DNA from: Actinomycetales bacterium
GTDB lineage: Bacteria; Actinomycetota; Actinomycetes; S36-B12; UBA5976
Assembly: GCA_027484085.1 (NCBI GenBank)
Contig: JAIXQF010000004.1
Location: forward strand, 568,162 to 632,161
DNA: 64,000 bases
Direction: 5' to 3'
Shown: piece after piece, positions 1 through 64,000 of the stretch
Layout of the letters: every line of letters starts with the position of its first letter
Position numbering within the stretch: position 1 is the first letter of the stretch
Made by a program: the position numbers and the translations under genes
The notes under the pieces: generated by a model
What the model was told of the DNA's origin: nothing
The model's database searches: none
What the model saw: the letters and a program-made list of their open reading frames with translations, nothing else

Positions 1-2
1 AT

Positions 3-770
3 GGATTGTCGTCACAAGTTGGACATAAAGAATCCATCGCAGATACCGCTCGAGTTTTATCGCGGTATTACGATGCCATTCAATATCGCGGAAAGACGCA
101 ATCACAAATTGCCGAGCTCGCGGAGTTTTCAGGAGTACCGGTCTATAACGGACTAACTGACGAGTGGCATCCGACGCAAATGTTGGCTGACTTTATGACG
201 ATGATCGAACATTCGGGCAAGCGACCAAATGAGATTTCATTTACTTATGTTGGCGACGCCCGATCAAACATGGGCAATTCACTTTTGGTTACTTCAGCCT
301 TGCTGGGTGCAGACATACGAATTGCGTCACCTAAAGCCTTGTGGCCAGCAGCGGATGTGCAAGAAATTGCCCAGAGTCTGTTAGCCAAGAGTGGGGGTTC
401 GATTCTGTTAACAGAGGATATGGATGAAGCGCTTCCGGGCGCGGACTTCATTCATACAGATGTCTGGGTTTCAATGGGTGAGTCAGAAGAAGTATGGAAA
501 GAGCGCGTAGAGCTGCTGGGCAGCTACCAAGTAAATGACGTTGCTTTAGCCAAAACTGGAAATCCAAATTCTAAGTTCATGCACTGTTTGCCAGGTTTCC
601 ATAATGAACAAACCACCGTGGGCCGCGAAATTGCAAACAAGACTGGCATGCGTGACGGATTAGAAGTAACCCACGATGTTTTCGAATCAGAAGCTAGTGT
701 GGTTTTTGATCAAGCCGAGAATCGCCTTCACACCATCAAAGCGATCATGGTCGCAACCATTGGGGACTAA
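3..770 (+). CDS. argF: Ornithine carbamoyltransferase, 5'-truncated by the window edge
   Basis: Transfers the carbamoyl group of carbamoyl phosphate to ornithine to form citrulline, in the cytosolic arginine pathway. About 255 residues are visible. The reading frame is open to the left edge, so roughly the first 80 residues, including the carbamoyl-phosphate STRTR motif, lie outside the window. Visible landmarks are GHKES near the start, the [11 protein letters not shown] loop, DVWVSMGE, and the C-terminal MHCLPGFHN ornithine/catalytic loop with its conserved Cys. The closing [19 protein letters not shown] segment resembles the longer E. coli ArgI/ArcB type rather than the short ArgF type, so an anabolic or catabolic role cannot be decided here. 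The next gene starts at the base after its stop codon. Confidence 0.95.
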
Positions 771-1838
771 GTGAGCAAATTATTCTCTGAGTTAAAAGTT
801 GGCGGAGTCACCTTCAAGAATCGCGCTTGGGTTAGCCCAATGTGTCAATACTCAGCAGTCGAGGGCGTAATCCAGGACTGGCATGCGGTGCATTACGGAT
901 CACTGATAACTGGTGGTGCGGGATTGGTAATGGTTGAAGCCAGTGCCGTCTCTCCAGAAGGCCGAATCTCGCCACGATGTGCCGGAATTTGGACGGATCA
1001 ACAAGCTCAGGTTTGGGCTGAAGTACCAAGATTTGCACAGCGCTTTGGCGTGAAAACTGGAATTCAGCTTGCTCACGCGGGGCGCAAAGCATCAACGCGT
1101 GTGCCGTGGGATGGAAGTGGCTCAGTGCCTCCAAGCGATGGCGGCTGGCAAACAATTGCACCATCAGCCGTTGCGTTTGAAGGTTATGCAACGCCACGCG
1201 AAATGACACTTGATGAAATTGAAGAACTAAAGGGCCAGTTTGCCGCTGCAGCTGAGCGCGCACTAGGCGCCGGTTTTGATGTCATTGAGATTCATGCTGC
1301 GCATGGCTATTTACTTCACGAATTCCTTTCACCAATTTCAAACAAAAGAACTGATGAGTATGGCGGAACGTTTGAAAATCGAATCCGACTACTTTGTGAA
1401 ATTGCCAGCTATGTTCGCTTGATCGTGCCTGCTTCCCACGCTCTGTTTGTGCGCATTTCCGCATCCGATTGGATCGAAGGCGGTTGGACGATCGAAGATT
1501 CAGTTGCGCTTTCCCGCGAACTTAAGGCACGCGGCGTTGACCTAGTTGATTGCTCGTCTGCAGGAATTTCACCCGAACAACAAATTGAAGTCGGCCCTGG
1601 TTATCAAGTTGAGTTTGCTCGACAGATCCAACAAGAAGCTGGAATTCTTACGAATGCAGTTGGCATGATCACGACCGGGGAGCAGGCCGAAGAGATCCTG
1701 TCCGATGGCGCAGTGTCTGCTGTAATGATCGCCAGATCAATGCTCGGTAATCCACGTTGGCCGATTCAAGCGGCCGCCGACCTAGGTGAAGAAATTCCTT
1801 GGCCGAATCAATATGCTCGTGGATTCACTGCCCGATAG
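771..1838 (+). CDS. namA: Old Yellow Enzyme family NADPH:flavin oxidoreductase (YqjM/NamA-like)
   Basis: Predicted cytosolic FMN enzyme of 355 residues that reduces electron-poor C=C bonds with NAD(P)H. It is a single TIM barrel. SPMCQYS near residue 23 carries the Cys and Tyr typical of the YqjM ('thermophilic-like') branch, HAGRKAS supplies the next active-site region, and HAAHGYLLHEFLSP followed by YGG-FENR is the family signature. GTG start immediately after the argF stop, so the two are probably co-transcribed. The physiological substrate is unknown for most of this family. It ends 3 bases before a convergent transporter gene. Confidence 0.9.
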   Translation: MSKLFSELKVGGVTFKNRAWVSPMCQYSAVEGVIQDWHAVHYGSLITGGAGLVMVEASAVSPEGRISPRCAGIWTDQQAQVWAEVPRFAQRFGVKTGIQLAHAGRKASTRVPWDGSGSVPPSDGGWQTIAPSAVAFEGYATPREMTLDEIEELKGQFAAAAERALGAGFDVIEIHAAHGYLLHEFLSPISNKRTDEYGGTFENRIRLLCEIASYVRLIVPASHALFVRISASDWIEGGWTIEDSVALSRELKARGVDLVDCSSAGISPEQQIEVGPGYQVEFARQIQQEAGILTNAVGMITTGEQAEEILSDGAVSAVMIARSMLGNPRWPIQAAADLGEEIPWPNQYARGFTAR

Positions 1839-1841
1839 TGG

Positions 1842-2756
1842 TTAGCGCTCTTCGACGACTTCAACATTTCGTCGAGTTGCCATAACTGATCCAATTAAAA
1901 CGAGTGGAAATCCGATAAGGATTCCAGTCGTGATTGGTTCACTCAGCACGAGAATGCCGAGAATAATTGCCACCGCCGGATTGATGTAGGTGATTACCGT
2001 CGTTCGTGTGGGTCCAACTTCTTTAATTAGCTCAAAGAGCGCAACGAATGCGATTGCAGAACACAAAACACCAAGCGCCACAACGCTGAGAATTGCATTT
2101 TGCGAAACATCGGTAACGCCAGGTGCTCGCCAAGAATCAGTTAGTACCTCGTAAGCCACAACAGGTGCGTAAATCAATCCGGCAACTAATAGCGACCAAG
2201 CAATCACGCCGATACTTGCAACGTCGCTGAGCAACTTAGTAATAATGATCGGCCCTAGCGCGTATCCAGTAGCTGCGATTAGGCAGAGCGCAATAGCCCA
2301 GTAGTTACTGGCGCTGATATCAAATCCAACTAACATGCCCACGCCAAAGAATCCAACAAATAGTCCGATGATTCTTCGCTTATCCCAAACCGAGTCCAGA
2401 CCAAGCTGGCGAGATATCACTGCGTTAATCAGTGGCACCATGGCTATTAGTAATCCCGTTAAGGAACTTGAGATTTCTTTTTCTGCGATGCCAAGGGCGC
2501 CAAAAGGAATACACATTTCAATTCCAGCGAATGCCAGAATTCCGCGCCAGTGCGTTCTAAGTGACCGCGCGTGCCCTTGATGAATGGCAATTGGAAGCAG
2601 AATTAGCGCTGCGATCATCACTCTGGCAAAAACCACAATTGCAGGGGATAAATCAACGACGGCGACCCTAATGAATAGGTATGGCGTGCCCCAAATGATT
2701 CCCAGCGCAATAAACAAGATCCACCCGCGCTTAGACACAATCCCGATTCTAGACAT
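1842..2756 (-). CDS. EamA/DMT-family transporter
   Basis: About 304 residues with roughly ten hydrophobic spans in two EamA repeats, the drug/metabolite exporter architecture. The substrate cannot be read from the sequence. The start chosen is ATG at 2756. An upstream ATG at 2813 would run through the leuS start, and a GTG at about 2738 preceded by TAGAAT on this strand is also possible. The gene is divergent from leuS with only 28 bases between start codons, so any promoter must lie inside the neighbouring coding sequence. Two further EamA-type genes occur in the window (20.8 kb and 56.1 kb). Confidence 0.85.
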
Positions 2757-2784
2757 AGGCCATTTCGCAGTATTCTTAGGGATC

Positions 2785-5262
2785 ATGAGCGAGCAGGTTA
2801 TCCCAGATCCCAATTTCTATGACGTTCACGCAGTTCAAGAAAAATGGCTGCCAGTCTGGGATGAATTAGCCCCATTTAGATCGGGTCGACCTGAAGACAA
2901 TCGACCAACTAAGTATGTTCTCGACATGTTTCCCTATCCATCCGGTGACCTTCACATGGGTCACGCGGAGGCTTACGCCCTTGGTGATGTGATTTCTCGT
3001 TATTGGGTACATAAAGGATTCAATGTCATGCACCCAATTGGTTGGGACGCATTCGGACTGCCAGCTGAAAATGCGGCGATAAAGCGAAATGAAAGTCCAG
3101 CAATCTGGACATACGAAAACATTGCGATTCAAAAAGCTTCCATGCGCAGGTATGCCTGTTCATTTGATTGGGATCGAGTATTGAATACTTGCGATCCTGA
3201 GTACTACCAATGGAACCAGTGGTTCTTTTTGCAAATGTATGAACGTGGTTTGGCTTACCGAAAAGATTCCGCTGTTAACTGGTGTCCTTCGTGCCAGACC
3301 GTTCTGGCTAACGAGCAAGTAGTTGGTGGCGAGTGCGAGCGTTGTGATTCCGCAGTAACAAAAAAGAAATTGAACCAGTGGTACTTCAAGATCACCGATT
3401 ATGCAGATCGTCTGCTTGATGACATGAAAGAACTCGAAGGCGAGTGGCCAGAAAAAGTTTTGCTGATGCAGCGCAACTGGATTGGTCGCTCCCAAGGCGC
3501 TGAAGTTAGGTTCGAAATTGAAGGCCGTGATGAATCTGTTGTGGTTTACACAACGCGTCCAGATACTTTGTATGGTGCAACCTTCTTTGTAGTGGCAGTT
3601 GACTCAGCGCTTGCTGCTGAATTGGCGCAAGGAACTGAAAGTGAATCTGCATTCCTGGAGTATTTAGAAAAAGTTAAATCCACCAGCGACATGGATCGAC
3701 TCGCAACAGATCGACCAAAGTCGGGCGTTTTCCTAAATCGTTATGCCATCAACCCAGTCAATGGCGAGCGCCTTCAGATTTGGGCTAGTGATTATGTACT
3801 TGCTGACTATGGAACTGGCGCAATCATGGCCGTTCCAGCCCATGATCAACGAGATCTAGATTTTGCAAAAGCATTTGATTTACCAATTCGCGTAGTTGTG
3901 GAATCTGAAACTGATCCTGCGATTACTGGTGAGGCAACTGCTGACGATGGCGCACACGTTAATTCAGGAAATCTTGATGGCCTCGGTAAAGCCGAAGCAA
4001 TTGCAAAGATCATTGCTGAACTCGAAGCTAAGAATCTTGGTAAGCCAGCAACAAACTATCGACTACGCGACTGGCTGATTTCTCGTCAACGCTTCTGGGG
4101 AACTCCAATCCCAATCATTCATTGCCCAGCTTGTGGTGAAGTGCCAGTGCCGCTTGATCAATTGCCAGTTCAATTACCCGATGCTGCCGGACTAGATCTA
4201 GCTCCCAAGGGGACTTCACCGCTAGGTGCCGCAGATGATTGGGCAAATGTTCCGTGTCCAAAATGTTCCGGCCCAGCACGTCGTGACGCTGACACTATGG
4301 ACACCTTCGTAGATTCATCTTGGTACTACATGCGGTATCTCAATCCGCAATTAAGTACTGCGCCGTTTGATCCCGAAGAGGCCAAGAAGTGGTTGCCGGT
4401 AGATCAATACGTAGGTGGCGTCACCCATGCAATCCTCCACTTGCTTTACAGCAGGTTCTTTACCAAAGTCATGTTCGACATGGGCATGGTTGATTTCGTG
4501 GAACCATTCAAGCGCCTTTTGAATCAAGGTATGGTCCAGATGGATGGATCGGCCATGAGTAAGAGTCGTGGCAATTTGGTGAAACTTAGCGATGAATTAA
4601 ACGAACACGGTGTTGATGCAATTCGACTAGCCATGGTGTTCTCTGGCCCACCTGAAGATGACGTTGACTGGGCAGACGTGTCACCTGGTGGTGCCAAGAA
4701 ATTCCTGGCTCGCGCCTACCGACTTGCTGGTGACGTAAAGAGCGACCCTAACTGCGATTTCTCATCCGGAGATCTTGCACTTCGCAAAGCAACGCACAAA
4801 GCACTCAATGACGCGCAGCTAGCTGTTGAAACCTATCGATTCAATGTGGCCGTTGCTCGAACCATGGAACTTGTGAACGTGACTCGTAAGGCAATCGATT
4901 CCGGCTGCGGTCCAACTGACCCGGCCGCTCGCGAAGCAACGGAAGCGGTAGCAATCATGCTTTCGCTAGTTGCGCCATACACAGCAGAGGAAATGTGGGA
5001 TCGACTAGGTCACCAGCCAACAGTTGCGCTGGCACCATGGCCACAAGTTGATCCAGAGCTATTAGTTGAAGATTCGGTTCAGTGTGTAATTCAAGTGAAT
5101 GGAAAAATCAAGGAACGCTTGGAGATTTCACCAAACATCACTGAAGCTGAAATGCGTGAGTTAGCCATGAGTCAAGCTTCAGTGATTGAAGCAATCGCTG
5201 GTCAAAACATCAAAGTTGTCGTAGTAAAGCCGCCAAAGCTTGTAAACATAGTGCTCGGTTAA
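2785..5262 (+). CDS. leuS: Leucyl-tRNA synthetase
   Basis: Class I aminoacyl-tRNA synthetase charging tRNA-Leu; 825 residues, normal for the family. The HIGH box is HMGH at residues 57-60 and the KMSKS loop is MSKS at residues 591-594. The editing (CP1) domain shows [13 protein letters not shown] and [15 protein letters not shown]. Two CxxC pairs (CPSCQ and CERC, near residues 170-190) form a zinc-finger-like insert. ATG at 2785 was preferred over the longer open frame from 2584, because homology begins only here and the extra residues are antisense to the divergent transporter. TATTCT sits 8 bases before the ATG with no Shine-Dalgarno, which suggests a leaderless mRNA. degV follows after 3 bases. 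Confidence 0.97.
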
Positions 5263-5265
5263 ATC

Positions 5266-6102
5266 ATGACCGTTGGCATTGTCACCGACTCAACTTGTTA
5301 CTTACCAGCCGAAGTGGTTGCCGAATTTGGTATTGAAGTTGTCCCACTTCAAGTCATCAGCAATGGTGTTGCATTCAATGAAGTTGGTGGAATTACCGTT
5401 GACGAAGTCGCGACCGCTTTGCGAGCTGGAAAGGCAGTTACAACTTCGCGACCAAATCCGGAAGTATTTGTCGAAGCTTTTGAGAAACTGCATAACCTTG
5501 GCCACGAATCGATCATTAGCGTCCATCTTTCAAGTGAGCTATCGGGCACATATGAATCTGCAGTACTAGCGAGTCGAAAAGTAGATTTCCCCGTTGATGT
5601 AGTCGATTCCCGCGGAATCGCAATGATGCTTGGATTTGCCGTTCAAGCTGGAGCAAAGCTGGCAAACTCAGGTGGCACTCATACCGAAGTACTTGATTTG
5701 ATTCAGCGAAAATGCGTCGGAGCTTCCATAATTTTCTATGTTGACTCACTTGAGTTCTTGGAAAAAGGTGGTCGAATTACTGCCATGCAGGCACGCATGG
5801 GCGCATCGATGAATTTAAAGCCACTGCTTCGCATGATGAACGGAAAAGTCGAGCAACAGGAACTTGTTAGATCAAGTGAAAAATCTATTGCCCGCATGAT
5901 TGAAATCGTTGTTGCTGCCGCTCGCATCAAATCTGAAATCGCAGTTCATCACGTCGAGGCGTTTGAAGCTGCAAGTGAGGTAGCGAAGCAACTCAAGGAA
6001 CTTACCGGCGTCGAATCGATTTCAGTAACGTCAGCTGGAGCAGTCGTTGGAACTCATGTTGGCCCAGGCGCCTTAGCAGTAGTGGTTAGTCCACAGGTCT
6101 AG
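5266..6102 (+). CDS. DegV family fatty-acid-binding protein
   Basis: 278 residues, full length for DegV proteins, which bind long-chain fatty acids; some act as FakB subunits that present fatty acid to the kinase FakA. The N-terminal VGIVTDSTCYLP is the family opening. The TTSRPNPEVF segment around residue 60 and HLSSELSGTYESA around residue 90 give the conserved Thr/Ser residues around the fatty-acid head group. No FakA kinase lies in this window. Follows leuS by 3 bases, a common actinobacterial arrangement just upstream of comEA. Confidence 0.9.
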   Translation: MTVGIVTDSTCYLPAEVVAEFGIEVVPLQVISNGVAFNEVGGITVDEVATALRAGKAVTTSRPNPEVFVEAFEKLHNLGHESIISVHLSSELSGTYESAVLASRKVDFPVDVVDSRGIAMMLGFAVQAGAKLANSGGTHTEVLDLIQRKCVGASIIFYVDSLEFLEKGGRITAMQARMGASMNLKPLLRMMNGKVEQQELVRSSEKSIARMIEIVVAAARIKSEIAVHHVEAFEAASEVAKQLKELTGVESISVTSAGAVVGTHVGPGALAVVVSPQV

Positions 6103-6162
6103 TTTCCGCACAATCCTGAACGCTGCGCGCTTCGGTCGATCCTAAAAACTAGGGTCAAATTC

Positions 6163-6855
6163 ATGCAGGTTTTCAAAGCAGATAAATCTCAACTTTCGGC
6201 AGCAGCAAGTGAGCGACTACATAAGATTTTGGGTGGTCGGACCGAGTCATCAGGTCCATGCGAGCCAGCGCAAATCTTGGTGGCACCTCCGTCACAAGCG
6301 ATTCGACCGATTTTCAAAATTGTTTTGGTCGCGGTAGTTGTCACATCCGGTCTAGCTTGGCTTAATCGTCCGTCGCCGCTTCAAGTGCCAGTGATTACCA
6401 ACCCAGGAATTCCAATTGCCACAAGCAACGAAGTACCTGTTACAGGTCAGGGGATTGATCAGATTGTCGTGGATGTTAAGGGTGATGTTGTTTCACCTGG
6501 GCTGGTAACCCTTCCCGCTGGCACGCGAGTTGCTGATGCGATTGCTGCGGCCGGTGGAGTGGTTCCGAGTGCAAATGTGACCGCAATCAACTTGGCCGAG
6601 AGATTGTCGGATGGCCAAATGATATTTATTGGAAATGCCAAGTCAATGGAGTTGAATTCTGATCCTCGGATAAATCTAAACCTAGCTACCGAGGCAGAGT
6701 TGGATACATTGCCTGGAGTTGGACCAGTAATGGCAGGACGAATAATCGCTTGGCGCGAAACCAATCAGAGGTTTCATTCCATTGAAGAACTGCAGGAAGT
6801 GCCAGGTATTGGTCCTAAAGTTTTTGCAAACTTAAAGTTACTTATCCGAATTTAA
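6163..6855 (+). CDS. comEA: ComEA-like DNA-binding competence protein
   Basis: 230 residues. One membrane span near residues 47-65 is followed by an SLBB domain (VVDVKGDVVSPGLVTL onward) and a C-terminal double helix-hairpin-helix region (LDTLPGVGPVMAGRI and LQEVPGIGPKVF). The family binds incoming double-stranded DNA outside the membrane during natural transformation. TAGGGT lies 7 bases before the ATG with no clear ribosome-binding site, so the transcript is probably leaderless. The next gene, comEC, starts at the base after the stop. No pilus or comF genes are visible in this window. Confidence 0.92.
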   Translation: MQVFKADKSQLSAAASERLHKILGGRTESSGPCEPAQILVAPPSQAIRPIFKIVLVAVVVTSGLAWLNRPSPLQVPVITNPGIPIATSNEVPVTGQGIDQIVVDVKGDVVSPGLVTLPAGTRVADAIAAAGGVVPSANVTAINLAERLSDGQMIFIGNAKSMELNSDPRINLNLATEAELDTLPGVGPVMAGRIIAWRETNQRFHSIEELQEVPGIGPKVFANLKLLIRI

Positions 6856-9216
6856 GTGGACTTTCGCCTTAGTTCATTGGCGGTAGCAACCTGGCTATCA
6901 ACAACAATTGTCATCACATCTTTTGGCTTAGCCAATCCAGTTTGGTCTAGTGCAATGTGTGGCATTTTTCTGTTGCTTGCTAGAACTTTCATTAGGCACT
7001 TCGCGCACGGTAAAACGGAGTTCAGGGCTTTGTTGTCCATGATTTTGCTCGGCACATTTCTTGGAGCATCAATTGCTGCAATTCGGATTCTGCCGCTAGT
7101 AACTGGACCAATTGCAGAAGCCAGTGAAACTAAGTCCGTTATTTCGGGGATTGCAACGATTACTTCCGACCCGATGATTTCTCAAAAGAACGAAGTTACA
7201 GATTGGAGTAATCAAAGACTTTTGCGAATCCTGCTTCGTATTGATTCAGTAACTATTCGAGGCCAAACGTATGAGGTTAATTCACCCGTGCTGGCATTAG
7301 TCTCGAATCCAGATTTGATTGCGGCTACTGAGAAGGTACTGCCTGGTCAACAAGTTAGGTTTTCTGCAAAACTCACAGCCGCCCCGATCGGAAAACCCTT
7401 TGCGGGCTATCTAAATTTCTTAGAAGAGCCGGTACTGGTAGAAGCCGCCCCGCGGTACCAGATGCTGGCAGCGCAACTTCGAGCCGGACTACACGAGTCA
7501 CTGCGGTTAAGTCCTGAGTCAGCTCAAGGTTTAGTGCCTGGACTAGCTATCGGAGATAGCTCCGCTTTAAATCCCAAATTGGCCGAACAAATGAAGTCAG
7601 CAGGCCTTACTCATCTAATTGCTGTCTCGGGAACGAACGTAACTCTGCTCATTGTTGTAGTCCTGGCCGTACTTAGACGATTTCGAGTTAGTCGAAATTG
7701 GCAATACCTTGTAACAGTTATTGCGTTGCTGGCATTTGTAGTTTTGGTTAGGCCACAACCAAGTGTGCTTAGGGCCACGGTGATGGGTTTAGTTGCGCTC
7801 GCAGCAACGTACTCGAAATCAAATCGATCTCCTGTCCCAGCTTTAAGCATTGCTGTGATTGTTTTGGTGGCATTAGATCCTTGGTTAGCGGTGTCGTACG
7901 GGTTTGCACTTTCAGTTGCAGCCACAGCTGGCCTAATCCTTTGGGTTAACCGAATTCAAGCCTTCTTGGATCGAACAATTCCAAAGCGAGTGCCGCTGTG
8001 GATTATTCAGATATTGACCGTAACCGTTGCCGCCCAATTTGCAGTCTTTCCTATCCTGGTAGCACTTGGCTCTCCGATATCGTTAAGTTCAATCCCGGCC
8101 AACATGCTCGCTGTACCGCTTTCTGGGCCTACCATGGTTTTGGGTTTACTCGCAGCGCTAGTTACGCCGTTTTCGTCATCATTGGGAACTTTTGTTGCTT
8201 GGCTAGCGGGATGCTTCGCACAACTGATCGCCTTGATTGCCACGTTTTGTGCAGCGATAGATTGGCTCATAATTCCATGGCCCAGCGGCACGCTTGGAAT
8301 CACACTTGCTCTTCTTGCAGTTTCTAGTGGAGTACACATTGGTTTGGTTTGGCGAAAAATTTCTGCAGTTAAACGAAACCAAACAGTTTCAATCGCGCTC
8401 GCGACAATAAGTTTGCTTTGGGTTAACCCAACTATGAGTTGGCAGCAATGGCCGATTTCGAATTGGGTAATGGTTTCCTGCGATGTCGGCCAAGGCGACG
8501 CAACTGTAATTCGTGTTGGGCGAAATGAGGCAGTCGTAGTTGATGTCGGGGGAGACCCAGAGGCGATTGATCGATGTCTAACCGACCTTCGGATCAAGAA
8601 GATTCCGGTTCTTGTGCTGACACATTTTCATGCAGACCACGTTGGAGGCTTGGAAGGCGCAATTAGAAACCGAAAAGTTGGTCAAATTCGGGTAAGCCCA
8701 CTTAGCGATCCACTAAACACGACTGAGTTTGTTGAAGGTGTCTTATCTGAATTAAATCTGAAATCTACCGTTATGACATTTCCAGAACGCTTTGTTGCTA
8801 ATGAAGTTTCTTTTACCTGCATCTGGCCAAGTGAACTAATTCTCGGTGAAGGCAGTGACGCTAACAATGCAAGCGTGGCAGTTGCTGTGCAAGTTAACGG
8901 AGTTTCGATTCTGCTGACTGGAGATATCGAACCACCGGCCCAGGAAAAGATTGCTAGAAACTTACCTGCCATAGATTTCGATGTCATTAAGGTGGCTCAC
9001 CACGGCTCAAGTTACCAATCAAGTGATTTCGCGGACTGGGCTAATGCTGAAATCGCAATTATTTCAGCTGGAGCAGGTAATGATTATGGTCACCCAGCCC
9101 CCGAGACGATTTCGCTATATGAGTTAACTGGCAGTCGAGTTTTTCGCACTGATAGTGACGGAGACATAGCGATTTACCTCCAAGATTCTCAGATTCGGGT
9201 GGCAACCAGACGTTAG
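6856..9216 (+). CDS. comEC: ComEC/Rec2 DNA-uptake channel
   Basis: 786-residue polytopic membrane protein predicted to carry single-stranded DNA across the cytoplasmic membrane. In order: N-terminal hydrophobic helices, a soluble OB-like region, the Competence domain (GLVPGLAIGD and GLTHLIAVSGTNV near residues 225-260) with many membrane spans, and a C-terminal metallo-beta-lactamase domain with VGQGDATVI, LTHFHADHVGG and VAHHGS. The metal-binding histidines look intact. GTG start directly abuts the comEA stop, so the two are translated as an operon. Confidence 0.95.
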   Translation: MDFRLSSLAVATWLSTTIVITSFGLANPVWSSAMCGIFLLLARTFIRHFAHGKTEFRALLSMILLGTFLGASIAAIRILPLVTGPIAEASETKSVISGIATITSDPMISQKNEVTDWSNQRLLRILLRIDSVTIRGQTYEVNSPVLALVSNPDLIAATEKVLPGQQVRFSAKLTAAPIGKPFAGYLNFLEEPVLVEAAPRYQMLAAQLRAGLHESLRLSPESAQGLVPGLAIGDSSALNPKLAEQMKSAGLTHLIAVSGTNVTLLIVVVLAVLRRFRVSRNWQYLVTVIALLAFVVLVRPQPSVLRATVMGLVALAATYSKSNRSPVPALSIAVIVLVALDPWLAVSYGFALSVAATAGLILWVNRIQAFLDRTIPKRVPLWIIQILTVTVAAQFAVFPILVALGSPISLSSIPANMLAVPLSGPTMVLGLLAALVTPFSSSLGTFVAWLAGCFAQLIALIATFCAAIDWLIIPWPSGTLGITLALLAVSSGVHIGLVWRKISAVKRNQTVSIALATISLLWVNPTMSWQQWPISNWVMVSCDVGQGDATVIRVGRNEAVVVDVGGDPEAIDRCLTDLRIKKIPVLVLTHFHADHVGGLEGAIRNRKVGQIRVSPLSDPLNTTEFVEGVLSELNLKSTVMTFPERFVANEVSFTCIWPSELILGEGSDANNASVAVAVQVNGVSILLTGDIEPPAQEKIARNLPAIDFDVIKVAHHGSSYQSSDFADWANAEIAIISAGAGNDYGHPAPETISLYELTGSRVFRTDSDGDIAIYLQDSQIRVATRR

Positions 9217-9242
9217 TCAGGGGCTCGTGACATATTGAAACC

Positions 9243-10259
9243 ATGGCAAAAGCTACTGCAACCGATCAAGCCAATGTGGTTTTGGCAGTAGGCAAAGAAG
9301 CGATATTGATACAGCGCGTCATTGAGGGCGTTATGGCATCGGCGCGTAAAGCCGATCCTTCCGCTGTTCGTCAAGACATTGTGGCGGGCAATGATTCAGC
9401 CGCCGGTGAATTGGCAAATGCCCTGTCGCCATCTTTGTTTGGAGAACTCACCGTAATTGTGTTGCAAGGAATTGATGCGGCAACTGATGATGTTGGCGCA
9501 ATCTTGTTAACTGCGATTTCTGAATTACCCGAACATGTCCGTTTGGTAGTTACTCACCCTGGTGGAGTTAAAGGTAAGAAACTACTTGACACCATAAGAA
9601 AAGCTAAAGTTCTGGAAGCAGCTTGCGGTGAGTTAAAGGCAAAAGATTTAGAAGCAGCTTTGATTGCTGAATTCCGCAGACATAATCGCAAGGCCACCGC
9701 GGCTGCAATTACTGCTTTACAAACTTCTATTGGTTCCGGCTTAGGTGAATTGTTGGCGGCCGTTTCGCAGCTCTGTGCAGATGCCGAAGCCGATGTCATC
9801 GATGAGCTAGAAGTTTCACAGTATTACGCAGGCGTGGTGGGTGTCATGGGTTGGGACTTGAGCGATGCAATGTGGAATGCCCAGCCTGTTGAGCTGCTTG
9901 AAAAGTTTCGTTGGGCAATTACAAATGATGCAAATGCTGCGGTACCTGCGGTGTCGGCAATCAGCAGCGGATTACGTTCATTAATTAAGTACGCGAGCGC
10001 ACCTGCCAACATGAGTGAGAATGAATTGGCACCTCTCGTAGGCGTACCGCCTTGGAAGTTGCGATTCCTTCGGGCCCAGAAAGCCAAGTGGCATCCAGAT
10101 CAACTTGCCGCTGCTGCGCGACTATTGGCATTAGCCGATAGATCAAGTAAGGGGACTATCTATGATGTCGCCATTCCTGGTGGTCGATCCTTAGAGACTT
10201 CGCAGACTTTGTATCACATGGAGAAAGAATTCATGGCGATCCGAGCGCCCAAGGAATAA
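9243..10259 (+). CDS. holA: DNA polymerase III delta subunit
   Basis: 338 residues. HolA opens the beta sliding clamp within the clamp-loader complex. The sequence fits the HolA family in length and layout, with an N-terminal AAA-like domain (VVLAVGKEAILIQRVIEGV; LFGELTVIVLQGID) and an all-helical C-terminal collar region (GVPPWKLRFLRAQKAKW). The assignment also rests on position: holA lies between comEC and a convergent rpsT in actinobacteria. It starts 26 bases after comEC and ends before a bidirectional terminator. Confidence 0.9.
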   Translation: MAKATATDQANVVLAVGKEAILIQRVIEGVMASARKADPSAVRQDIVAGNDSAAGELANALSPSLFGELTVIVLQGIDAATDDVGAILLTAISELPEHVRLVVTHPGGVKGKKLLDTIRKAKVLEAACGELKAKDLEAALIAEFRRHNRKATAAAITALQTSIGSGLGELLAAVSQLCADAEADVIDELEVSQYYAGVVGVMGWDLSDAMWNAQPVELLEKFRWAITNDANAAVPAVSAISSGLRSLIKYASAPANMSENELAPLVGVPPWKLRFLRAQKAKWHPDQLAAAARLLALADRSSKGTIYDVAIPGGRSLETSQTLYHMEKEFMAIRAPKE

Positions 10260-10293
10260 CGCCGCAAATATTAAGTCTTGCTAAATGAGGCAA

Positions 10294-10323
10294 TAAAAAA
10301 ACCGCCCGAAGGCGGTCTTTCTA
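10294..10323. terminator. Bidirectional rho-independent terminator between holA and rpsT
   Basis: ACCGCC-CGAA-GGCGGT hairpin with its stem at 10301-10316. It has seven A residues on the left and TCTTTCT on the right. Read on the minus strand it is a 6-bp stem with a TTCG tetraloop and a following run of seven T, a strong terminator for rpsT. Read on the plus strand it can end holA transcription, with a weaker T tract. Confidence 0.88.
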
Positions 10324-10332
10324 AAAATTGAG

Positions 10333-10593
10333 TTACTTCTTTGCAGCAGTTGAAGCCAGCGATGACTTGCGGTTAGCTGCCTGGTTCTTGTGGATTACAC
10401 CCTTTGAAGCTGCCTTATCCAATGCACGGCTGGCATCGCGAAGTGCGGCAGCAGTTGCTGCTTCGTCACCTGTGGCTAGGGCCTCGCGGAAGCGACGAAC
10501 CTTTGTCTTTAGCGCGCTACGTACTGCTTTGTTGCGTTCTTGGGCAGCAGCGTTCTGCAAAATACGCTTCTTCTGCGACTTGATATTGGCCAC
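10333..10593 (-). CDS. rpsT: 30S ribosomal protein S20
   Basis: 86-residue, Lys/Arg/Ala-rich helical protein that binds 16S rRNA early in small-subunit assembly. It starts [21 protein letters not shown], the standard S20 opening, and ends in the usual AAKK. The start codon is GTG, with AAGAGG at a spacing of 6 bases. Monocistronic on the minus strand, between its own promoter (10629-10658) and the hairpin terminator at 10301-10316. Confidence 0.97.
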
Positions 10594-10628
10594 TTTTTGC
10601 CTCTTCGTTTATCGGTGTTCGAACCCCT

Positions 10629-10658
10629 AGAGTACCTGCCAAGTACCCGAATGCTCAA
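10629..10658 (-). promoter_or_regulatory. rpsT promoter
   Basis: On the minus strand a -35 box TTGAGC (10653-10658) and a -10 box TACTCT (10629-10634) are separated by 18 bases, predicting a leader of about 30 bases with the AAGAGG ribosome-binding site. This fits a sigma-70-like promoter for a strongly expressed ribosomal protein gene. It lies just upstream of the divergent lepA start. Confidence 0.65.
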
Positions 10659-10669
10659 ATTGTGCCCAA

Positions 10670-12544
10670 GTGTGGGATTATGAGCGAGTGTCTAAGGCAA
10701 TCAACCCACCGAGTCCGGGTGCCACAGACCCCAAAATTATTCGAAATTTCTGCATTATTGCCCATATCGACCACGGCAAATCGACATTGGCAGATCGCAT
10801 GCTCCAGATCACGGGGATCGTGGACCCACGCCACATGCGAGCTCAGTACTTAGACCGAATGGACATTGAGCGCGAGCGCGGAATCACGATTAAGAGCCAA
10901 GCCGTTCGCCTTCCATTCGTAGCTGACGACAACGAAACATATGTATTGAACTTGATCGATACACCAGGGCACGTGGACTTTACCTATGAAGTAAGCCGCA
11001 GCCTGGCAGCTTGCGAAGGCGCAATCTTGTTGGTCGATGCCGCTCAAGGCATTGAGGCTCAAACTCTTGCCAATTTGTATCTAGCACTTGAAAACAATCT
11101 GACGATTATTCCGGTCTTAAACAAAATCGATTTACCAGCTGCGCAGCCTGAAAAATATGCAGCTGAAATTGCACACATCATTGGCTGTGACCCTGAATCA
11201 GTTTTGAAGGTGAGTGCGAAAACTGGTTTAGGCGTGGAAGAACTTCTCAATGAAGTTGTCAAGCAAGTCCCTGCGCCTGTTGGTGACCCAGAGGCCCCGG
11301 CTCGCGCACTGATTTTCGATTCGGTTTATGACACCTACCGCGGTGTAGTTACTTATGTTCGCGTAATTGATGGTCGAATTCCAGAACGTGATCGCATCAA
11401 GATGATGAGTACGGGCGAAACGCACGAAACTTTAGAAGTTGGCGTTATCTCGCCTGACCCAGTTTCTTCCAAGGCAATTGGTGTTGGGGAAGTTGGTTAC
11501 TTGATAACTGGTGTTAAGGATGTTCGACAATCCAGAGTTGGCGACACTGTCACACTTGCCGCAAAACCGGCGCAGGAATCTCTTGGTGGGTATCGCGATC
11601 CAGTGCCAATGGTTTTCTCCGGACTTTACCCACTTGATGGATCGGACTACCCAGAACTTCGAGAAGCTCTCGACAAGTTGAAGTTAAACGATGCTGCCTT
11701 GGTCTATGAGCCAGAGACTTCCGTGGCTTTGGGCTTCGGATTCCGTTGTGGCTTCCTAGGACTACTTCACTTAGAAATTGTGCGAGAGCGATTAGAGCGC
11801 GAATTCAATTTGGATTTGATTTCAACCGCTCCGAACGTGGTTTATCGCGTCGTTATGGAAGATGGCAAAGAAATCATCGTTACTAATCCAAGTGAATTCC
11901 CAGGCGGCAAGATTGCTGAAGTTCACGAGCCGATGGTTCGATCAACAATCCTTACGCCAAGTGAATTTGTCGGTTCAATCATGGAGCTTTGCCAAACTCG
12001 TCGTGGCAACTTACTGGGCATGGACTACTTGTCAGAAGATCGCGTAGAAATGCGTTACACATTGCCATTGGCTGAAATTGTCTTTGACTTCTTCGACCAA
12101 CTGAAGTCAAAAACTCGTGGGTACGCGTCGTTGGATTACGAACCAACTGGTGAGCAGTCTGCAGATCTAGTGAAGGTTGATATCCTTCTGCACGGAGATC
12201 CAGTCGATGCCTTCAGCGCAATCGTGCATCGCGACAAGGCATACAACTATGGCGTTGCAATGGCCGCAAAGTTGAAAGATTTGATTCCAAGACAACAGTT
12301 CGAAGTTCCGATTCAAGCCGCGATCGGTGCCCGCGTTATTGCCCGCGAAACCATTCGAGCGATTCGGAAAGATGTTTTGGCTAAGTGTTACGGCGGCGAC
12401 ATTTCCCGAAAGCGCAAACTTCTTGAGAAGCAAAAAGAAGGAAAGAAGCGCATGAAGATGGTGGGACGTGTAGAAGTTCCGCAGGAAGCCTTCATCGCCG
12501 CACTTTCTACCGATGACAACGCAGCAAAGGCAAAGGCTAAGTAA
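10670..12544 (+). CDS. lepA: Elongation factor 4 (LepA)
   Basis: Ribosomal back-translocase GTPase. 624 residues from the GTG at 10670. A second GTG at 10688 (VSKAINPP) would give 618; neither has a good Shine-Dalgarno. G1 is [10 protein letters not shown]3 is DTPGHVDF and G4 is NKID. The C-terminal LepA-specific domain is present ([16 protein letters not shown] near the end). It heads the run lepA-MOSC-hemW. The next gene overlaps its stop by one base (TAATG). Confidence 0.96.
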
Positions 12545-13206
12545 TGTCCGAATCAACTGGTTCTGCAAAAGTTCTTTCATTAAATGTGGTTAACGCGGTT
12601 ATTCCTGATGTTGGTGGTTCGGTCGGCGTAACATCGATCGACAAGCGATCTGTCGCTGATTCTCGTGAAGTGACAACAGCGGGGGTTGCCGGCGATCAGC
12701 GATCTGATATTCCTAATCACGGCATGCCAGAGCAAGCGGTTTATGCCTACGCACGTGAAGATTACGAATGGTGGGAAGCGGAACTTGATAAGGAAATTCC
12801 AGCTGGAAAATTCGGTGAGAACCTAACAACAGTTGGCATCGATGTAACGAACGCAGTTATTGGCCAAACTTGGCGCGTTGGAACCACATTGCTTCAGGTA
12901 ACAGGACCACGAATTCCTTGTGGAACATTTGCGCGATTCATGGATGAAGACAAGTGGGTTAAGCGCTTCATGGATGAAGGCATGCCAGGAACTTACTTTC
13001 AGGTGCTTGAAGCCGGCCAGATCGCAGCGGGCGATGAGATCGTAATTGAATCCACGCCAGAACATGGCGTAACAGTTAGCGATGTTTACCAATTAGTTTC
13101 GGGTGATCGTGACCCAGATCGAATTGCTCGTGTTCTAAATTGCCCAGAACTTCCAGAGGAAATGCACACTCGAGTTTCGGGTTACAACAAGCACTACACC
13201 AAGTAA
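12544..13206 (+). CDS. MOSC domain protein (YiiM-like)
   Basis: 220 residues. MOSC domains bind the molybdenum cofactor, and YiiM-type proteins serve reduction of N-hydroxylated compounds. GKFGENLTTVG near residue 95 and GPRIPCGTFARF near residue 120, with the conserved Cys, match the MOSC core. A C-terminal helical segment (SDVYQLVSGDRDPDRIARVLNCPELP) is typical of the YiiM branch. Translationally coupled to lepA by a 1-base overlap. A Moco-related gene is consistent with the Moco-dependent CO dehydrogenase at 44 kb, though a link is only inference. Confidence 0.85.
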   Translation: MSESTGSAKVLSLNVVNAVIPDVGGSVGVTSIDKRSVADSREVTTAGVAGDQRSDIPNHGMPEQAVYAYAREDYEWWEAELDKEIPAGKFGENLTTVGIDVTNAVIGQTWRVGTTLLQVTGPRIPCGTFARFMDEDKWVKRFMDEGMPGTYFQVLEAGQIAAGDEIVIESTPEHGVTVSDVYQLVSGDRDPDRIARVLNCPELPEEMHTRVSGYNKHYTK

Positions 13207-13209
13207 CTA

Positions 13210-14358
13210 ATGCGTACTTTAAGCGCTTACGTTCACATTCCCTTTTGTGCATCGAGGTGCGGGTATTGCGACTTCAACACTTACACGGCTGCCGAATTGC
13301 AACGTGATGGAACCTCGATAACGGCAGCAACTTACCCAGATCGAGTTGTCTCTGAAATCAACTGGTTGCGTAATGATAAACGAGAAGATGATCGCGCATT
13401 AAGTACCGTGTTTTTTGGTGGTGGCACGCCGACACTGATTGATGCCAAAGAACTTGTAAGAATTCTGCAGGCTTTGAAAAATGAATATGGATTTACAGAC
13501 GACATCGAAGTCACAACCGAGGCAAATCCTGATTCGGTAACTCGGCAAGATCTGGAAATACTTCGAACCGGCGGATTTACTCGAATTTCATTTGGACATC
13601 AAAGCAGTGCCGCAAATGTACTTGCCTTACTGGAACGTACCCACAGACCAGGGAAGACCTGGGAAGCAATTAGTGACGCTAGAAGCGCAGGCTTTGAGCA
13701 TGTAAGTGTGGACTTGATTTATGGCAGCCCAGGTGAAACGGATGCAGATCTTGCCGAGACACTAGATCAAGTTTCGGTCGCAGATGTTGATCACGTAAGT
13801 GCCTATTCGTTAATTGTTGAACCAGGCACGCGCCTGGCTGCCCGGGTAGCCCGTGGCGAAATCCCAAACCCGAGCGATGACGTCGCTGCTCATCGATATG
13901 AATTGATTGAAACCCGCCTTCGGAGCCTTGGCCTGACTTGGTACGAGGTAAGTAATTGGGCCAAACCGGGCGGCGAATGTCGACACAATATTGCGTACTG
14001 GCGAAATCAGGATTGGCTAGGAATTGGTCCTGGCGCACACGCACACTCTGCTGGTACTAGGTCATGGAACCTCAAGCACCCGGCAGCTTGGGCAGCTCGG
14101 GTTGATGAAGGCGTTTCGGCAACTGCTGACCTCGAAGTCCTTGAACTATCCGACATCAAACACGAAGACATCATGCTTGGGTTGCGACTTCGAGAAGGCT
14201 TATCACTTTCAGTGCTAGGCGAGTCCGGACTAACTCAGGCAGAACTCGCGGTGGGTGAAGGATTACTAGATCCCGAGAGTTTCAAGGCAGGCAAAGCGGT
14301 CCTTACGTTTCAAGGGCGGTTGCTAGCGGATGGGTTAGTCGCGCGCCTGTGGGGCTAA
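13210..14358 (+). CDS. hemW: Radical SAM heme chaperone HemW
   Basis: 382 residues, often annotated as oxygen-independent coproporphyrinogen III oxidase. The [4Fe-4S] cluster motif is CASRCGYCDF near residues 13-22, the CX3CX2C arrangement followed by the Phe that HemW/HemN share. FFGGGTPTLI and FGHQSSAANVL are further radical-SAM landmarks. HemW proteins bind heme and hand it to membrane oxidases. It lies between lepA and hrcA, the normal actinobacterial position, 3 bases after the MOSC gene. Confidence 0.93.
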   Translation: MRTLSAYVHIPFCASRCGYCDFNTYTAAELQRDGTSITAATYPDRVVSEINWLRNDKREDDRALSTVFFGGGTPTLIDAKELVRILQALKNEYGFTDDIEVTTEANPDSVTRQDLEILRTGGFTRISFGHQSSAANVLALLERTHRPGKTWEAISDARSAGFEHVSVDLIYGSPGETDADLAETLDQVSVADVDHVSAYSLIVEPGTRLAARVARGEIPNPSDDVAAHRYELIETRLRSLGLTWYEVSNWAKPGGECRHNIAYWRNQDWLGIGPGAHAHSAGTRSWNLKHPAAWAARVDEGVSATADLEVLELSDIKHEDIMLGLRLREGLSLSVLGESGLTQAELAVGEGLLDPESFKAGKAVLTFQGRLLADGLVARLWG

Positions 14359-14365
14359 CCAAGGT

Positions 14366-14396
14366 TAGACTGGCACTCGATACTTGTGAGTGCTAG
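14366..14396 (+). promoter_or_regulatory. CIRCE operator with overlapping -10 box upstream of hrcA
   Basis: Inverted repeat CTGGCACTC (14370-14378), a 9-base spacer, then GAGTGCTAG (14388-14396). It matches the CIRCE consensus TTAGCACTC-N9-GAGTGCTAA except at the outermost bases of each arm. A -10-like TAGACT (14366-14371) touches its left arm, so bound HrcA would cover the transcription start. It also runs into the AGGAG ribosome-binding site of hrcA. Confidence 0.9.
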
Positions 14397-14404
14397 GAGT
14401 CGCC

Positions 14405-15421
14405 ATGGAAGACCGTAAATTAGCGGTTTTACGAGCCATTGTTGATGACTATGTCCAAACTCATGAGCCAGTTGGATCTAAAGCGCTAGCTGATCGCCAC
14501 TCTTTGGGAGTATCTTCGGCGACAATTCGCAATGACATGTCAGCCCTGGAAGAAGATGGCTACATCAGCGCACCTCACACCAGCGCAGGGCGGATCCCAA
14601 CCGACAAGGGCTACCGCCTGTTTGTCGACAAACTAAATTCAATCAAGCCAATGTCGCAGCCAGAACGGAAAGCCATTCAAACTTTCCTAGATCAAGCGGT
14701 AGACCTCGATGATGTAATGAATCGAACGGTGCGCTTGCTGTCTCAGTTAACAAAGCAAGTTGCCTTAGTTCAATATCCTTCATTGGTCAGAAGCACCGTT
14801 CGACATATCGAATTAGTTAGTTCTGGCGGGACAAAACTTCTGGTGATTCTGATCGCTGACACCGGGCGAATTGAGCAGCGAAACATCGATATCATGAGAC
14901 AAGTTTCAGATGAATTCATGCACGACCTGCGTACACGACTAAACGTAGCCCTCGATGGCCAACTGTTCACTGATGTTCCTGATCGTTTGGTTGGAATAGC
15001 CGATAGTTTTGCAATGGAATTCAAGCCCGTAGTTAACACAGTGGTAGCAACAATTCTTGATGCCGTAGTTTCCCAAAATGAAGAACGCGTTGTTGTCGGA
15101 GGAACTTCTAACCTGGCTCGAGTTGGTGAGGATTTCACAACTGCAGTCGGACCAGTCCTCGAAGCACTTGAAGAGCATGTGGTTTTACTCAGACTGTTTG
15201 GTGAAGCTGCCGAGCCTGATTCATTAACGGTTCGAATTGGTCACGAGAACCCCGTTGAGGAATTACAGCGCGCTTCAGTTGTAACGGTTGGCTACGGTTC
15301 CGGCGACCAAGCGCTGGCAACGATGGGAATTTTGGGACCAACCCGAATGGATTACGCAGGTTCAATGGGCGCAGTAAGAGCTGTTGCTAAGTATGTCGGC
15401 CAGATTTTGAAGGACCAATAA
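14405..15421 (+). CDS. hrcA: Heat-inducible transcription repressor HrcA
   Basis: 338 residues. HrcA binds CIRCE and represses chaperone genes. The N-terminal winged helix ([20 protein letters not shown] and [18 protein letters not shown]) is followed by the HrcA GAF-like domain. The start is ATG at 14405 with AGGAG a few bases upstream; an in-frame GTG at 14390 falls inside the CIRCE arm and was not used. dnaJ follows with no gap, and the CIRCE element directly upstream shows autoregulation of the hrcA-dnaJ operon. Confidence 0.96.
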
Positions 15422-16540
15422 ATGACTGACTATTACAAAGTACTTGGTGTGAGCCGGGATGCCACACCTGAAGAAATCAAACGCGCGTATCGCAAACTTG
15501 CCCGAGAACTTCATCCCGATGTAAATCCAGGTGCCGAGGCTGGTGAGCGCTTCAAGGATGTTACCTCTGCGTACGAAGTGCTATCTGATCCGCAAAAGCG
15601 AGAGATGTTTGATCTTGGTGGTGATCCATTTTCGTCCGGTGGCGGGTTCAACGCAGCGGCTGGATTTGGTTTTGGAGATATTGTTGATGCGTTCTTCGGC
15701 GGTGGCGGACAACGCGGACCACGCTCGCGCAAACGTCGAGGTCAGGATGCGTTAATCAGACTTCAAGTAACTCTCGAAGAAGCAGCCTTTGGTTCAACAA
15801 GAGAATTTGCCGTTGATACGGCAGTAACTTGCACTTCCTGCACTGGCGAAGGCACCACCTCCGGAACCGGGATTGTTAACTGCACAATGTGTGCTGGGCG
15901 AGGTGAAGTTCAATCAGTCCAGAAGTCATTCTTGGGCCAGGTCATGACATCTCGTCAATGTCCGCAATGCCAAGGGTTTGGAACCTTGAACCCACATCCT
16001 TGTGCCGAGTGCGCTGGAGACGGGCGAGTGCGAACTCGCAGCACCTTGTCAGTCCAAATCCCACCAGGTGTTGAGGGTGGAACCCGAATTCAAATGACTG
16101 GTCAAGGTGAAGTTGGTCCAGGTGGCGGTCCAGCAGGTGACCTTTATGTTGAGCTAATCGAATTGCCACACGCAGTCTTCCAGCGCAATGGTGACCAGCT
16201 ACATGCCACGATCTCGCTTCCAATGACAGCAGCAGCGTTAGGCACAACCATGGAACTGGAAACGCTCGATGGTACGGCGCCGATTCACATTAAGCCTGGC
16301 ACTCAATCGGGATCTACGGTCACGTTGCGTGGCCAAGGTATGCCAAGACTTCGCACTTCAGGTCGTGGTGACTTAGTGGTCCATTTAGAAATCCTCACAC
16401 CAACTGGCCTGGATCAAAATCAAGAAGACTTGCTCCGTCAGCTTGCAAGCATGCGCGGCGAAGAAACACCGTCCGCACAATTTCACGAACAATCATCTAG
16501 TTTGTTTGGAAAACTTAAGGATGCGTTTACTACACGATGA
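15422..16540 (+). CDS. dnaJ: Chaperone DnaJ (DnaJ2 type)
   Basis: 372-residue Hsp40 co-chaperone that stimulates DnaK. The J domain has HPD at about residues 32-34, a Gly/Phe-rich linker follows, and then four CXXCXGXG zinc-binding repeats ([32 protein letters not shown]). The C-terminal substrate-binding domains are complete. It lies in the HrcA/CIRCE operon, with its start right after the hrcA stop. rsmE overlaps its stop as ATGA. Confidence 0.96.
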
Positions 16541-17271
16541 CCGCTGCAGTGTTTCTGGTTAAACCAGGTGAGATCTCTAACGAAACAAGATCCTTCACCC
16601 TAGATGGTGATGAAGGCAGACATGCCGCAACCGTTAAGCGCATGCGCGAGGGCGAAGTTATTCACCTTTGCGATGGTCAAGGTGGCCGCGCTGTTGCAAC
16701 TGTAGTTAAAGTTCACAAGCACAGTTTGGATTTAACTATTGACCAATTCACTTTCGAAGCAGCGCCAGAACCACGATTCGTTGTTGTGCAGGCGTTAGCA
16801 AAAGGTGAACGTGCGGAACTTGCGGTTGAAATGCTTACCGAAGTTGGTGCAGATGCCATCATTCCGTGGCGCGCGGAGCACTCAATTGGAAAATGGGATT
16901 CAATCGAAAAAGGTTTAGACAAGTGGCGTCGCACTTCCCGCGAATCAACTAAACAATCTCGGCGTGCCTGGATCCCAGAAATTTTAGATCTCCAAACAAC
17001 TGCACAGGTCTGCGAATTAATGTCTCATGCGCAAAGCGTGTTTGTTTTGCATGAAAGCGCCGATCAAGCTTTGGCTGCGTGTGCGATTCGTGAGCAGGGA
17101 ACCATCATGATCATTGTCGGCCCCGAAGGTGGCATTTCTCCCGATGAACTTGCAGCCTTTACTGCGGCCGGCGCTCGGGTAGTGCACATGGGGGCAAGTG
17201 TCATGCGGACATCAACAGCCGGCGCAATTGCAGTGGGTGGACTTCTTATGCGCAGCCAGCGCTGGTCTTAG
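16537..17271 (+). CDS. rsmE: 16S rRNA (uracil-1498 N3)-methyltransferase
   Basis: 244 residues. SPOUT-fold methyltransferase acting on U1498 of 16S rRNA with S-adenosylmethionine. The conserved C-terminal knot region is visible as [14 protein letters not shown] followed by [20 protein letters not shown]. The N-terminal PUA-like domain has [14 protein letters not shown]. Start codon overlaps the dnaJ stop (ATGA), which suggests coupled translation. Standard position downstream of dnaJ. Confidence 0.94.
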
Positions 17272-17282
17272 GGCAGGTTGAA

Positions 17283-17633
17283 ATGAGTGCAGAAATAGAT
17301 TGTTTGTTTTGCAAGATTTCCGCAGGACAGATTCCAGCGGAAATAGTAATTGAAACGGTAAGTGCGATTGCATTTCGAGACATTGATCCAAAAGCCCCAA
17401 CACATGTTCTAGTCATCCCGCGAACTCACTTTGCAGATGTAACGGAATTGGCGCAAAAAAATCCAAATCTGGCAGGCGAACTCATGTCCATAGCGGCAGA
17501 GGTTGCAAAGCTTGAAGGTCTAAGTACGGGTTATCGAGTTGTGACTAACAATGGGGAAGATGCGGGCCAGTCCGTTTCCCATGTGCATTTCCACGTTTTA
17601 GGCGGTAGAAGCCTTTCTTGGCCACCAGGATAG
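17283..17633 (+). CDS. HIT family nucleotide hydrolase
   Basis: 116 residues. Histidine-triad protein (HINT-like); such enzymes hydrolyse AMP-lysine-type phosphoramidates and related adenylates. It opens with CLFCKISAGQIPA, where the CxxC is part of a possible zinc site, and ends with the triad SHVHFHVLGG. It lies 11 bases after rsmE and ahead of phoH, as in many Gram-positive genomes. Confidence 0.94.
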   Translation: MSAEIDCLFCKISAGQIPAEIVIETVSAIAFRDIDPKAPTHVLVIPRTHFADVTELAQKNPNLAGELMSIAAEVAKLEGLSTGYRVVTNNGEDAGQSVSHVHFHVLGGRSLSWPPG

Positions 17634-17673
17634 CCAACTCCGACTTTTGATTTCTGCCATAGAATTAGGACAA

Positions 17674-18678
17674 ATGACAGTTTCTGCCTCGCCATCCCAC
17701 ACCGTTGTGATCGTGCCAACCTCCACCCCGATGGTTTCGGTCACGGGAGCTCGCGACGAACTCATCCGGGTAATTGAAAAATCCTTTTCTGATTCAGTGA
17801 TCCTGGTTCGAGGTAACGAAATCACAATCGATGGCCCAAAGCCAAGTGTTGATTTAATCGAAACACTGATTTCCGAAATGCTAGTAATGCTTAGAACCGG
17901 ACAAGGTCTAACACCTGAATCTGTAGAGCGTTCCATTGCAATGCTTCGCTCCGATGTCCGTCCAGCTGACGTGCTTACCGCAAACATCCTTTCCAGTCGT
18001 GGCCGCACAATCCGAGCCAAGACTTTGAACCAAAAGAAATACGTAGACGCAATCGATGAAAACACTATTGTGTTTGGAATCGGACCAGCGGGAACGGGAA
18101 AGACGTACCTTGCGGTAGCCAAAGCAGTTCAAGCGCTACAAAGTAAGCAAGTAACCCGAATCATACTTACTCGACCAGCAGTTGAAGCGGGCGAGCGGTT
18201 AGGTTTTCTACCTGGAACGCTTAGTGAAAAAATCGATCCGTATTTGCGTCCGCTCTACGATGCGTTACACGACATGGTTGATCCCGATTCCATTCCGCGA
18301 TTAATGACGAGTGGCACGATTGAAGTTGCGCCGCTTGCTTACATGCGCGGTCGCACGCTTAATGACGCTTTCATTATTTTGGATGAAGCCCAAAACACCT
18401 CAGCCGAACAAATGAAAATGTTTTTAACTCGACTTGGATTTGGCTCAACCATGGTTATCACAGGCGATGTGACCCAGATTGATTTACCAACAGGGACTGC
18501 TAGTGGACTACGAGTGGTTCGCGATATCTTGAGTGATGTAGATGACGTCGCATTTTGCGAGTTAAGTTCAAGTGACGTTGTCCGCCACAAACTAGTTGGG
18601 CAGATTGTTGACGCGTATGGTCGTTACGACGAAAAGCGTGCCTCACAAGATCAACGTCCAGATCGTAGGAACTCATAA
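17674..18678 (+). CDS. phoH: PhoH-like ATPase
   Basis: 334 residues. P-loop NTPase of the PhoH family, linked to RNA metabolism through its neighbour YbeY. Walker A is GPAGTGKTYLA near residue 140 and Walker B is FIILDEAQNTS. An N-terminal KH-like segment precedes the ATPase. The start is ATG at 17674 with AGGA nearby; TAGAAT immediately upstream could be a -10 box. An upstream TTG at 17647 has no support. ybeY starts 2 bases after the stop. Confidence 0.94.
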   Translation: MTVSASPSHTVVIVPTSTPMVSVTGARDELIRVIEKSFSDSVILVRGNEITIDGPKPSVDLIETLISEMLVMLRTGQGLTPESVERSIAMLRSDVRPADVLTANILSSRGRTIRAKTLNQKKYVDAIDENTIVFGIGPAGTGKTYLAVAKAVQALQSKQVTRIILTRPAVEAGERLGFLPGTLSEKIDPYLRPLYDALHDMVDPDSIPRLMTSGTIEVAPLAYMRGRTLNDAFIILDEAQNTSAEQMKMFLTRLGFGSTMVITGDVTQIDLPTGTASGLRVVRDILSDVDDVAFCELSSSDVVRHKLVGQIVDAYGRYDEKRASQDQRPDRRNS

Positions 18679-18680
18679 CT

Positions 18681-19151
18681 ATGTCCATTGACGTTAATAA
18701 CGAATCTGACTTTGAAGTAAACGAACTAGAAATCTCCGCCCAAGCGCAGTTCGTATTGCGCAGCCTGCACATTAACCCGGCTGCTGAACTTTCCGTTTTG
18801 CTTGTGGATGAGATAGCCATGACAACGCTTCACGAGAAATTCATGGATGAACCAGGTCCAACCGACGTATTGAGTTTCCCAATGGATGAACTTCGCGCGG
18901 GAACACCAGATCGCCTAAGTGAAGAAGGTGTTCTCGGAGATGTCGTCCTTTGCCCGGCTGTTGCCGCTCGCCAGGGCGAACAGGCAGGACACAGCATGGA
19001 AGTTGAATTGCGCCTGCTGCTAACTCATGGAATCTTGCATTTACTTGGACACGATCACGCTGAACCGGAAGAACACAAACTTATGTTTGGGTTGCAGGCC
19101 CAGCTTCTTGCGCAGTGGGAAGGCGAGCGTAATGCTCGTGACCTAGCTTGA
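18681..19151 (+). CDS. ybeY: Endoribonuclease/rRNA maturation factor YbeY
   Basis: 156 residues. Zinc-dependent protein needed for 16S rRNA 3'-end maturation and ribosome quality control. The signature THGILHLLGHDHAEPEEH provides three metal-binding histidines (H-x3-H-x5-H type). LSFPMDE and LGDVVLCP are the other conserved segments. It lies 2 bases after phoH, and the next gene overlaps its stop by 4 bases. Confidence 0.95.
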   Translation: MSIDVNNESDFEVNELEISAQAQFVLRSLHINPAAELSVLLVDEIAMTTLHEKFMDEPGPTDVLSFPMDELRAGTPDRLSEEGVLGDVVLCPAVAARQGEQAGHSMEVELRLLLTHGILHLLGHDHAEPEEHKLMFGLQAQLLAQWEGERNARDLA

Positions 19152-20443
19152 GTCAAAATGCATTTCTGCTGATATTGGCAACGGCAATGGTTCTTTTGGC
19201 TGCCGTCTTTGTTGCAACTGAAACCGCATTAGCTCGAGTTAGCAAGGCCACGATCGATCAACTTCGCAAAGACGGAAGTAAGCGCGCAAGCCGCTTAGCC
19301 GAACTGCTCGATGATCGAGCAAAATATGTAAACTCGCTCCTGTTTGCTCATTTAACTTTGTCGACAATCGCGATCGTGCTGGTCACAACTGCCTGCCTAG
19401 ATATTTTTGTTGACAACAATGCTGCCTTAGTTATTTCCTCGGCCATTATGGTTCTGGTCGGATACATCGTGCTTGGTGTTGCGCCGCAGACTCTCGGTCG
19501 CCAAAAAGCCGACAAGATTGCATTGGCAACTGTCCGTATTACTCGACTGGTAACAGGCCTCCTGGGTCCAATGAGTCGAATCTTCATCTTGGTTGGAAAT
19601 GCGATCACGCCGGGACAAGGTTTTAGAGAAGGACCCTTTTCAACACAAGCCGAATTACGCGAACTTGTGGATATGGCCGGTGCCGATTCAGTTATTGAAG
19701 ATGACGAACGACAAATGATTCACTCGGTGTTTGAACTTGGTGACACAATCGCTAGAGAAGTTATGGTTCCCCGTACCGAAATGGTGTGGATTGAATCTCA
19801 TAAAACTCTTCGTCAAGCTATGTCTCTGGGGCTTCGCTCGGGTTACTCCCGCATTCCGGTGGTAGGCGAAGGAATCGATGACATCGTTGGTGTGGTTTAC
19901 GTAAAAGATATTGCGCGCCGGGTTTTTGAGCATCAAGAGTCCCAAAGCACCGAACGTGTGTCAGATCTAATGCGCCCAGCATTTATGGTTCCGGACAGCC
20001 GAAGTGTCGACGAACTACTGCGTGACATGCAAAGCGCTCGTACTCACTTGGCGGTCCTGGTAGACGAATACGGCGGCACTGCTGGTTTAGTAACGATCGA
20101 AGATGTTATTGAAGAGATTGTTGGAGAAATCTCCGATGAACATGACGTACTTGGTCCTGATGTTGAAGAGCTACCAAACGGTGAGTATCGAGTCAGTTCC
20201 CGGCTTCACATCGATGATTTAGCGGAACTTTTAGAAACCGAAATTTCCGATGAAGGCGTTGATACCGTCGGTGGGCTAATGGCTAAGCGCCTAGGTATCG
20301 TGCCAATTCCAGGTGCAACCGTTGAGATAGCTAATTGGACGTTGACTGCTGAATCAACAGCTGGGCGTCGCCATCGAATTGATACTGTGGTGATCTCGCG
20401 CGATACCTTCACGTCGGTAGAAGAAGTTGATAGCAATGAGTAA
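19148..20443 (+). CDS. CNNM/CorC-type membrane protein (hemolysin family)
   Basis: 431 residues. The N-terminal CNNM domain has about four membrane spans, followed by a CBS pair (from MVPRTEMVWIESH to about VTIEDVIEEIVGEI) and a C-terminal CorC_HlyC domain. Members are implicated in Mg2+ or Co2+ export; 'hemolysin' is a historical name. TTG start overlapping the ybeY stop. Part of the conserved ybeY-CNNM-cdd-like-era cluster. Confidence 0.92.
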   Translation: MSQNAFLLILATAMVLLAAVFVATETALARVSKATIDQLRKDGSKRASRLAELLDDRAKYVNSLLFAHLTLSTIAIVLVTTACLDIFVDNNAALVISSAIMVLVGYIVLGVAPQTLGRQKADKIALATVRITRLVTGLLGPMSRIFILVGNAITPGQGFREGPFSTQAELRELVDMAGADSVIEDDERQMIHSVFELGDTIAREVMVPRTEMVWIESHKTLRQAMSLGLRSGYSRIPVVGEGIDDIVGVVYVKDIARRVFEHQESQSTERVSDLMRPAFMVPDSRSVDELLRDMQSARTHLAVLVDEYGGTAGLVTIEDVIEEIVGEISDEHDVLGPDVEELPNGEYRVSSRLHIDDLAELLETEISDEGVDTVGGLMAKRLGIVPIPGATVEIANWTLTAESTAGRRHRIDTVVISRDTFTSVEEVDSNE

Positions 20444-20780
20444 TTGGAATTCAGAAGACGACAAGTTAGCAGTTTTAGCAAAAGGTGCGCGTTCCCGGAT
20501 TCAGGCGAAAGTCGGTGCGGCACTTCGAGATGAAACCGGTCGCACTTATGCCAGCGCAGAAGTTTCCATCGGAGCCTTGACGCTTACTTCGGTGCAAATG
20601 GTCGTGGCCCAGGCGGTGGCTTCTGGTTCTACTGGAGCTGAAGCAGTAGTTATCTCACCACAAGGTGAATCCAGCATTTCCGATACCGACCTTGAACTTG
20701 TGCGGGATTTTGCAGGCACTGGTGTTCCGATTTATCTAATTGGTGAATCCGGGGATCCAGTTGATTCGCGATTAACGTGA
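20436..20780 (+). CDS. Cytidine deaminase-like protein lacking catalytic residues
   Basis: 114 residues from the ATG at 20436, which overlaps the end of the preceding CNNM gene by 8 bases. The fold is suggested by DETGRTYASAEVSIGALTL and the overall likeness to the actinobacterial deaminase-like protein encoded just before era. The normal zinc motifs (HAE and PCxxC) are absent: there is no Cys at all. It is therefore unlikely to be an active deaminase and may be structural or regulatory. The following transporter gene overlaps its stop. Confidence 0.75.
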   Translation: MSNWNSEDDKLAVLAKGARSRIQAKVGAALRDETGRTYASAEVSIGALTLTSVQMVVAQAVASGSTGAEAVVISPQGESSISDTDLELVRDFAGTGVPIYLIGESGDPVDSRLT

Positions 20781-21724
20781 CAGAGACGAGCGGCGGAACT
20801 ACTTCTAGCCAGGCTTCGCCAAAGAATGGCAGACAACTTGCGGTTGTCTCGGTACTTCTTGCTTGCGTTTTGTTTAGCACTAGCGCAACGGGAAGAGCGT
20901 ACCTAGATTTTCCGGGTAGCAGCATTTCGGTCGGTGCTTGGCGAGTGTTTTTAGGCGGCATTGGGTTATCCGTTTATGCCGTTATTCGCTACGGAACTTT
21001 TGGTTTGCGAAAACTAATCAAGCTTCCAATTGTTTGGGTAATGGCCTTGGCAGTGCTTTCGTATCAGATTTCATTTTTCATCGGCGCTGCTCGCATCGGC
21101 GTTGCGATGGGAACCCTAGGTGCATTAGCTACGGCACCGTTTTTTGCTGGCCTATTGGGTTGGATCGTGGGTACGGGAAAGCCTTCCGGAGTTTGGGCGA
21201 TTTCAACACTTATGGGAGTGCTCGGCTTAGCTTTAATAACTGGCGTAAGTGAAGTGCGAGACAACCTTGGATTTCTTGCAGTTTTTGTTTCAGGCGTAAT
21301 GTACGCAATCTTCACAGTCTTTGGAGTTCGCCTAACTCAAACCCATGATGTTTCCGGCGCCGAGGTTTTGGGTGCAGCCTTCGGTATTGGCGCGGTTTTG
21401 TCGCTACCAATTGTTGTGCTGACTAGTGCATGGGTGAATAATGCACTATTAGTTGGATTTGTTTTGTACATCGGATTTGCAACTACTGCTCTTGGTTACA
21501 TTCTGTTTGGCAATGGCCTAACGCACTTGAGTCCAGGCAGCGTTTCAACTTTGACCTTGGCTGAACCAGTTCTCGCCACATTAATGGGAGTATTCATTCT
21601 TGGCGAAGCAATGAATCTTCGAGGTTGGATCGGTTGTGCCGTAATTATTGGCGCACTGGCACTTCTGGGTATCGTTGAATCACGAACCCCATCAAAATCA
21701 ACTCTGGAGACTTCAAATGCGTAG
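20777..21724 (+). CDS. EamA/DMT-family transporter
   Basis: 315 residues with about ten membrane spans in two EamA repeats. GTG start overlaps the preceding stop by 4 bases, and its own 3' end overlaps the era start by 8. It shares its layout and a segment (SYQISFFIGAARIGVAMGTL) with the transporter at 56.1 kb (SYQVFFFASVDRTGVATAAL), so the two look paralogous. Insertion of a transporter between the deaminase-like gene and era is not part of the usual core cluster. Substrate unknown. Confidence 0.87.
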   Translation: MTETSGGTTSSQASPKNGRQLAVVSVLLACVLFSTSATGRAYLDFPGSSISVGAWRVFLGGIGLSVYAVIRYGTFGLRKLIKLPIVWVMALAVLSYQISFFIGAARIGVAMGTLGALATAPFFAGLLGWIVGTGKPSGVWAISTLMGVLGLALITGVSEVRDNLGFLAVFVSGVMYAIFTVFGVRLTQTHDVSGAEVLGAAFGIGAVLSLPIVVLTSAWVNNALLVGFVLYIGFATTALGYILFGNGLTHLSPGSVSTLTLAEPVLATLMGVFILGEAMNLRGWIGCAVIIGALALLGIVESRTPSKSTLETSNA

Positions 21725-22625
21725 TGGTTTTACCTGCATAGTAGGTCGACCCAATGTTGGTAAGTCAACGTTGACCAATGCAATGGTTGGGCAAAAGGTG
21801 GCAATTACATCAGATCGTCCACAAACCACACGTCACACAATTCGTGGAATCGTAACTAACGCCGAAGGTCAATTGATTTTGATTGACACTCCTGGCGTTC
21901 ACAAGCCAAAAACTTTACTAGGCGAAAGACTAAATGCATTAGTTGCAGACACTTGGTCTGAAGTCGATGTTGTTGTGATGTGCTTTCCAGCAAATGAGGC
22001 GATTGGGCCAGGCGACCGATTTATTGCAGAGCAGATCGCGGCAATTCCGAGGGTAAAAAAAGTCGCTGTAGTTACAAAGATTGATACCACTGATAAGCAG
22101 GCAGTAGGCGAGCAATTACTAGCAGTTCAAAACCTTGGCCAAGAACTTGGAATTGACTGGGCTGAATTAGTCCCTGTATCTGCAGTTGCAAATAACCAGG
22201 TTGATTTACTGAGCGATCTTCTAATGAGCTTGTTGCCCGAAGGCCAAGTCCTGTATCCAGATGGGGAGCTTACCGACGAGCCAGAATTAATCATGATTGC
22301 AGAATTGATTCGGGAATCTGCACTTGAAGGCGTGCACGATGAACTACCGCATTCAATCGCAGTTGTGATTGATGAAATGGCGATGCGAGCTGATCGACCT
22401 GAAGATAAACCGTTGATGGATATCTACGCACTGATTTATGTGGAGCGAGAGAGCCAGAAACACATAGTTATCGGCAAGGGTGGTAGTCGGTTAAAAGAAG
22501 TTGGAACTGACGCTCGAATCGCAATCAGCAAAATGCTTGGGGTTCCCGTTTACTTAGACATTCGAGTCAAGATTGCGAAGGACTGGCAGCGAGATCCAAA
22601 GCAACTTTCAAGACTAGGCTTCTAG
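21717..22625 (+). CDS. era: GTPase Era
   Basis: 302 residues. Binds 16S rRNA through a C-terminal KH domain and monitors 30S maturation. G1 is GRPNVGKST at the N-terminus, G3 is DTPGVHKP and G4 is TKID. The KH region includes HIVIGKGGSRLKEVG. The start is ATG at 21717, giving the standard MRSGF opening with GGAGA upstream; longer in-frame starts lie inside the transporter gene. The 3' end overlaps the convergent AI-2E gene by 12 bases. Confidence 0.96.
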   Translation: MRSGFTCIVGRPNVGKSTLTNAMVGQKVAITSDRPQTTRHTIRGIVTNAEGQLILIDTPGVHKPKTLLGERLNALVADTWSEVDVVVMCFPANEAIGPGDRFIAEQIAAIPRVKKVAVVTKIDTTDKQAVGEQLLAVQNLGQELGIDWAELVPVSAVANNQVDLLSDLLMSLLPEGQVLYPDGELTDEPELIMIAELIRESALEGVHDELPHSIAVVIDEMAMRADRPEDKPLMDIYALIYVERESQKHIVIGKGGSRLKEVGTDARIAISKMLGVPVYLDIRVKIAKDWQRDPKQLSRLGF

Positions 22626-23741
22626 CCCTTCCATTTTTGCTTCAAGTCTTTCAATTTCAGCAAGTTCTGGGATCAATTCGTAACGTTTGCCGTAAGTGTC
22701 AACTAAAGCAACCAAGGCTGCGGCGACTGGAACGGAAACAATCGCTCCAACTGCACCAAATAGATTTGCAAACACAATTACTGACCCAAAAGCAATGGCT
22801 GGATGAATGTCCATAGTAATTTTGCTTAACCGCGGAGAGAGTAAATAGTTTTCAATTTGCTGATAGACCGTTGCAAAAATGATGATCAAAACGGCATCCG
22901 TAGGATTATTGAAAACAGCGAATAGCACCGGAATCATTACGCCAATGTAAGTTCCCACGGTCGGGATGAATTGACTTGTAATTCCGGTGATCAAGCCCAG
23001 GGGTAACCAGTATGGCAATCCAATGGCTGCGAAGAATAATGAGTGAGCAGCGGTGGAGGCAAGAGCCAGTATCAACTTAGAAACTACGAATCCACCGGTC
23101 TTTTTCACAGTGATGTCCCAGGTCGTAACTAAAACTTTTTGGGCACTTGGATTTAGTAGGCCGCCAATCTTTCGCTTTAGGCGTGGTGCATCAGCTGAAA
23201 GATAAAACGAAAACAGGGCAAGTGTTAGCAATTGGAATAGGCCACCAATGATTCCAGAGATGATTCCAACAAAGCCACCCGCAAAATTGCTGGCCCAAGT
23301 AGCGATTTGTGAAGGCTGAATATTCAGTTGATTTATCAGCGCATCTGGATCCAGCTCTTGGCCGAATGCGTCATTTACCCAATTTGTTAAATCGATAATC
23401 AGATTCGGTAAATCCGAAATCAATGACGAGGCTTGGGAAAAAAGTAGCCCGCCAAATAGCGCTAGAAACGCAGTAACCAGAAGTGTTACGCCAAGCATGG
23501 TTAATCCAGTTGCCGCGCCACGTCGCCAGCCGCGATTTGAAAGTGTCGAAACTGCTGGCTCCATAGCTACTGCAAGCAACAGTGCAAGCAGAATCAACAG
23601 GATCAAACTAACGTTTTGTTGAAAAACCCAGAGCCCCAACATGGCTGCGGCGGTAAAAAGAATTATGGTGCGTAAGACCCACTTGATAGAAGCTTGGTCG
23701 AAACCCGTCACATTTACTGGGTCTTTCGGTGAAGTGCTCAT
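22614..23741 (-). CDS. AI-2E family transporter (PerM/YdiK-like)
   Basis: 375 residues with about eight membrane spans and the usual cytoplasmic-facing central region. The C-terminal half (GLITGITSQFIPTVGTYIGV and IENYLLSPRLSKITMDIHPAI) carries the conserved family motifs. Known members export autoinducer-2 or take part in Na+/H+ transport, but the substrate here is not evident. Convergent with era and divergent from recO. Confidence 0.9.
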   Translation of the reverse strand: MSTSPKDPVNVTGFDQASIKWVLRTIILFTAAAMLGLWVFQQNVSLILLILLALLLAVAMEPAVSTLSNRGWRRGAATGLTMLGVTLLVTAFLALFGGLLFSQASSLISDLPNLIIDLTNWVNDAFGQELDPDALINQLNIQPSQIATWASNFAGGFVGIISGIIGGLFQLLTLALFSFYLSADAPRLKRKIGGLLNPSAQKVLVTTWDITVKKTGGFVVSKLILALASTAAHSLFFAAIGLPYWLPLGLITGITSQFIPTVGTYIGVMIPVLFAVFNNPTDAVLIIIFATVYQQIENYLLSPRLSKITMDIHPAIAFGSVIVFANLFGAVGAIVSVPVAAALVALVDTYGKRYELIPELAEIERLEAKMEGLEA

Positions 23742-23794
23742 GAATTGAGGTTACCTGACCATCACTTGGGCACGGGACGTGACACCATAGTCAC

Positions 23795-24532
23795 ATGCCT
23801 AGTTATCGCGCGGAAGCCATAGTTTTGCGCACACATAAATTAGGCGAAGCAGATCGGATCATCACACTGCTCACGCGCGAGCGAGGTAAAGTGCGTGCCG
23901 TTGCAAAAGGAGTACGGCGAACCAAAAGTAAGTTTGGTGCTCGCTTAGAACCATTCAGTCGTGTGGATTTATTGGTCTTTGAAGGAAAGAATCTCGACAT
24001 AATCACGCAAGCCGAGTCGCTCAATGCATATGGCCAAGAATTAGCGCTTGATTATTCATTGTGGACAGCTGGGCAAACTATGTTGGAGACGGCAGATCGC
24101 CTGACACCAGAAGATTCCATCTCGGCTGAGTCGCAGTATCTGTTATTGGTTGGCGCATTGCGGACTTTAGTAACTGGTGAGCATGCAGCCGGTTTAGTAC
24201 TCGACGCTTTCTTACTTCGAGCCCTTTCGATGGCTGGGTATTCACCAACTTTGAATGCTTGCGTAATTTGCGGAGTTGCTGGCACCCAACCTTTCTTCCA
24301 TGTTTCAACTGGTGGCGCACTATGTGTCGAACATCGTGTGCCCGGCAGCGTTGCACCCCGACCTGAATCATTCGAGCTCATGCAGGCACTGATGACGGGG
24401 GATTGGGAGTTTGCGGACGCATCCGCTGCGAAAGATCGAAGCGAAGTATCAGGACTGGTAGCTGCTTATGTGCAATGGCACCTAGAGCGCGGACTTAGGT
24501 CCTTGCCTTTAGTTGATCGGCAAGCAACATGA
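23795..24532 (+). CDS. recO: DNA repair protein RecO
   Basis: 245 residues. Loads RecA onto SSB-coated single-stranded DNA in the RecFOR pathway. The N-terminal OB fold opens YRAEAIVLRTHKLGEADRI, and KGVRRTKSKFGARLEPF is conserved. A zinc-binding cluster CVICG...LCVEH is present near residues 150-175. It precedes uppS by 33 bases, the normal actinobacterial pairing. Confidence 0.95.
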   Translation: MPSYRAEAIVLRTHKLGEADRIITLLTRERGKVRAVAKGVRRTKSKFGARLEPFSRVDLLVFEGKNLDIITQAESLNAYGQELALDYSLWTAGQTMLETADRLTPEDSISAESQYLLLVGALRTLVTGEHAAGLVLDAFLLRALSMAGYSPTLNACVICGVAGTQPFFHVSTGGALCVEHRVPGSVAPRPESFELMQALMTGDWEFADASAAKDRSEVSGLVAAYVQWHLERGLRSLPLVDRQAT

Positions 24533-24565
24533 GTTTTTTGAATTCGAACATGACAGACTTAAACC

Positions 24566-25345
24566 ATGTTGCTTAACCCGCCGCCGCATATATCAGGGGT
24601 TCAGCCTCCAAAAATCCAATCTGATTTGATACCAAACCACGTTGCTGTGGTTATGGACGGAAATGGCCGATGGGCCAAGGAGCGCGGGCTTCCGCGTACC
24701 GCTGGACATGAAGCTGGCGAAGCAAGTCTGATGGACTGCATCTACGGTTCGCTAGAACTGGGAGTCAGTTGGCTTTCGGCATATGCATTTTCAACAGAGA
24801 ATTGGCGGAGATCTCCAGAGGAAGTTCGCTTCCTGATGAACTTTAATCGAGACGTAATTCGCAGACGCCGGGACGAGATGAACGACATGGGCGTTCGGAT
24901 CCGCTGGGCCGGCCGGCGTCCAAAACTTTGGCGCTCAGTGATTGAAGAGCTTGAAGCCTGCGAAAAGTTAACTGCTAAGAATTCAAAGCTAACCGTAACT
25001 ATGTGCGTGAATTATGGTGGGCGGGCCGAGATAGTTGATGCCGTCTCGGCGATTGCGCAGCAGGTCGCTGATGGGAAAATTGACCCGAAGAAAGTAACTG
25101 AAAAAACCATCAAGAAATACTTAGATGAACCAGATATGCCAGACGTTGATCTCTTTGTGCGATCTAGTGGCGAACAGCGATTAAGTAATTTCTTGCTTTG
25201 GCAAAGTGCATATTCAGAATTTGTTTTCTTGCCGACGCTCTGGCCTGATTTTGACCGCCGTCACTTGTGGCACGCTTGTGAAATTTATGCCTCACGGGAT
25301 CGTCGTTACGGGGGAGCCGTCCCTAATCCGTTACCAGAAATCTAA
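24566..25345 (+). CDS. uppS: Isoprenyl transferase (undecaprenyl-PP synthase type)
   Basis: 259 residues. Cis-prenyltransferase making the polyprenyl-diphosphate carrier for cell-wall assembly. [19 protein letters not shown] holds the catalytic Asp and P-loop, and the C-terminal [19 protein letters not shown] contains the RxSGE/RxSNF motif. Chain length of the product cannot be told from sequence. Its end overlaps the convergent zur-like gene by 4 bases. Confidence 0.94.
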
Positions 25346-25731
25346 TTGTTCCTGCACTTTTTGCACACGCCAGTGATCTCAAGCGTGTGAGCGATTTCGG
25401 TAAACCCATTGTCGATACCAATTTGCTTTGCCCAAACTTCCAAAGCTTCCCCGGTAATCTCGATCGCCAGACCGCACTTAGTGCAAGTTAAGTGATGGTG
25501 ATGCCCATTGCTGCAAAGTCGATATTGGGACTCGCCATCGGTTCCGATGATCATGTCTACATCACGAGCTTCAAACATTTCAGTTAAGTTTCGATACACA
25601 GTTGAAAGTCCGATTGTGTCGCCACTTAGTGTTAAAAGAGCATGAATTTCTTGGGCGCTTCTAAAGTTTTCTTGTGACGTCAGCGCTTCGGTAATGGCTT
25701 TACGTTGCTTAGTAAGTCTTTGGGTAGCCAT
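25342..25731 (-). CDS. zur: Fur-family zinc uptake regulator (Zur-like)
   Basis: 129 residues. Winged-helix N-terminus ([23 protein letters not shown]) and a metal-binding C-terminus with [11 protein letters not shown] and a closing CKKC, the two CxxC pairs of the structural zinc site. The HHHHLTC segment resembles actinobacterial Zur more than Fur. It lies 2 bases downstream of a ZIP metal transporter gene whose promoter carries two Zur-like boxes, so both genes are probably repressed by this protein when zinc is plentiful. Confidence 0.88.
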
Positions 25732-25733
25732 AT

Positions 25734-26471
25734 TTATCCGTGAACCAGGGTCACGATCAAAAACATAATGACCACACCAGAAACCGTAGCTAGCAATGTC
25801 ATTCGAGACGGCTTGCTACTGTGCGCTTCAGGCAAAATGTGTGAGGTTGCTAAGTAAATCAAGAAGCCAGCAAACAGTGCGAGATATAACCCAAGCAGAT
25901 TATCGGCAACCACTACACGCGCACCAAGAATCGCACCTGCAATTCGCGCTACTCCGTCAGCAATCAGAAGCATGACAGCTCGTGTCTGCCATTTGCCAGC
26001 GGAAATCAACATGGAAACGGTATTAAGCCCATCTGTAAATGCATGAGCGATAACTGCAATTGCGACTATCCATCCAAGTGATGAACTGACTTGAAAGGCC
26101 AGACCGATTGCCAGTCCATCAAGGAATACGTGAACCACCATGGCAGAAGCCGCGATCACTCCGGTGGCATTGTGCGAGTGTTCATGGGAGTCGGCATATT
26201 TTGAATCATGCGGTTCATGTGCACCGGAATAGCGCTCCAAGATATGCAGAGCCAAGAAACCAATCACAAACATGACCATTACTGCAGGAACATGTCCAAC
26301 TTCCTGGCTACTTAGTTCAAAAACTTCCGGAATCAAATCGAAGGAAACTAACCCAAGCAATAGGCCAGCACTTAATCCCAGTACTAAGTGCATCCGCTTG
26401 CGGGCACGAAGAGCTAAAAAGCCACCTAAGAAAGTAGCGAGCACGGTTCCAAGTGCGACGAGGACTGCCAC
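25734..26471 (-). CDS. ZIP family metal transporter
   Basis: 245 residues and about eight membrane spans, predicted to import zinc or a similar divalent metal. A His-rich cytoplasmic loop (EPHDSKYADSHEHSHN) and the metal-site helices HVFLDGLAIGLAF and HAFTDGLN are visible. GTG at 26471 is chosen because AAAGGAG sits 5 bases upstream. The longer in-frame start at 26501 would translate straight through a perfect palindromic operator. Operon with the downstream zur-like gene. Confidence 0.9.
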   Translation of the reverse strand: MAVLVALGTVLATFLGGFLALRARKRMHLVLGLSAGLLLGLVSFDLIPEVFELSSQEVGHVPAVMVMFVIGFLALHILERYSGAHEPHDSKYADSHEHSHNATGVIAASAMVVHVFLDGLAIGLAFQVSSSLGWIVAIAVIAHAFTDGLNTVSMLISAGKWQTRAVMLLIADGVARIAGAILGARVVVADNLLGLYLALFAGFLIYLATSHILPEAHSSKPSRMTLLATVSGVVIMFLIVTLVHG

Positions 26472-26482
26472 TAGAACTCCTT

Positions 26483-26503
26483 TATTGGGAATAATTCCCA
26501 ATA
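26483..26503. promoter_or_regulatory. Proximal Zur-like operator (perfect palindrome)
   Basis: Perfect inverted repeat with 10-base arms, TATTGGGAAT and ATTCCCAATA, around a single central base. It spans the predicted start point and touches the -10 box. It matches the distal box at 17 of 21 positions. Confidence 0.8.
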
Positions 26504-26529
26504 GTAAGTTTAATGGGAATCATTGTCAA
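26501..26529 (-). promoter_or_regulatory. Promoter of the ZIP transporter-zur operon
   Basis: On the minus strand a consensus -35 TTGACA (26524-26529) and a -10 TACTAT (26501-26506) are separated by exactly 17 bases. The predicted start point falls at about 26494, inside the proximal palindrome. Both boxes overlap Zur-like operators, which makes repression by promoter occlusion likely. Confidence 0.8.
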
Positions 26530-26531
26530 TA
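26511..26531. promoter_or_regulatory. Distal Zur-like operator
   Basis: Arms TAATGGGAAT and ATTGTCAATA around a central C, with 7 of 10 arm positions symmetric. The core resembles the actinobacterial Zur box of the TGAAAATCATTTTCA type. It covers the -35 hexamer of the ZIP-zur promoter. Its centre is 28 bases from that of the proximal box. Confidence 0.78.
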
Positions 26532-26573
26532 AGCTTGCACCCAATTTGGACTGACCCGTGCTTGACTTGGGTT

Positions 26574-26909
26574 ATGGGACAAGCAAACAAACCGAAAAAG
26601 CCAACTCCAGCAGTTCCAGTTGTGACACATTCCTTACTGCGAAAGCGGATAACGAATTTGAGTGCACCCTTACTGCTACGGATTCACGGCTTACCAAAGT
26701 TCCTAGTTCCATCGCTTATTGCTGTGTTAATGCTCTCAGGCCTCTTCTTGCAGCCGCCATATTCAGGTATTTCGCTAACGGTAGTGAGCGTTTTCATCGG
26801 GTGGCTTATGTACGTGTCTTGGCCGCTACTTGATTCAAAGTCTCGATTAATTCGGATCTTGGTGTTTTTTATCTTGTTAGCCGCAACTGCAGTTAACTAC
26901 GGCGCTTAG
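26574..26909 (+). CDS. Small conserved membrane protein (DUF6703-like)
   Basis: 111 residues from ATG 26574 (MGQANKPKKPTP). A basic, Pro-rich N-terminus is followed by a short helix (LSAPLLLRIHGLPKFL) and about three membrane spans. It resembles actinobacterial small membrane proteins of the DUF6703 type, whose function is unknown. The gene is divergent from the ZIP-zur operon, so its promoter may lie close to the Zur boxes. An upstream in-frame start at 26523 would overlap those boxes. Confidence 0.65.
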   Translation: MGQANKPKKPTPAVPVVTHSLLRKRITNLSAPLLLRIHGLPKFLVPSLIAVLMLSGLFLQPPYSGISLTVVSVFIGWLMYVSWPLLDSKSRLIRILVFFILLAATAVNYGA

Positions 26910-26914
26910 TTTTT

Positions 26915-27253
26915 ATGCTTGGCACTTTCCACGCGGTGTGGACTTTTGATGTAACGGATGCTGTTGCCTGGAAACTAGAAGCTCAACTTGCCATGAATAT
27001 TTTGCAAGCTAGAAGTGGCTTTGTATCCGGAAGTGTTTTTCATAACGCAGATTCCCCTGAACGATATTTAGTGAAAACAGATTGGCTCGACGTTGGTTCC
27101 TACCGACGGGCGCTTGGTTCAATGGAGGCAAAAGTCGGAGTCTGGCCCTTCCTAGCAAACATGCGGGATGAGCCGACGGCTTTTGAACTGCTTATGGACT
27201 TTACTGCTGAGTCCGTGACCGAGTACGAGTCGAGTGTTAATGACGGAGTTTGA
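26915..27253 (+). CDS. ABM-like small dimeric alpha/beta-barrel protein
   Basis: 112 residues. The pattern TFHAVWTFDV...QARSGFVSGSVFHNADSPERYLVKTDWLDVGSYRRALGS resembles the antibiotic biosynthesis monooxygenase/quinol monooxygenase fold, whose members act on quinones, heme or polyketides, or are only structural. No catalytic residues can be named. It starts 5 bases after the preceding gene and overlaps the next one. Confidence 0.6.
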   Translation: MLGTFHAVWTFDVTDAVAWKLEAQLAMNILQARSGFVSGSVFHNADSPERYLVKTDWLDVGSYRRALGSMEAKVGVWPFLANMRDEPTAFELLMDFTAESVTEYESSVNDGV

Positions 27254-27680
27254 CTTCATTGATCGTGCCGATGCTGGGCAAAAAATGTTGGAAACTTTCA
27301 AAGCGGAGATTTTGGAACACGACGTAATTGTTGTGGTTTTGCCTGCCGCAGGTGAGATCGCACTTTCATTTGCGGCCGAGATGACGCTGCCAATGCGCGA
27401 TCTAAACATCATCCGAACTGGCGCAACAGTATCGATCCCCAGGCTTGATGGACTTTCTGGATTAAATGTTGCGGTAATTGACGATGGTGTTGAATCCGGT
27501 AGCACCGCCATGGCGATCGGTGCAATGCTCCGGGGTGCATCCGTTAACTCGGCAACGCTTATTGTTCCGGTTTGCCCAAAATCAGTCGTACCCCATTTAC
27601 TAGCGGTTTATGACACGATCCATGCCGTCGTCTCGCCGCCGACACCGAGCTCACTGACTCGACATTACGAATTGAATTAG
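27240..27680 (+). CDS. Phosphoribosyltransferase-like protein
   Basis: 146 residues. VAVIDDGVESGSTAMAIGAML is the PRPP-binding loop pattern of type I phosphoribosyltransferases, with the two acidic residues present. A short hydrophobic strand (IVVVLPAAGEIALSFA) precedes it. The base specificity is not recognisable, and the hood region is minimal, so an exporter-associated or regulatory PRTase is possible. ATG at 27240 (MTEFDF) is used; a GTG two codons earlier also fits. It overlaps the preceding gene by 14 bases. Confidence 0.7.
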   Translation: MTEFDFIDRADAGQKMLETFKAEILEHDVIVVVLPAAGEIALSFAAEMTLPMRDLNIIRTGATVSIPRLDGLSGLNVAVIDDGVESGSTAMAIGAMLRGASVNSATLIVPVCPKSVVPHLLAVYDTIHAVVSPPTPSSLTRHYELN

Positions 27681-27726
27681 AGCCGAACCAAAGCATTTAA
27701 ACATTTCAAGTCCACATAAAACTCGA

Positions 27727-27732
27727 TAGAAT
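27727..27732 (+). promoter_or_regulatory. Putative -10 box of glyS
   Basis: TAGAAT predicts a transcript with a leader of about 36 bases. Within that leader GCTTCCG and CGGAAAGC (near 27743-27765) can pair as a short stem. No long leader or T-box specifier structure is seen. Confidence 0.4.
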
Positions 27733-27774
27733 GGGGTTTCCTGCTTCCGGCAACCAGTCGGAAAGCCTTATCGG

Positions 27775-29163
27775 ATGTTGAGTTTCATGGATCGCGTAGA
27801 CGCTGTAGTAAATCTGTCCAAACGTCGGGGATTTGTTTTCCCAAGTAGCGAAATTTATGGCGGATCCCGATCCGCCTGGGATTACGGGCCATTGGGTGTC
27901 GAGCTCAAAGAAAACGTCCGTCGCCAATGGTGGAAAGCCGTAGTTCAATCACGGGAAGACGTTGTAGGAATCGATTCCGCAGTTATCTTGGCGCCACAGG
28001 TTTGGGCTGCATCCGGTCACTTGGCAACTTTCACAGACCCACTTACAGAATGCACTTCGTGTCACAAGCGGTTTCGGGAAGATCACTTACTTGAAGAATT
28101 CGAAGCACGTAAAGGTCGTGCGCCAGAAGGTGGACTAGCTGGCGTTCCTTGCCCTAACTGTGGAACCAAAGGCGAATTCACTGAGCCAAAAATGTTTAAT
28201 GGCATGCTTTCCACAAATCTTGGTCCAGTTGTCGATGAAAATTCGTTGCATTACCTACGCCCAGAAACTGCTCAAGGTATTTTCACAAACTATGCGAACG
28301 TCGCAGCCTCATCTCGGAAAAAGCCACCGTTTGGAATTGGTCAAACCGGAAAGTCTTTCCGAAATGAAATCACACCTGGTAATTTCATTTTCCGCACCCG
28401 CGAGTTTGAACAAATGGAAATGGAGTTCTTTGTTCCACCTGGCACCGACGAACAGTGGCATGAGTACTGGCTGGAAGAGCGTTGGAATTGGTACCTAGAT
28501 CTTGGTCTTTCACCTGACAATTTGCGCAGGTTCGAACATCCGAAAGAAAAACTTTCGCACTACTCCAAGCGCACAACCGATATTGAATATCGATTCCAAT
28601 TCGGAGGCAGTGAGTTTGCTGAGTTGGAAGGCATTGCTAATCGCACTGACTTTGACTTGAAGGCACACATGGAAGCCTCTGGCAAAGACTTGTCATTCTT
28701 CGATCAAGAATCCGGCGAGAAGTACGTGCCATACGTGATTGAACCAGCAGCAGGATTAACCCGTGCGGTGCTTGCGTTCATGCTTGAGGCATACGACGAA
28801 GACGAAGCTCCGAATACCAAGGGCGGCGTAGATAAGCGTGTTGTAATGCGCTTTGACAAACGGTTAGCTCCAGTAAAGGCAGCAATCTTGCCACTTTCGC
28901 GCAATGCCGATTTAAGTCCGAAGGCAAAAGACCTTGCAACTGAACTTCGCAAAAATTGGAACATCGAGTTTGATGATGCAGGTGCGATTGGTCGTCGTTA
29001 TCGACGTCAAGATGAAATTGGAACACCGTATTGCATCACAGTTGACTTCGAAACTCTTGAAGATAACGCAGTAACAATTCGTGATCGAGACACTATGGAA
29101 CAAGAGCGAGTAGGACTTGATTCTGTTGTGTCTTGGTTAGGCTCTCGCCTTATCGGCTGCTGA
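27775..29163 (+). CDS. glyS: Glycyl-tRNA synthetase (alpha2 type)
   Basis: 462 residues, the usual length for the dimeric archaeal/eukaryal-like GlyRS common in actinobacteria. The opening [20 protein letters not shown] is diagnostic. Class II motifs are visible as [34 protein letters not shown] and [14 protein letters not shown] CxxC...CxxC zinc-type insert (CTSCHK; CPNCG) is present. ATG 27775 is used; ATG 27787 (MDRVD) is an equally plausible start. The dus gene overlaps its TGA (TGATG). Confidence 0.95.
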
Positions 29164-30329
29164 TGTTTGCAGACTTATTAGCCACTGATCCGGTTATCGA
29201 ACTTGCGCCTATGGCGGGAGTAACTAATCGGGCGTTTCGTCGAGTTTGTCGCGAGGCATCGATGCAGATACGACATTCTGCTGGCCAAGTGGATGTCGAC
29301 CAAACGGTTTATGTGGCCGAGATGACGACCTCGCAGGCGCTATTGATGCGGCATCCAGAAACGCTAGACCTAGTGACGTTTGATTCCGACGAGAAAACTA
29401 GAAGCGCTCAGCTTTATGGCGTTGATCCAGACATTGTGGGCGCAGCGGTAAAAATGTTGGTCGATGAAGACATGGCTGATCATGTTGATTTAAATTTTGG
29501 TTGCCCAGTGCCAAAAGTTACCCGCAAAGGTGGCGGTAGTGCGCTGCCTTGGAAGCGGGACTTGTTTTCCAGCATTGTTAATTCAGCAGTTAAGAATGCC
29601 CAAGGAAAAGTTCCAGTTACGGTCAAGATGCGAGTTGGAATTGATGCCGATCACATTACTTATTCAGATGCCGGAAAGATCGCATCTGAAGCAGGCGTTA
29701 CTTGGGTAGCGCTGCATGGCCGAACTGCTGCTCAGTATTACGGTGGGAAAGCGGATTGGACAACAATCGCTCGATTAGTCGAACACATTCCTAACACACC
29801 AGTTCTGGGAAATGGTGACATTTGGTCGGCTGCAGATGCACAACGGATGCTGGATGAAACGGGCGCTCGAGGAGTTGTAGTGGGTCGCGGTTGCCTTGGT
29901 CGACCATGGTTGTTTGGTCAGATTCGCGCATCATTTGCTGGTGAAACAGTTCCGGCTGAACCAAATGCTGGCGTGATTGTCGATTTAATGCGAAGGCATG
30001 CGGATCTTCTTGTAGAAATGCATGGTGATGAATTCCGCGGCTGTCAGGAAATGCGAAAGCACATGGCTTGGTACCTAAAGGGCGTAGTTGCAGGCAGCGA
30101 AACCCGTGGCGCATTGTCATTGATTTCGAGTTTGAAGGAATTTGATGACTTGTTGAGCACGATCAACCGGGAGCAGATCTTGGATGAAGAGCTTGCAAAA
30201 CTTCCTCGGGGTAGGACCACGCCAGATCGTCGCGTTAACTTGCCAGACGGATGGCTTAACTCACAAAGTATGTCGAAGACAGAAGTTGAAACAGTTCGAG
30301 AAGCTGAGTTAGCAGTCAGTGGTGGGTAA
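29163..30329 (+). CDS. dusB: tRNA-dihydrouridine synthase (DusB-like)
   Basis: 388 residues. FMN enzyme reducing uridine to dihydrouridine in tRNA D-loops. LAPMAGVTNRAFRR is at the N-terminus. The catalytic Cys lies in DLNFGCPVPKVTRKGGGSAL, and VTVKMRVGID and LHGRTAAQYYGGKADW follow. The start is ATG at 29163, sharing one base with the glyS stop; an in-frame ATG at 29133 lies inside glyS. dgt starts at the base after its stop. Confidence 0.92.
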   Translation: MFADLLATDPVIELAPMAGVTNRAFRRVCREASMQIRHSAGQVDVDQTVYVAEMTTSQALLMRHPETLDLVTFDSDEKTRSAQLYGVDPDIVGAAVKMLVDEDMADHVDLNFGCPVPKVTRKGGGSALPWKRDLFSSIVNSAVKNAQGKVPVTVKMRVGIDADHITYSDAGKIASEAGVTWVALHGRTAAQYYGGKADWTTIARLVEHIPNTPVLGNGDIWSAADAQRMLDETGARGVVVGRGCLGRPWLFGQIRASFAGETVPAEPNAGVIVDLMRRHADLLVEMHGDEFRGCQEMRKHMAWYLKGVVAGSETRGALSLISSLKEFDDLLSTINREQILDEELAKLPRGRTTPDRRVNLPDGWLNSQSMSKTEVETVREAELAVSGG

Positions 30330-31337
30330 ATGATTGGTAACTATTCTGAATTTGATTCTCAGCGCTGGGTGAATGAACCCAACAAAAGTGTGGAGCGTAC
30401 TGAGTTTGCCAGAGATCGTGCCAGAGTCATGCACAGCTCTGCTTTGCGTCGCCTTGGTGTGAAAACTCAAGTTATGGAAGCCGGCCAAGAAGATTTTCCG
30501 CGTACCCGCCTTACGCACTCACTCGAAGTTGCCCAAGTTGGCCGCGAACTTGGAGCTGCACTTGGTTGCGACCCTGACTTAGTAGATACGGCTTGTTTGT
30601 CACATGACTTAGGCCACCCACCGTTTGGCCACAATGGGGAAACGGCGCTTAACGAGTTAGCAAAAGACATCGGTGGCTTTGAAGGCAATGCTCAATCCTT
30701 CAGATTGCTCACTCGCTTGGAACCTAAAGCTGTGAGTCCTGATACCGGACCGCGACCGGGCCAAACGATTGGACTGAATTTAACCAGGGCCTCATTAGAT
30801 GCAGCTTCGAAGTATCCGTGGACTAAACAACCAGGCGAAGTTAAGTTCGGCGTTTATGAAGATGATGCAGATGTATTTGCTTGGGTACGCGACGGTGTCA
30901 CAGGTAAGGCATCATGCTTTGAAGCGCAAGTGATGGATTGGTCTGATGATGTGTCTTACTGTGTGCATGATGTCGAAGATGCAGTTTTCGCAGGTCACGT
31001 AAACATCGACATTTTGAAATCAAGTACTGGTCGCAGCGAAGTAGTTGAAGTTGCCCAAAAGTGGTACGGCTCAGAATTTTCAAAATCAGAATTGGATGCA
31101 GCGTTGATTCGAGTGAGCACACTTCCGAGTTGGCCGGCTTCCTTTGATGGAGCCATGCGATCCTTGGCTGAATTAAAGAATCTAACGAGCACTTTGATTG
31201 GGCGGTTTTGTATTGCCGCACAACAAGCCACTCAGGCTGAATACGGTAAGCGCGCTTTAACTAGATATGACGCCTCGCTGGTGGTTCCAGATGAAGCTCG
31301 TTACGAAGTAACAGCGTTAAAGGCTTTGGCGGCTTGA
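30330..31337 (+). CDS. dgt: dGTP triphosphohydrolase-like protein, ended early by an in-frame TGA
   Basis: 335 residues up to a TGA at 31335-31337. HD-domain enzyme that hydrolyses dNTPs to deoxynucleoside and triphosphate. The metal site is visible as RTRLTHSLEVAQVGREL and CLSHDLGHPPFGHNGE, with a later DVSYCVHDVEDAV. The homologous C-terminal part continues in the same frame directly after the TGA, to 31568. Read through, the protein would be about 412 residues, the normal family length. The catalytic residues lie upstream, but the missing C-terminal helices normally take part in oligomer formation. Causes could be a real nonsense mutation, recoding or a sequence error. Confidence 0.88.
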   Translation: MIGNYSEFDSQRWVNEPNKSVERTEFARDRARVMHSSALRRLGVKTQVMEAGQEDFPRTRLTHSLEVAQVGRELGAALGCDPDLVDTACLSHDLGHPPFGHNGETALNELAKDIGGFEGNAQSFRLLTRLEPKAVSPDTGPRPGQTIGLNLTRASLDAASKYPWTKQPGEVKFGVYEDDADVFAWVRDGVTGKASCFEAQVMDWSDDVSYCVHDVEDAVFAGHVNIDILKSSTGRSEVVEVAQKWYGSEFSKSELDAALIRVSTLPSWPASFDGAMRSLAELKNLTSTLIGRFCIAAQQATQAEYGKRALTRYDASLVVPDEARYEVTALKALAA

Positions 31338-31568
31338 TTTGTTATGAATCGAGCCGGCGCAGATGAGATGTACGCCCGACAGCGTCAGCAGATTAAAGAC
31401 TTAGTCGAGTACTTAAACCAGGACCCAGAATCAAGTTTGGATCGCTTCCATACAAATCTTTGGCTCGAGGCTGCTTCACCGGATGCTAAATTCCGCGTGG
31501 TTATTGACCAGGTAGCAGCACTTACAGACGTCAGCCTTGTGCAGTGGCACCAGCGCAACTGCACGTAA
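31338..31568 (+). pseudogene. In-frame C-terminal remainder of dgt after the TGA
   Basis: FVMNRAGADEMYARQRQQIK, then a conserved tail with FRVVIDQVAALTDVSLVQWH, matches the C-terminal end of dGTPase-like proteins. It is in the same frame as the upstream dgt coding sequence. An ATG at 31344 could in principle restart translation as a 74-residue fragment, so a split two-chain protein is not excluded. dnaG begins 10 bases after its stop. Confidence 0.8.
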
Positions 31569-31578
31569 CATAGGTGAC

Positions 31579-33411
31579 GTGGCAGGAAAAATTCGCGAAG
31601 AGGATGTAACCTCAGTTCGCGAGCGAGCCCGAATCGACGAAATCGTTCGCGAAACCGTCACGCTAAAGGCAGCTGGTGGCGGTAGCTACAAAGGACTTTG
31701 CCCATTTCACGAAGAGCGTTCTCCGTCATTTCACGTAACGCCAAGTAAAGGTTTGTATCACTGTTTTTCTTGCAGTGAAGGTGGCGACGTCATCACTTTC
31801 GTCCGCAAAATCGACGCGCTTTCATTTACCGAAGCGGTCGAAAAACTGGCCGCTAAGTACGGAATCGTGCTTCGGTACGAAGAGGGCGGTGGCTCTTCGC
31901 CGGGCCAACAAGGACAGCGAGCTCGGTTGATCGAAGCCCACAAAATTGCGGGTGCGTTTTATAAATCCCAACTTTTGTCGCCCGAAGCTCAGCATGCCAG
32001 GACCTTTTTAACTGAACGTGGATTTGATCAAGCCTCATGGGATCTTTTTGGCGTTGGATACTCACCATCAGGTTGGGATGGTTTACGCAACGAATTGCGC
32101 GGCAAGGGATTTTCTGAAGAGGAAATGATTACCGCTGGGCTCGCTGTCGCCGGCCAACGCGGAGCATACGATCGATTCCGCGACCGCGTTATGTGGCCAA
32201 TTCGTGATTCCAGTGGAGACACAATCGGATTCGGGGCTCGCAAACTTACTGAAGCAGATCAGGGTCCAAAATATTTAAATACTCCCGAGACGCCGATTTA
32301 TCGTAAGTCCCAGGTCCTGTATGGAATTGACTTAGCCCGTCGAGATATGGCCAAACAACAGCAGGCTGTTGTTGTTGAAGGATATACCGATGTAATGGCA
32401 TGTCACTTAGCTGGTATCACAACTGCGGTTGCAACTTGTGGCACCGCATTTGGGGCAGATCACGTCAAGATGCTTCGTCGAATCCTTATGGACGACGACA
32501 CCAAGCATGCAGAAGTTGTTTTTACTTTTGACGGCGACGCTGCCGGTCGCAAGGCAGCACTAAAAGCCTTTGGTGAAGACCAAAAATTCGTGGCTTCAAC
32601 GTTTGTCGCCATCGAGCCACATGGATTAGATCCATGTGACCTTCGCTTAAAGCAGGGCGATGACGCAGTTAAGAGTTTGATTGCAAACAAGATCCCGTTA
32701 TTTGAATTTGTGATGCGTTCGACCGTGGCTGATTTCGATTTAGATACCGCCGAAGGTCGGGTTGCTGCGATGCGCGCTGTGGCACCAGTGTTGGCTGGTA
32801 TTAAAGATTCCGCCCTTCGTCCCGAGTACATTCGCACAGTGGCCGGTTGGCTTGGAATGGACGACGCCACAATTCGCAATGAAATGAATTCTGCGGGTAA
32901 GAAAACCGCGCCACAGCAAACCCGCGCTCAAAGTACCGCTTCATCCCAAGCAGCACACGTGGAGCGAGAAGCATTGAAGTGCGTTCTGCAAACACCGCAT
33001 CTGGTTGGATCTTGGTTTGAATCACTAGAAGAAAGCGTGTTTACCGTGCCAGCGGCCTCAGCGGTTTATGCCGCCTGCGTGGCTGCCGGCAATCCGCTGG
33101 AGTTTGATTCAGCTCAAGTCTGGATCGCAAAAGTTTTGGATCAGGCACCAAACGACGAGATTAAATCTCATGTGAGAGCTATGGCAATTGAGCCATTACC
33201 AAATGACGTTCCGGACGAACGTTATGTCCAGGCAGTATTAGCAAGAATCTTAGAAATGGATGCCGGAAGGCGAGTGGCCGAAATCAAGGCTGCGCTTAAT
33301 CGGGCCGAAGATGGTACGGATGAAATTGATCAAGCAAGACTGCTTGGTGACTTGCTGTCGCTCGAGAGCTATCGACGAGATATGCGAAACTTTGCAATCG
33401 GAGATGTCTAG
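31579..33411 (+). CDS. dnaG: DNA primase
   Basis: 610 residues. The N-terminal zinc-binding domain has CPFHEERSPSFHV and CFSC (the CHC2 pattern) near residues 40-65. The TOPRIM catalytic core includes VVVEGYTDVMACHLAG and FTFDGDAAGRKAA, and the C-terminal half is the helicase-binding region. GTG at 31579 is chosen since MAGKIREEDV is the standard actinobacterial opening and TAGGTGA precedes it; earlier starts lie in dgt. The next gene overlaps its stop by one base. Confidence 0.96.
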   Translation: MAGKIREEDVTSVRERARIDEIVRETVTLKAAGGGSYKGLCPFHEERSPSFHVTPSKGLYHCFSCSEGGDVITFVRKIDALSFTEAVEKLAAKYGIVLRYEEGGGSSPGQQGQRARLIEAHKIAGAFYKSQLLSPEAQHARTFLTERGFDQASWDLFGVGYSPSGWDGLRNELRGKGFSEEEMITAGLAVAGQRGAYDRFRDRVMWPIRDSSGDTIGFGARKLTEADQGPKYLNTPETPIYRKSQVLYGIDLARRDMAKQQQAVVVEGYTDVMACHLAGITTAVATCGTAFGADHVKMLRRILMDDDTKHAEVVFTFDGDAAGRKAALKAFGEDQKFVASTFVAIEPHGLDPCDLRLKQGDDAVKSLIANKIPLFEFVMRSTVADFDLDTAEGRVAAMRAVAPVLAGIKDSALRPEYIRTVAGWLGMDDATIRNEMNSAGKKTAPQQTRAQSTASSQAAHVEREALKCVLQTPHLVGSWFESLEESVFTVPAASAVYAACVAAGNPLEFDSAQVWIAKVLDQAPNDEIKSHVRAMAIEPLPNDVPDERYVQAVLARILEMDAGRRVAEIKAALNRAEDGTDEIDQARLLGDLLSLESYRRDMRNFAIGDV

Positions 33412-33905
33412 TGAGTTGGCTTAAGAAAAACCCAGCAATGCCTGCGGAGTTAGCCGAAGCAGTGGCGTCGGAAGGACGTTTACTTGATTGGTCCACACAC
33501 TCAAATGGACTACTAGCAGTTACAAGAAACTCGTTAGTAGACGTAACTGCCCAAGCAAAAACCGTTTTGCCTTGGTCTGAATCAGTTCAGGCTAAGTGGG
33601 AGCCGCCAAGACTGACCGTGGTTTTCCAGGGCGAAACGGAACAGTCGCCAAGGGTGCGATCCTGGATTTTGGATGAAGCCAGTCAGTTGCCACGGGCGGT
33701 ACGAGACCGAGTCACGTCAACGGTTGTAGTGGATCGATTATTCGAATTACCCAATGCTGGCAAGGTTAGATTCGTTGCACGCAAGGATGAAAATCGTTCG
33801 TATTGGACGGCTATCGCCGAAGATCAGGCGGCAAGCCAAACTGCGATTGGCCAGCAGGAGATTGCAAAGGCAGTGGTTGAACTGCGCGCTACGTTTGGAA
33901 TCTAG
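33411..33905 (+). CDS. Conserved hypothetical protein downstream of dnaG
   Basis: 164 residues, soluble, no signal peptide. It looks like an actinobacterial protein of unknown function often found next to dnaG. It has WSTHSNGLLAVTRNSLVDV, a beta-rich middle and a helical end (IAKAVVELRATFG). GTG start overlaps the dnaG stop by one base, so it is probably co-translated with primase. No catalytic motif recognised. Confidence 0.7.
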   Translation: MSWLKKNPAMPAELAEAVASEGRLLDWSTHSNGLLAVTRNSLVDVTAQAKTVLPWSESVQAKWEPPRLTVVFQGETEQSPRVRSWILDEASQLPRAVRDRVTSTVVVDRLFELPNAGKVRFVARKDENRSYWTAIAEDQAASQTAIGQQEIAKAVVELRATFGI

Positions 33906-33951
33906 GTCGTTTCGCCACACGGTCCCGATTTTGTTAAGATTGGTGAGTTAA

Positions 33952-34027
33952 TCCCCTGTAGCTCAATTGGCAGAGCACTCGACTGTTAATCGAGTGGTTA
34001 TTGGTTCGAGTCCAATCGGGGGAGCCA
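33952..34027 (+). tRNA. tRNA-Asn (GTT)
   Basis: 76 bases with encoded CCA. Acceptor TCCCCTG pairs with CGGGGGA. D-stem GCTC/GAGC, anticodon stem CTCGA/TCGAG around the loop CTGTTAA (anticodon GTT), and T-stem ATTGG/CCAAT with the TTCGAGT loop. A -10-like TAAGAT lies at 33935-33940. Confidence 0.97.
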
Positions 34028-34054
34028 GTACGACCGTTGACCAAGTAGGAAAAA

Positions 34055-34921
34055 ATGAAAAGATTGTTTTCCTTTTTGCTCGTACTAGCAGTGGCCAACA
34101 TAACTAGTGCCCCAAACAGCCAAGCAGTTCCAGCAAATTCAAATATCACTGATTACAAGTACCGATCCTGCAGTTACTCAACTGGCAAACCAGGGGAGTA
34201 CAAACCAAATGCAAAGTCTTGGAGCGCACAAGGCTTCAAAGATGTTGTAAAGGGCATCGACATTTCGGTTTGGCAACATCCTGATGATAAGGCGATCGAT
34301 TTTGCTGCATTGAAATCAAAGTACGACATTTCATTCGTAATCATTAAAGCTTCTGATGGTGGAATCCGAGGAAACACTAATGCATTGAAATGGTTTCCAA
34401 TCGACAGTAAAGCAGCGAGAGAACAAGGACTTGTTGTCGGCGCTTACCATTACGCGCTGCCAGGGATCCTCGATCGCAACACAATTACGGATGCGAAATT
34501 GCAAGCCCAACGCGCTGTTGATCAAGCGCAAGGAGCAAAAGTTGGTGACTTGCCATTAACCCTTGACTTGGAAGAGCTTCCTTGTGGTTGGACGATTCAA
34601 AGATTGACCAAATGGACCAAAGCATTCCTAGTCGAAGCTGAAACTTTAACTGGACGCACACCAATCATTTATTCAAATGGAAAGTTCATCGGAAGATTTC
34701 TAGATGCTGGCGCTACTGACTTGTCGCGTTATCCATTGTGGTTGGCCAGATGGGGACCTAAGTTGGGTACCGACCCCAATGAAGCGCGAATCTGGAATAA
34801 CAATTGGACAATTTGGCAATTCACTGCGGATGGACAAATTAGTGCTGTCCCATCGAGTGCTACTGACTTAAATGTTTTCAATGGAACAGAATTAGAGTTC
34901 CAAGAATTTGTAAATCGCTAA
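34055..34921 (+). CDS. Secreted GH25 family muramidase
   Basis: 288 residues with a signal peptide ending near SQA-VP (residues 24-26). Glycoside hydrolase family 25 lysozymes cut the beta-1,4 link between N-acetylmuramic acid and N-acetylglucosamine. Signature segments in order are GIDISVWQ (catalytic Asp region), FVIIKASDGG, GAYHYALPG, LTLDLEE (acid/base DxE) and IWQFTADG near the end. Likely roles are cell-wall turnover or attack on competitors. Start has AGGAAAAA close by. Its stop overlaps the convergent deoD stop. Confidence 0.92.
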   Translation: MKRLFSFLLVLAVANITSAPNSQAVPANSNITDYKYRSCSYSTGKPGEYKPNAKSWSAQGFKDVVKGIDISVWQHPDDKAIDFAALKSKYDISFVIIKASDGGIRGNTNALKWFPIDSKAAREQGLVVGAYHYALPGILDRNTITDAKLQAQRAVDQAQGAKVGDLPLTLDLEELPCGWTIQRLTKWTKAFLVEAETLTGRTPIIYSNGKFIGRFLDAGATDLSRYPLWLARWGPKLGTDPNEARIWNNNWTIWQFTADGQISAVPSSATDLNVFNGTELEFQEFVNR

Positions 34922-35616
34922 GCAAATGCTGCCTCAAGGGCAACTTCAACCATTGCCTTGAATCCAGTCTCACGTTCTTCGGAAGAAGTCTTTTCGTGAG
35001 TACGAATCATGTCACTGACCGTGCAAATTGCTAATGCCCGACGACCGTATCTTGCAGCGATTGTGTAAAGCCCACTAGCTTCCATCTCAACACCCAATAC
35101 GCCGTGCGCTTCGAGAACATCTAGCGCATTGCTGTCGTCATAGAACAAATCCATAGAAGCAATTCCACCAACGTGATAAGTAACGCCGTGAGCTTCAGCC
35201 GCATCGACTGCTGCCTTCAGCAAGTCGTAGTTTGCAATTGGTGCAAAATCCAAACCGCCAGTAGCACGTCGATTAGTGCCTGAGTCAGTTGATGCCGCCA
35301 TACCGATGATCACATCTCGCAATTGGGTCTTACCCAAGCCGCCACAAGTTCCAATTCGGATCGCAGTCTGGACATCAAAGTCTTTGAATAGCTCAGTTAC
35401 ATATATCGAGATAGAAGGAATACCCATTCCAGTTCCTTGTACGGAAACCCGATTTCCTTTGTAGGTTCCGGTGTAGCCGAACATGTTGCGCACTGAGTTG
35501 TACTGAACCGCATTTTCGAGCATGTTTTCTGCAACCCATTTGGCACGCAGGGGATCACCTGGCAGCAGGATAGTTTCAGCAATGTCACCTTTATTGGCAC
35601 CTATATGTACAGTCAT
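34918..35616 (-). CDS. deoD: Purine-nucleoside phosphorylase DeoD type
   Basis: 232 residues. Hexameric-type phosphorylase converting purine (deoxy)nucleosides and phosphate to base and (deoxy)ribose-1-phosphate. AETILLPGDPLRAK holds the phosphate-binding Gly-Asp, RIGTCGG the next phosphate site, and VEMEASGLYT the ribose-binding Met-Glu. ATG at 35616 (MTVHIGANKGD) is the family start; the longer open frame would run into the divergent amidohydrolase promoter. SDMIRTHEKTSSEERE matches the active-site Asp loop. Confidence 0.95.
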   Translation of the reverse strand: MTVHIGANKGDIAETILLPGDPLRAKWVAENMLENAVQYNSVRNMFGYTGTYKGNRVSVQGTGMGIPSISIYVTELFKDFDVQTAIRIGTCGGLGKTQLRDVIIGMAASTDSGTNRRATGGLDFAPIANYDLLKAAVDAAEAHGVTYHVGGIASMDLFYDDSNALDVLEAHGVLGVEMEASGLYTIAARYGRRALAICTVSDMIRTHEKTSSEERETGFKAMVEVALEAAFA

Positions 35617-35690
35617 AGCCACTAATGTACTGGGCAGTTCTAATAAGGTTGCGTTTAGTCCTCTAGAAGTGACAGGTACAGGAGTTTCAA

Positions 35691-37289
35691 ATGGCTGCCA
35701 ATCAAGCAATCTTTAACGCTCAGATAAACACCCAAAATCCACTTGCACCAACCGCCTCAGCGATTGCCTGGTCGGGTGATCACATTGTGGCTATTGGAAC
35801 GGATGCTCAAGTTCGGGAAGCTTGCGACGGCAATACCGAAACTGTCGATGCTCATGGCGCTGCCCTGACGCCTGGAATCGTAGATGGACACCAGCACCTT
35901 TTCCATGGTGCAGAGTTTGCTCAAGGTCTTGACCTGGATCGAATTTCAAATCTTTCCGATCTGCGCGCTGCCGTGGCTGCAGAACGTAAGCGCATAGGAC
36001 CTGGCAAATGGCTAATGGGATTCGCTCTTGAATACTCAGCCATTGGCGGCTCGTACCACCACAGCTTGTTAGACGAAGCTGCTGGCGATGGCCCAATGTT
36101 TTTGTACACACTGGACGTCCATACCGGCATGGTCAATGCCGAAGCAATGAAGATTGCAAATTTAACCGGACCGATGCGGGTTGAAGACAACTCTGTTGTT
36201 GTGGTTGACGAAAATGACAAGCCAACTGGCGAGCTATTGGAAATGGCTGCCATGCAGATTGTCTTAAAGCATGTACCAGTTGCAACTAAATCTGATCGTA
36301 TGAATTGGTATGCCGAAGCCATTCGACGTCAGAACGCTCTTGGCATCACTGAAGTCCACTTAATGGATGGCAACCTTGAAACTGTCGAAATCATGCGCGA
36401 TTTAGAAGCGCAAGCAAATCTGAAACTTAGAATCTTGCTGCATCACTTTGTTTATCCGTATACGTCAATCGAAGAAGTCGAAGCAATGATGCAAACCCAT
36501 AATCAAAAGGGAGTGCGTTGGCAGGCGGACGGCGTGAAGTTCATGCTAGATGGCGTAATTGATACAGGCACCGCTTGGCTAGAACATCCAGATTCACAAG
36601 GTGCTGGAACTGAACCAATGTGGCCAGAGCTTTCGCTTTATCACCAACGCGCTCGGCAATTTCATGATGCAGGATTTCGAATTGCAACACACGCCATTGG
36701 TGATCGAGCGGTTCGCGAAGTTTTAGATGTTTATGAAGGTTTGCCAGGTGGCTCAAATGGCCGACATCGAATCGAACACATCGAGACTTCTCCTGATCAC
36801 ACCATCGCGCGCTTCAAGCCTTTGAAAGTAACGGCCTCGATGCAGCCTGTTCACATGCGTTGGCTGGAATATGACTTGAGTGATCCTTGGTCACAGCGCC
36901 TTGATACAACGCAGTGCAGTCATGGCTGGCGATCCGGCGACATTATGAGCACGGGAGCACTGGTAGTTCTTGGTTCAGATTGGCCGGTCGCACCCTTTGA
37001 TCCACGCATGGGAATGTTTGCCGCCCAGATGCGCAGAGCGCACGATGTGGCATACGACGGCCCAGTTGGAAAAACCCGAGCATTGACGGGGGCGGAGACA
37101 TTAACGGGCTATACCCGCAATGCCGCAATCGCGGTCGGCGCCGATAACGAAAGAGGCATGCTCGCACCTGGTATGAAAGCTGATTTAGTCATGTGGCAGG
37201 AAGATCCATCAAAGGTGAATCCAAATGACGTGATTGACCTTCCAGTGTTACGCACGGTTGTTGGGGGAGAAACCGTTCACCAAGTGTGA
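35691..37289 (+). CDS. YtcJ-like metal-dependent amidohydrolase
   Basis: 532 residues, soluble. Amidohydrolase superfamily with the N-terminal metal site GIVDGHQHLFHG, a central ATHAIGDRAVREVLD, and HRIEHIET. The C-terminal VLGSDWPVAPFDP carries the conserved Asp. YtcJ relatives act on a range of amide or aldehyde substrates (for example NfdA hydrolyses N-substituted formamides), so the substrate is open. Divergent from deoD. Its 3' end overlaps the convergent GNAT gene by 42 bases. Confidence 0.88.
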   Translation: MAANQAIFNAQINTQNPLAPTASAIAWSGDHIVAIGTDAQVREACDGNTETVDAHGAALTPGIVDGHQHLFHGAEFAQGLDLDRISNLSDLRAAVAAERKRIGPGKWLMGFALEYSAIGGSYHHSLLDEAAGDGPMFLYTLDVHTGMVNAEAMKIANLTGPMRVEDNSVVVVDENDKPTGELLEMAAMQIVLKHVPVATKSDRMNWYAEAIRRQNALGITEVHLMDGNLETVEIMRDLEAQANLKLRILLHHFVYPYTSIEEVEAMMQTHNQKGVRWQADGVKFMLDGVIDTGTAWLEHPDSQGAGTEPMWPELSLYHQRARQFHDAGFRIATHAIGDRAVREVLDVYEGLPGGSNGRHRIEHIETSPDHTIARFKPLKVTASMQPVHMRWLEYDLSDPWSQRLDTTQCSHGWRSGDIMSTGALVVLGSDWPVAPFDPRMGMFAAQMRRAHDVAYDGPVGKTRALTGAETLTGYTRNAAIAVGADNERGMLAPGMKADLVMWQEDPSKVNPNDVIDLPVLRTVVGGETVHQV

Positions 37290-37850
37290 GCGAAAATCGG
37301 AAGCTGACATTTCATAAATTTCTTCCGGCCCATCATCTTCGTCGATCTGCTGACCAACGTGCGAAAAGCCAAGGGAATTAATAATTGCCATTGACGGTGC
37401 ATTACTTGGACTGACGGTGTACCTAAGTGTTTGCACACCTGGCTGATCAATCACCCAAGTCCACATGCCAATCAAGGCTTCTTTCCCAAAACCTTGGTTA
37501 CGGCACGGTTCGCAGATTCCAAATCCAATTTCGATCATGCCAACTTCATCTGGTGGGGCATGAAAACTGATTGAGCCAACCACTTCTTTAGTTTCCCTAA
37601 GGACGATCCAGCGAATGAACCAAAAGTTTAAGGTCTGGTCCGCTTTAACTTGCGGCACTCGCCAACGCAATGGACCGGAATTCTCATGCGTTAGCTCATT
37701 GTGTGGATTGGTGAAGTTGCGATCAGCTAAAAGTTCAGGATGATCTGGGTCTTCGTGCAACATGAACAGCTCAAGCGGTGGAATCAAATACAGATCCAAA
37801 CGTTCAGTTTGAATCAGATCTGCTTGAATCCGCTCAGGTGACGAATGCAT
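37248..37850 (-). CDS. GNAT family N-acetyltransferase
   Basis: 200 residues. The acetyl-CoA site appears as IEIGFGICEPCRNQGFGKEALIGM, the R/Q-x-x-G-x-G/A pattern, and the C-terminal SMAIINSLGFSHVGQQ fits the RimJ/RimL-like branch. The N-terminal part (IQTERLDLYLIPPLEL) is typical of that subgroup. Substrate unknown. It follows the DUF4328 gene by 2 bases on the same strand. Confidence 0.88.
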   Translation of the reverse strand: MHSSPERIQADLIQTERLDLYLIPPLELFMLHEDPDHPELLADRNFTNPHNELTHENSGPLRWRVPQVKADQTLNFWFIRWIVLRETKEVVGSISFHAPPDEVGMIEIGFGICEPCRNQGFGKEALIGMWTWVIDQPGVQTLRYTVSPSNAPSMAIINSLGFSHVGQQIDEDDGPEEIYEMSASDFRSHLVNGFSPNNRA

Positions 37851-37852
37851 CT

Positions 37853-38455
37853 TTAGTCACCAAGTGCCCGGACGATCCGAATCCAAACTAGGTATGACGC
37901 CGTTAATACGCAGGCTCCTGCGAGCTCAAGTTCTGGACGAATCGGCACGTAACCAACGGGAGCGTCAAATGCAGAAACGATTCCGACGTTGTTAACGAGT
38001 GCAAACCCAATCCAGGTCAGCCACCAAATTAGTGTGTCTTTGCCAATCAAGGACTTCGCTTCGTCGCTACCTTCGGCCTTTAAAAGATCTTCAATTAACC
38101 GCTTTGGAAACCAAAGCGAAACAACTGGCACAATCCAACTCCAGAACACCCAAGGACGCTTAAGTCGCATTGCACTTGGATCTACTTCAGTTGCAGCGAT
38201 GTGACGTTGCCCTAACCAACGACTTGTGATGATCCACGAAAACACCATGGTGATTGGAATCAGAAGTGACATCGAGTCGTAGGAAGTAATTATTTGATTA
38301 GCAGGAGTGCCGGAAGCCAGTTGCTCTCGGTAGCTTTGAGCGCCAGGTATTGAGGCCAAGGCAACAATCCAAGTCGCAGCCAGCAGCGACGAACTAGCAG
38401 CGATGACTTGACGACCAATTATCGGCTTTGCAGTTTTTTCGGACATGCCTTTCAT
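37853..38455 (-). CDS. DUF4328 membrane protein
   Basis: 200 residues with about four membrane spans. RPWVFWSWIVPVVSLWFPKRLIEDLL is the hallmark stretch of DUF4328, a family of unknown function frequent in actinobacteria. A start at 38446 (MSEKTAKP) is equally possible. GGGG precedes the upstream ATG. Confidence 0.8.
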   Translation of the reverse strand: MKGMSEKTAKPIIGRQVIAASSSLLAATWIVALASIPGAQSYREQLASGTPANQIITSYDSMSLLIPITMVFSWIITSRWLGQRHIAATEVDPSAMRLKRPWVFWSWIVPVVSLWFPKRLIEDLLKAEGSDEAKSLIGKDTLIWWLTWIGFALVNNVGIVSAFDAPVGYVPIRPELELAGACVLTASYLVWIRIVRALGD

Positions 38456-38552
38456 TCTGCCCCAAAAGTTATGTAAACCTTTGCCCTACGTCCGTGAAAT
38501 TTGGAATCACTTCGCTCTACACTTGAGTAAATCAAACTTGAAAGGTCTCCAA

Positions 38553-38921
38553 ATGTCAGATCGCATTGAGCCAACCATCACGGTCCTAAGTGGAAGTACT
38601 GTTCCAGTTCCAGAAGCTGTGGCTAAACCAAACAGCATTGACGGACAAATGGAGTCAGTTCTTATGGCATGGATCTCGCCAGACGAAGCAATTGAAACCG
38701 GCATCTGGGAATGTTCACCAGGCACATTTATCGTGCATCGCGATGGCTACGACGAGATTGCCCAGATCCTTTCGGGATCAGCAACCATCACAGGCGAAGA
38801 CGGCACCGTCGTTGAGCTAAAGGTTGATTCAACAATTGTTACGCCAGAAGGCTGGCGGGGTACCTGGGTTGTACACGAGCCAATCCGCAAAATGTTTGTA
38901 ATCCGTCGCTTCAATAAGTAA
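38553..38921 (+). CDS. Cupin domain protein (DUF861/EutQ-like)
   Basis: 122 residues; a single small beta-barrel. WISPDEAIETGIWECSPGTF and YDEIAQILSGSATITGEDG are typical of the cupin_3 (DUF861) group, which often lacks full metal ligands. The function of these proteins is mostly unknown. ATG at 38553 follows GAAAGG, while the longer open frame is untranslated leader. It heads a three-gene operon with a ureohydrolase and a class II aldolase. Confidence 0.82.
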   Translation: MSDRIEPTITVLSGSTVPVPEAVAKPNSIDGQMESVLMAWISPDEAIETGIWECSPGTFIVHRDGYDEIAQILSGSATITGEDGTVVELKVDSTIVTPEGWRGTWVVHEPIRKMFVIRRFNK

Positions 38922-38934
38922 GTAGGTATTGGTC

Positions 38935-39900
38935 ATGAATCCAGAAGACATCGTTGGACCAGTCGAAGGAACTAAAGTTCCGCGCTTTGCTGGCGAGTCC
39001 ACTTTCTCGCGACTGCCACGCATCGATCAGGTTTCGGATTACGACGTAGCAATCCTGGGCGCACCATTTGACGGTGGCGTTTCATATCGTCCTGGTGCTC
39101 GGTTTGGACCAATGGCAATTCGTCAGGCGTCGCGACATTTACGTCCGGCGTACCACCCTGATTTGCAGGTTGCTCCGTTTAGAACTATTCAGGCCGTTGA
39201 TGCTGGAGATATTCCTTGCAACCCATTCGACATTGATAGTGCCCTAAAGCAAATTGACGATGGTGCAAGCGAGTTGGTTAGTGACAGTCGCAAGCTTGTG
39301 ACGTTAGGTGGCGATCACACCGTAACGCTTGGTTTGCTTCGCGCATTGGTAAAGGTTCATGGCCCAATCGCGATGATTCACTTCGATTCGCATCTTGATA
39401 CTTGGGATAGCTACTTCGGTGCCGACCGCACGCACGGAACTTTCATGCGCCGGGCATTCGAAGAAGGGCTTCTGATCGAGGACAAGTCACTTCACGTGGG
39501 TATTCGTGGACCGCTTTATGATCAACAAGACTTGATTAACGACAAGAACTTTGGATTCTCAACCGTTCGCGCAGCGGACTTTGATCGTATGGGCGTGGAA
39601 GAAGTTATCGGGCTGGCTCGTAAACGCGTAGGAGATAGTCCGATGTATCTGTCGATCGACATCGATGTGCTGGATCCAGCGTTTGCGCCAGGAACCGGAA
39701 CTCCTGAAATGGGCGGATTCACCTCACGTGAATTGCTGAACCTGGTTCGCGGAATGCCAAGAGAGCAAATGATTGGCGCAGACATTGTTGAAGTTGCGCC
39801 AGCCTATGACCATGCCGAAATCACCTCGCTAGCCGCAGCAACATTGGCTTACGAAATCATGTCACTAATGGCACTAAACGTTACGGATAAGAAGGACTAA
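38935..39900 (+). CDS. speB: Agmatinase-family ureohydrolase
   Basis: 321 residues. Binuclear-metal hydrolase releasing urea from a guanidino compound. Metal ligands are visible in GGDHTV, HFDSHLDTW and SIDIDVLDPAFAPGTGTPE. Agmatine is one candidate; guanidinobutyrate or guanidine are others, and the substrate loop cannot be assigned by eye. No guanidine riboswitch is apparent upstream. ATG 38935 is used rather than an in-frame TTG two codons earlier. It lies 13 bases after the cupin gene and 3 before the aldolase-like gene. Confidence 0.85.
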   Translation: MNPEDIVGPVEGTKVPRFAGESTFSRLPRIDQVSDYDVAILGAPFDGGVSYRPGARFGPMAIRQASRHLRPAYHPDLQVAPFRTIQAVDAGDIPCNPFDIDSALKQIDDGASELVSDSRKLVTLGGDHTVTLGLLRALVKVHGPIAMIHFDSHLDTWDSYFGADRTHGTFMRRAFEEGLLIEDKSLHVGIRGPLYDQQDLINDKNFGFSTVRAADFDRMGVEEVIGLARKRVGDSPMYLSIDIDVLDPAFAPGTGTPEMGGFTSRELLNLVRGMPREQMIGADIVEVAPAYDHAEITSLAAATLAYEIMSLMALNVTDKKD

Positions 39901-39903
39901 ACC

Positions 39904-40683
39904 ATGTCGCTTACATCACCAGATGAAATGTTGCGAGTAGACCCGGATCCAATTCGACAAGCCCGCATTGATCTGGCGGCTGCGCATCGATTAGCAGTGT
40001 TTTATGGTTTCCATGAAGGTATCGATAATCACTTCACGTTGCTGGTTCCAGGTTATGAAGACCGATTCTTCTTAGCTCCGTTTGGATTACATTGGTCGGA
40101 AATTCAAGCCAGCGATTTCATGATTGTTGACCTTGATGGCACCGTCTATGAAGGCGATGGACTAGTCGAAGAAACTGCTTTCTTTATTCATGCACCAATG
40201 CACGGCAGTGCTCGCAAACTTCGCGCGGTGCTGCACACTCACATGCCGTACGCAACGGCGCTGGCAATGTTGGATGAACCCGACCTAGTAATGGCTAGCC
40301 AGAATGCTCTTGGTTACCGTGACGATGTGTTTTATGACTGCGACTACAACGGTCTGGCTTTAGATCGCTCTGAAGGCGAACGCATGACACGAGCGCTAGG
40401 GGATAAGTCAATCCTGTTGCTTCGTAACCATGGCATTGTCACAACTGGCTCAACAGTAGCTGAAGCTTTCCACCACTTGTATTTCTTTGAACGCACCGCT
40501 GAAGTTCAAGTATTGGCTCAGTCCACTGGCCAGATGATTCGCGAAGTTCCAAAAGACATCGTTGACATGACCGTCGAGCAATTCAAGGACTCAACACATC
40601 TCAATGGATATAGCCGAATCGATCTTCACTTTGCCGCACTGAAGCGAATGCTAGATCGCAGTCAGCCAGATTACGCAGCTTAA
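39904..40683 (+). CDS. Class II aldolase/adducin family protein
   Basis: 259 residues. Zinc-dependent fold of fuculose-phosphate aldolases and their decarboxylase or epimerase relatives. AVLHTHMPYATALAML holds the His-x-His metal pair, LLLRNHGIVTTG the later His, and the opening AAAHRLAVFYGFHEGIDNHFTL is the family start with GN-H-like residues. The catalytic role is not assignable. Operon partner of the upstream ureohydrolase and cupin. Confidence 0.85.
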   Translation: MSLTSPDEMLRVDPDPIRQARIDLAAAHRLAVFYGFHEGIDNHFTLLVPGYEDRFFLAPFGLHWSEIQASDFMIVDLDGTVYEGDGLVEETAFFIHAPMHGSARKLRAVLHTHMPYATALAMLDEPDLVMASQNALGYRDDVFYDCDYNGLALDRSEGERMTRALGDKSILLLRNHGIVTTGSTVAEAFHHLYFFERTAEVQVLAQSTGQMIREVPKDIVDMTVEQFKDSTHLNGYSRIDLHFAALKRMLDRSQPDYAA

Positions 40684-40689
40684 AGATTT

Positions 40690-41073
40690 CTAAAACTTGT
40701 AGATAACGTCCGAGAAGTGTGGCGTGGCAAATAAGTAAAGAATTCGTAGCGGCTCATCGTCGTAGTTATTGATTTGATGTAACGCATCGCCCGGAATAAA
40801 CACCATGGTGTCGGCTTCAACGTCGTATTCGACGTGTTCGATTGTTACTTTTCCTTTGCCACTTAGAACGTAGTAGGTCTCTGGTTGCAAATGTCTGTGC
40901 GCTTCAAGCGACTCACCTTTAAATACCCGAGCAACTCCCAAAACCATGTCAGTTTCTTCGTCGTCATTCACGCCTTGTAGGGCTTTCCACGAAACTTTGC
41001 CTCGAGCGGCAACCTGATCTTCTGGCCAGCCAGCCCAGTCTCCTTCGGATAACCGTCGAATGATTGGCTCCAT
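40690..41073 (-). CDS. Cupin domain protein
   Basis: 127 residues. The cupin metal motif is visible as EAHRHLQPETYYVLSGKGKV (HxH..E) and GDALHQINNYDDEPLRILYLF. Small single-domain cupins bind Fe, Mn or Zn and serve as isomerases, dioxygenases or sensors; the substrate is unknown. It is convergent with the aldolase-like gene (6-base gap) and divergent from the pirin gene. Confidence 0.82.
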   Translation of the reverse strand: MEPIIRRLSEGDWAGWPEDQVAARGKVSWKALQGVNDDEETDMVLGVARVFKGESLEAHRHLQPETYYVLSGKGKVTIEHVEYDVEADTMVFIPGDALHQINNYDDEPLRILYLFATPHFSDVIYKF

Positions 41074-41166
41074 TGAAACTCCCGTTGCTCTAGGTATAGG
41101 GCTTTAGATTATCCATTTGCCTTCAATATCGGTTGCGTTTTCAGGAACTCACCCCTAAACTCGGAG

Positions 41167-41184
41167 TAGTTGAACATTCAACTA
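41167..41184. promoter_or_regulatory. Perfect palindrome upstream of the pirin gene
   Basis: TAGTTGAA-CA-TTCAACTA, with 8-base arms and a 2-base centre. It lies 18 bases before the ATG of pirin, just upstream of the AGGAGG site. This form, TTGAA-N2-TTCAA, resembles operators of MarR-type repressors. No MarR gene lies in the window, so the regulator is unknown. Confidence 0.65.
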
Positions 41185-41202
41185 AGCCTTAGGAGGCCGA
41201 AA

Positions 41203-42168
41203 ATGCCCGCAGTAACCGCAGACACTTTGACTTTGCCAAGAGTTTTCGTGGCACCAGGTGCTCAGCCTCGTTCGGTAAAGATGATTACAAATGCTCCGCA
41301 GGCATACGAAGGTGAAGGCTTCCCAGTGCGTCGTGCGTTTGCGGGCATTCCTAATGCAGACCTTGATCCATTCATTCACATGGATCAGATGGGCGAAGTT
41401 GAATACCTGCCAGGTGAGCCAAAGGGAACCCCTTGGCATCCACATCGCGGTTTTGAGACCTTCACATACTTAATGGACGGACGCTTTCTGCATCAAGACT
41501 CACATGGCGGCGGTGGCACCATCAGAGAAGGTGGAACCCAGTACATGACAGCTGGCGATGGCATCCTGCACATCGAGACTCCTCCGGAAGATTTGGTAAT
41601 GTCCGGCGGTACTTTCCATGGAGTTCAACTTTGGATTAACTTGCCAAAGGAAAAGAAGCGCATTCAACCTGCGTATCAAGATTTGCAAGGTCAAGATTCT
41701 GCAATGGTTACCACGCAAGATGGTGGCGCCTTGATCCGAGTTCTTGCCGGACAGATTGAAGATCATTCGGGTCCAGGAATTTCACATACCCCAATCACAA
41801 TTACGCATGTGACGATTGCTCCAGGGGCCCGAGCAGATATTCCGTGGCGCAGCGATTTTAATGCGCTTGCGTATGTACTTAATGGCTCAGGCACAGTTGG
41901 GCCAGCTAATCATCCAATCCAAACTGGCCAGATGGCCGTGTTGGTTAACGGAGATTACATTTCGATTCAGGCAAATCAAATTCAAGAATCCCGTCATGAC
42001 GGTCTTGATATTTTCTTGATCGGTGGCGTTGCTCTGCGCGAACAAGTTTTCCAGTATGGCCCATTTGTCATGAGCACTAAAGAAGAAGTTATACAGGCGA
42101 TGGAGGATTACCAAAAGGGGCGCTTCGGCCATATCCCGGTTGATGCCATCATGCCGCATCGTCCATAG
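41203..42168 (+). CDS. Pirin family protein
   Basis: 321 residues. Bicupin protein; some bacterial pirins have quercetinase activity, others act as redox or stress regulators. The N-terminal metal-binding cupin shows GTPWHPHRGFETFTYLMDG and a later HIETPPED. The C-terminal barrel (PWRSDFNALAYVLNGSGTVG) lacks metal ligands, as is usual. The start is ATG at 41203 with a perfect AGGAGG; an upstream in-frame ATG at 41170 is not used. An 18-bp palindrome directly ahead suggests repressor control. Confidence 0.92.
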   Translation: MPAVTADTLTLPRVFVAPGAQPRSVKMITNAPQAYEGEGFPVRRAFAGIPNADLDPFIHMDQMGEVEYLPGEPKGTPWHPHRGFETFTYLMDGRFLHQDSHGGGGTIREGGTQYMTAGDGILHIETPPEDLVMSGGTFHGVQLWINLPKEKKRIQPAYQDLQGQDSAMVTTQDGGALIRVLAGQIEDHSGPGISHTPITITHVTIAPGARADIPWRSDFNALAYVLNGSGTVGPANHPIQTGQMAVLVNGDYISIQANQIQESRHDGLDIFLIGGVALREQVFQYGPFVMSTKEEVIQAMEDYQKGRFGHIPVDAIMPHRP

Positions 42169-42201
42169 AGTTCTTAAAAAGCAACTAGCTCAAAGGACAC
42201 C

Positions 42202-42207
42202 TATACT
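42202..42207 (+). promoter_or_regulatory. -10 box of the XdhC-like gene
   Basis: TATACT lies 6 bases before the ATG at 42214. With that spacing transcription would begin at or beside the start codon, implying a leaderless mRNA and separate expression of the maturation factor from the coxMSL genes. Confidence 0.55.
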
Positions 42208-42213
42208 TTCACC

Positions 42214-43107
42214 ATGTATGACATCGCCTTAAGCGTTAACGCTTGCGTAAGATCTAAGACCCGCGCCGAAATCGCGTGGCTAGTTTCGCCAAATAATGGA
42301 GTGCATGCCCTGGCACTTACTCCTGGTGGCGGTCGAATTGGCAAGATTTTCGACGGCGCATTTGATGGGGCAATGTCTGATCACTCAAATCGCAAGCTTC
42401 CGACAGGTCGCCTGCTGAACATCCAGGTAAATGAATTTGAAGCCACTATTTCTGGCATCCCAACCGGCACTAATGCCAAATTCTTGGTAATCCCAGCGGA
42501 TCATTTCGACCCTGATACCTGGCCTGCCATGATTGATCGCGTGCCGGTGGCTATCGTCGCGCACTTGGATCAAGACGAAGTTACTCGTGTTGAAGTTTTT
42601 GATGGCTCAACTATTAGCACGGCTGATGCTGAAACGGCCCAGTTATTTGCAAAAGGCTCAACAGCATATGAAATCCATCCAGATCGCGTGATCTCAGTAC
42701 TATTCCCGGTTACTCGACTTGTGGTGGCTGGCCAAGGTCCGGTAGCTGATGCCATTGCCAGCCTGGGACAAACTTTGGGCTGGAATGTGACAGTAGTTAT
42801 GCGTAACGATTTGGCGATTGGCTTACTGGCTTCGCTTTCACCGCTAGATGCAGCAGTAATAATGGGACATGAAGTTGAGGTCTCCAGTCGAAACCTTGGA
42901 GCGGCCCTAGAAGGGGATGCTGGATACATAGGTGCTTTAGGGTCGGCACAGAAACAACAGGATCGCGCGGATTGGCTTGCCTACCAGGATGTTACTGACC
43001 TTTCGAGAGTATTTGGGCCTGCAGGCATTGATATCTCAGCATCCTCTCCAGCCGAGATCGCCGTTTCCGTGATCGCCCAAGCTATCGCCGAATTAAAGAA
43101 AAAGTAA
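42214..43107 (+). CDS. XdhC/CoxF-type molybdoenzyme maturation factor
   Basis: 297 residues. The family binds molybdenum cofactor and helps insert or sulfurate it in xanthine-dehydrogenase-type enzymes. The C-terminal Rossmann-like half is clear (TRLVVAGQGPVADAIASLG and AALEGDAGYIGALGSAQKQQD, ending DISASSPAEIAVSVIAQAI). The N-terminal half is a weaker match to the XdhC_CoxI domain. Position directly upstream of coxMSL supports service to CO dehydrogenase. Only one such gene is present, while some other cox clusters carry two (coxF and coxI). Confidence 0.83.
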   Translation: MYDIALSVNACVRSKTRAEIAWLVSPNNGVHALALTPGGGRIGKIFDGAFDGAMSDHSNRKLPTGRLLNIQVNEFEATISGIPTGTNAKFLVIPADHFDPDTWPAMIDRVPVAIVAHLDQDEVTRVEVFDGSTISTADAETAQLFAKGSTAYEIHPDRVISVLFPVTRLVVAGQGPVADAIASLGQTLGWNVTVVMRNDLAIGLLASLSPLDAAVIMGHEVEVSSRNLGAALEGDAGYIGALGSAQKQQDRADWLAYQDVTDLSRVFGPAGIDISASSPAEIAVSVIAQAIAELKKK

Positions 43108-43152
43108 CTAAGCAGCGACCCAGAAATCAGGCGAGAATTTCGGCTATTTGGG

Positions 43153-43198
43153 CCTAGGTAACGATATGCCACTTCCTATTGCAGCACCTAGGTAGTGG
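43153..43198. promoter_or_regulatory. Repeats upstream of the cox operon
   Basis: Inverted repeat CCACTTCCT (43169-43177) and AGGTAGTGG (43190-43198) with one mismatch, plus two direct copies of CCTAGGTA at 43153-43160 and 43187-43194, 34 bases apart. They lie in the 140-base gap ahead of the small protein gene and coxM. A regulator-binding site is possible; no T-tract follows, so it is not a standard terminator. Confidence 0.4.
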
Positions 43199-43249
43199 TG
43201 TTAGGTTCAACCCCATACCTTCAATGGAATGAGTAGGGGTGCCCTAAAA

Positions 43250-43477
43250 ATGGCAGTTGAATCCACAGGTCAAGAACGTGGCAATCCACGTTTTTTCTCG
43301 TTGATTGAAAATTCACCAAAGACCGGTAAGAGTCCAACCATTTGGGCCTGGCCACAAATGACCGAGTTCTTTAAGGTTGCAAGCCAGCCAGTTCAAGGCC
43401 CATGGCCACCACATCAGGATGTTCGTCCAGATCCAGACGCCAGCGATATGCCGGTAGCAGTTCGCGACAACAAGTAA
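43250..43477 (+). CDS. Small protein of unknown function in the cox operon
   Basis: 75 residues from ATG 43250; an ATG at 43229 would add 7. Soluble, no signal peptide or membrane span. The C-terminal half is rich in Pro and Trp (WAWPQMTEFF; GPWPPHQDVRPDPD). Not recognised as a known Cox subunit. Codon choice is like that of the adjoining cox genes (AAG for Lys, CCA for Pro), and it lies 53 bases ahead of coxM on the same strand, which supports a real gene. Confidence 0.6.
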   Translation: MAVESTGQERGNPRFFSLIENSPKTGKSPTIWAWPQMTEFFKVASQPVQGPWPPHQDVRPDPDASDMPVAVRDNK

Positions 43478-43530
43478 TTTTTCTAGATTTAAAACTCTCT
43501 GACTTATACCGAGTCACCGAAAGGAAATAA

Positions 43531-44406
43531 ATGTATCCCTCACGCTTTGGATATGAATCACCAAAGACAGTCGAAGAAGCAGTAGCTCTTCTTGACGCAC
43601 ATGGTGGTGAAGCAAAGGTATTAGCAGGTGGACAAAGCTTGGTGCCAATGTTGCGCCTTCGCTTCGCAGCCCCAGAAATGTTGGTTGACATCAACGGAAT
43701 CGATGGCTTGCGCTATCACCGCGTTGACGCAGATGGAACCATTCGAATTGGCGCATTGTGCCGTCACGAAGATCTTGAAGAAGATGACGCAGTAGCAAAG
43801 GCAGTACCAACAATCGCCGCCGCAGCTCCGCTAGTTGCTGATCCAATCGTTCGCACCCGTGGAACATTTGTTGGCTCGGTATGTCACGCTGATCCACAGG
43901 GAGACTGGGCCGCCACAATGACTGCATTGGGTGGCCATATTGTTGCCCAGGGTCCGAAGGGCAAGCGCGACATTCCAATTGCTGAATTTGTTATTGGTCC
44001 ATTCCAGAACACGCTTGCATTTAATGAAATTGCAGTCGAAGCTGTTATCCCGGCGCCTAAGGGTGTTCGCATTGGTAACTACCTAAAGCTTGAGCGTCGC
44101 GTTGGCGACTTCGCAACTGCATCCGTTGCAGTGGCTCTTGACATGGTTGGCGACACAGTTGCTGACGCTGGTATTGCACTTGCAGGTGTTGGTGGTCGAA
44201 CAATCAACGCTAACGAAGCAGCATCTGCACTTATCGGCAAGAAGCTAACTGCAGAAAACATCGCATCAGTTGCAGCCGCAGTTGCCGCTGTTGCTGAACC
44301 GCGCACAGATCACCGCGGTTCCGCTGACTACAAGCGACAAATTGTTAAGACATTCGTAGAACGAATTCTTACTGGACTTCTAAACACATCACAGAAAGCG
44401 GCATAA
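43531..44406 (+). CDS. coxM: Aerobic carbon monoxide dehydrogenase, FAD subunit (CoxM)
   Basis: 291 residues. Medium subunit of the molybdenum CO dehydrogenase, passing electrons from the [2Fe-2S] subunit to FAD and the respiratory chain. FAD-binding motifs are AGGQSLVPMLRLRFA near residue 31 and TRGTFVGSVCHADPQGD near residue 110. AAAGGA precedes the ATG by a few bases. It leads coxM-coxS-coxL, the gene order of form I CODH. coxS begins 2 bases after its stop. Confidence 0.94.
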   Translation: MYPSRFGYESPKTVEEAVALLDAHGGEAKVLAGGQSLVPMLRLRFAAPEMLVDINGIDGLRYHRVDADGTIRIGALCRHEDLEEDDAVAKAVPTIAAAAPLVADPIVRTRGTFVGSVCHADPQGDWAATMTALGGHIVAQGPKGKRDIPIAEFVIGPFQNTLAFNEIAVEAVIPAPKGVRIGNYLKLERRVGDFATASVAVALDMVGDTVADAGIALAGVGGRTINANEAASALIGKKLTAENIASVAAAVAAVAEPRTDHRGSADYKRQIVKTFVERILTGLLNTSQKAA

Positions 44407-44408
44407 CA

Positions 44409-44936
44409 ATGACTAGCCTTTATGACGAAGTACAGGCAGCACCCGGAGAAGGTGTTCCTACTCGACGCGTAACTATCAAGGTCAACGGAGCAGACCGCAC
44501 TGTTGATGTTGAGCCACGCTTACTGCTTGCGCACCTACTGCGCCAAGGCCTTAAGTTAACTGGTACTCACACCGGTTGCGATACTTCAAACTGTGGTGCC
44601 TGCACCATCTTGTTTGAAGGTCGTCCAATTAAGTCCTGCACCATGCTTGCTGTTCAGGCGGACGGCCACAGCATTGAAACCGTAGAAGGAATGGCCACAG
44701 CAAGCGAGCTGCATCCAATCCAAGAAGGCTTCAAGGAAGAGCACGGCTTACAGTGTGGTTTCTGCACACCAGGCATGATGATGGCTGCGAAGGCACTTCT
44801 AGATAAGAACGACAATCCAACTGAGGATGAAGTTCGCTGGGCACTTTCCGGAAACCTTTGCCGCTGCACTGGTTACCAAAATATCGTTAAGTCAGTTCTC
44901 TGGGCCGCAGAAAAAATGCGCGCGGAATCAAAATAG
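44409..44936 (+). CDS. coxS: Aerobic carbon monoxide dehydrogenase, iron-sulfur subunit (CoxS)
   Basis: 175 residues. Carries two [2Fe-2S] clusters between the Mo site and FAD. The plant-ferredoxin-type cluster has CDTSNCGACTILFEG followed by KSC, and the second, helical-domain cluster has QCGFCTPGMMM and CRCTGYQNI. All eight cysteines are visible. An N-terminal extension of about 20 residues precedes the fold, making it slightly longer than the usual CoxS. Confidence 0.96.
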   Translation: MTSLYDEVQAAPGEGVPTRRVTIKVNGADRTVDVEPRLLLAHLLRQGLKLTGTHTGCDTSNCGACTILFEGRPIKSCTMLAVQADGHSIETVEGMATASELHPIQEGFKEEHGLQCGFCTPGMMMAAKALLDKNDNPTEDEVRWALSGNLCRCTGYQNIVKSVLWAAEKMRAESK

Positions 44937-44951
44937 GTTGGGGATTTAGTC

Positions 44952-47333
44952 ATGGCATTAGATGAAATCAAAATTGGCGGACTAGGCGCAAGCCGTCGTC
45001 GCGTCGAAGACAACCGCTTCATCCGCGGAAAAGGTAACTATGTCGATGACATCGTGTTGCCGGGCATGCTTCACATGGAACTACTTCGTAGTCCAGTAGC
45101 TCACGCTCGCATCAAGTCAATCGACGTCAGCAAGGCATACGAGATTCCAGGCGTTCGCTTAGTTCTAACTGGCGAAATGATGGCCGCTCGTAACCTTGCC
45201 TGGATGCCAACTTTGTCCTACGACACCCAGGCAGTTCTTGCTACTGACAAAGTTCGTTTCCAGGGTCAAGAAGTTGCAGCTGTTATCGCAGATGATCCAT
45301 ACATCGCAAAAGATGCCTGCCAGGCAATCGTTGTTGAGTACGAACAACTTCCAGTAATCGTTAACCCATTCCAGGCTATGGAATCAGGCGCGGAAGTAAT
45401 TCGCGACGACAAGGAAAACCAGCCAGGAAACAAAGTTTTCGATTGGGAAATCGGTGACAAGGCAGCAACTGACAAGGCATTCGCTGAAGCAGATGTTGTT
45501 TCCAAAATGGAACTGCACTACCCACGTTCACATCCATCTCCGATGGAAACTTGTGGTTCGATTGCAGACTTCAATCGCGCAACTGGCAAGCTAACCGTTT
45601 ACATGACTTCACAGGCGCCTCATATTGTGCGTGCTGCAGTCGCCATGGTTGCGGAACTTCCAGAACACATGATCCGCATCGTTTCACCTGACTTGGGTGG
45701 TGGCTTTGGCAACAAGGTGCCGATTTACCCAGGTTACGTAATCTCAATCTTGGCCTCGATCTTGACTGAAGTTCCTGTTAAGTGGATCGAAGACAAGACC
45801 GGAAACTTGATCTCCACAGGCTTTGGTCGCGACGTTTACCTTCAGGGTGAAATGGCGCTTCGCAAGGACGGCAAGATCATGGGTATGCGCATGAAGACCA
45901 TCTCTGATCACGGCGCTTTCTATGCAGATGCCCAGCCAAGTAAGTTCAAGATTGGCCTAATGCACTCAGCATTTGCTTGCTATGACGTGCCAGCTGCACA
46001 TCTTGAGTCTGTTGGTTACTACACCAACAAGGCTCCAGGTGGCGTTGCATACCGTTGTTCCTTCCGAGTAACGGAAGCCATGTTCTTCCAAGAGCGCATG
46101 ATTCATGGTGCAGCTAATGATCTAGGAATGGATCAAGCTGAGTTCCGTCGCATCAACTTGGTTAAGGACGATATGTTCCCTTACCGCACTGCCTTCGGTT
46201 TCCTAACCGACTCGGGTCAGTACGGAAAGTGCCTTGACATAGGTATGAAGGCAATCGGCTACGACACTTACAAGCAAGAGCAAGAAGAAGCTCGTAAGCG
46301 TGGCAAGTTGCTAGGTATTGGTATCTCGACAATGACTGAGCCTTTGGGCGCAGGAAACAGTCGCGAATACGACATCTTGGGTATCAAGATGTTTGACTCC
46401 GCTGAACTTCGCGTTCACATGTCCGGTAAGGCAATCTTGCGTACCGGTGCAATGAACCAGGGTCAGGGACACCAGACAACTTGGGCACAGATTGTGGCTC
46501 ACGAACTAGGTATTCCAGCTGACGACGTAACCGTCGAAGAAGGCGATACCGACACCGCACCATTTGGTATGGGAACTTACGCATCACGTAGTACTCCGGT
46601 TGCCGGCGCTGCGGTTGCAATGGTTGCTCGCAAGATTCGTGCCAAGGCACGCAAGATTGCAGCACACCTTCTTGAGGTCTCAGAAGAAGATATCGAGTGG
46701 GAGTTGGGTCGGTTCTACGTACGCTCAAACAAAGAGCGTGGCGTAACCATTCAGGACTGTGCAATTGCTGCATACAGCAACATGCCAGACGGTATGGAAC
46801 CTGGTCTTGAAAACAACGCTTACTACGATCCACCGAACCTAACTTGGCCGTTCGCCGCCTACTTCGTAAAGGTTGAAGTAGATGCTGAAACTGGCGTTTG
46901 GGATGTTCTAAAGGTTGTTGCAGTTGATGACTGTGGCGTTCGAATCAACCCAATGATCGTGGAAGCACAGATCATGGGTGGTCTAACTGAGGCTTACGCA
47001 ATGGCAAGCATGCAGTACCAGACTTACGATGACGAAGGTAACTGCATTGGCTCCAACTACATGGACTACTTGCTACCAACAGCTTGGGAAACTCCAGGCT
47101 TTGAATTGCATGAAGTTGTAACTCCATGCCCTCACCACCCAATCGGTGCCAAGGGTGTTGGCGAATGTGCAACTGTTGCAGGTCCTGCAGCGTTCGTTAA
47201 CGCAGTTGTAGATGCACTAGGTCACCTTGGCGTTCGTAACATCGACATGCCAATGATGCCTAACCGTGTCTACGAAGCATTGACAACAGGTAAAGACATC
47301 AGCGGTATGCCACCAGTAAGAATGGGTGACTAA
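44952..47333 (+). CDS. coxL: Form I aerobic carbon monoxide dehydrogenase, molybdenum subunit (CoxL)
   Basis: 793 residues. Catalytic subunit oxidising CO with water to CO2, two protons and two electrons at a Cu-S-Mo centre. The active-site loop AYRCSFR lies at residues 366-372, with the Cu-ligating Cys at 369; this exact motif separates true form I CoxL from the form II (BMS-type) proteins with AYRGAGR. Other family parts are GGGFGNKVPIYPG, GQGHQTTWAQIVAHELG, and the C-terminal GAKGVGECATVAGPAAFVNAV with the catalytic Glu. The GGGGATTTAGTC leader gives a weak ribosome-binding site. Confidence 0.97.
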   Translation: MALDEIKIGGLGASRRRVEDNRFIRGKGNYVDDIVLPGMLHMELLRSPVAHARIKSIDVSKAYEIPGVRLVLTGEMMAARNLAWMPTLSYDTQAVLATDKVRFQGQEVAAVIADDPYIAKDACQAIVVEYEQLPVIVNPFQAMESGAEVIRDDKENQPGNKVFDWEIGDKAATDKAFAEADVVSKMELHYPRSHPSPMETCGSIADFNRATGKLTVYMTSQAPHIVRAAVAMVAELPEHMIRIVSPDLGGGFGNKVPIYPGYVISILASILTEVPVKWIEDKTGNLISTGFGRDVYLQGEMALRKDGKIMGMRMKTISDHGAFYADAQPSKFKIGLMHSAFACYDVPAAHLESVGYYTNKAPGGVAYRCSFRVTEAMFFQERMIHGAANDLGMDQAEFRRINLVKDDMFPYRTAFGFLTDSGQYGKCLDIGMKAIGYDTYKQEQEEARKRGKLLGIGISTMTEPLGAGNSREYDILGIKMFDSAELRVHMSGKAILRTGAMNQGQGHQTTWAQIVAHELGIPADDVTVEEGDTDTAPFGMGTYASRSTPVAGAAVAMVARKIRAKARKIAAHLLEVSEEDIEWELGRFYVRSNKERGVTIQDCAIAAYSNMPDGMEPGLENNAYYDPPNLTWPFAAYFVKVEVDAETGVWDVLKVVAVDDCGVRINPMIVEAQIMGGLTEAYAMASMQYQTYDDEGNCIGSNYMDYLLPTAWETPGFELHEVVTPCPHHPIGAKGVGECATVAGPAAFVNAVVDALGHLGVRNIDMPMMPNRVYEALTTGKDISGMPPVRMGD

Positions 47334-47376
47334 TCGTGAAAACAGTGAATGCAAACTCGGGCCTTAAGGAGGCATC

Positions 47377-47964
47377 ATGCTGATCTCACAATCATTTGAA
47401 GTGAAGCAACCTATTGACGCAGTGTGGAAGTTCTTTGATGACATTCCTCAGGTGGCAGCATCCATTCCGGGTGCCAACTTGTCACGGGAAGTTACTAAGG
47501 ACCGCTACGAGGGCGGGGTAGTTGTTTCTGCTGGTCCAGTAAAGCTGGAATTCGATGGTGTTGCTGAAGTCAAGAGTCGCGATAACGCGAAGCGCATCTT
47601 GGTTCTTGACGCATCAGGTGCAGACAAGAAAGGCCGTGGCGCAGCTTCGGTACTTCTAACTGCGTCCTTGAACCAGATTCCTGGTGGAACCAAAGTCGAT
47701 CTTTCGATGGATCTAACGATCTCCGGTGCGGCAGCGAACTACGGCCGTGGCCTAGTTGCTGACGTAACAGCAGTTCTGGTTAACACAGCAACTGTGAACA
47801 TGGAAGCTCGCATGGATGCAATCTCTAAGGGCTTGGATCCAAACTCAGTTGGTGGCGCAAAGGCAGCCAGCGGTCTATCGATTGGTATCAACGCCTTCAA
47901 GCGTGCTACCGGTCGCGTTTTAGCCCGCTTCTTCCTTCCTTACAAGCCAGTGGCACGTCGGTAA
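47377..47964 (+). CDS. coxG: CoxG, SRPBCC-fold CODH membrane-attachment protein
   Basis: 195 residues. The fold resembles START/Bet v1 domains; in Oligotropha CoxG is reported to anchor CO dehydrogenase to the cytoplasmic membrane. QSFEVKQPIDAVWKFFDDI and VAASIPGANLSREV are family hallmarks, and the C-terminus ends in a basic, amphipathic tail (KRATGRVLARFFLPYKP) suited to membrane contact. A strong AAGGAGG lies 6 bases before the ATG. It is followed at 12 bases by the first of five small membrane proteins. Confidence 0.9.
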   Translation: MLISQSFEVKQPIDAVWKFFDDIPQVAASIPGANLSREVTKDRYEGGVVVSAGPVKLEFDGVAEVKSRDNAKRILVLDASGADKKGRGAASVLLTASLNQIPGGTKVDLSMDLTISGAAANYGRGLVADVTAVLVNTATVNMEARMDAISKGLDPNSVGGAKAASGLSIGINAFKRATGRVLARFFLPYKPVARR

Positions 47965-47976
47965 AGGGGTACAGAG

Positions 47977-48231
47977 ATGAGTATTTGGGCAATTTTCAAC
48001 ATCGTCTTAGTTGTTGTCATCATTCCAGTTTTGGTTTGGTTGCTTAACGTAGTGCTAAGTGCATTGGAACGTATCCGCGGAGCTGCAGATGATGCACTCG
48101 CTGGTGGCGTTGCGCTAATTGGTGAACTATCAACCACACCTAGCCTGCTAGAAACCACCGATGAAACAATCAAGGACGTGGCAAACGGCGCAGTTCGCTA
48201 CGCCGGTTCCGTCGCGAAGTTACTGGGATAG
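47977..48231 (+). CDS. Small single-span membrane protein 1 of the cox-associated quintet
   Basis: 84 residues. One membrane helix at about residues 5-27 (uncharged N-terminus), then ALERIRGAADDALAGG and a helical tail. Positive charges just after the span predict that the C-terminus faces the cytoplasm. No known family recognised. AAAGGGG precedes the ATG. Immediately downstream of coxG (12 bases) and 10 bases before the next small gene. Confidence 0.82.
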   Translation: MSIWAIFNIVLVVVIIPVLVWLLNVVLSALERIRGAADDALAGGVALIGELSTTPSLLETTDETIKDVANGAVRYAGSVAKLLG

Positions 48232-48241
48232 GGGAATCTAA

Positions 48242-48469
48242 ATGGAAACCGTATTTGTAGTATCGCTGATCATTTTCACAGTGATCATCGCTGCAGCTGC
48301 ACTTGGATTAATCCGAGTCATTCTTCACCTTCGCTCAGTCGTCAAGACTCTTGATGCACTTGATGGTGGCGTGGCAGTAATCGTGGCACAGACATCAACC
48401 GTTACAAGCACCGTTGATTCCGTCAACGCCAGCTTGGCTCCAGTGCGTAACTTCGCAGAATCGATTTAG
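48242..48469 (+). CDS. Small single-span membrane protein 2 of the cox-associated quintet
   Basis: 75 residues. One span at about residues 5-26, then RVILHLRSVVKTLDALDGGVAV, basic then amphipathic. Predicted N-out/C-in. The layout (membrane helix plus a short amphipathic helix with heptad-like spacing) resembles DUF948-type proteins but the match is not certain. The GGGG upstream serves as ribosome-binding site. 8 bases before gene 3. Confidence 0.8.
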   Translation: METVFVVSLIIFTVIIAAAALGLIRVILHLRSVVKTLDALDGGVAVIVAQTSTVTSTVDSVNASLAPVRNFAESI

Positions 48470-48477
48470 GGGTAGTC

Positions 48478-48738
48478 ATGACAGAATTCTTCGGTGATCA
48501 CACAGGTTGGTTACTTGGTTATGTCATCGGTCTAGTTGTAGTACTAGTCGTTGTTGCACTTGTTGTACCAATTTTGCTATTAGCTGCTCGCATCGGCGGA
48601 CAGGCAAAGAGCATTAACTCCGGTCTGCAGGCTGCAGAAACAAACACTGCTGGCCTCAAGAAACTCCGCACCACAATCGAGTCTGCAACCAACATTGTTG
48701 CTGGTCTTAATCGTGGCCGTACAAAGCTAGGAGGCTAA
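48478..48738 (+). CDS. Small single-span membrane protein 3 of the cox-associated quintet
   Basis: 86 residues. Acidic N-terminus (MTEFFGDH), one long Val/Leu-rich span at about residues 11-37, then ARIGGQAKSINSGLQAAETN and a basic helical tail ending NRGRTKLGG. Predicted C-terminus in the cytoplasm. GGGG precedes the start; the AGGAGG of the next gene overlaps its 3' end. Confidence 0.8.
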   Translation: MTEFFGDHTGWLLGYVIGLVVVLVVVALVVPILLLAARIGGQAKSINSGLQAAETNTAGLKKLRTTIESATNIVAGLNRGRTKLGG

Positions 48739-48740
48739 CA

Positions 48741-49016
48741 ATGGATGTCAAAGTAGAAACATTGTGGACTGTGGCAAACATCCTGGGAATCGTTGTAGTG
48801 GTTGCAGTAGCGCTGCTTCTAACAATCTTGGTTTTGCTAGTTCGCACAATCGATAAGCGCGTTGCAGCCATCAAGGCAACTTTGGCAGCAGCCAAAGACA
48901 ACACTGCTCACACCAAGTTAATTGGCGAAACCGCTGCTGGTGTTGACGCGGTACTAAACGAAGGTCTAGAACATCACTTGTTCCTAGGTCGTGTCCTAGA
49001 AAAGGTACGTTCATGA
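48741..49016 (+). CDS. Small single-span membrane protein 4 of the cox-associated quintet
   Basis: 91 residues. One span at about residues 12-35, then RTIDKRVAAIKATLAAAKDN, a basic amphipathic helix. The second half contains GVDAVLNEGLEHHLFLGRVLEKVR. The AGGAGG upstream gives a strong ribosome-binding site. Stop overlaps the start of gene 5 by 4 bases (ATGA). Confidence 0.82.
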   Translation: MDVKVETLWTVANILGIVVVVAVALLLTILVLLVRTIDKRVAAIKATLAAAKDNTAHTKLIGETAAGVDAVLNEGLEHHLFLGRVLEKVRS

Positions 49017-49366
49017 GCACACTAGCTTTATGGTCCGTCATTGATGTAACTGCTTTGATCGCAGGTCTTGCAGTTTACCTATTCATCGTGGGTCGCCAGT
49101 TAACTAAGGTTGCCGGCACTCTTGAAGAAGCAGCCGACCTTGTATGGGAAATCAAGAAGGACGCCGAAGTTATTCACGGCGGCCTAACCCAGATCAACCA
49201 GACTGGTGGAATTGTTGCTGGAGCGTTGCCACTTCTTTACGGCATGGCTGAAGGCATTGTTACTGGCGCAACATACGTTGCTGAAGAGCCTGTCGAATCT
49301 GTCAACAAGCCAGCAATGGGCGTTCGTCGTTCCCGCCAAATGCACGGTGTTGGAATCGACATCTAA
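49013..49366 (+). CDS. Small single-span membrane protein 5 of the cox-associated quintet
   Basis: 117 residues, the longest of the set. One span near residues 10-27, then GRQLTKVAGTLEEAADLVWE, helical and amphipathic, and a second weakly hydrophobic stretch (GIVAGALPLLYGMAEGIVTGA). It ends with a basic tail (GVRRSRQMHG). Start overlaps the stop of gene 4. Last gene of the cox plus-strand operon, followed by the terminator at 49372-49411. Confidence 0.82.
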   Translation: MSTLALWSVIDVTALIAGLAVYLFIVGRQLTKVAGTLEEAADLVWEIKKDAEVIHGGLTQINQTGGIVAGALPLLYGMAEGIVTGATYVAEEPVESVNKPAMGVRRSRQMHGVGIDI

Positions 49367-49371
49367 GTTCA

Positions 49372-49411
49372 AAAATAAAAGAGCCGCAGGAAACTGCGGC
49401 TCTTTTATTTT
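49372..49411. terminator. Bidirectional terminator between the two cox operons
   Basis: Perfect 18-bp stem, AAAATAAAAGAGCCGCAG paired with its complement, around a GAAA loop (49390-49393). The stem's outer parts supply an A-rich side and a T-rich side, so it ends transcription from either direction. It lies between the plus-strand cox/quintet operon and the convergent minus-strand operon. Confidence 0.92.
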
Positions 49412-49426
49412 GCTTTGAAACTATTC

Positions 49427-49867
49427 TTAATGCGAAGTATTTGGATCCCGGTTAGTAGTTAGGGGATCGGTCACCGGCGTTGAGTATTCGCCGATCCATT
49501 CATCTTTCCAAGTCTTTTCAAACTTCTCTTCATTGCAACTTGGGTCATAGATTGCCATCAGCTCTTCGCAAATCTGCTGACGATGCGAAGGAAGTCCACC
49601 AGGGATTTCAAAGTAGGCAACATGCAAATTAAATTTTGAGCCCGCACGCTCAATCCAATGTGGGGAGCGACGGTGCTTGAAAGGGAATCCCACGGTTGAC
49701 AGATCATCTGAGTGATCGACATAGATAACCGAATAATCTTGTGGCTTGCCTTCAATGTCATTGCGAGTCAAAATCACGTACACCGCAGGAACAGGTGCTG
49801 GTGTCCATCCGGAAAGAACCCGAGGGCCTTCAAATGGATAGCCGGCCAAGCTGCCTAATCTGATCAT
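49427..49867 (-). CDS. GIY-YIG-like conserved protein
   Basis: 146 residues. VPAVYVILTR and YSVIYVDHSDDLS resemble the two strands of a GIY-YIG nuclease domain, but the canonical GIY and YIG triplets are changed (VYV and YVD). Later residues include HRRSPHWIERAG, QQICEELMAIYDPSCN and WKDEWIGEY. An actinobacterial conserved protein of unknown activity. Start overlaps the preceding 98-aa gene by 4 bases in the CoxD/CoxE operon. Nuclease activity is doubtful. Confidence 0.65.
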   Translation of the reverse strand: MIRLGSLAGYPFEGPRVLSGWTPAPVPAVYVILTRNDIEGKPQDYSVIYVDHSDDLSTVGFPFKHRRSPHWIERAGSKFNLHVAYFEIPGGLPSHRQQICEELMAIYDPSCNEEKFEKTWKDEWIGEYSTPVTDPLTTNRDPNTSH

Positions 49868-50160
49868 TCTGGAATTAGATCCAAGTCTGCAAAGTCTTCG
49901 TCTTCACTCATGGTGTCAGCATCCGTGACTTCCCATTGTGGAAGTGAAGTTTTGGCAACGGCCGCCGCAAATAGCTTTTGTCCCTCAAGGACTGCATCCG
50001 CGGAATTGTCAGCTTCAACCATGATCTGGGCACCGTAGGAAGTCGTTCCCATGCCGGAAGCAATGCCGTTAAGTGGCGCTACTGCATCGGCAAGTTCGAC
50101 GATCTCATCTAAGGTCATCTCGCGATCACCGTGTGCAACTAGTGAAACACTAAACTTCAT
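49864..50160 (-). CDS. 98-residue conserved protein in the coxDE operon
   Basis: Short soluble protein of mixed alpha/beta type (MKFSVSLVAHGDREMTLDEI; YGAQIMVEADNSADAVLEGQ), with a very acidic C-terminus (ADTMSEDEDFADLDLIPE). The pattern of strands and helices suggests a ferredoxin-like fold, but no family can be named. It lies 5 bases after coxE and overlaps the GIY-YIG-like gene, so it is co-transcribed with them. Confidence 0.6.
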   Translation of the reverse strand: MKFSVSLVAHGDREMTLDEIVELADAVAPLNGIASGMGTTSYGAQIMVEADNSADAVLEGQKLFAAAVAKTSLPQWEVTDADTMSEDEDFADLDLIPE

Positions 50161-50165
50161 TTCCG

Positions 50166-51314
50166 TTATCCCATCCTTGATAGTTCTCTTGCGAATTCCT
50201 CGAGGCTTTTGTAGTTATGGCCTGAATAAATCTTGTCGATATATGGATCTGCGATCATCATGCCAATGGTGTTTGGCTTGTAATCCTCATTGTCTCCCTT
50301 ATGAGGGTTCACCCAAATGACCTTGTGCGCAAGTCGAGAAAGCGTCTGCATGGCCTTATCTAGAGCTTGGGGTTCGCCTTGATCCAGACCATCGGAGCAG
50401 ATCACCACAATTGCGCCTCTTCCTAGCCGAGAGCGGCGAGATTCTTTAACGAAGGCCGCAATTGCATCGCCAATTCTGGTGCCACCGTCCCAATCCAATA
50501 CTGATTCGCCAGCCAGGCGCATCGCCTCATCTGGGGTGCGCTTATCTATGGACTTGGTGATTCTGGTTAGTCGTGTGCCAAAGCAAAACACCTCAACTTT
50601 GGTATTTGCTCGACGGGCAGAATAGGCAAGCTGCAGCAAGTTGCGAGAGTAGTCCGCCATTGATCCCGAAACGTCGAGAATAAAAACAATCGAACGCAGT
50701 TTTTCTTTGCGCTTTATGTACATCAAATCTTTAGGCTCACCTAGGGATCGCATGGTTTCGCGTGCCATGCGTCGCATGTCTAAAACTTTGCCTTTAGGAG
50801 TGGATTGCGTTCGGTAAGTGCGTCGCTTAGGAGGAGAAACCTTAAGCATTGAGATTAACTTGCGGAACCGATTAAGTTCTTCATCAGAACAATCAGCAAA
50901 GGCTTTATGCCGAGAGATGTCTGCGGCTGAGGCCATGTAACCCAATCGAGTTTCATCCTCGATTACTTCGCCCGGAAGACCTTGTTCAACATTCGGGACT
51001 TCGAGAGTTGCTCCGGCATTTGCTGAAGACTTGAGCTTTACCTTCCTGACATCTGGTTCATTTTCACCAATGTCTAGAAAGAAGGCTTGAAATCTTTTGT
51101 TGTATAGCGGAATGTTGTCTTTCTTGCGGACCAAAGTAATGCGGCCACTCCAGTAAACATCCATGATGTCACTGGCATCCAGAACAGAAATTGAAGAAAG
51201 GTAGGTAATGACATCATCTGAACCAATGACCATGCCGTGAAAGCGGAGGTCGTGGGCGAACTCAATAAAGAGTTCGTCAAAGCCAGTTAACTCAGGAGCT
51301 TGGGACGATGTCAT
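50166..51314 (-). CDS. coxE: CoxE-like VWA domain protein
   Basis: 382 residues. Partner of the MoxR ATPase CoxD; this pair is proposed to help assemble the Cu-S-Mo centre of CO dehydrogenase. The VWA domain occupies the second half, with the metal-ion adhesion motif FILDVSGSMADYSRNLL and a later RLGRGAIVVICSDGLDQGE. The N-terminal half (FIEFAHDLRFHGMVIGSDDV) is the CoxE-type helical region. Start overlaps the coxD end by 23 bases. Confidence 0.9.
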   Translation of the reverse strand: MTSSQAPELTGFDELFIEFAHDLRFHGMVIGSDDVITYLSSISVLDASDIMDVYWSGRITLVRKKDNIPLYNKRFQAFFLDIGENEPDVRKVKLKSSANAGATLEVPNVEQGLPGEVIEDETRLGYMASAADISRHKAFADCSDEELNRFRKLISMLKVSPPKRRTYRTQSTPKGKVLDMRRMARETMRSLGEPKDLMYIKRKEKLRSIVFILDVSGSMADYSRNLLQLAYSARRANTKVEVFCFGTRLTRITKSIDKRTPDEAMRLAGESVLDWDGGTRIGDAIAAFVKESRRSRLGRGAIVVICSDGLDQGEPQALDKAMQTLSRLAHKVIWVNPHKGDNEDYKPNTIGMMIADPYIDKIYSGHNYKSLEEFARELSRMG

Positions 51315-52179
51315 TGAGATTCTTCATGGTGTAGTCCAGATCATCCCGATCTTTGATTACTGCACCTAGAGTGTCGGCTGCACTTTTCTCGTTCAAGTCA
51401 CTTGCGCCAACTGCATCTAAGGATTCAACCCAGTCAATAGTTTCGGCAACGCCCGGGACCTTTTCAAGTTCCATTTGGCGTAACTGGTTAACTGCGCCAA
51501 CAACCTGAGTGGCTAGGCGTTCGCTAATGCCTGGAACCCGAGCCCGAACAATCTCAATTTCGCGATCGGCATCTGGGAAACCAATCCAGGTGTAAAGACA
51601 GCGACGCTTTAGAGCATCATGAAGTTCACGAGTGCGGTTTGAAGTCAAGATAACGATTGGGCGAGAGGTCGCCGCTACGGTTCCTACTTCTGGGATTGTG
51701 ACCTGGAAGTCTGAAAGTAGTTCAAGCAAGAACGCTTCGAATTCATCATCGGCGCGGTCAACTTCGTCAATAAGCAATACGCAAGCATCTCCAGCGCGAA
51801 CTGCCTTTAGAAGTGGACGCTCAAGTAAAAACTTTGGACTAAAGAGCTGTTCGTCGGCGCTTTCACTTAACTCAGCACTAGTAAGTGAGCGGATGTGAAG
51901 CATTTGGCGGGCGTAATCCCATTCATATAGTGCGTGATTAGTATCGATACCTTCGTAGCACTGCAAACGAATAAGTTCTCGCTGAAACATAATGGCAAGG
52001 GTCTTGGCAAGCTCAGTTTTACCAACGCCGACTTCGCCTTCAAGCAAAAGCGGCTTACCAAGCTTTAGGGAAATCAGGATTGAGGTGGCCAGGCCGCGAT
52101 CAGCAATGTAACCAAGTTCGCGTAGGTCTTCGGTGAGTTTTTCAACTGTTAAATCAGCAAATGGGCGAGCGGCAGTCAT
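51292..52179 (-). CDS. coxD: CoxD-like MoxR family AAA+ ATPase
   Basis: 295 residues. Walker A GEVGVGKTELAKTL near residue 45, Walker B VLLIDEVDRADDEFE near residue 137, sensor region PIVILTSNRTRELHDALKRRCLY. MoxR ATPases couple with VWA proteins such as CoxE to mature metalloenzymes. In CO oxidisers CoxD is required for sulfur and copper insertion into CoxL. Operon with coxE and the flanking small genes. Confidence 0.92.
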   Translation of the reverse strand: MTAARPFADLTVEKLTEDLRELGYIADRGLATSILISLKLGKPLLLEGEVGVGKTELAKTLAIMFQRELIRLQCYEGIDTNHALYEWDYARQMLHIRSLTSAELSESADEQLFSPKFLLERPLLKAVRAGDACVLLIDEVDRADDEFEAFLLELLSDFQVTIPEVGTVAATSRPIVILTSNRTRELHDALKRRCLYTWIGFPDADREIEIVRARVPGISERLATQVVGAVNQLRQMELEKVPGVAETIDWVESLDAVGASDLNEKSAADTLGAVIKDRDDLDYTMKNLNDIVPSS

Positions 52180-52203
52180 GAGGTATCCGAGAAATCCTTT
52201 GAA

Positions 52204-52455
52204 TTAGTTGGAATTGCCGAAGACTAGGTCAGCGATTGAGCCACCGGTGGCTAGTTTGCCTTCGCGAGCCAACTTTGCCTTCCAGGCAGTAGCCACATCA
52301 GTACCTTCATCGCCAAAGCCGTCGTATGAGACGTCTTTCATGTTGCGACAAACCTTATTTGGATTGCATTCGTCGTCGAGTTCAGCCATGGTTTCAGGAT
52401 TACCCTGCCAAATTGAGCGAATGGCTTCAGCGGCTTGAGTGGTCTCTTCAGACAT
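52204..52455 (-). CDS. 83-residue protein of unknown function leading the coxDE operon
   Basis: Acidic, soluble, with two cysteines close together (ECNPNKVCRNMKD) and no membrane span. No family recognised. AGGAGG-like GGGAGGAA lies about 5 bases before the ATG. It lies 24 bases upstream of coxD on the same strand. The CX5C pair raises the possibility of metal or redox binding, but nothing more can be said. Confidence 0.65.
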   Translation of the reverse strand: MSEETTQAAEAIRSIWQGNPETMAELDDECNPNKVCRNMKDVSYDGFGDEGTDVATAWKAKLAREGKLATGGSIADLVFGNSN

Positions 52456-52578
52456 GTGATTCCTCCCGAAAACAATGGCTTGTTGCCCTCAAACGTACCA
52501 CGACCTCAATTTCGGCGCATTGGAAGAACTCCCTCAACCAATGGGTTTCTGGGCACTATGCGTGGCTTAAGTCGCTTG

Positions 52579-52584
52579 TAGACT
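52579..52584 (+). promoter_or_regulatory. -10 box of the UPF0114 gene
   Basis: TAGACT lies 6 bases before the ATG at 52591, and no ribosome-binding site is seen, so the mRNA is probably leaderless. Confidence 0.45.
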
Positions 52585-52590
52585 CATGGA

Positions 52591-53046
52591 ATGCGCAGAA
52601 TGCTTGAACTAGCTCGATATGCCGTCGTGATCCCATCAGCTGCATCAGTCATTGGGGCCATCGTTCTCATGATTTTGGGATCTATTGAGATTGTCCGATC
52701 TGCAATAGACGTAGTTGCAAAGCAAGTACCACTTAAAGAGACTGTGGTTGCGATTCTCACATCAGTTGATGCGATTCTTTTGGGAACCGTACTTTTGGTA
52801 ATTGGTTATGGCTTGTACGAACTATTCGTCGATACAAATCTTGAGGTCCCAGATTGGCTGGAGATCACCACACTTGATGACCTGAAGGCAAAACTTATCG
52901 GTGTCGTAGTGGCGATTATCGCCGTTATCTTCGTAGGTGTTCTGGTGGACGCAAAATCTTCAGATGAAGTCATGTATTACGGCATTGGTGCTGGCGCAGT
53001 AGTGCTTGCCCTAGCTGCCTTTACTTTTACTTCGAAAAAGAAGTGA
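52591..53046 (+). CDS. UPF0114/YqhA family membrane protein
   Basis: 151 residues with three or four membrane spans. VDAILLGTVLLVIGYGLYELF and LPDWL-like VPDWLEITTLDDLKAKL match the UPF0114 (YqhA) pattern; function unknown. Divergent from the coxDE operon. Ends 1 base before the convergent fusion gene. Confidence 0.85.
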   Translation: MRRMLELARYAVVIPSAASVIGAIVLMILGSIEIVRSAIDVVAKQVPLKETVVAILTSVDAILLGTVLLVIGYGLYELFVDTNLEVPDWLEITTLDDLKAKLIGVVVAIIAVIFVGVLVDAKSSDEVMYYGIGAGAVVLALAAFTFTSKKK

Positions 53047-53047
53047 C

Positions 53048-55990
53048 CTAAGCGCGTAAGCCACGTGCAAAGACATCTAAGAACTGATCCACTTCGGCCT
53101 TACCGATAATCATCGGTGGCTTTATCTTGAGCACGTTGTCTGCTGGTCCATCGCTAGATAGGAACACACCATTTTCTCGAGCGAACTCAATTAAGTCTTT
53201 TGTGATCTGCGTGCCAGGTTCTTGAGTTGCCTTGTCAGCAACTAGTTCAACGCCAATGAACAACCCGCTACCGCGAACATCGCCAATGAATTCAATCTCA
53301 TTGGCTAGTTTGCGGACTTCATCCATCAGGTAGTTGCCCGTCACCAGTGCATTGCGTTGCAACGATTCATCGACGATTACATCCAACACGGTTTGACCAA
53401 TTGCGGCAGAGACTGGGTTGCCGCCAAAGGTATTGAAGTACTCCATGCCATTGATGAAGGAGTGCGCAATCTCAGGGGTAGTGACTACCGCAGCTAGGGG
53501 ATGACCACTACCAAGTGGTTTACCCATGGTCACAATGTCAGGCACAACATCATGCATTTCAAATCCCCAGAAATGGGTACCGACGCGTCCCATGCCGATT
53601 TGAACTTCATCCGCGATGCATACGCCACCGGCTGCTCGTGTAAGTTCAAAGGCTTGCTTTAGAAATCCCGGAGCCAACGGAACTTGGCCACCCGTACTGA
53701 CGATTGATTCCGAAATGAAGGCACAGAGCGGTTCCCCTAATGAATCCAGCTCCCGCTTGAACTCGGCTACATACTTAGCGCCGGCACCTTCGCCACGATG
53801 CAAACCCTTGTAGGCGTCTGGAATTGGTGCAATCCGAACATGGTCTGGTCGGCCTTGGCCGCCGCGACCATTGAATTTGTATGGACTGATGTCAATAATG
53901 CTGGTGATGTGTCCGTGGTAAGCGTGATCCAGAACCATCATGCCTTTGGCTTTAGTGTGTGCCTGGGCTAGGCGAAGAGCTAAATCGTTGGCTTCACTTC
54001 CGCTGTTAACAAAGAACACAACACTCAAAGGATCTGGAAACGTGTTGGCAAGCGCTCGGGCGTATTCAATGGCATTTTGATTCCAATAACGCGTATTGGT
54101 GTTTAAAGTGAGCATTTGTTTATATGCAGCCTCAACAACACGAGGATGACTATGTCCTAAGTGAGCCACATTGTTAACTAGGTCGAGATACTTGCTGCCT
54201 GCGCGATCAAATAAGTAGGCGCCTTGACCACTTACGACCTCTAAGTGCTTTTGGAAGTTCAGGCTTAACGCCCGTGACATAACAACTTGACGCTCTTGGG
54301 CCAGTGTCTCGGTCTTCATGTGGGCATGAACATCTGTGCCTTCAGGAATCCGCAAAATCAGATTCGGATTAGGGCAGATGCTTCGCCAAACTGGAAGTTC
54401 ACTCAATGCGGCGACACCAAAAATGTCATGTCCCATGTCGCACAAATCCAGAATGATCTGGAAATGAGTGTGCGGTGGCCAACCAACGTTAACTTCCTCA
54501 GTTCCCATGGTTGCAATCTGTTGACCTGACTTGATTTCCTTTCCAACAAAAAGGCCCTCTAGCGATTCACGAGATAGGTGAGCGTAAAGAGTGTGGAATT
54601 TAATGCCCTGATCTGTTTCATGCTCCAGAACGATCATTGGCCCATTGTCTAAGTGGGCGGTGTTGTCATTGAATAAAAAGACCTTGCCATCAAGTGCTGC
54701 GTAAACCGGAGTTCCAGCCGGGGCGAATAAATCCACAGCTAAATGAACTGTTCGCGACTCTTTGCCTTCATCCACAAAGAAGTCGGATTCATATACATTT
54801 CGATCTTCGCAGTAATGACCGATAGCAACTTCAGCTCCGGCTGCATGCATTTCGGCTTCAATAGCTTCCCAGGATCTCGCCAGATTCTTGTTGTTTACTG
54901 ACCAGTCCAGCCAAATCTTGTTTGCTTGAGCAAATGGTGGCATTACAACGTCAGAAATATTGGCTGCAGTCGTTGCTAGCCATTGGCGGACGTGGCGACT
55001 ATCTGGATGTGCTTCATAACCACAGGCATTACGAAGTCGGTAATGGGCTAGTCGATCAGATGAAGCGGTAAGTGCTGGCAGTAGCGAGCGGAAGTAGTCC
55101 TGTGAAATTGAAAGATACTCATTGTCGGGATCTGCGGCTAATTGACGATGCGCCATCACCACGCTGGTAGCAACTCGTAAGCAAACTAGATCAAACAAGA
55201 CTTCAAGTTCAGCAGGGGATAGCGGAGCAACTTCGTGATATCCGCGAACAATTGCATAGATACTTGCAACTGGATCGCGAGCATCAAGTTGGTAAGCACA
55301 GCCGACGGCCAATCCGCAGATTCTTGGCGCAAAGATTAGGTCACCAAAATCGATTAGACCAGTGACTTTACCTGCATTAACAACAACGTTGTTGTCGTTT
55401 GCGTCATTGTGGATTAACTGATGCTTGAGAGCTCGAACTTTTGGTAGTGATTTAGTTATTGCGCGATCAAATATTGTTTGAACCTGATTCTGCAGATCTT
55501 GGTCTGAAATCAATTCAATGTCAGATGCAAGATCTTCGGCCTGCATGGCATTCCAACCAAATGGTTGATCTAAAACTTCGCGGTGTATAGAGGCATCTAG
55601 TTTGGCCAATTTCAGATCAACGACTGCTATTAGTTTTCCAAGCTGAACTTTGTTCGTCTCGGATAAGTCTTTTGATTGTGACCACAGATCTCCGTCGATC
55701 CAAGTCAGGAGTCTGGCGAACTTCCCATCACTCAGGTCAGTGAGGAGTTCACCGGCAGACGATGGAACAGTCTTTGGGATTTCAAAGCCGTTCAAGCTGG
55801 ACAAACTCGTAAGCACATCCTGCTGGATCTTGATCTGCGGAACTTCAGATAAGTCATGGATCTTCAGTATGTATTTCCCACGAGGGCTGACAATTAGAAA
55901 GTTGGGATTTCGCTCTCCAGCTAAGGATGTTGCCTCACCATCTATGCCGAAGTGATCTTTTGCTATGTCGTGGGCAGCGAGGATATCCAT
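53048..55990 (-). CDS. Three-domain fusion: APH-type kinase, M23 domain, class III aminotransferase
   Basis: 980 residues. Residues about 1-330 are an aminoglycoside phosphotransferase-like kinase ([13 protein letters not shown] with HxD..N; LIDFGDL). Residues about 390-560 are an M23 metallopeptidase/LysM-type fold with [17 protein letters not shown] (HxxxD) and PPHTHFQI (HxH). Residues about 590-980 are a PLP-dependent class III aminotransferase ([48 protein letters not shown] with the PLP Lys). There is no signal peptide, so the M23 part is cytosolic. Homologous kinase and transaminase-fold proteins in animals phosphorylate hydroxylysine and then eliminate phosphate plus ammonia, so a kinase/phospho-lyase pair is a reasonable guess. 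Confidence 0.88.
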
Positions 55991-56074
55991 GCCTTAATGG
56001 TAGCGATTGCAACAAGTATCAGGCGTCGAGAATGCGATTAATTGCACTGCCATAGGATTTGAGAATGGGATGCA

Positions 56075-57016
56075 ATGGCGCGACTAAGTGTCATGATGTC
56101 TGATTCAAAATCCCGAAAACTTGCAGGTCGTTCGGTTGGCCTTTCGCTACTTGGAAATGGCCTGGCTGGAACAGCGGGAACCGTTGCAGCAGTCTATGCA
56201 TTGAATACTCCATCACCTGTAATCGGATTTGTGCGCTTATCTATTGGAGCTATTACTTTGCTCATTTTGTCTCCATTCTTTGGGGGCAAACTAAAGAATC
56301 TTCTGCGCCTGGCAACTCGTCCGGGAGTTTGGATCATGGCTGCAAGCTCTGCTTCATATCAAGTTTTCTTTTTCGCCTCAGTTGATCGCACGGGAGTTGC
56401 GACCGCAGCTTTAATTACAGTTGGCTGCATTCCTGTTTCAGCTGGAATAGTTGGGTGGATCTTTCTTCGTGAACGTTTGAATAAAATCTGGGTGGTTTCA
56501 ACAGCAATTGCAATCACTGGATTAGTTGTTGCCTCACTCGGCGAACTGGAAACAAATGATGCGACTGGCTTGCTATACGCAGTTATTGCAGGTTCAGGAA
56601 TTGGTGCCTACATAAATGCAGCCAAGGTTGAAGTTCGGGCCGGTGCCCATTCGATGCAGTTACCTGGAATGTCATTCTTGCTTGGGTCCCTAGGGTTGTT
56701 CTTTATCGTCCGCAGTGAATTAATCGAAGTCGATTGGAACGCCCAAACAATTCTTTTGGCGATTTACTTAGGTGCCGTAACTATGGGCATTGCAAATGGA
56801 ATTCAAACAGTAGGCCTACGAGGAATAAGTCCTGGTGTCGCGTCAACGATGATGTTGGCAGATCCAGTAACAGCAGCGGTACTAGGAGTGGTTGTATTGG
56901 GTGAGCCCGTGACCGTAAATGGAGCCGTCGGGCTGGGGCTGGTAGTTATTGGATTAGTTATGCAGAGCCGGTCCACTAATTCCGAAACCCAAGGAATGAT
57001 TAGAGCTCGAGATTGA
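56075..57016 (+). CDS. EamA/DMT-family transporter
   Basis: 313 residues with about ten spans in two EamA repeats. Paralogue of the gene at 20.8 kb by layout and by local likeness around SYQVFFFASVDRTGVATAAL. Substrate unknown. TAGGAT about 20 bases upstream may be the -10 box; a shorter start at 56096 (MSDSKS) is also possible. The gene is divergent from the fusion gene. Confidence 0.85.
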   Translation: MARLSVMMSDSKSRKLAGRSVGLSLLGNGLAGTAGTVAAVYALNTPSPVIGFVRLSIGAITLLILSPFFGGKLKNLLRLATRPGVWIMAASSASYQVFFFASVDRTGVATAALITVGCIPVSAGIVGWIFLRERLNKIWVVSTAIAITGLVVASLGELETNDATGLLYAVIAGSGIGAYINAAKVEVRAGAHSMQLPGMSFLLGSLGLFFIVRSELIEVDWNAQTILLAIYLGAVTMGIANGIQTVGLRGISPGVASTMMLADPVTAAVLGVVVLGEPVTVNGAVGLGLVVIGLVMQSRSTNSETQGMIRARD

Positions 57017-57144
57017 TAAACGGGGGATAACCCCAAATACCAAGATTTTGGCGAAACACGTTTTGCCTTAAGTCTTCTGCGCAAAATCCATTGGGCAGAG
57101 TGACTCATCTGCACTCGCTCTGAATGTTGTGTATGAATCAGGAC

Positions 57145-57171
57145 TATTTGCCGGACTTCACACGTGTATCC
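57145..57171 (+). promoter_or_regulatory. Shared 27-bp promoter element, copy 1
   Basis: Contains TTCACACGTGTATCC (57157-57171) with a palindromic ACACGTGT core, and TTGCC upstream. It matches a site at 60340-60366 at 24 of 27 positions. Its end is 66 bases before the ATG of the secreted DUF1566 protein. Confidence 0.75.
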
Positions 57172-57237
57172 AAATAATTCAGTTCTCAGAATTTGTGGTT
57201 TAGTTCTTTTGGCCCACTTACCAAGGAGTTCTGTAAC

Positions 57238-58365
57238 ATGCGAAAAAATTCAACACTTTTTACAATCCTGGTCACAAGTTTTGTTATGGCGCTTTCGGGA
57301 TTAGTTGCTGGCTCAGTAGCTTCAGCTAGCGAGAATGTAACCGCAACAACTTCATTGCGCTTTTCAACGGGTTCTTCAGCGCTAACCAGTGGTCACAAAG
57401 CGGCAATAACTAAAGCAGTAAACACATCGGGTAAAGATGCAACATTTATTGTCACTGGCACAGCCGGCAAGCTTCCTGGGGCGAGCGACAAAGCAGTTCA
57501 ATTACTCGCTAGAAAACGTGGGGAAGTAGTAAAAGCCTATTTAGTAAAACTTGGTGTGAGCGCGTCAAGTATTACAACAAATGTAAAGATCACCAGAATT
57601 GGTATTGTGCCAAGAACCAAACTTGTTGGCACTTTCGCGGGTGCAACTCCTGAGCCAACACCGTCGACTTCGCCAACAGCTTCTAATTCGCCGACTCCAT
57701 CACCTAGCCCAACACTTGCCCTAACTTGCGCCACTGGGGGAGCTTGCGTCGTAGGAGATCCAGGCCCTGGTGGTGGCATTGTTTACTACGTCGATAACGC
57801 TGGCTTTAGCTGTGGTGCAAGTTACTCATCAACTGGTAGCCCAACGGGTGGGCTATGTAACTACCTGGAGGTTGCCCCTAGTGGGTGGAATGCAGATGGA
57901 GATGCTGGAAACTTAGTCTGGGCCGTAGCAATGAAGCAACATGCTGATGTTTCCGGTATTGATGATGATACTTACCCCGCCGACAACAATGCGGCAGGAA
58001 TTGGACTTGGATTTAAAAACTCTGAACTTATAGTTGCCCAAGGTAACGACATCACCACTGCTGCTGGGGCTGCCCGTGCGTACGCCGGCGGCTCGAAGAC
58101 CGACTGGTACTTGCCAACAGCGACCGAGCTGAACTTGCTTTGCCAATGGAACCGAGGAGTTACTCAAGTTGTCACAACTAAGTGCTCGGGCGGAACTCTC
58201 AATAGCGGTACTGGCGCTACGAATTCGGGTTTTGTGGGTAGCAGTTACTGGTCCTCGTCCGAAGAAGACGCGACCTGGGCGTGGCTCCAGTCGTTCAACA
58301 ATGGCAACCAAGGTGATAACTGGAAGAATGGTACTATTTACGTTCGGCCAGTTCGGGCGTTTTAA
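57238..58365 (+). CDS. Secreted OmpA-like/DUF1566 surface protein
   Basis: 375 residues with a signal peptide (MRKNSTLFTILVTSF onward, cleavage near ASA at about residue 31). In order: an OmpA_C-like domain (LRFSTGSSALTSGHKAAITKA, with LARKRGEVVKAYLVKLGV), a Pro/Ser/Thr linker, and a DUF1566/Lcl-type C-terminal domain (GPGGGIVYYV; DWYLPTATELNLLCQW; SSYWSSSEE; closing VRPVRAF). The start is ATG 57238 with AAGGAG. A cell-surface or extracellular binding role is likely. The OmpA_C domain suggests peptidoglycan contact. Confidence 0.82.
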   Translation: MRKNSTLFTILVTSFVMALSGLVAGSVASASENVTATTSLRFSTGSSALTSGHKAAITKAVNTSGKDATFIVTGTAGKLPGASDKAVQLLARKRGEVVKAYLVKLGVSASSITTNVKITRIGIVPRTKLVGTFAGATPEPTPSTSPTASNSPTPSPSPTLALTCATGGACVVGDPGPGGGIVYYVDNAGFSCGASYSSTGSPTGGLCNYLEVAPSGWNADGDAGNLVWAVAMKQHADVSGIDDDTYPADNNAAGIGLGFKNSELIVAQGNDITTAAGAARAYAGGSKTDWYLPTATELNLLCQWNRGVTQVVTTKCSGGTLNSGTGATNSGFVGSSYWSSSEEDATWAWLQSFNNGNQGDNWKNGTIYVRPVRAF

Positions 58366-58456
58366 CTACTCAACTGTTTTGCTATTGATTCTTAAGCCAT
58401 GAACTGGAGAAAAGCTCTTGGGGTAACACGAGTTCTATCAATCCACGCCGGGATTT

Positions 58457-59551
58457 TTAGTGGGAAATTGGCAACGTTGCGGTAAGCACGGTCTTTCCAC
58501 TTGTGCTTTCTAGGCTCCAACTACCTTTAAGCTTTTGCACCCATGATTCGATTAACGCTGTGCCCGTTCCACTCACCCGGGATGCCGGTAGCGGCACTCC
58601 GTCATTTGAAATACTTAACGTCAAGTGATTGCTTGTGTCGATTTCAATAGCAATCTGACATGTTTTCGCACTGCCATGAATCGCGGCGTTCAATATTGCC
58701 TGTTCGGTAATGCGGTAAACACCCAGCGCGATTTCATTTGGAATTCCTGTCGCCTCAACCGTCAACGTTATTTCCATTGCATTTCGATACTCATGGAAGA
58801 GTTCCTCGAGTGTGGCCGCCAAACCCATGGCTGCAATATCCGGACTTAGCTTGCGACTGGCAAGGCGAATATCTAGGGCACGGAGATCGTCAATCTCGTC
58901 GATCACCGAGTTTATTTCGTTGTTATGTGGTGGATCAATGGTGGCGGATATCCTTCGCAATTCAATTGCAAGAACGACCAAGTTGGCCTGAATGTTATCG
59001 TGCAGAAAATTCGCGACCTCTCGGCGAGCCTTCTCGTCAGCTTCTACAATCATTTCCCGCTGTGCTTCAAGTTGTAATAGTGCTTGACTCTTTTGCGCTA
59101 TCTCCAACTCAAGCCTTTTGTAGTTGTAGCCAAGAAGCGCTGAAAAGATAAACAACGACAAAATGTAGCGCATACCAAGTATCACAGCGGCTCTTGTTGT
59201 TGTTTCAATGTAAAGATTTTGAACCATTTGAAAGAGGGTTCCGGAAACCACGATTACGAATATGTAGCTGCTTCGCTCCGAGATCTTTGTGACTAACGCG
59301 GAATTTGCTTTTTTAGCAGCTGTAAGAATGAAAAAAACTGCAGCAATGTAGATCAGGGTATGAACTATTTCAAGTTTCCAGTATTCAAAAAACTTTAGAT
59401 TTAGACTTTGTGCCACCTTTATTCCCGCAAAGCTACTGGCCATGGCAAATGCCAGGGAGATCTGCAAAGGATAAATAGGCCAAGGACCGAAGATTGATCT
59501 GCCCAATTCTTGCTTTGAGAGAAGTTTAACCTTCATTGAAATTGGCGTCAT
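58457..59551 (-). CDS. Membrane histidine kinase (NarL-type)
   Basis: About 364 residues from ATG 59551; ATG 59536 is also possible. The N-terminal 150 residues hold five to six membrane spans. EVANFLHDNIQANLVVLAIELRR carries the phospho-accepting His of the HisKA_3 type. The ATPase domain shows VYRITEQAILNAAIHGSA (N box) and VSGTGTALIESWVQKL. No periplasmic sensor domain of any size, so the signal may be within the membrane. It overlaps the response regulator gene by 26 bases. Confidence 0.82.
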   Translation of the reverse strand: MTPISMKVKLLSKQELGRSIFGPWPIYPLQISLAFAMASSFAGIKVAQSLNLKFFEYWKLEIVHTLIYIAAVFFILTAAKKANSALVTKISERSSYIFVIVVSGTLFQMVQNLYIETTTRAAVILGMRYILSLFIFSALLGYNYKRLELEIAQKSQALLQLEAQREMIVEADEKARREVANFLHDNIQANLVVLAIELRRISATIDPPHNNEINSVIDEIDDLRALDIRLASRKLSPDIAAMGLAATLEELFHEYRNAMEITLTVEATGIPNEIALGVYRITEQAILNAAIHGSAKTCQIAIEIDTSNHLTLSISNDGVPLPASRVSGTGTALIESWVQKLKGSWSLESTSGKTVLTATLPISH

Positions 59552-60206
59552 ATGTTCTAGTTTCTCGTAGATATCGCAGCACGGCAGTTGTTCGCAGATC
59601 GGTACCCGGTTTTGGATCTGGAACCAGTATTTGATAAATCTTTGAAAGCTCTTTTCGAATCGTAACGGGTGCCAAATCAAGATTCACTGCAATTACCGTC
59701 GCATCCACCCCTGTTGCAGCCAGAGACATTATGTTCTGTTGACGAACAGAGAGCCTTGCAATGAGATTCTCGGAACTGCGAACTGGCGAAATCACCATTT
59801 CTGGCTCAACCGTGCCTAGTCCTTTGGCCGTAGATTTCAGAACTTCAGTTAGGTAGTCAATGTCTATCTTTGACTGCTTGCGAATTGCCGACCAACCCAT
59901 GCGCACATCTTCCGGCAAATTAGAAATGAAGTCTGAAACTGCATGTTGGGAATAAATAACGATTCCAATTTCAGGGCTACTGTTTCGTAGTTGAATTCCA
60001 AGCTCAAGTCCGTTGATGCTTTCGGCCCCAAGTGACAGATCTAGTAATGCGACATCAAATTTAAACGCCTCTGTCTTGCTCAATGCCTCCTGAGCAGAAG
60101 ATGCAGTGGCAGTGATTTCAATTGTGGGTTCTTTGGAAAGTGCAGCAGAGAGAATTCCACGTAACGCTGGGTCATCTTCAACGTATAGAACTCGGGTTGG
60201 TCGCAT
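59526..60206 (-). CDS. NarL/FixJ-type response regulator
   Basis: 226 residues. Receiver domain with RVLYVEDDPALRGIL and the phospho-accepting Asp in VALLDLSLG, then a LuxR-type helix-turn-helix (RQQNIMSLAATGVDATVIAVNLDLAPVTIRKELSKIYQIL). The start is ATG 60206 (MRPTRVLYVED). Encoded with the histidine kinase just downstream and lying between two genes for secreted proteins that share a promoter element; it is the obvious candidate regulator of both. Confidence 0.87.
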   Translation of the reverse strand: MRPTRVLYVEDDPALRGILSAALSKEPTIEITATASSAQEALSKTEAFKFDVALLDLSLGAESINGLELGIQLRNSSPEIGIVIYSQHAVSDFISNLPEDVRMGWSAIRKQSKIDIDYLTEVLKSTAKGLGTVEPEMVISPVRSSENLIARLSVRQQNIMSLAATGVDATVIAVNLDLAPVTIRKELSKIYQILVPDPKPGTDLRTTAVLRYLRETRTYDANFNEG

Positions 60207-60339
60207 ATTTATCCAGGTTGAGTCGAACACAGCGCAACATTTTTGCCATCTTTAGATTACTGACCCAGAGGGCATCGCAACTTATCGGATACATCTGTTT
60301 CCGAAAACTTGGTCCCAGAGATCACTACCTTCTTGCAGA

Positions 60340-60366
60340 TAGTTGCCCGAATTCACACGTGTATCC
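60340..60366 (+). promoter_or_regulatory. Shared 27-bp promoter element, copy 2
   Basis: Same TTCACACGTGTATCC core (60352-60366) as copy 1 at 57145-57171. Its end is 70 bases before the ATG of the leucine-rich-repeat protein. A GGATACA half-match in the other orientation lies at 60287-60293, closer to the response regulator gene. Confidence 0.75.
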
Positions 60367-60436
60367 GATTTCTGGGCTTGATTCAAAACTTCTCTAGGGT
60401 GTGAAGCGACCGGTGTAGAGAAATGAGTGATCGATC

Positions 60437-63400
60437 ATGTTCCGTAAGCTAACTCGTACTGTTGCAGCAATAGCCGCACTTTCAATTTCGCTTTCTGGAC
60501 TGGGGATTAGTCCGGTCCAAGCCAATGACTCGGTACCGACTGATGGAGAGTACGTCTGTACCACCGGTGCGCTACGCGAGGTCGATGACACAAGCCTGGC
60601 TTATACAATCACGAATGGTGTTGTAAGTTCTGCCGCTGATTGCACTGGCGCTGTAACGATTGCGTCGGGCGTAACAGTAATTGCCGAAAGCGCCTTCGAT
60701 GGTGCATCAGGTATGACTTCTGTTTCAATTCCAGCGAGTGTCACAAGCATTGAAGGTTATGCCTTCTATGGCGCAAGTATTCTTATGGATGTTAACTTCT
60801 TTGGCAATGCGCCAACTAACGTTGGTGAGGACGCCTTTTTCAGGACCGCCAGCGGCGCTAAAGCTATCATCAGCGCTACTGCCACAGGTTTTGGCACGGA
60901 GGCTACATGGAACGGCCTTGTTCTTCAGGTCTTACCTGCAAATGGAGAATACGTTTGCACGACAGGCGCGCTACTCGTAGATGGCGACACAAGCCCGACT
61001 TACACAATCAATAACGGTGTTGTAAGTTCTGCCGCTGATTGCACTGGCGCTGTAACGATTGCATCGGGCGCAACAGCAATTGCTGAAAGCGCCTTCGAAG
61101 ATGCATCAGGTATAACTTCTATGTCAATCCCAGCTAGCACCACATCAATTGGATCCTGTGATATGGCAGCAACGAGCATCACAGTAGACAGTGCCAACCC
61201 GAATTATTCGTCGATTAATGGTGTGCTATTCAACAAGGCCGGAAATTCTCTAGTTAGCTACCCAACTGCAAATACAGCAGTTTCATACAGCGTTCCCTCT
61301 TCTGTTACGAAAATCATGTATTGCGCCTTTTACAAGGCACGGTTTCTCGAAACGGTAAGCATCCCTAACTCCGTAACGAGCATTGAGGACTGGGCTTTTT
61401 CTGTTATGCCAAATGTTGAAACCATTACATTTGCATCTGGAAGTCCCATCACAAGAATCCAAGACTTTGTATTTACAAATAATATGAATCTGAATTCGAT
61501 CGTTCTTCCCTCGAATCTCGAATCTATTGGTGGTTTCGCGTTCGACAGCAACACGTCCCTGACGTCCATCACTTTCCCAGCAAGTGTCACAAGCATTGGG
61601 GATTACGCGTTCCGAGGCGCAAACTCCCTAACATTTATCACCATTCCTAATGCGGTCACAACCATTGGAATTGGCGCGTTCCTCGGAGCGACCGCTCTAA
61701 CCTCAATCGCCATCCCAGCCGCAACCACGTCAATAGGTGCTGGGGCACTCCAAGGTGCAAATGCACTTACGGAAATTTCCGTGAACTCGTTTAGCCAGAG
61801 CTACTCATCGATCGATGGAGTGCTTTTTGATAAGAGCGCTTCGGTTTTGTTCAAGTACCCAGCGGCAAAAAGCGGAACTTCCTATGAAATTCCATCAAGT
61901 GTTACAAGCATTAAAGGGAGGTCATTTGAAAACGCAGCGTCACTGACCGCAATTTCCATCCCCGCGAGTGTAACCGATGTTGAGGATTTTGCTTTTGAAA
62001 ATGCCACCGCCTTGACGGACTTCAACTTCTTGGGCGATGCTCCAACAAATTTGGGAGCCGACTCATTTAGCGGAATCGCCGCCGGTGCTATAGCTAACAT
62101 CAGTGCTGGTGCCAGTGGATTTGGTTCTGGACCAACATGGAATGGACTAGCCATTAATCGGGAAGCCTTGATAACAAACGGAAACTACGTTTGCACTACT
62201 GGAGAGCTAGACCTTGAGGGCCAGAACAGTACTTACTTCATCTTTGAGGGTGTTGTAAGTAATGGCACAGGTTGCTCTGGTGCTGTTGTGATCCCTGAAG
62301 GTGTGGTCAGCATCGGTGTCAGCGCTTTTGAATCCAACCCGTCAATAACTACTGTCACAATCCCAGCAAGTGTCACAAGTATTGAGCACTCCGCGTTCTA
62401 TGACACAACAGCATTAAGCGAGATTTACTTCGTCGGCAATGCGCCAGACTCCGTTGGTGTTGAGATCTTCTATGGAGTACCAATCGGAGCCAAGGCTTAC
62501 ATCAAAGCCAGTGCCACTGGATTTGGTAATGAATCAACATGGAATGGCCTTACGATTCGGCGCGATTATTCCGATTTCATGGGCACCCTAAATTGTGAAA
62601 CAGGTGTGCGACTTGAAGTAGGTGACACAAGTTCGTTCTACATGGTAGAAAACGGCGTTGTAACTACTGGCAATGCTTGCTCTGGCACCGTGGTAATTCC
62701 AGATGGGGTAACGAGCATTGGGGGCAGTGCCTTCCGTGGGGCGACCGCACTGACGTCGATCAATATCCCAGAAGGGGTCACAAGCATTGGAAACAACGCG
62801 TTCCAAGAAGCAACAGCGCTAACGAGCATCACCATCCCATCTAGCGTCACGAGCATCGGAGGCGCAGCTTTCTTCGGCGCAACTTCACTAAGTGACGTTA
62901 ACTTCCAAGGAAATGCTCCAACAGTCGGGCAGATGTCAATGAGCTTTGACAACATCGCAAATGGAGCAAAAGCTCATGTCAGTGACATCGCAACAGGGTT
63001 TGGTACTGATCCAACGTGGCGAGGCTTAATTCTTGCCAGGTATCCTACAGATGGAGAATACGTTTGCACAACCGGAGTTTTGCAATCAGATGACACAAGC
63101 CCGACTTACACAATCACCAACAGGGTGGTGTCAAATGGATCTGATTGCGAACTTGCGGCAGTTATCCCAGATGGTGTCACAGGCATTGGGACCAATGCTT
63201 TTAATAATGCGTTCTCACTTACCAGCATCGCCATCCCAGCAAGCGTCACAAGAATTGGTGAATCTGGATTTGTCTCCACCACAGCTCTTCAAACTGTTTC
63301 ATTCGCCCCAGGTAGCCAGCTTCAGTTCATCGATGCTTCTGCATTTGAAGGTGCTATCGCACTTACCAGTATCACTATCCCAGCAGGAGTTATCAGCATT

Positions 63401-64000
63401 GGGAACTATGCATTTTACGATGCAGCCAAGCTAACGGACGTTGTCTTCTTGGGCGACGCACCAACATTTGGTGCACAAGTCTTTGATTTCATAGCCTACG
63501 ACTACGACCCCGCCCCAGAAGCTACTTTCCATATCAGTGCAGCCGCTGAGGGATTTGGAAATTTATCAACGTGGACAACTTTTAATGGTGGCGAAAATAA
63601 GCCGATTGCTTTCAAGCTCTACTTGGTTGCCCCTCCAGTCAATGGAACTTACGTTTGTACAACCGGACTGCTTCGCGCAGGCAGCGACACAAGTGAGGCA
63701 TTCACGATCATTGATGGTGTTGTAAAAGATGGCACCAGTTGCTCCGGCGCTGCAGTGATCCCAAATGGCGTGAGAGAAATCGGGGTTGAAGCCTTTGTTG
63801 GAGCATCGTTAACATCTATCTCAATTCCGTCAAGTGTCATTAGCATCGAGGACTTTGCGTTTCAGACCGCTGAATATTTACAAACTGTTACATTTGCTCA
63901 AGGTAGCCAACTTGAGAGAATTGGTAATGGTGCATTTAATTATGCCAAGGCGATTACCAGTATCGTAATCCCGGCAAGTGTCACAAGCATCGGATCACAA
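60437..64000 (+). CDS. Giant secreted BspA-like leucine-rich-repeat protein, cut by the window end
   Basis: Open without a stop for 1188 codons to the right edge. Signal peptide MFRKLTRTVAAIAALSISLS..., cleavage near VQA at residue 29. Most of the protein is LRR_5 (BspA-type) repeats of the form LTSISIPASVTSIGDYAF. Six modules each start with a YVCTTG-like segment (residues 39, 172, 584, 718 with LNCETG, 875, 1072), then DTS-TYTI--GVV and a second Cys in DCTGAV/SCSGAV, probably a disulfide. Interspersed NAPT-VGEDAF and ATGFGTEATWNGL segments recur. Likely cell-surface adhesin or a binding protein. C-terminal anchor lies outside the window. Confidence 0.87.
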   Translation, partial: MFRKLTRTVAAIAALSISLSGLGISPVQANDSVPTDGEYVCTTGALREVDDTSLAYTITNGVVSSAADCTGAVTIASGVTVIAESAFDGASGMTSVSIPASVTSIEGYAFYGASILMDVNFFGNAPTNVGEDAFFRTASGAKAIISATATGFGTEATWNGLVLQVLPANGEYVCTTGALLVDGDTSPTYTINNGVVSSAADCTGAVTIASGATAIAESAFEDASGITSMSIPASTTSIGSCDMAATSITVDSANPNYSSINGVLFNKAGNSLVSYPTANTAVSYSVPSSVTKIMYCAFYKARFLETVSIPNSVTSIEDWAFSVMPNVETITFASGSPITRIQDFVFTNNMNLNSIVLPSNLESIGGFAFDSNTSLTSITFPASVTSIGDYAFRGANSLTFITIPNAVTTIGIGAFLGATALTSIAIPAATTSIGAGALQGANALTEISVNSFSQSYSSIDGVLFDKSASVLFKYPAAKSGTSYEIPSSVTSIKGRSFENAASLTAISIPASVTDVEDFAFENATALTDFNFLGDAPTNLGADSFSGIAAGAIANISAGASGFGSGPTWNGLAINREALITNGNYVCTTGELDLEGQNSTYFIFEGVVSNGTGCSGAVVIPEGVVSIGVSAFESNPSITTVTIPASVTSIEHSAFYDTTALSEIYFVGNAPDSVGVEIFYGVPIGAKAYIKASATGFGNESTWNGLTIRRDYSDFMGTLNCETGVRLEVGDTSSFYMVENGVVTTGNACSGTVVIPDGVTSIGGSAFRGATALTSINIPEGVTSIGNNAFQEATALTSITIPSSVTSIGGAAFFGATSLSDVNFQGNAPTVGQMSMSFDNIANGAKAHVSDIATGFGTDPTWRGLILARYPTDGEYVCTTGVLQSDDTSPTYTITNRVVSNGSDCELAAVIPDGVTGIGTNAFNNAFSLTSIAIPASVTRIGESGFVSTTALQTVSFAPGSQLQFIDASAFEGAIALTSITIPAGVISIGNYAFYDAAKLTDVVFLGDAPTFGAQVFDFIAYDYDPAPEATFHISAAAEGFGNLSTWTTFNGGENKPIAFKLYLVAPPVNGTYVCTTGLLRAGSDTSEAFTIIDGVVKDGTSCSGAAVIPNGVREIGVEAFVGASLTSISIPSSVISIEDFAFQTAEYLQTVTFAQGSQLERIGNGAFNYAKAITSIVIPASVTSIGSQ
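60551..61148 (+). repeat. Tandem near-identical DNA module within the LRR gene
   Basis: Module 1 (starts 60551) and module 2 (starts 60950) lie exactly 399 bases apart. From 60587 to about 60735 and from 60986 to about 61134 they are almost identical at the DNA level, including synonymous positions. This points to a recent duplication or gene conversion. Later modules start at 62186, 62588, 63059 and 63650 and have diverged. Confidence 0.85.

Follow-up and report, generated by a model that had tools for sequence, protein, structure and literature searches.

Five small membrane proteins, P1 to P5, encoded directly behind coxG of a form I carbon monoxide dehydrogenase (CODH) cluster, were found to have homologues, one for each, in [NiFe]-hydrogenase clusters of Actinomycetota, at the place published for the proteins HylTM1-5. 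We rate the chance as somewhat better than even that the quintet is a hetero-oligomeric membrane adaptor for CODH, homologous to HylTM1-5, with docking for menaquinone reduction. HylTM1-5 were already known by position, and no earlier statement of HylTM relatives in CODH clusters was found in the open-access literature; the link between the two sets thus appears to be new. Atmospheric trace-gas oxidation still poses the question of how electrons get from soluble CODHs and high-affinity hydrogenases to the quinone in the membrane; since both enzyme systems have a homologous set of five genes, a shared solution is suggested.

In the window (the whole 64-kb stretch of DNA analysed), the genes coxM (43531-44406; FAD subunit; PF00941, PF03450), coxS (44409-44936; iron-sulfur subunit, assigned by its sequence, its site between coxM and coxL, and matches to cox profiles), coxL (44952-47333; molybdenum subunit), and coxG (47377-47964; SRPBCC protein; PF06240, 3.7e-13) are followed at once by P1 to P5, all on the plus strand. 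The earlier assignment of the CODH to form I agrees with both the score of CoxL, which at 1100 bits lies above the aerobic CODH cut-off of TIGR02416 (991 bits), and its active-site loop AYRCSFR, as GGVAYRCSFR in the translation fits the loop VAYXCXFR; the best PDB match was CoxL of 8uem. The end of coxG lies 12 bases 5′ of P1 (47977-48231; 84 aa), which is followed by P2 (48242-48469; 75 aa), P3 (48478-48738; 86 aa), P4 (48741-49016; 91 aa), and P5 (49013-49366; 117 aa). These ORF coordinates confirm the gene sizes given previously as well as the spacing with gaps of 10, 8, and 2 bases and one overlap of 4 bases. Past P5, a CoxE-like VWA protein (50166-51314; PF05762), encoded by a convergent maturation gene, and a MoxR-like, CoxD-like AAA ATPase (51292-52179; PF07728 and other AAA models) are encoded on the opposite strand. 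Judged by relatives of the coxG product, the window derives from a Nanopelagicales actinobacterium.

A single strong hydrophobic segment lies near the N-terminus of each of the five proteins, with a Kyte-Doolittle maximum of 2.3-3.5 over 19 residues. Charges are sparse ahead of it, and the 15 residues behind it include two to four K/R, so that an N-out/C-in topology is predicted. Thereby, hydropathy and charge counts are in line with the single N-terminal helix, the basic residues, and the orientation described in the earlier note. The amphipathic helix also described there was found by a moment above that of shuffled sequences in P1 (residues 64-81), P2 (61-75), P3 (35-52), and P5 (28-63), and did not hold for P4. 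P5 also carries a weaker second hydrophobic stretch (1.46) and a basic tail, neither of which had been mentioned before. In a scan by ORF length and hydropathy, P1 to P5 were the sole run of at least two tandem single-span ORFs in the window, and 20 shuffles of the window gave no such run. AF2 models, calculated as single chains and of modest confidence, showed one helix from residue 3 to 90 for P4 (mean pLDDT 79) and helices 3-62 and 71-86 followed by a low-confidence tail for P5.

The five proteins are under purifying selection, with a mean column identity of 71-80% across the five alignments and, wherever dS was defined, a dN/dS of about 0.03-0.2. In P4, W9, N54, and T55 are invariant in all 25 CODH and hydrogenase sequences compared; the motifs HHLFL of P4 and RRSR of P5 are confined to the CODH type of the window. 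Since no Cys and no His is conserved across the CODH and hydrogenase systems, electron carriage by the proteins themselves is unlikely. A heme or metal role of the HH motif of P4 was considered and dropped, as HH is missing from the versions linked to hydrogenases and to a second CODH clade.

Pfam and NCBIfam scans of P1 to P5 gave no family at cut-off and scattered sub-threshold DUFs only. Also, the P1-P5 profiles matched nothing in the cox cluster of Afipia pHCG3 (L115), whose annotated membrane proteins are MHYT proteins; a resemblance to CoxB, CoxC, CoxH, or CoxK was accordingly not seen, as the earlier note had stated. DUF948 proteins (PF06103) are likewise small, with one N-terminal helix and a helical remainder, but the DUF948-like origin offered as a weaker possibility was not borne out: the PF06103 scan of the window's P1 to P5 had no match, no member of the five families reaches the cut-off of 37.2 bits, and the sole match, in a hydrogenase-linked relative, scored 16.6 bits. 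Profile searches of the PDB with P4 and P5 returned designed coiled coils and noise only, with no meaningful match.

A survey of actinobacterial cox clusters, as suggested together with the original description, showed coxG followed by all five genes in 51 loci, whose records bear the names Nanopelagicales, Acidimicrobiaceae, Nocardioides, and others, some of these loci being overlapping stretches of the same genomes. Among the related cox clusters detected, all intact ones have the quintet 3′ of coxG. When 296 Actinomycetota genomes were searched, a coxL at least 82% identical to that of the window was accompanied by P5 a few kb downstream in seven of seven genomes. Module-bearing CoxL proteins fall into a single clade together with their closest relatives (SH-aLRT 100); for the four entries without module inside this clade, the contig ends near coxL or the module stands elsewhere in the genome. 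The contig of one relative with coxG only (L040) breaks inside P1 into foreign DNA; it is a chimeric contig and no true exception to the linkage. In this contig, binned as Bacteroidales in a public MAG, Nanopelagicales cox DNA changes midway through P1 into unrelated AT-rich DNA.

With a broad P4 profile, 32 of the 296 Actinomycetota genomes were matched, in 30 cases beside CODH or hydrogenase genes. The two unlinked genomes (G224, G185) belong to one genus and have P3-P5 away from both enzymes; both have a coxL of the broader clade of the window's, and in G224 P1 and P2 are located a few kb from coxL (L139). The proposed link to cox genes holds for one clade of form I CODHs, in which it is conserved, but it is not specific to CODH, as hydrogenases and a second CODH clade share the module. 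In this genus, the triplet P3-P4-P5, set apart from the genes of both enzymes, was located at 7884-8854 of L095 and 7775-8734 of L098, between genes for a long DUF255-like and a penicillin-acylase-like protein, both named by sequence look only. A divergent orphan cluster with the order P5-P1-P3-P4-P5 was seen at 7570-9299 of L161 (G315:C9 76000-95000), and no CODH or hydrogenase genes were found around it within these 19 kb. Separately, the genomes of L021-L025, all of one genus, encode a second CoxL-like protein, 37-39% identical, in the order S-L-M and without coxG or quintet.

Weaker relatives found with the P5 profile away from coxL are mostly adjoined by [NiFe]-hydrogenase genes, and the large subunits beside them belong to PF00374. 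In L118-L121, the gene order is hydS-P3-P4-P5-P1-P2-hydL, and L162 and L163 have the same order where contigs allow. Clusters of group 1l were described to contain five interposed short membrane proteins, HylTM1-5 (PMC9561532, citing an earlier study), and clusters of group 1m two small single-helix proteins of 82-92 aa (PMC9561532). By gene arrangement, and not by HydDB, L118-L121 were taken as group 1l because their gene order matches the published HylTM1-5 arrangement, and L103 and L108 as group 1m because their neighbours match the published 1m accessory genes (PMC9561532), namely a HybD peptidase, NifU-like, CooC-like, TPR, and DUF1059 proteins, and two small membrane proteins. The latter two are homologues of P1 and P2 (92 and 84 aa in L103) and occupy the positions of the published pair; these clusters differ in being split, with P1-P2 apart from P3-P4-P5, which stand beside hydS.

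For the homology itself, uniterated profiles built from cox-linked sequences only were used, and these matched the counterparts between hydS and hydL with E-values of 2e-10 to 2e-9 for P4, 6e-8 to 8e-7 for P1, and 8e-8 to 1e-4 for P3; matches were weaker for P2 (2e-4 to 2e-3) and marginal for P5. Comparing cox with hydrogenase profiles by hhalign gave the best match on the diagonal for all five (98.2-99.4%), with E-values of 4e-20 for P1 (99.3%), 5e-14 for P2 (98.2%), 3e-21 for P3 (99.4%), 2e-17 for P4, and 1.5e-14 for P5; these values lean upward because the hydrogenase sets were recruited with the same profiles, and the independent check is gene order. In control cox and group 1h hydrogenase loci, the iterated P1-P5 profiles found no match at full sensitivity. 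A similarity-free scan detected tandem single-span runs in the module loci and none in 22 control cox and hydrogenase loci. The P5 search against plasmids had no match, and among plasmid records with hydrogenases akin to group 1h (about 40% identity), the one inspected had no quintet.

Like P1 to P5, HylTM1-5 are five short predicted membrane proteins encoded together, and in L118-L121, the five ORFs that separate hydS from hydL are homologous to P3, P4, P5, P1, and P2 in this order; the correspondence was drawn from sequence, position by position, and from gene order in Actinomycetota clusters. The set of the window differs in that it serves a Mo-Cu CODH, lies behind coxG, and has a permuted order and other C-terminal tails. 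P1 to P5 follow coxG and are not interposed between hydS and hydL, and the genome of the window had no match to the module-linked hydrogenase large subunit; we therefore regard the quintet as a homologous set and not as a member of HylTM. Outside the actinobacteria, searching 296 genomes of the phylum of G361 for the module-linked hydrogenase clade gave zero matches, with no positive control among them. An extra hydrogenase large-subunit paralogue without its own small subunit was observed beside P3-P4-P5 in L105 (11038-12819, minus strand) and L107 (3750-5567, plus strand); the Cys ligands are lost in the former (VCGWSGSQ) and kept in the latter (ACGWCGSIH).

Two of the genomes matched by the broad P4 profile, G299 and G261 (L158, L159), have P3-P4-P5-P1-P2 in front of coxMSL, with a CoxL only about 55% identical to that of the window. 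The order 3-4-5-1-2 is common to this second CODH clade and the hydrogenase clusters, and the window has it in cyclically permuted form, as 1-2-3-4-5. Comparing the five profiles with each other yielded two groups, P1, P3, and P4 (E 1.9e-9 to 3e-15) and P2 and P5 (E 1.2e-16); cox P3 and P4 were matched at 96.8% (E 4e-10). By these profiles, the five are paralogues of two kinds, which supports the serial duplication raised in the earlier note. The set probably arose from two ancestral types by serial duplication and was passed between operons for CODH and for hydrogenase. Next to the module, three extra paralogues of P1, P3, and P5 were found that are longer, at about 190-270 aa (L096, L097, L104, L105, L107, L160).

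In the proposed mechanism, each subunit would cross the membrane once with its N-terminus outside and continue as a long helix into the cytoplasm, with about 25 residues in the membrane and 40-60 as cytoplasmic helix according to the N-out topology and the models. Jointly, the five could form a short stalk or pedestal keeping soluble CoxMSL and CoxG at the membrane, and menaquinone would be reduced beside the bilayer through this docking. The membrane and juxtamembrane half is common to the enzyme systems; the C-terminal tails are enzyme-specific and would recognise the partner enzyme (EGLxHHLFLxRV in P4 and PAMGxRRSR in P5 for the CODH type of the window).

HucM, a membrane-reaching helical scaffold bringing menaquinone to the hydrogenase Huc of group 2a, is a precedent for a helical scaffold proposed for menaquinone access of a soluble trace-gas enzyme (PMC10017518). 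It differs from the quintet as one 188-residue protein forming a tetrameric tube with peripheral membrane contact, and the likeness drawn here is one of proposed role. CoxG was reported as menaquinone carrier of CODH (PMC13240472); according to the published model, this protein of family PF06240 acts on the electron path in question, and it is encoded by the adjacent gene, but it has a soluble SRPBCC fold and is also present where the quintet is missing. With CoxG already at hand, no clear gain from the quintet is evident, which speaks against the adaptor role. The module is also missing from many functional CODHs (mycobacterial type, Afipia pHCG3, Thermomicrobium) and from group 1h hydrogenases, and is therefore not essential to quinone reduction as such.

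Docking and quinone transfer become better founded since the module accompanies unrelated enzymes sharing this task, and CODH and hydrogenase, two unrelated trace-gas enzymes, probably rely on one type of membrane adaptor to pass electrons into respiration. A more far-reaching version, with a chance slightly short of even, is that a portable five-subunit complex with swappable partner-recognition tails is exchanged between Mo-Cu CODHs and [NiFe]-hydrogenases as general quinone-access adaptor of actinobacterial trace-gas respiration. A pure membrane tether, which would keep the enzyme at the membrane, perhaps at sites into which dissolved CO or H2 partitions, without guiding quinone, is compatible with the topology, the common membrane half with divergent tails, and the lack of cofactor ligands; for such a task one protein would suffice, however, and that five distinct conserved paralogues are kept together in one of two set orders speaks for a specific assembly, so that we regard a mere tether as unlikely. 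Slightly less probable still is a platform for assembly or maturation that holds MoxR/CoxE-type or hydrogenase maturation machinery, or the nascent enzyme, and has no part in electron flow. Genes for VWA CoxE, MoxR, XdhC-like, HybD, NifU-like, and CooC-like proteins do occur in the same clusters, but maturation genes are also present in quintet-free clusters (Afipia pHCG3, L115; Streptomyces, L116), the Mo/Cu and NiFe maturation machineries are unrelated, and quinone as shared acceptor is easier to explain.

Two other explanations appear very improbable. That small single-span helices resemble each other by convergence or biased composition, and that their neighbourhoods are coincidental, might be suspected as short hydrophobic proteins inflate profile scores and some seed E-values, those of P2 and P5, are weak; against it stand the diagonal best matches of all five, the order shared by hydrogenase and second-CODH clusters, the invariant residues of P4, and the control loci free of matches even by iterated profiles. 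A membrane complex for sensing or regulation, acting on how the trace-gas enzymes are expressed or on their activity, could be read from the long cytoplasmic helices and the orphan copies in one genus (L095, L098), but the strict operon position behind structural genes and the lack of a signalling or recognisable receptor domain disagree with it.

The set common to both enzyme systems provides names and a testable role for genes hitherto listed as hypothetical. Also, the quintet can serve as genomic marker for a CODH clade of abundant aquatic actinobacteria, and the HylTM proteins and the CODH quintet become study objects for each other.

Two further small genes were observed at the borders of the cox region in the window. 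An 82-aa soluble protein (43229-43477, plus strand) with the conserved stretch VASQPVQGPWPPHQ..RPDP is encoded directly 5′ of coxM, and relatives also lie 5′ of coxM in L112 (15933-16169) and L096 (17243-17530). Upstream of the MoxR/CoxE pair, an 83-aa protein (52204-52455, minus strand), for which a Pfam scan gave no match, has a relative in L112 (5718-5996), and a C-terminal motif AWxxxLxxEGKx like that of this protein was found in the orphan-triplet loci L095 (1962-2354) and L098 (1810-2217).

Follow-up and report, generated by a model that had tools for sequence, protein, structure and literature searches.

Why does nearly the same 27-bp sequence stand before two genes for secreted proteins, with a two-component system encoded between them? 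The question arose from a 64,000-nucleotide stretch of an Actinomycetales genome, hereafter the window, for which an initial annotation had proposed a promoter element common to a small regulon of surface proteins. Re-reading and comparing the sequences in place confirmed the coordinates: element 1 (TATTTGCCGGACTTCACACGTGTATCC, 57145-57171, plus strand) and element 2 (TAGTTGCCCGAATTCACACGTGTATCC, 60340-60366, plus strand) are identical at 24 of 27 positions, and the 15-mer TTCACACGTGTATCC, with the palindrome ACACGTGT inside it, is exact in both. By direct comparison the DNA around the two elements is dissimilar. The distances to the start codons are 66 bp (ATG at 57238) and 70 bp (ATG at 60437), and the kinase and regulator genes, both on the minus strand, do lie between the elements.

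Element 1 precedes an ORF for a 375-aa secreted protein (57238-58365, plus strand) with a signal peptide and, according to Pfam, an OmpA-like domain (27.4 bits against a cut-off of 27.2) and an Lcl_C domain of the DUF1566 type (43.9 bits); its ATG lies 15 codons inside the mechanical ORF of 57193-58365. Element 2 precedes the gene of a secreted BspA-type leucine-rich-repeat protein with an OmpA-like C-terminal region (60437-64000, plus strand, continuing beyond the window), a protein with a total length of 2052 aa, which ends at L034:10757 and whose in-window part scores 433 bits with Pfam LRR_5. Both proteins are predicted targets of the regulator.

The response regulator gene (59526-60206, minus strand, 226 aa) overlaps the kinase gene by 26 bp. 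Its product has a receiver (Response_reg, 50.1 bits, cut-off 30.2) and a probable C-terminal helix-turn-helix (GerE, 20.8 bits, under the cut-off of 23.5), the arrangement found in the NarL/FixJ regulators E. coli NarL, S. aureus VraR, E. faecium LiaR and B. subtilis DesR. The solved sequences nearest to it are VraR, NarL, DevR and DesR, and the receiver residues E10, D12, D56 and K110 are invariant in 38 family members. The structural model (pLDDT 86.6) was matched by Foldseek to full-length VraR, LiaR, spr1814, DesR, RcsB and NarL; against VraR (4gvp), to which the regulator is only about 24% identical, the Z score is 18.2 over 187 residues, the rmsd of 11.9 reflecting a difference in the relative orientation of the two domains. 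The modelled fold and the receiver residues agree with a regulator of the NarL type, and the protein is the predicted operator binder, with the adjacent surface proteins as predicted targets in comparison with the known NarL/FixJ regulators.

The histidine kinase (58457-59551, minus strand, 364 aa) was recognised from a HATPase_c match (23.8 bits, under the cut-off of 26.4), from the conserved residues H184, D185, Q188 and N288, of which H184 lies in the dimerisation helix, and from a model. Like DesK/LiaS-type kinases, which sense from within the membrane in cell-envelope systems, it has several predicted membrane helices (four) joined by very short loops and a putative LHDxxQ phospho-acceptor motif, and like them it is without an extracellular domain, from which we infer that its signal would be intramembrane or membrane-proximal. 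It differs from those kinases in a conserved GPWPxxP motif ahead of the first membrane helix. The pair was also considered as an equivalog of LiaS, UhpB, MadS or MctS and this was rejected, the best NCBIfam score being 59.2 bits against a cut-off of 700. The kind of system is a known one, a NarL-type regulator with a DesK/LiaS-like kinase, and the module represents a new family of it; in the open-licence PMC literature we found no description of the regulator family, of its motif, or of regulation by it in Nanopelagicales or Aurantimicrobium.

The initial annotation had suggested a scan for further copies, with many random copies as the outcome that would speak against it; what the scan returned was three copies of the half-site pattern ACANNTGTATCC in 1.8 Mb, all inside one 3.2-kb locus. 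One copy stands before each of three transcription units and TGTATCC is always on the gene side. A reversed-pattern control also gave three hits in the genome, hence the count itself is about background and it is the co-location within 3.2 kb that is the signal. The exact 15-mer TTCACACGTGTATCC has two copies in the genome, both of them the window elements, and allowing two mismatches adds one place, TTCACTCGGGTATCC in L038, which is without the TGT half-site. With one mismatch allowed the 15-mer was absent from 22 other genomes of the genus. Exact 15-mer repeats are not rare in the window, where several unrelated pairs occur, and the 15-mer match alone is therefore weak evidence; ACANNTGT cores number 12 in the window, three of them in the operators described below. 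A matrix built from the whole family gives the window sites only moderate scores (8.3, 7.5 and 3.7 bits) and does not single them out, with 31 places above 7 bits in the 64 kb, so it is the half-site of the clade, together with position, that carries the case. Judged from the sequences, the placement of the elements and the pattern in relatives do not look like chance.

Comparison with relatives changed the description of the conserved unit. The 27-bp match is real, but what relatives keep is only a 16-bp NarL-like inverted repeat of two heptamers with a 2-bp spacing (7-2-7) and the core ACA-NN-TGT. The copy in element 1 reads CTTCACA-CG-TGTATCC (57156-57171, plus strand), its core being found also upstream of secreted genes in relatives, and the one in element 2 reads ATTCACA-CG-TGTATCC (60351-60366, plus strand); both are ACANNTGTATCC copies. 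The remaining ACANNTGTATCC copy is a diverged site, GGAAACAGATGTATCC (60287-60302, minus strand), which faces the regulator gene with its core centre 88 bp before the regulator ATG; sites facing the regulator are the rule in relatives, and this one is a predicted autoregulatory operator. From the start of the core to the start codon of the secreted genes there are 78 and 82 bp in the window and 81, 66 and 81 bp in a module of the same genus, a similar spacing.

Relatives were gathered with four regulator queries (those of the window and of a paralog that its genome carries at a distance of about 11 kb, one of the same genus and one of another family), which gave about 52 close relatives in public genomes, 33-59% identical and mostly from freshwater Actinomycetota. 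An unseeded palindrome search in 48 non-redundant regions upstream of these regulators, the window's own among them, returned TGTCACA-NN-TGTGACA (log-likelihood 173.7; shuffled 31.6), situated 38-41 bp before the regulator start in most loci; about a quarter of the regions were without a clear site. A motif-free check, in which all 64 cores of the form NNN-NN-N'N'N' were counted, ranked ACA-NN-TGT first of the 64 both upstream of the regulator (32/48) and upstream of nearby secreted genes (25/43), two counts that are partly dependent since divergent pairs have one common intergenic region. The median core was at about 2%, and ACA-NN-TGT was found upstream of 3/112 distant genes, 1/41 kinase genes and 11/101 other neighbours. 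The window and a locus of another family, whose regulator is 50% identical, have TCACACGTGTATC in common. In Aurantimicrobium minutum TCATACANNTGTATGA occurs twice genome-wide with at most one mismatch, and both copies are in the module, one before the regulator and one before a secreted gene 3.4 kb away. Nine other genomes hold 38 exact palindromes TCACANNTGTGA (reversed control 4), of which 23 lie within known module loci by our count of coordinates, including 6/6 in one genome; some of the copies outside known loci may come from additional modules.

Beyond the core, the half-site varies from one regulator clade to another, and the 2-bp spacing is fixed. The half-site is TGTGA in most clades, TGTATGA in Aurantimicrobium, TGTATCC in the window, TGTATCG in G053, TGTCTC in L045/L048/L049 and AGTGACA in L052, L055/L056 and L076, and an asymmetric form, in which TGTGACA is paired with either TGTTCTC or TGTTACC, is found in the second module of the window's own genome and in 12 others. 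Five operator classes can be placed on the regulator tree with 5 changes (minimum 4; mean 23.8 after shuffling), and in a partial Mantel test the distance between sites is related to that between recognition helices given the receiver (r 0.34, p 0.0005); we made the assignment of half-sites and classes ourselves, and tree clustering and helix co-variation share phylogeny. In these computations the operator flanks track the regulator tree and change together with the recognition helix. For the AGTGA class there are two origins, in clades having T at position 187 (L055/L056) or V at position 188 (L052/L076); elsewhere the conservation of L187 and S188 is 90% or more. No AGTGA site was found within the DNA examined of L059, which belongs to the second AGTGA clade, and L061 has T at 188 yet a normal site; the correspondence of operator and helix residue is thus good, although not perfect.

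The second module of the same genome lies past the window end (L034:14657-19688). It has a regulator and kinase of the same family, the regulator being 42% identical, and adjoins two more BspA-type secreted genes. Its operators (TGTCACAGATGTATCG, at L034:16467-16482 and 16496-16511) differ in type from those of the window and match its own regulator clade.

These results support the proposal of a small surface-protein regulon under the adjacent two-component system: the operators recur before homologous regulator and secreted genes in dozens of genomes, their variants go with the phylogeny of the regulator and with its recognition helix, and across whole genomes the copies cluster in module loci. 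Both elements are very probably docking sites of the regulator encoded between them. The regulon looks local, consisting of the regulator-kinase operon with the adjacent secreted genes and including the site that faces the regulator gene. We put at about 85% the probability that the locus is a local, self-regulated surface-protein switch, in which a regulator dimer would act at three predicted 7-2-7 operators, and that it is one of a family of such switches. The computations establish the sites, their conservation, their concentration in these loci and the joint variation of operator and recognition helix, and operator binding, phosphorylation, autoregulation and the direction of control are inferences. 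The membrane kinase, with almost no extracellular part, would phosphorylate the NarL-type regulator, and the dimer would bind the inverted repeats, two copies of TTCACACGTGTATCC and one of GGAAACAGATGTATCC, whose centres lie some 75-90 bp ahead of the start codons of three units: the Lcl_C/OmpA protein, the BspA-type protein and the regulator-kinase operon itself. The outcome would be a small switch for cell-surface proteins, and the window module would be one member of a module family in freshwater actinobacteria.

For the direction of control we lean towards activation of the secreted genes, a guess by analogy. The sites bound by NarL are pairs of heptamers in inverted orientation, 2 bp apart; it activates from positions upstream of the -35 region, its activating 7-2-7 sites having their centres between -44.5 and -77.5 (PMC7419079), and the window sites, whose distances to the start codons are 66 and 70 bp, would leave room for such a position. 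A smaller but real chance attaches to the same operators and regulator working otherwise, the regulator repressing the secreted genes or activating only its own operon: NarL itself represses from some 7-2-7 sites, among them a site at the start (PMC4549865), and in several relatives the site before the regulator lies, by eye, 17 bp from a -10-like hexamer and would overlap a -35. TANNNT boxes showed no single preferred distance from the operators; with no fixed -10 position, the sign of control is not readable from sequence.

In place of the word promoter in the initial annotation we prefer operator, since consensus scanning found no sigma-70-like promoter at the elements; a terminator scan there was also negative. 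A copied promoter, for instance one of an alternative sigma factor, with -35/-10-like sequence duplicated before the two secreted genes, would be in keeping with the way in which the 24/27 match runs 5' beyond the operator into TTGCC[GC]GA (57148-57156 and 60343-60351), a stretch present neither at the regulator-facing site 60287-60302 nor in the operators of relatives. However, the flanks of the elements are dissimilar, and relatives keep the inverted repeat, with halves that vary by regulator clade at a fixed 2-bp spacing, which makes such a copy improbable. Slightly less probable still is that an unrelated repressor of CopY/BlaI type uses the elements as its operators, the two-component genes being neighbours by accident: the CopY operator (TACANNTGTA; RNYKACANNYGTMRNY) has the same palindromic ACA-NN-TGT core and spacing (PMC7253601) and TACANNTGTA is contained in the Aurantimicrobium TCATACANNTGTATGA, but a PF03965 (Penicillinase_R) search at E <= 0.001 found no family member in the window's own genome (G000), with 7/14 control genomes positive, nor in two of three relatives searched, and the sites precede regulator genes of this family with flanks that vary with regulator clade and helix.

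Returning to the switch under its own regulator, one of the known systems closest to it is that of NarL, with which it has in common the 7-2-7 operator of two heptamers and a 2-bp spacing, regulator binding being predicted here. It differs in the heptamer, which is TACYYMT in NarL and of the type TGT(G/A/C)NNN in this family (TGTATCC in the window). Gene maps of relatives show the regulator adjoining a kinase and, repeatedly, large secreted proteins. Pfam domains in 26 such secreted neighbours comprise fn3 (9), OmpA (7), Listeria-Bacteroides repeats (6) and BspA LRR (3), besides beta-propellers and Ig-like domains, and by these domains the neighbours would be adhesin-like surface proteins. The OmpA-like region suggests peptidoglycan anchoring in a Gram-positive lineage. 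The BspA-type proteins at L034:4599-19688 end in a common OmpA-like region of about 100 aa.

A wider proposal, to which we give even odds, is that insulated one-module switches of this sort run through the lineage, each pair controlling only itself and adjacent, fast-changing large surface proteins, with paralogs kept apart by joint change of operator flank and recognition helix; it would include the two origins of TCACT..AGTGA, each with its own change at L187-S188. These freshwater actinobacteria are abundant organisms for which little genetics exists, and the operators offer a testable DNA code for the possible switching of a set of their large surface proteins (LRR, fn3, Ig-like, beta-propeller, OmpA-anchored). 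The natural series of regulators and operators, including same-genome paralogs, is a data set on specificity change and cross-talk avoidance in NarL-type regulators. One member is found in a genome titled Aurantimicrobium minutum MWH-Tana7, a named strain, and tests in a relative are conceivable.

The regulator family is present in 47/166 genomes of the order and, at E <= 1e-30, in only 2/23 genomes of the window's genus, a patchiness suggestive of loss or transfer. Regulators from L051, L065, L076 and L088, titled Streptomycetaceae or Bifidobacterium breve, are nested among those of Nanopelagicales, and the titles are probably those of mislabelled metagenome bins. The regulators of L039 and L040 (31% and 28%) were rejected as members, being of other NarL-type families in which the kinase is of a different type. 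An unrelated NarL-type kinase/regulator pair (L035:7059-9436) has a very large secreted protein (10239 to >16001) as its neighbour, and a 9.4-bit operator-like match is found at L035:9580, upstream of that regulator. In the window a single 980-aa ORF (53048-55990) fuses APH phosphotransferase, M23 peptidase and class-III aminotransferase domains, and part of a similar fusion can be seen in L037, a locus of the same genus.
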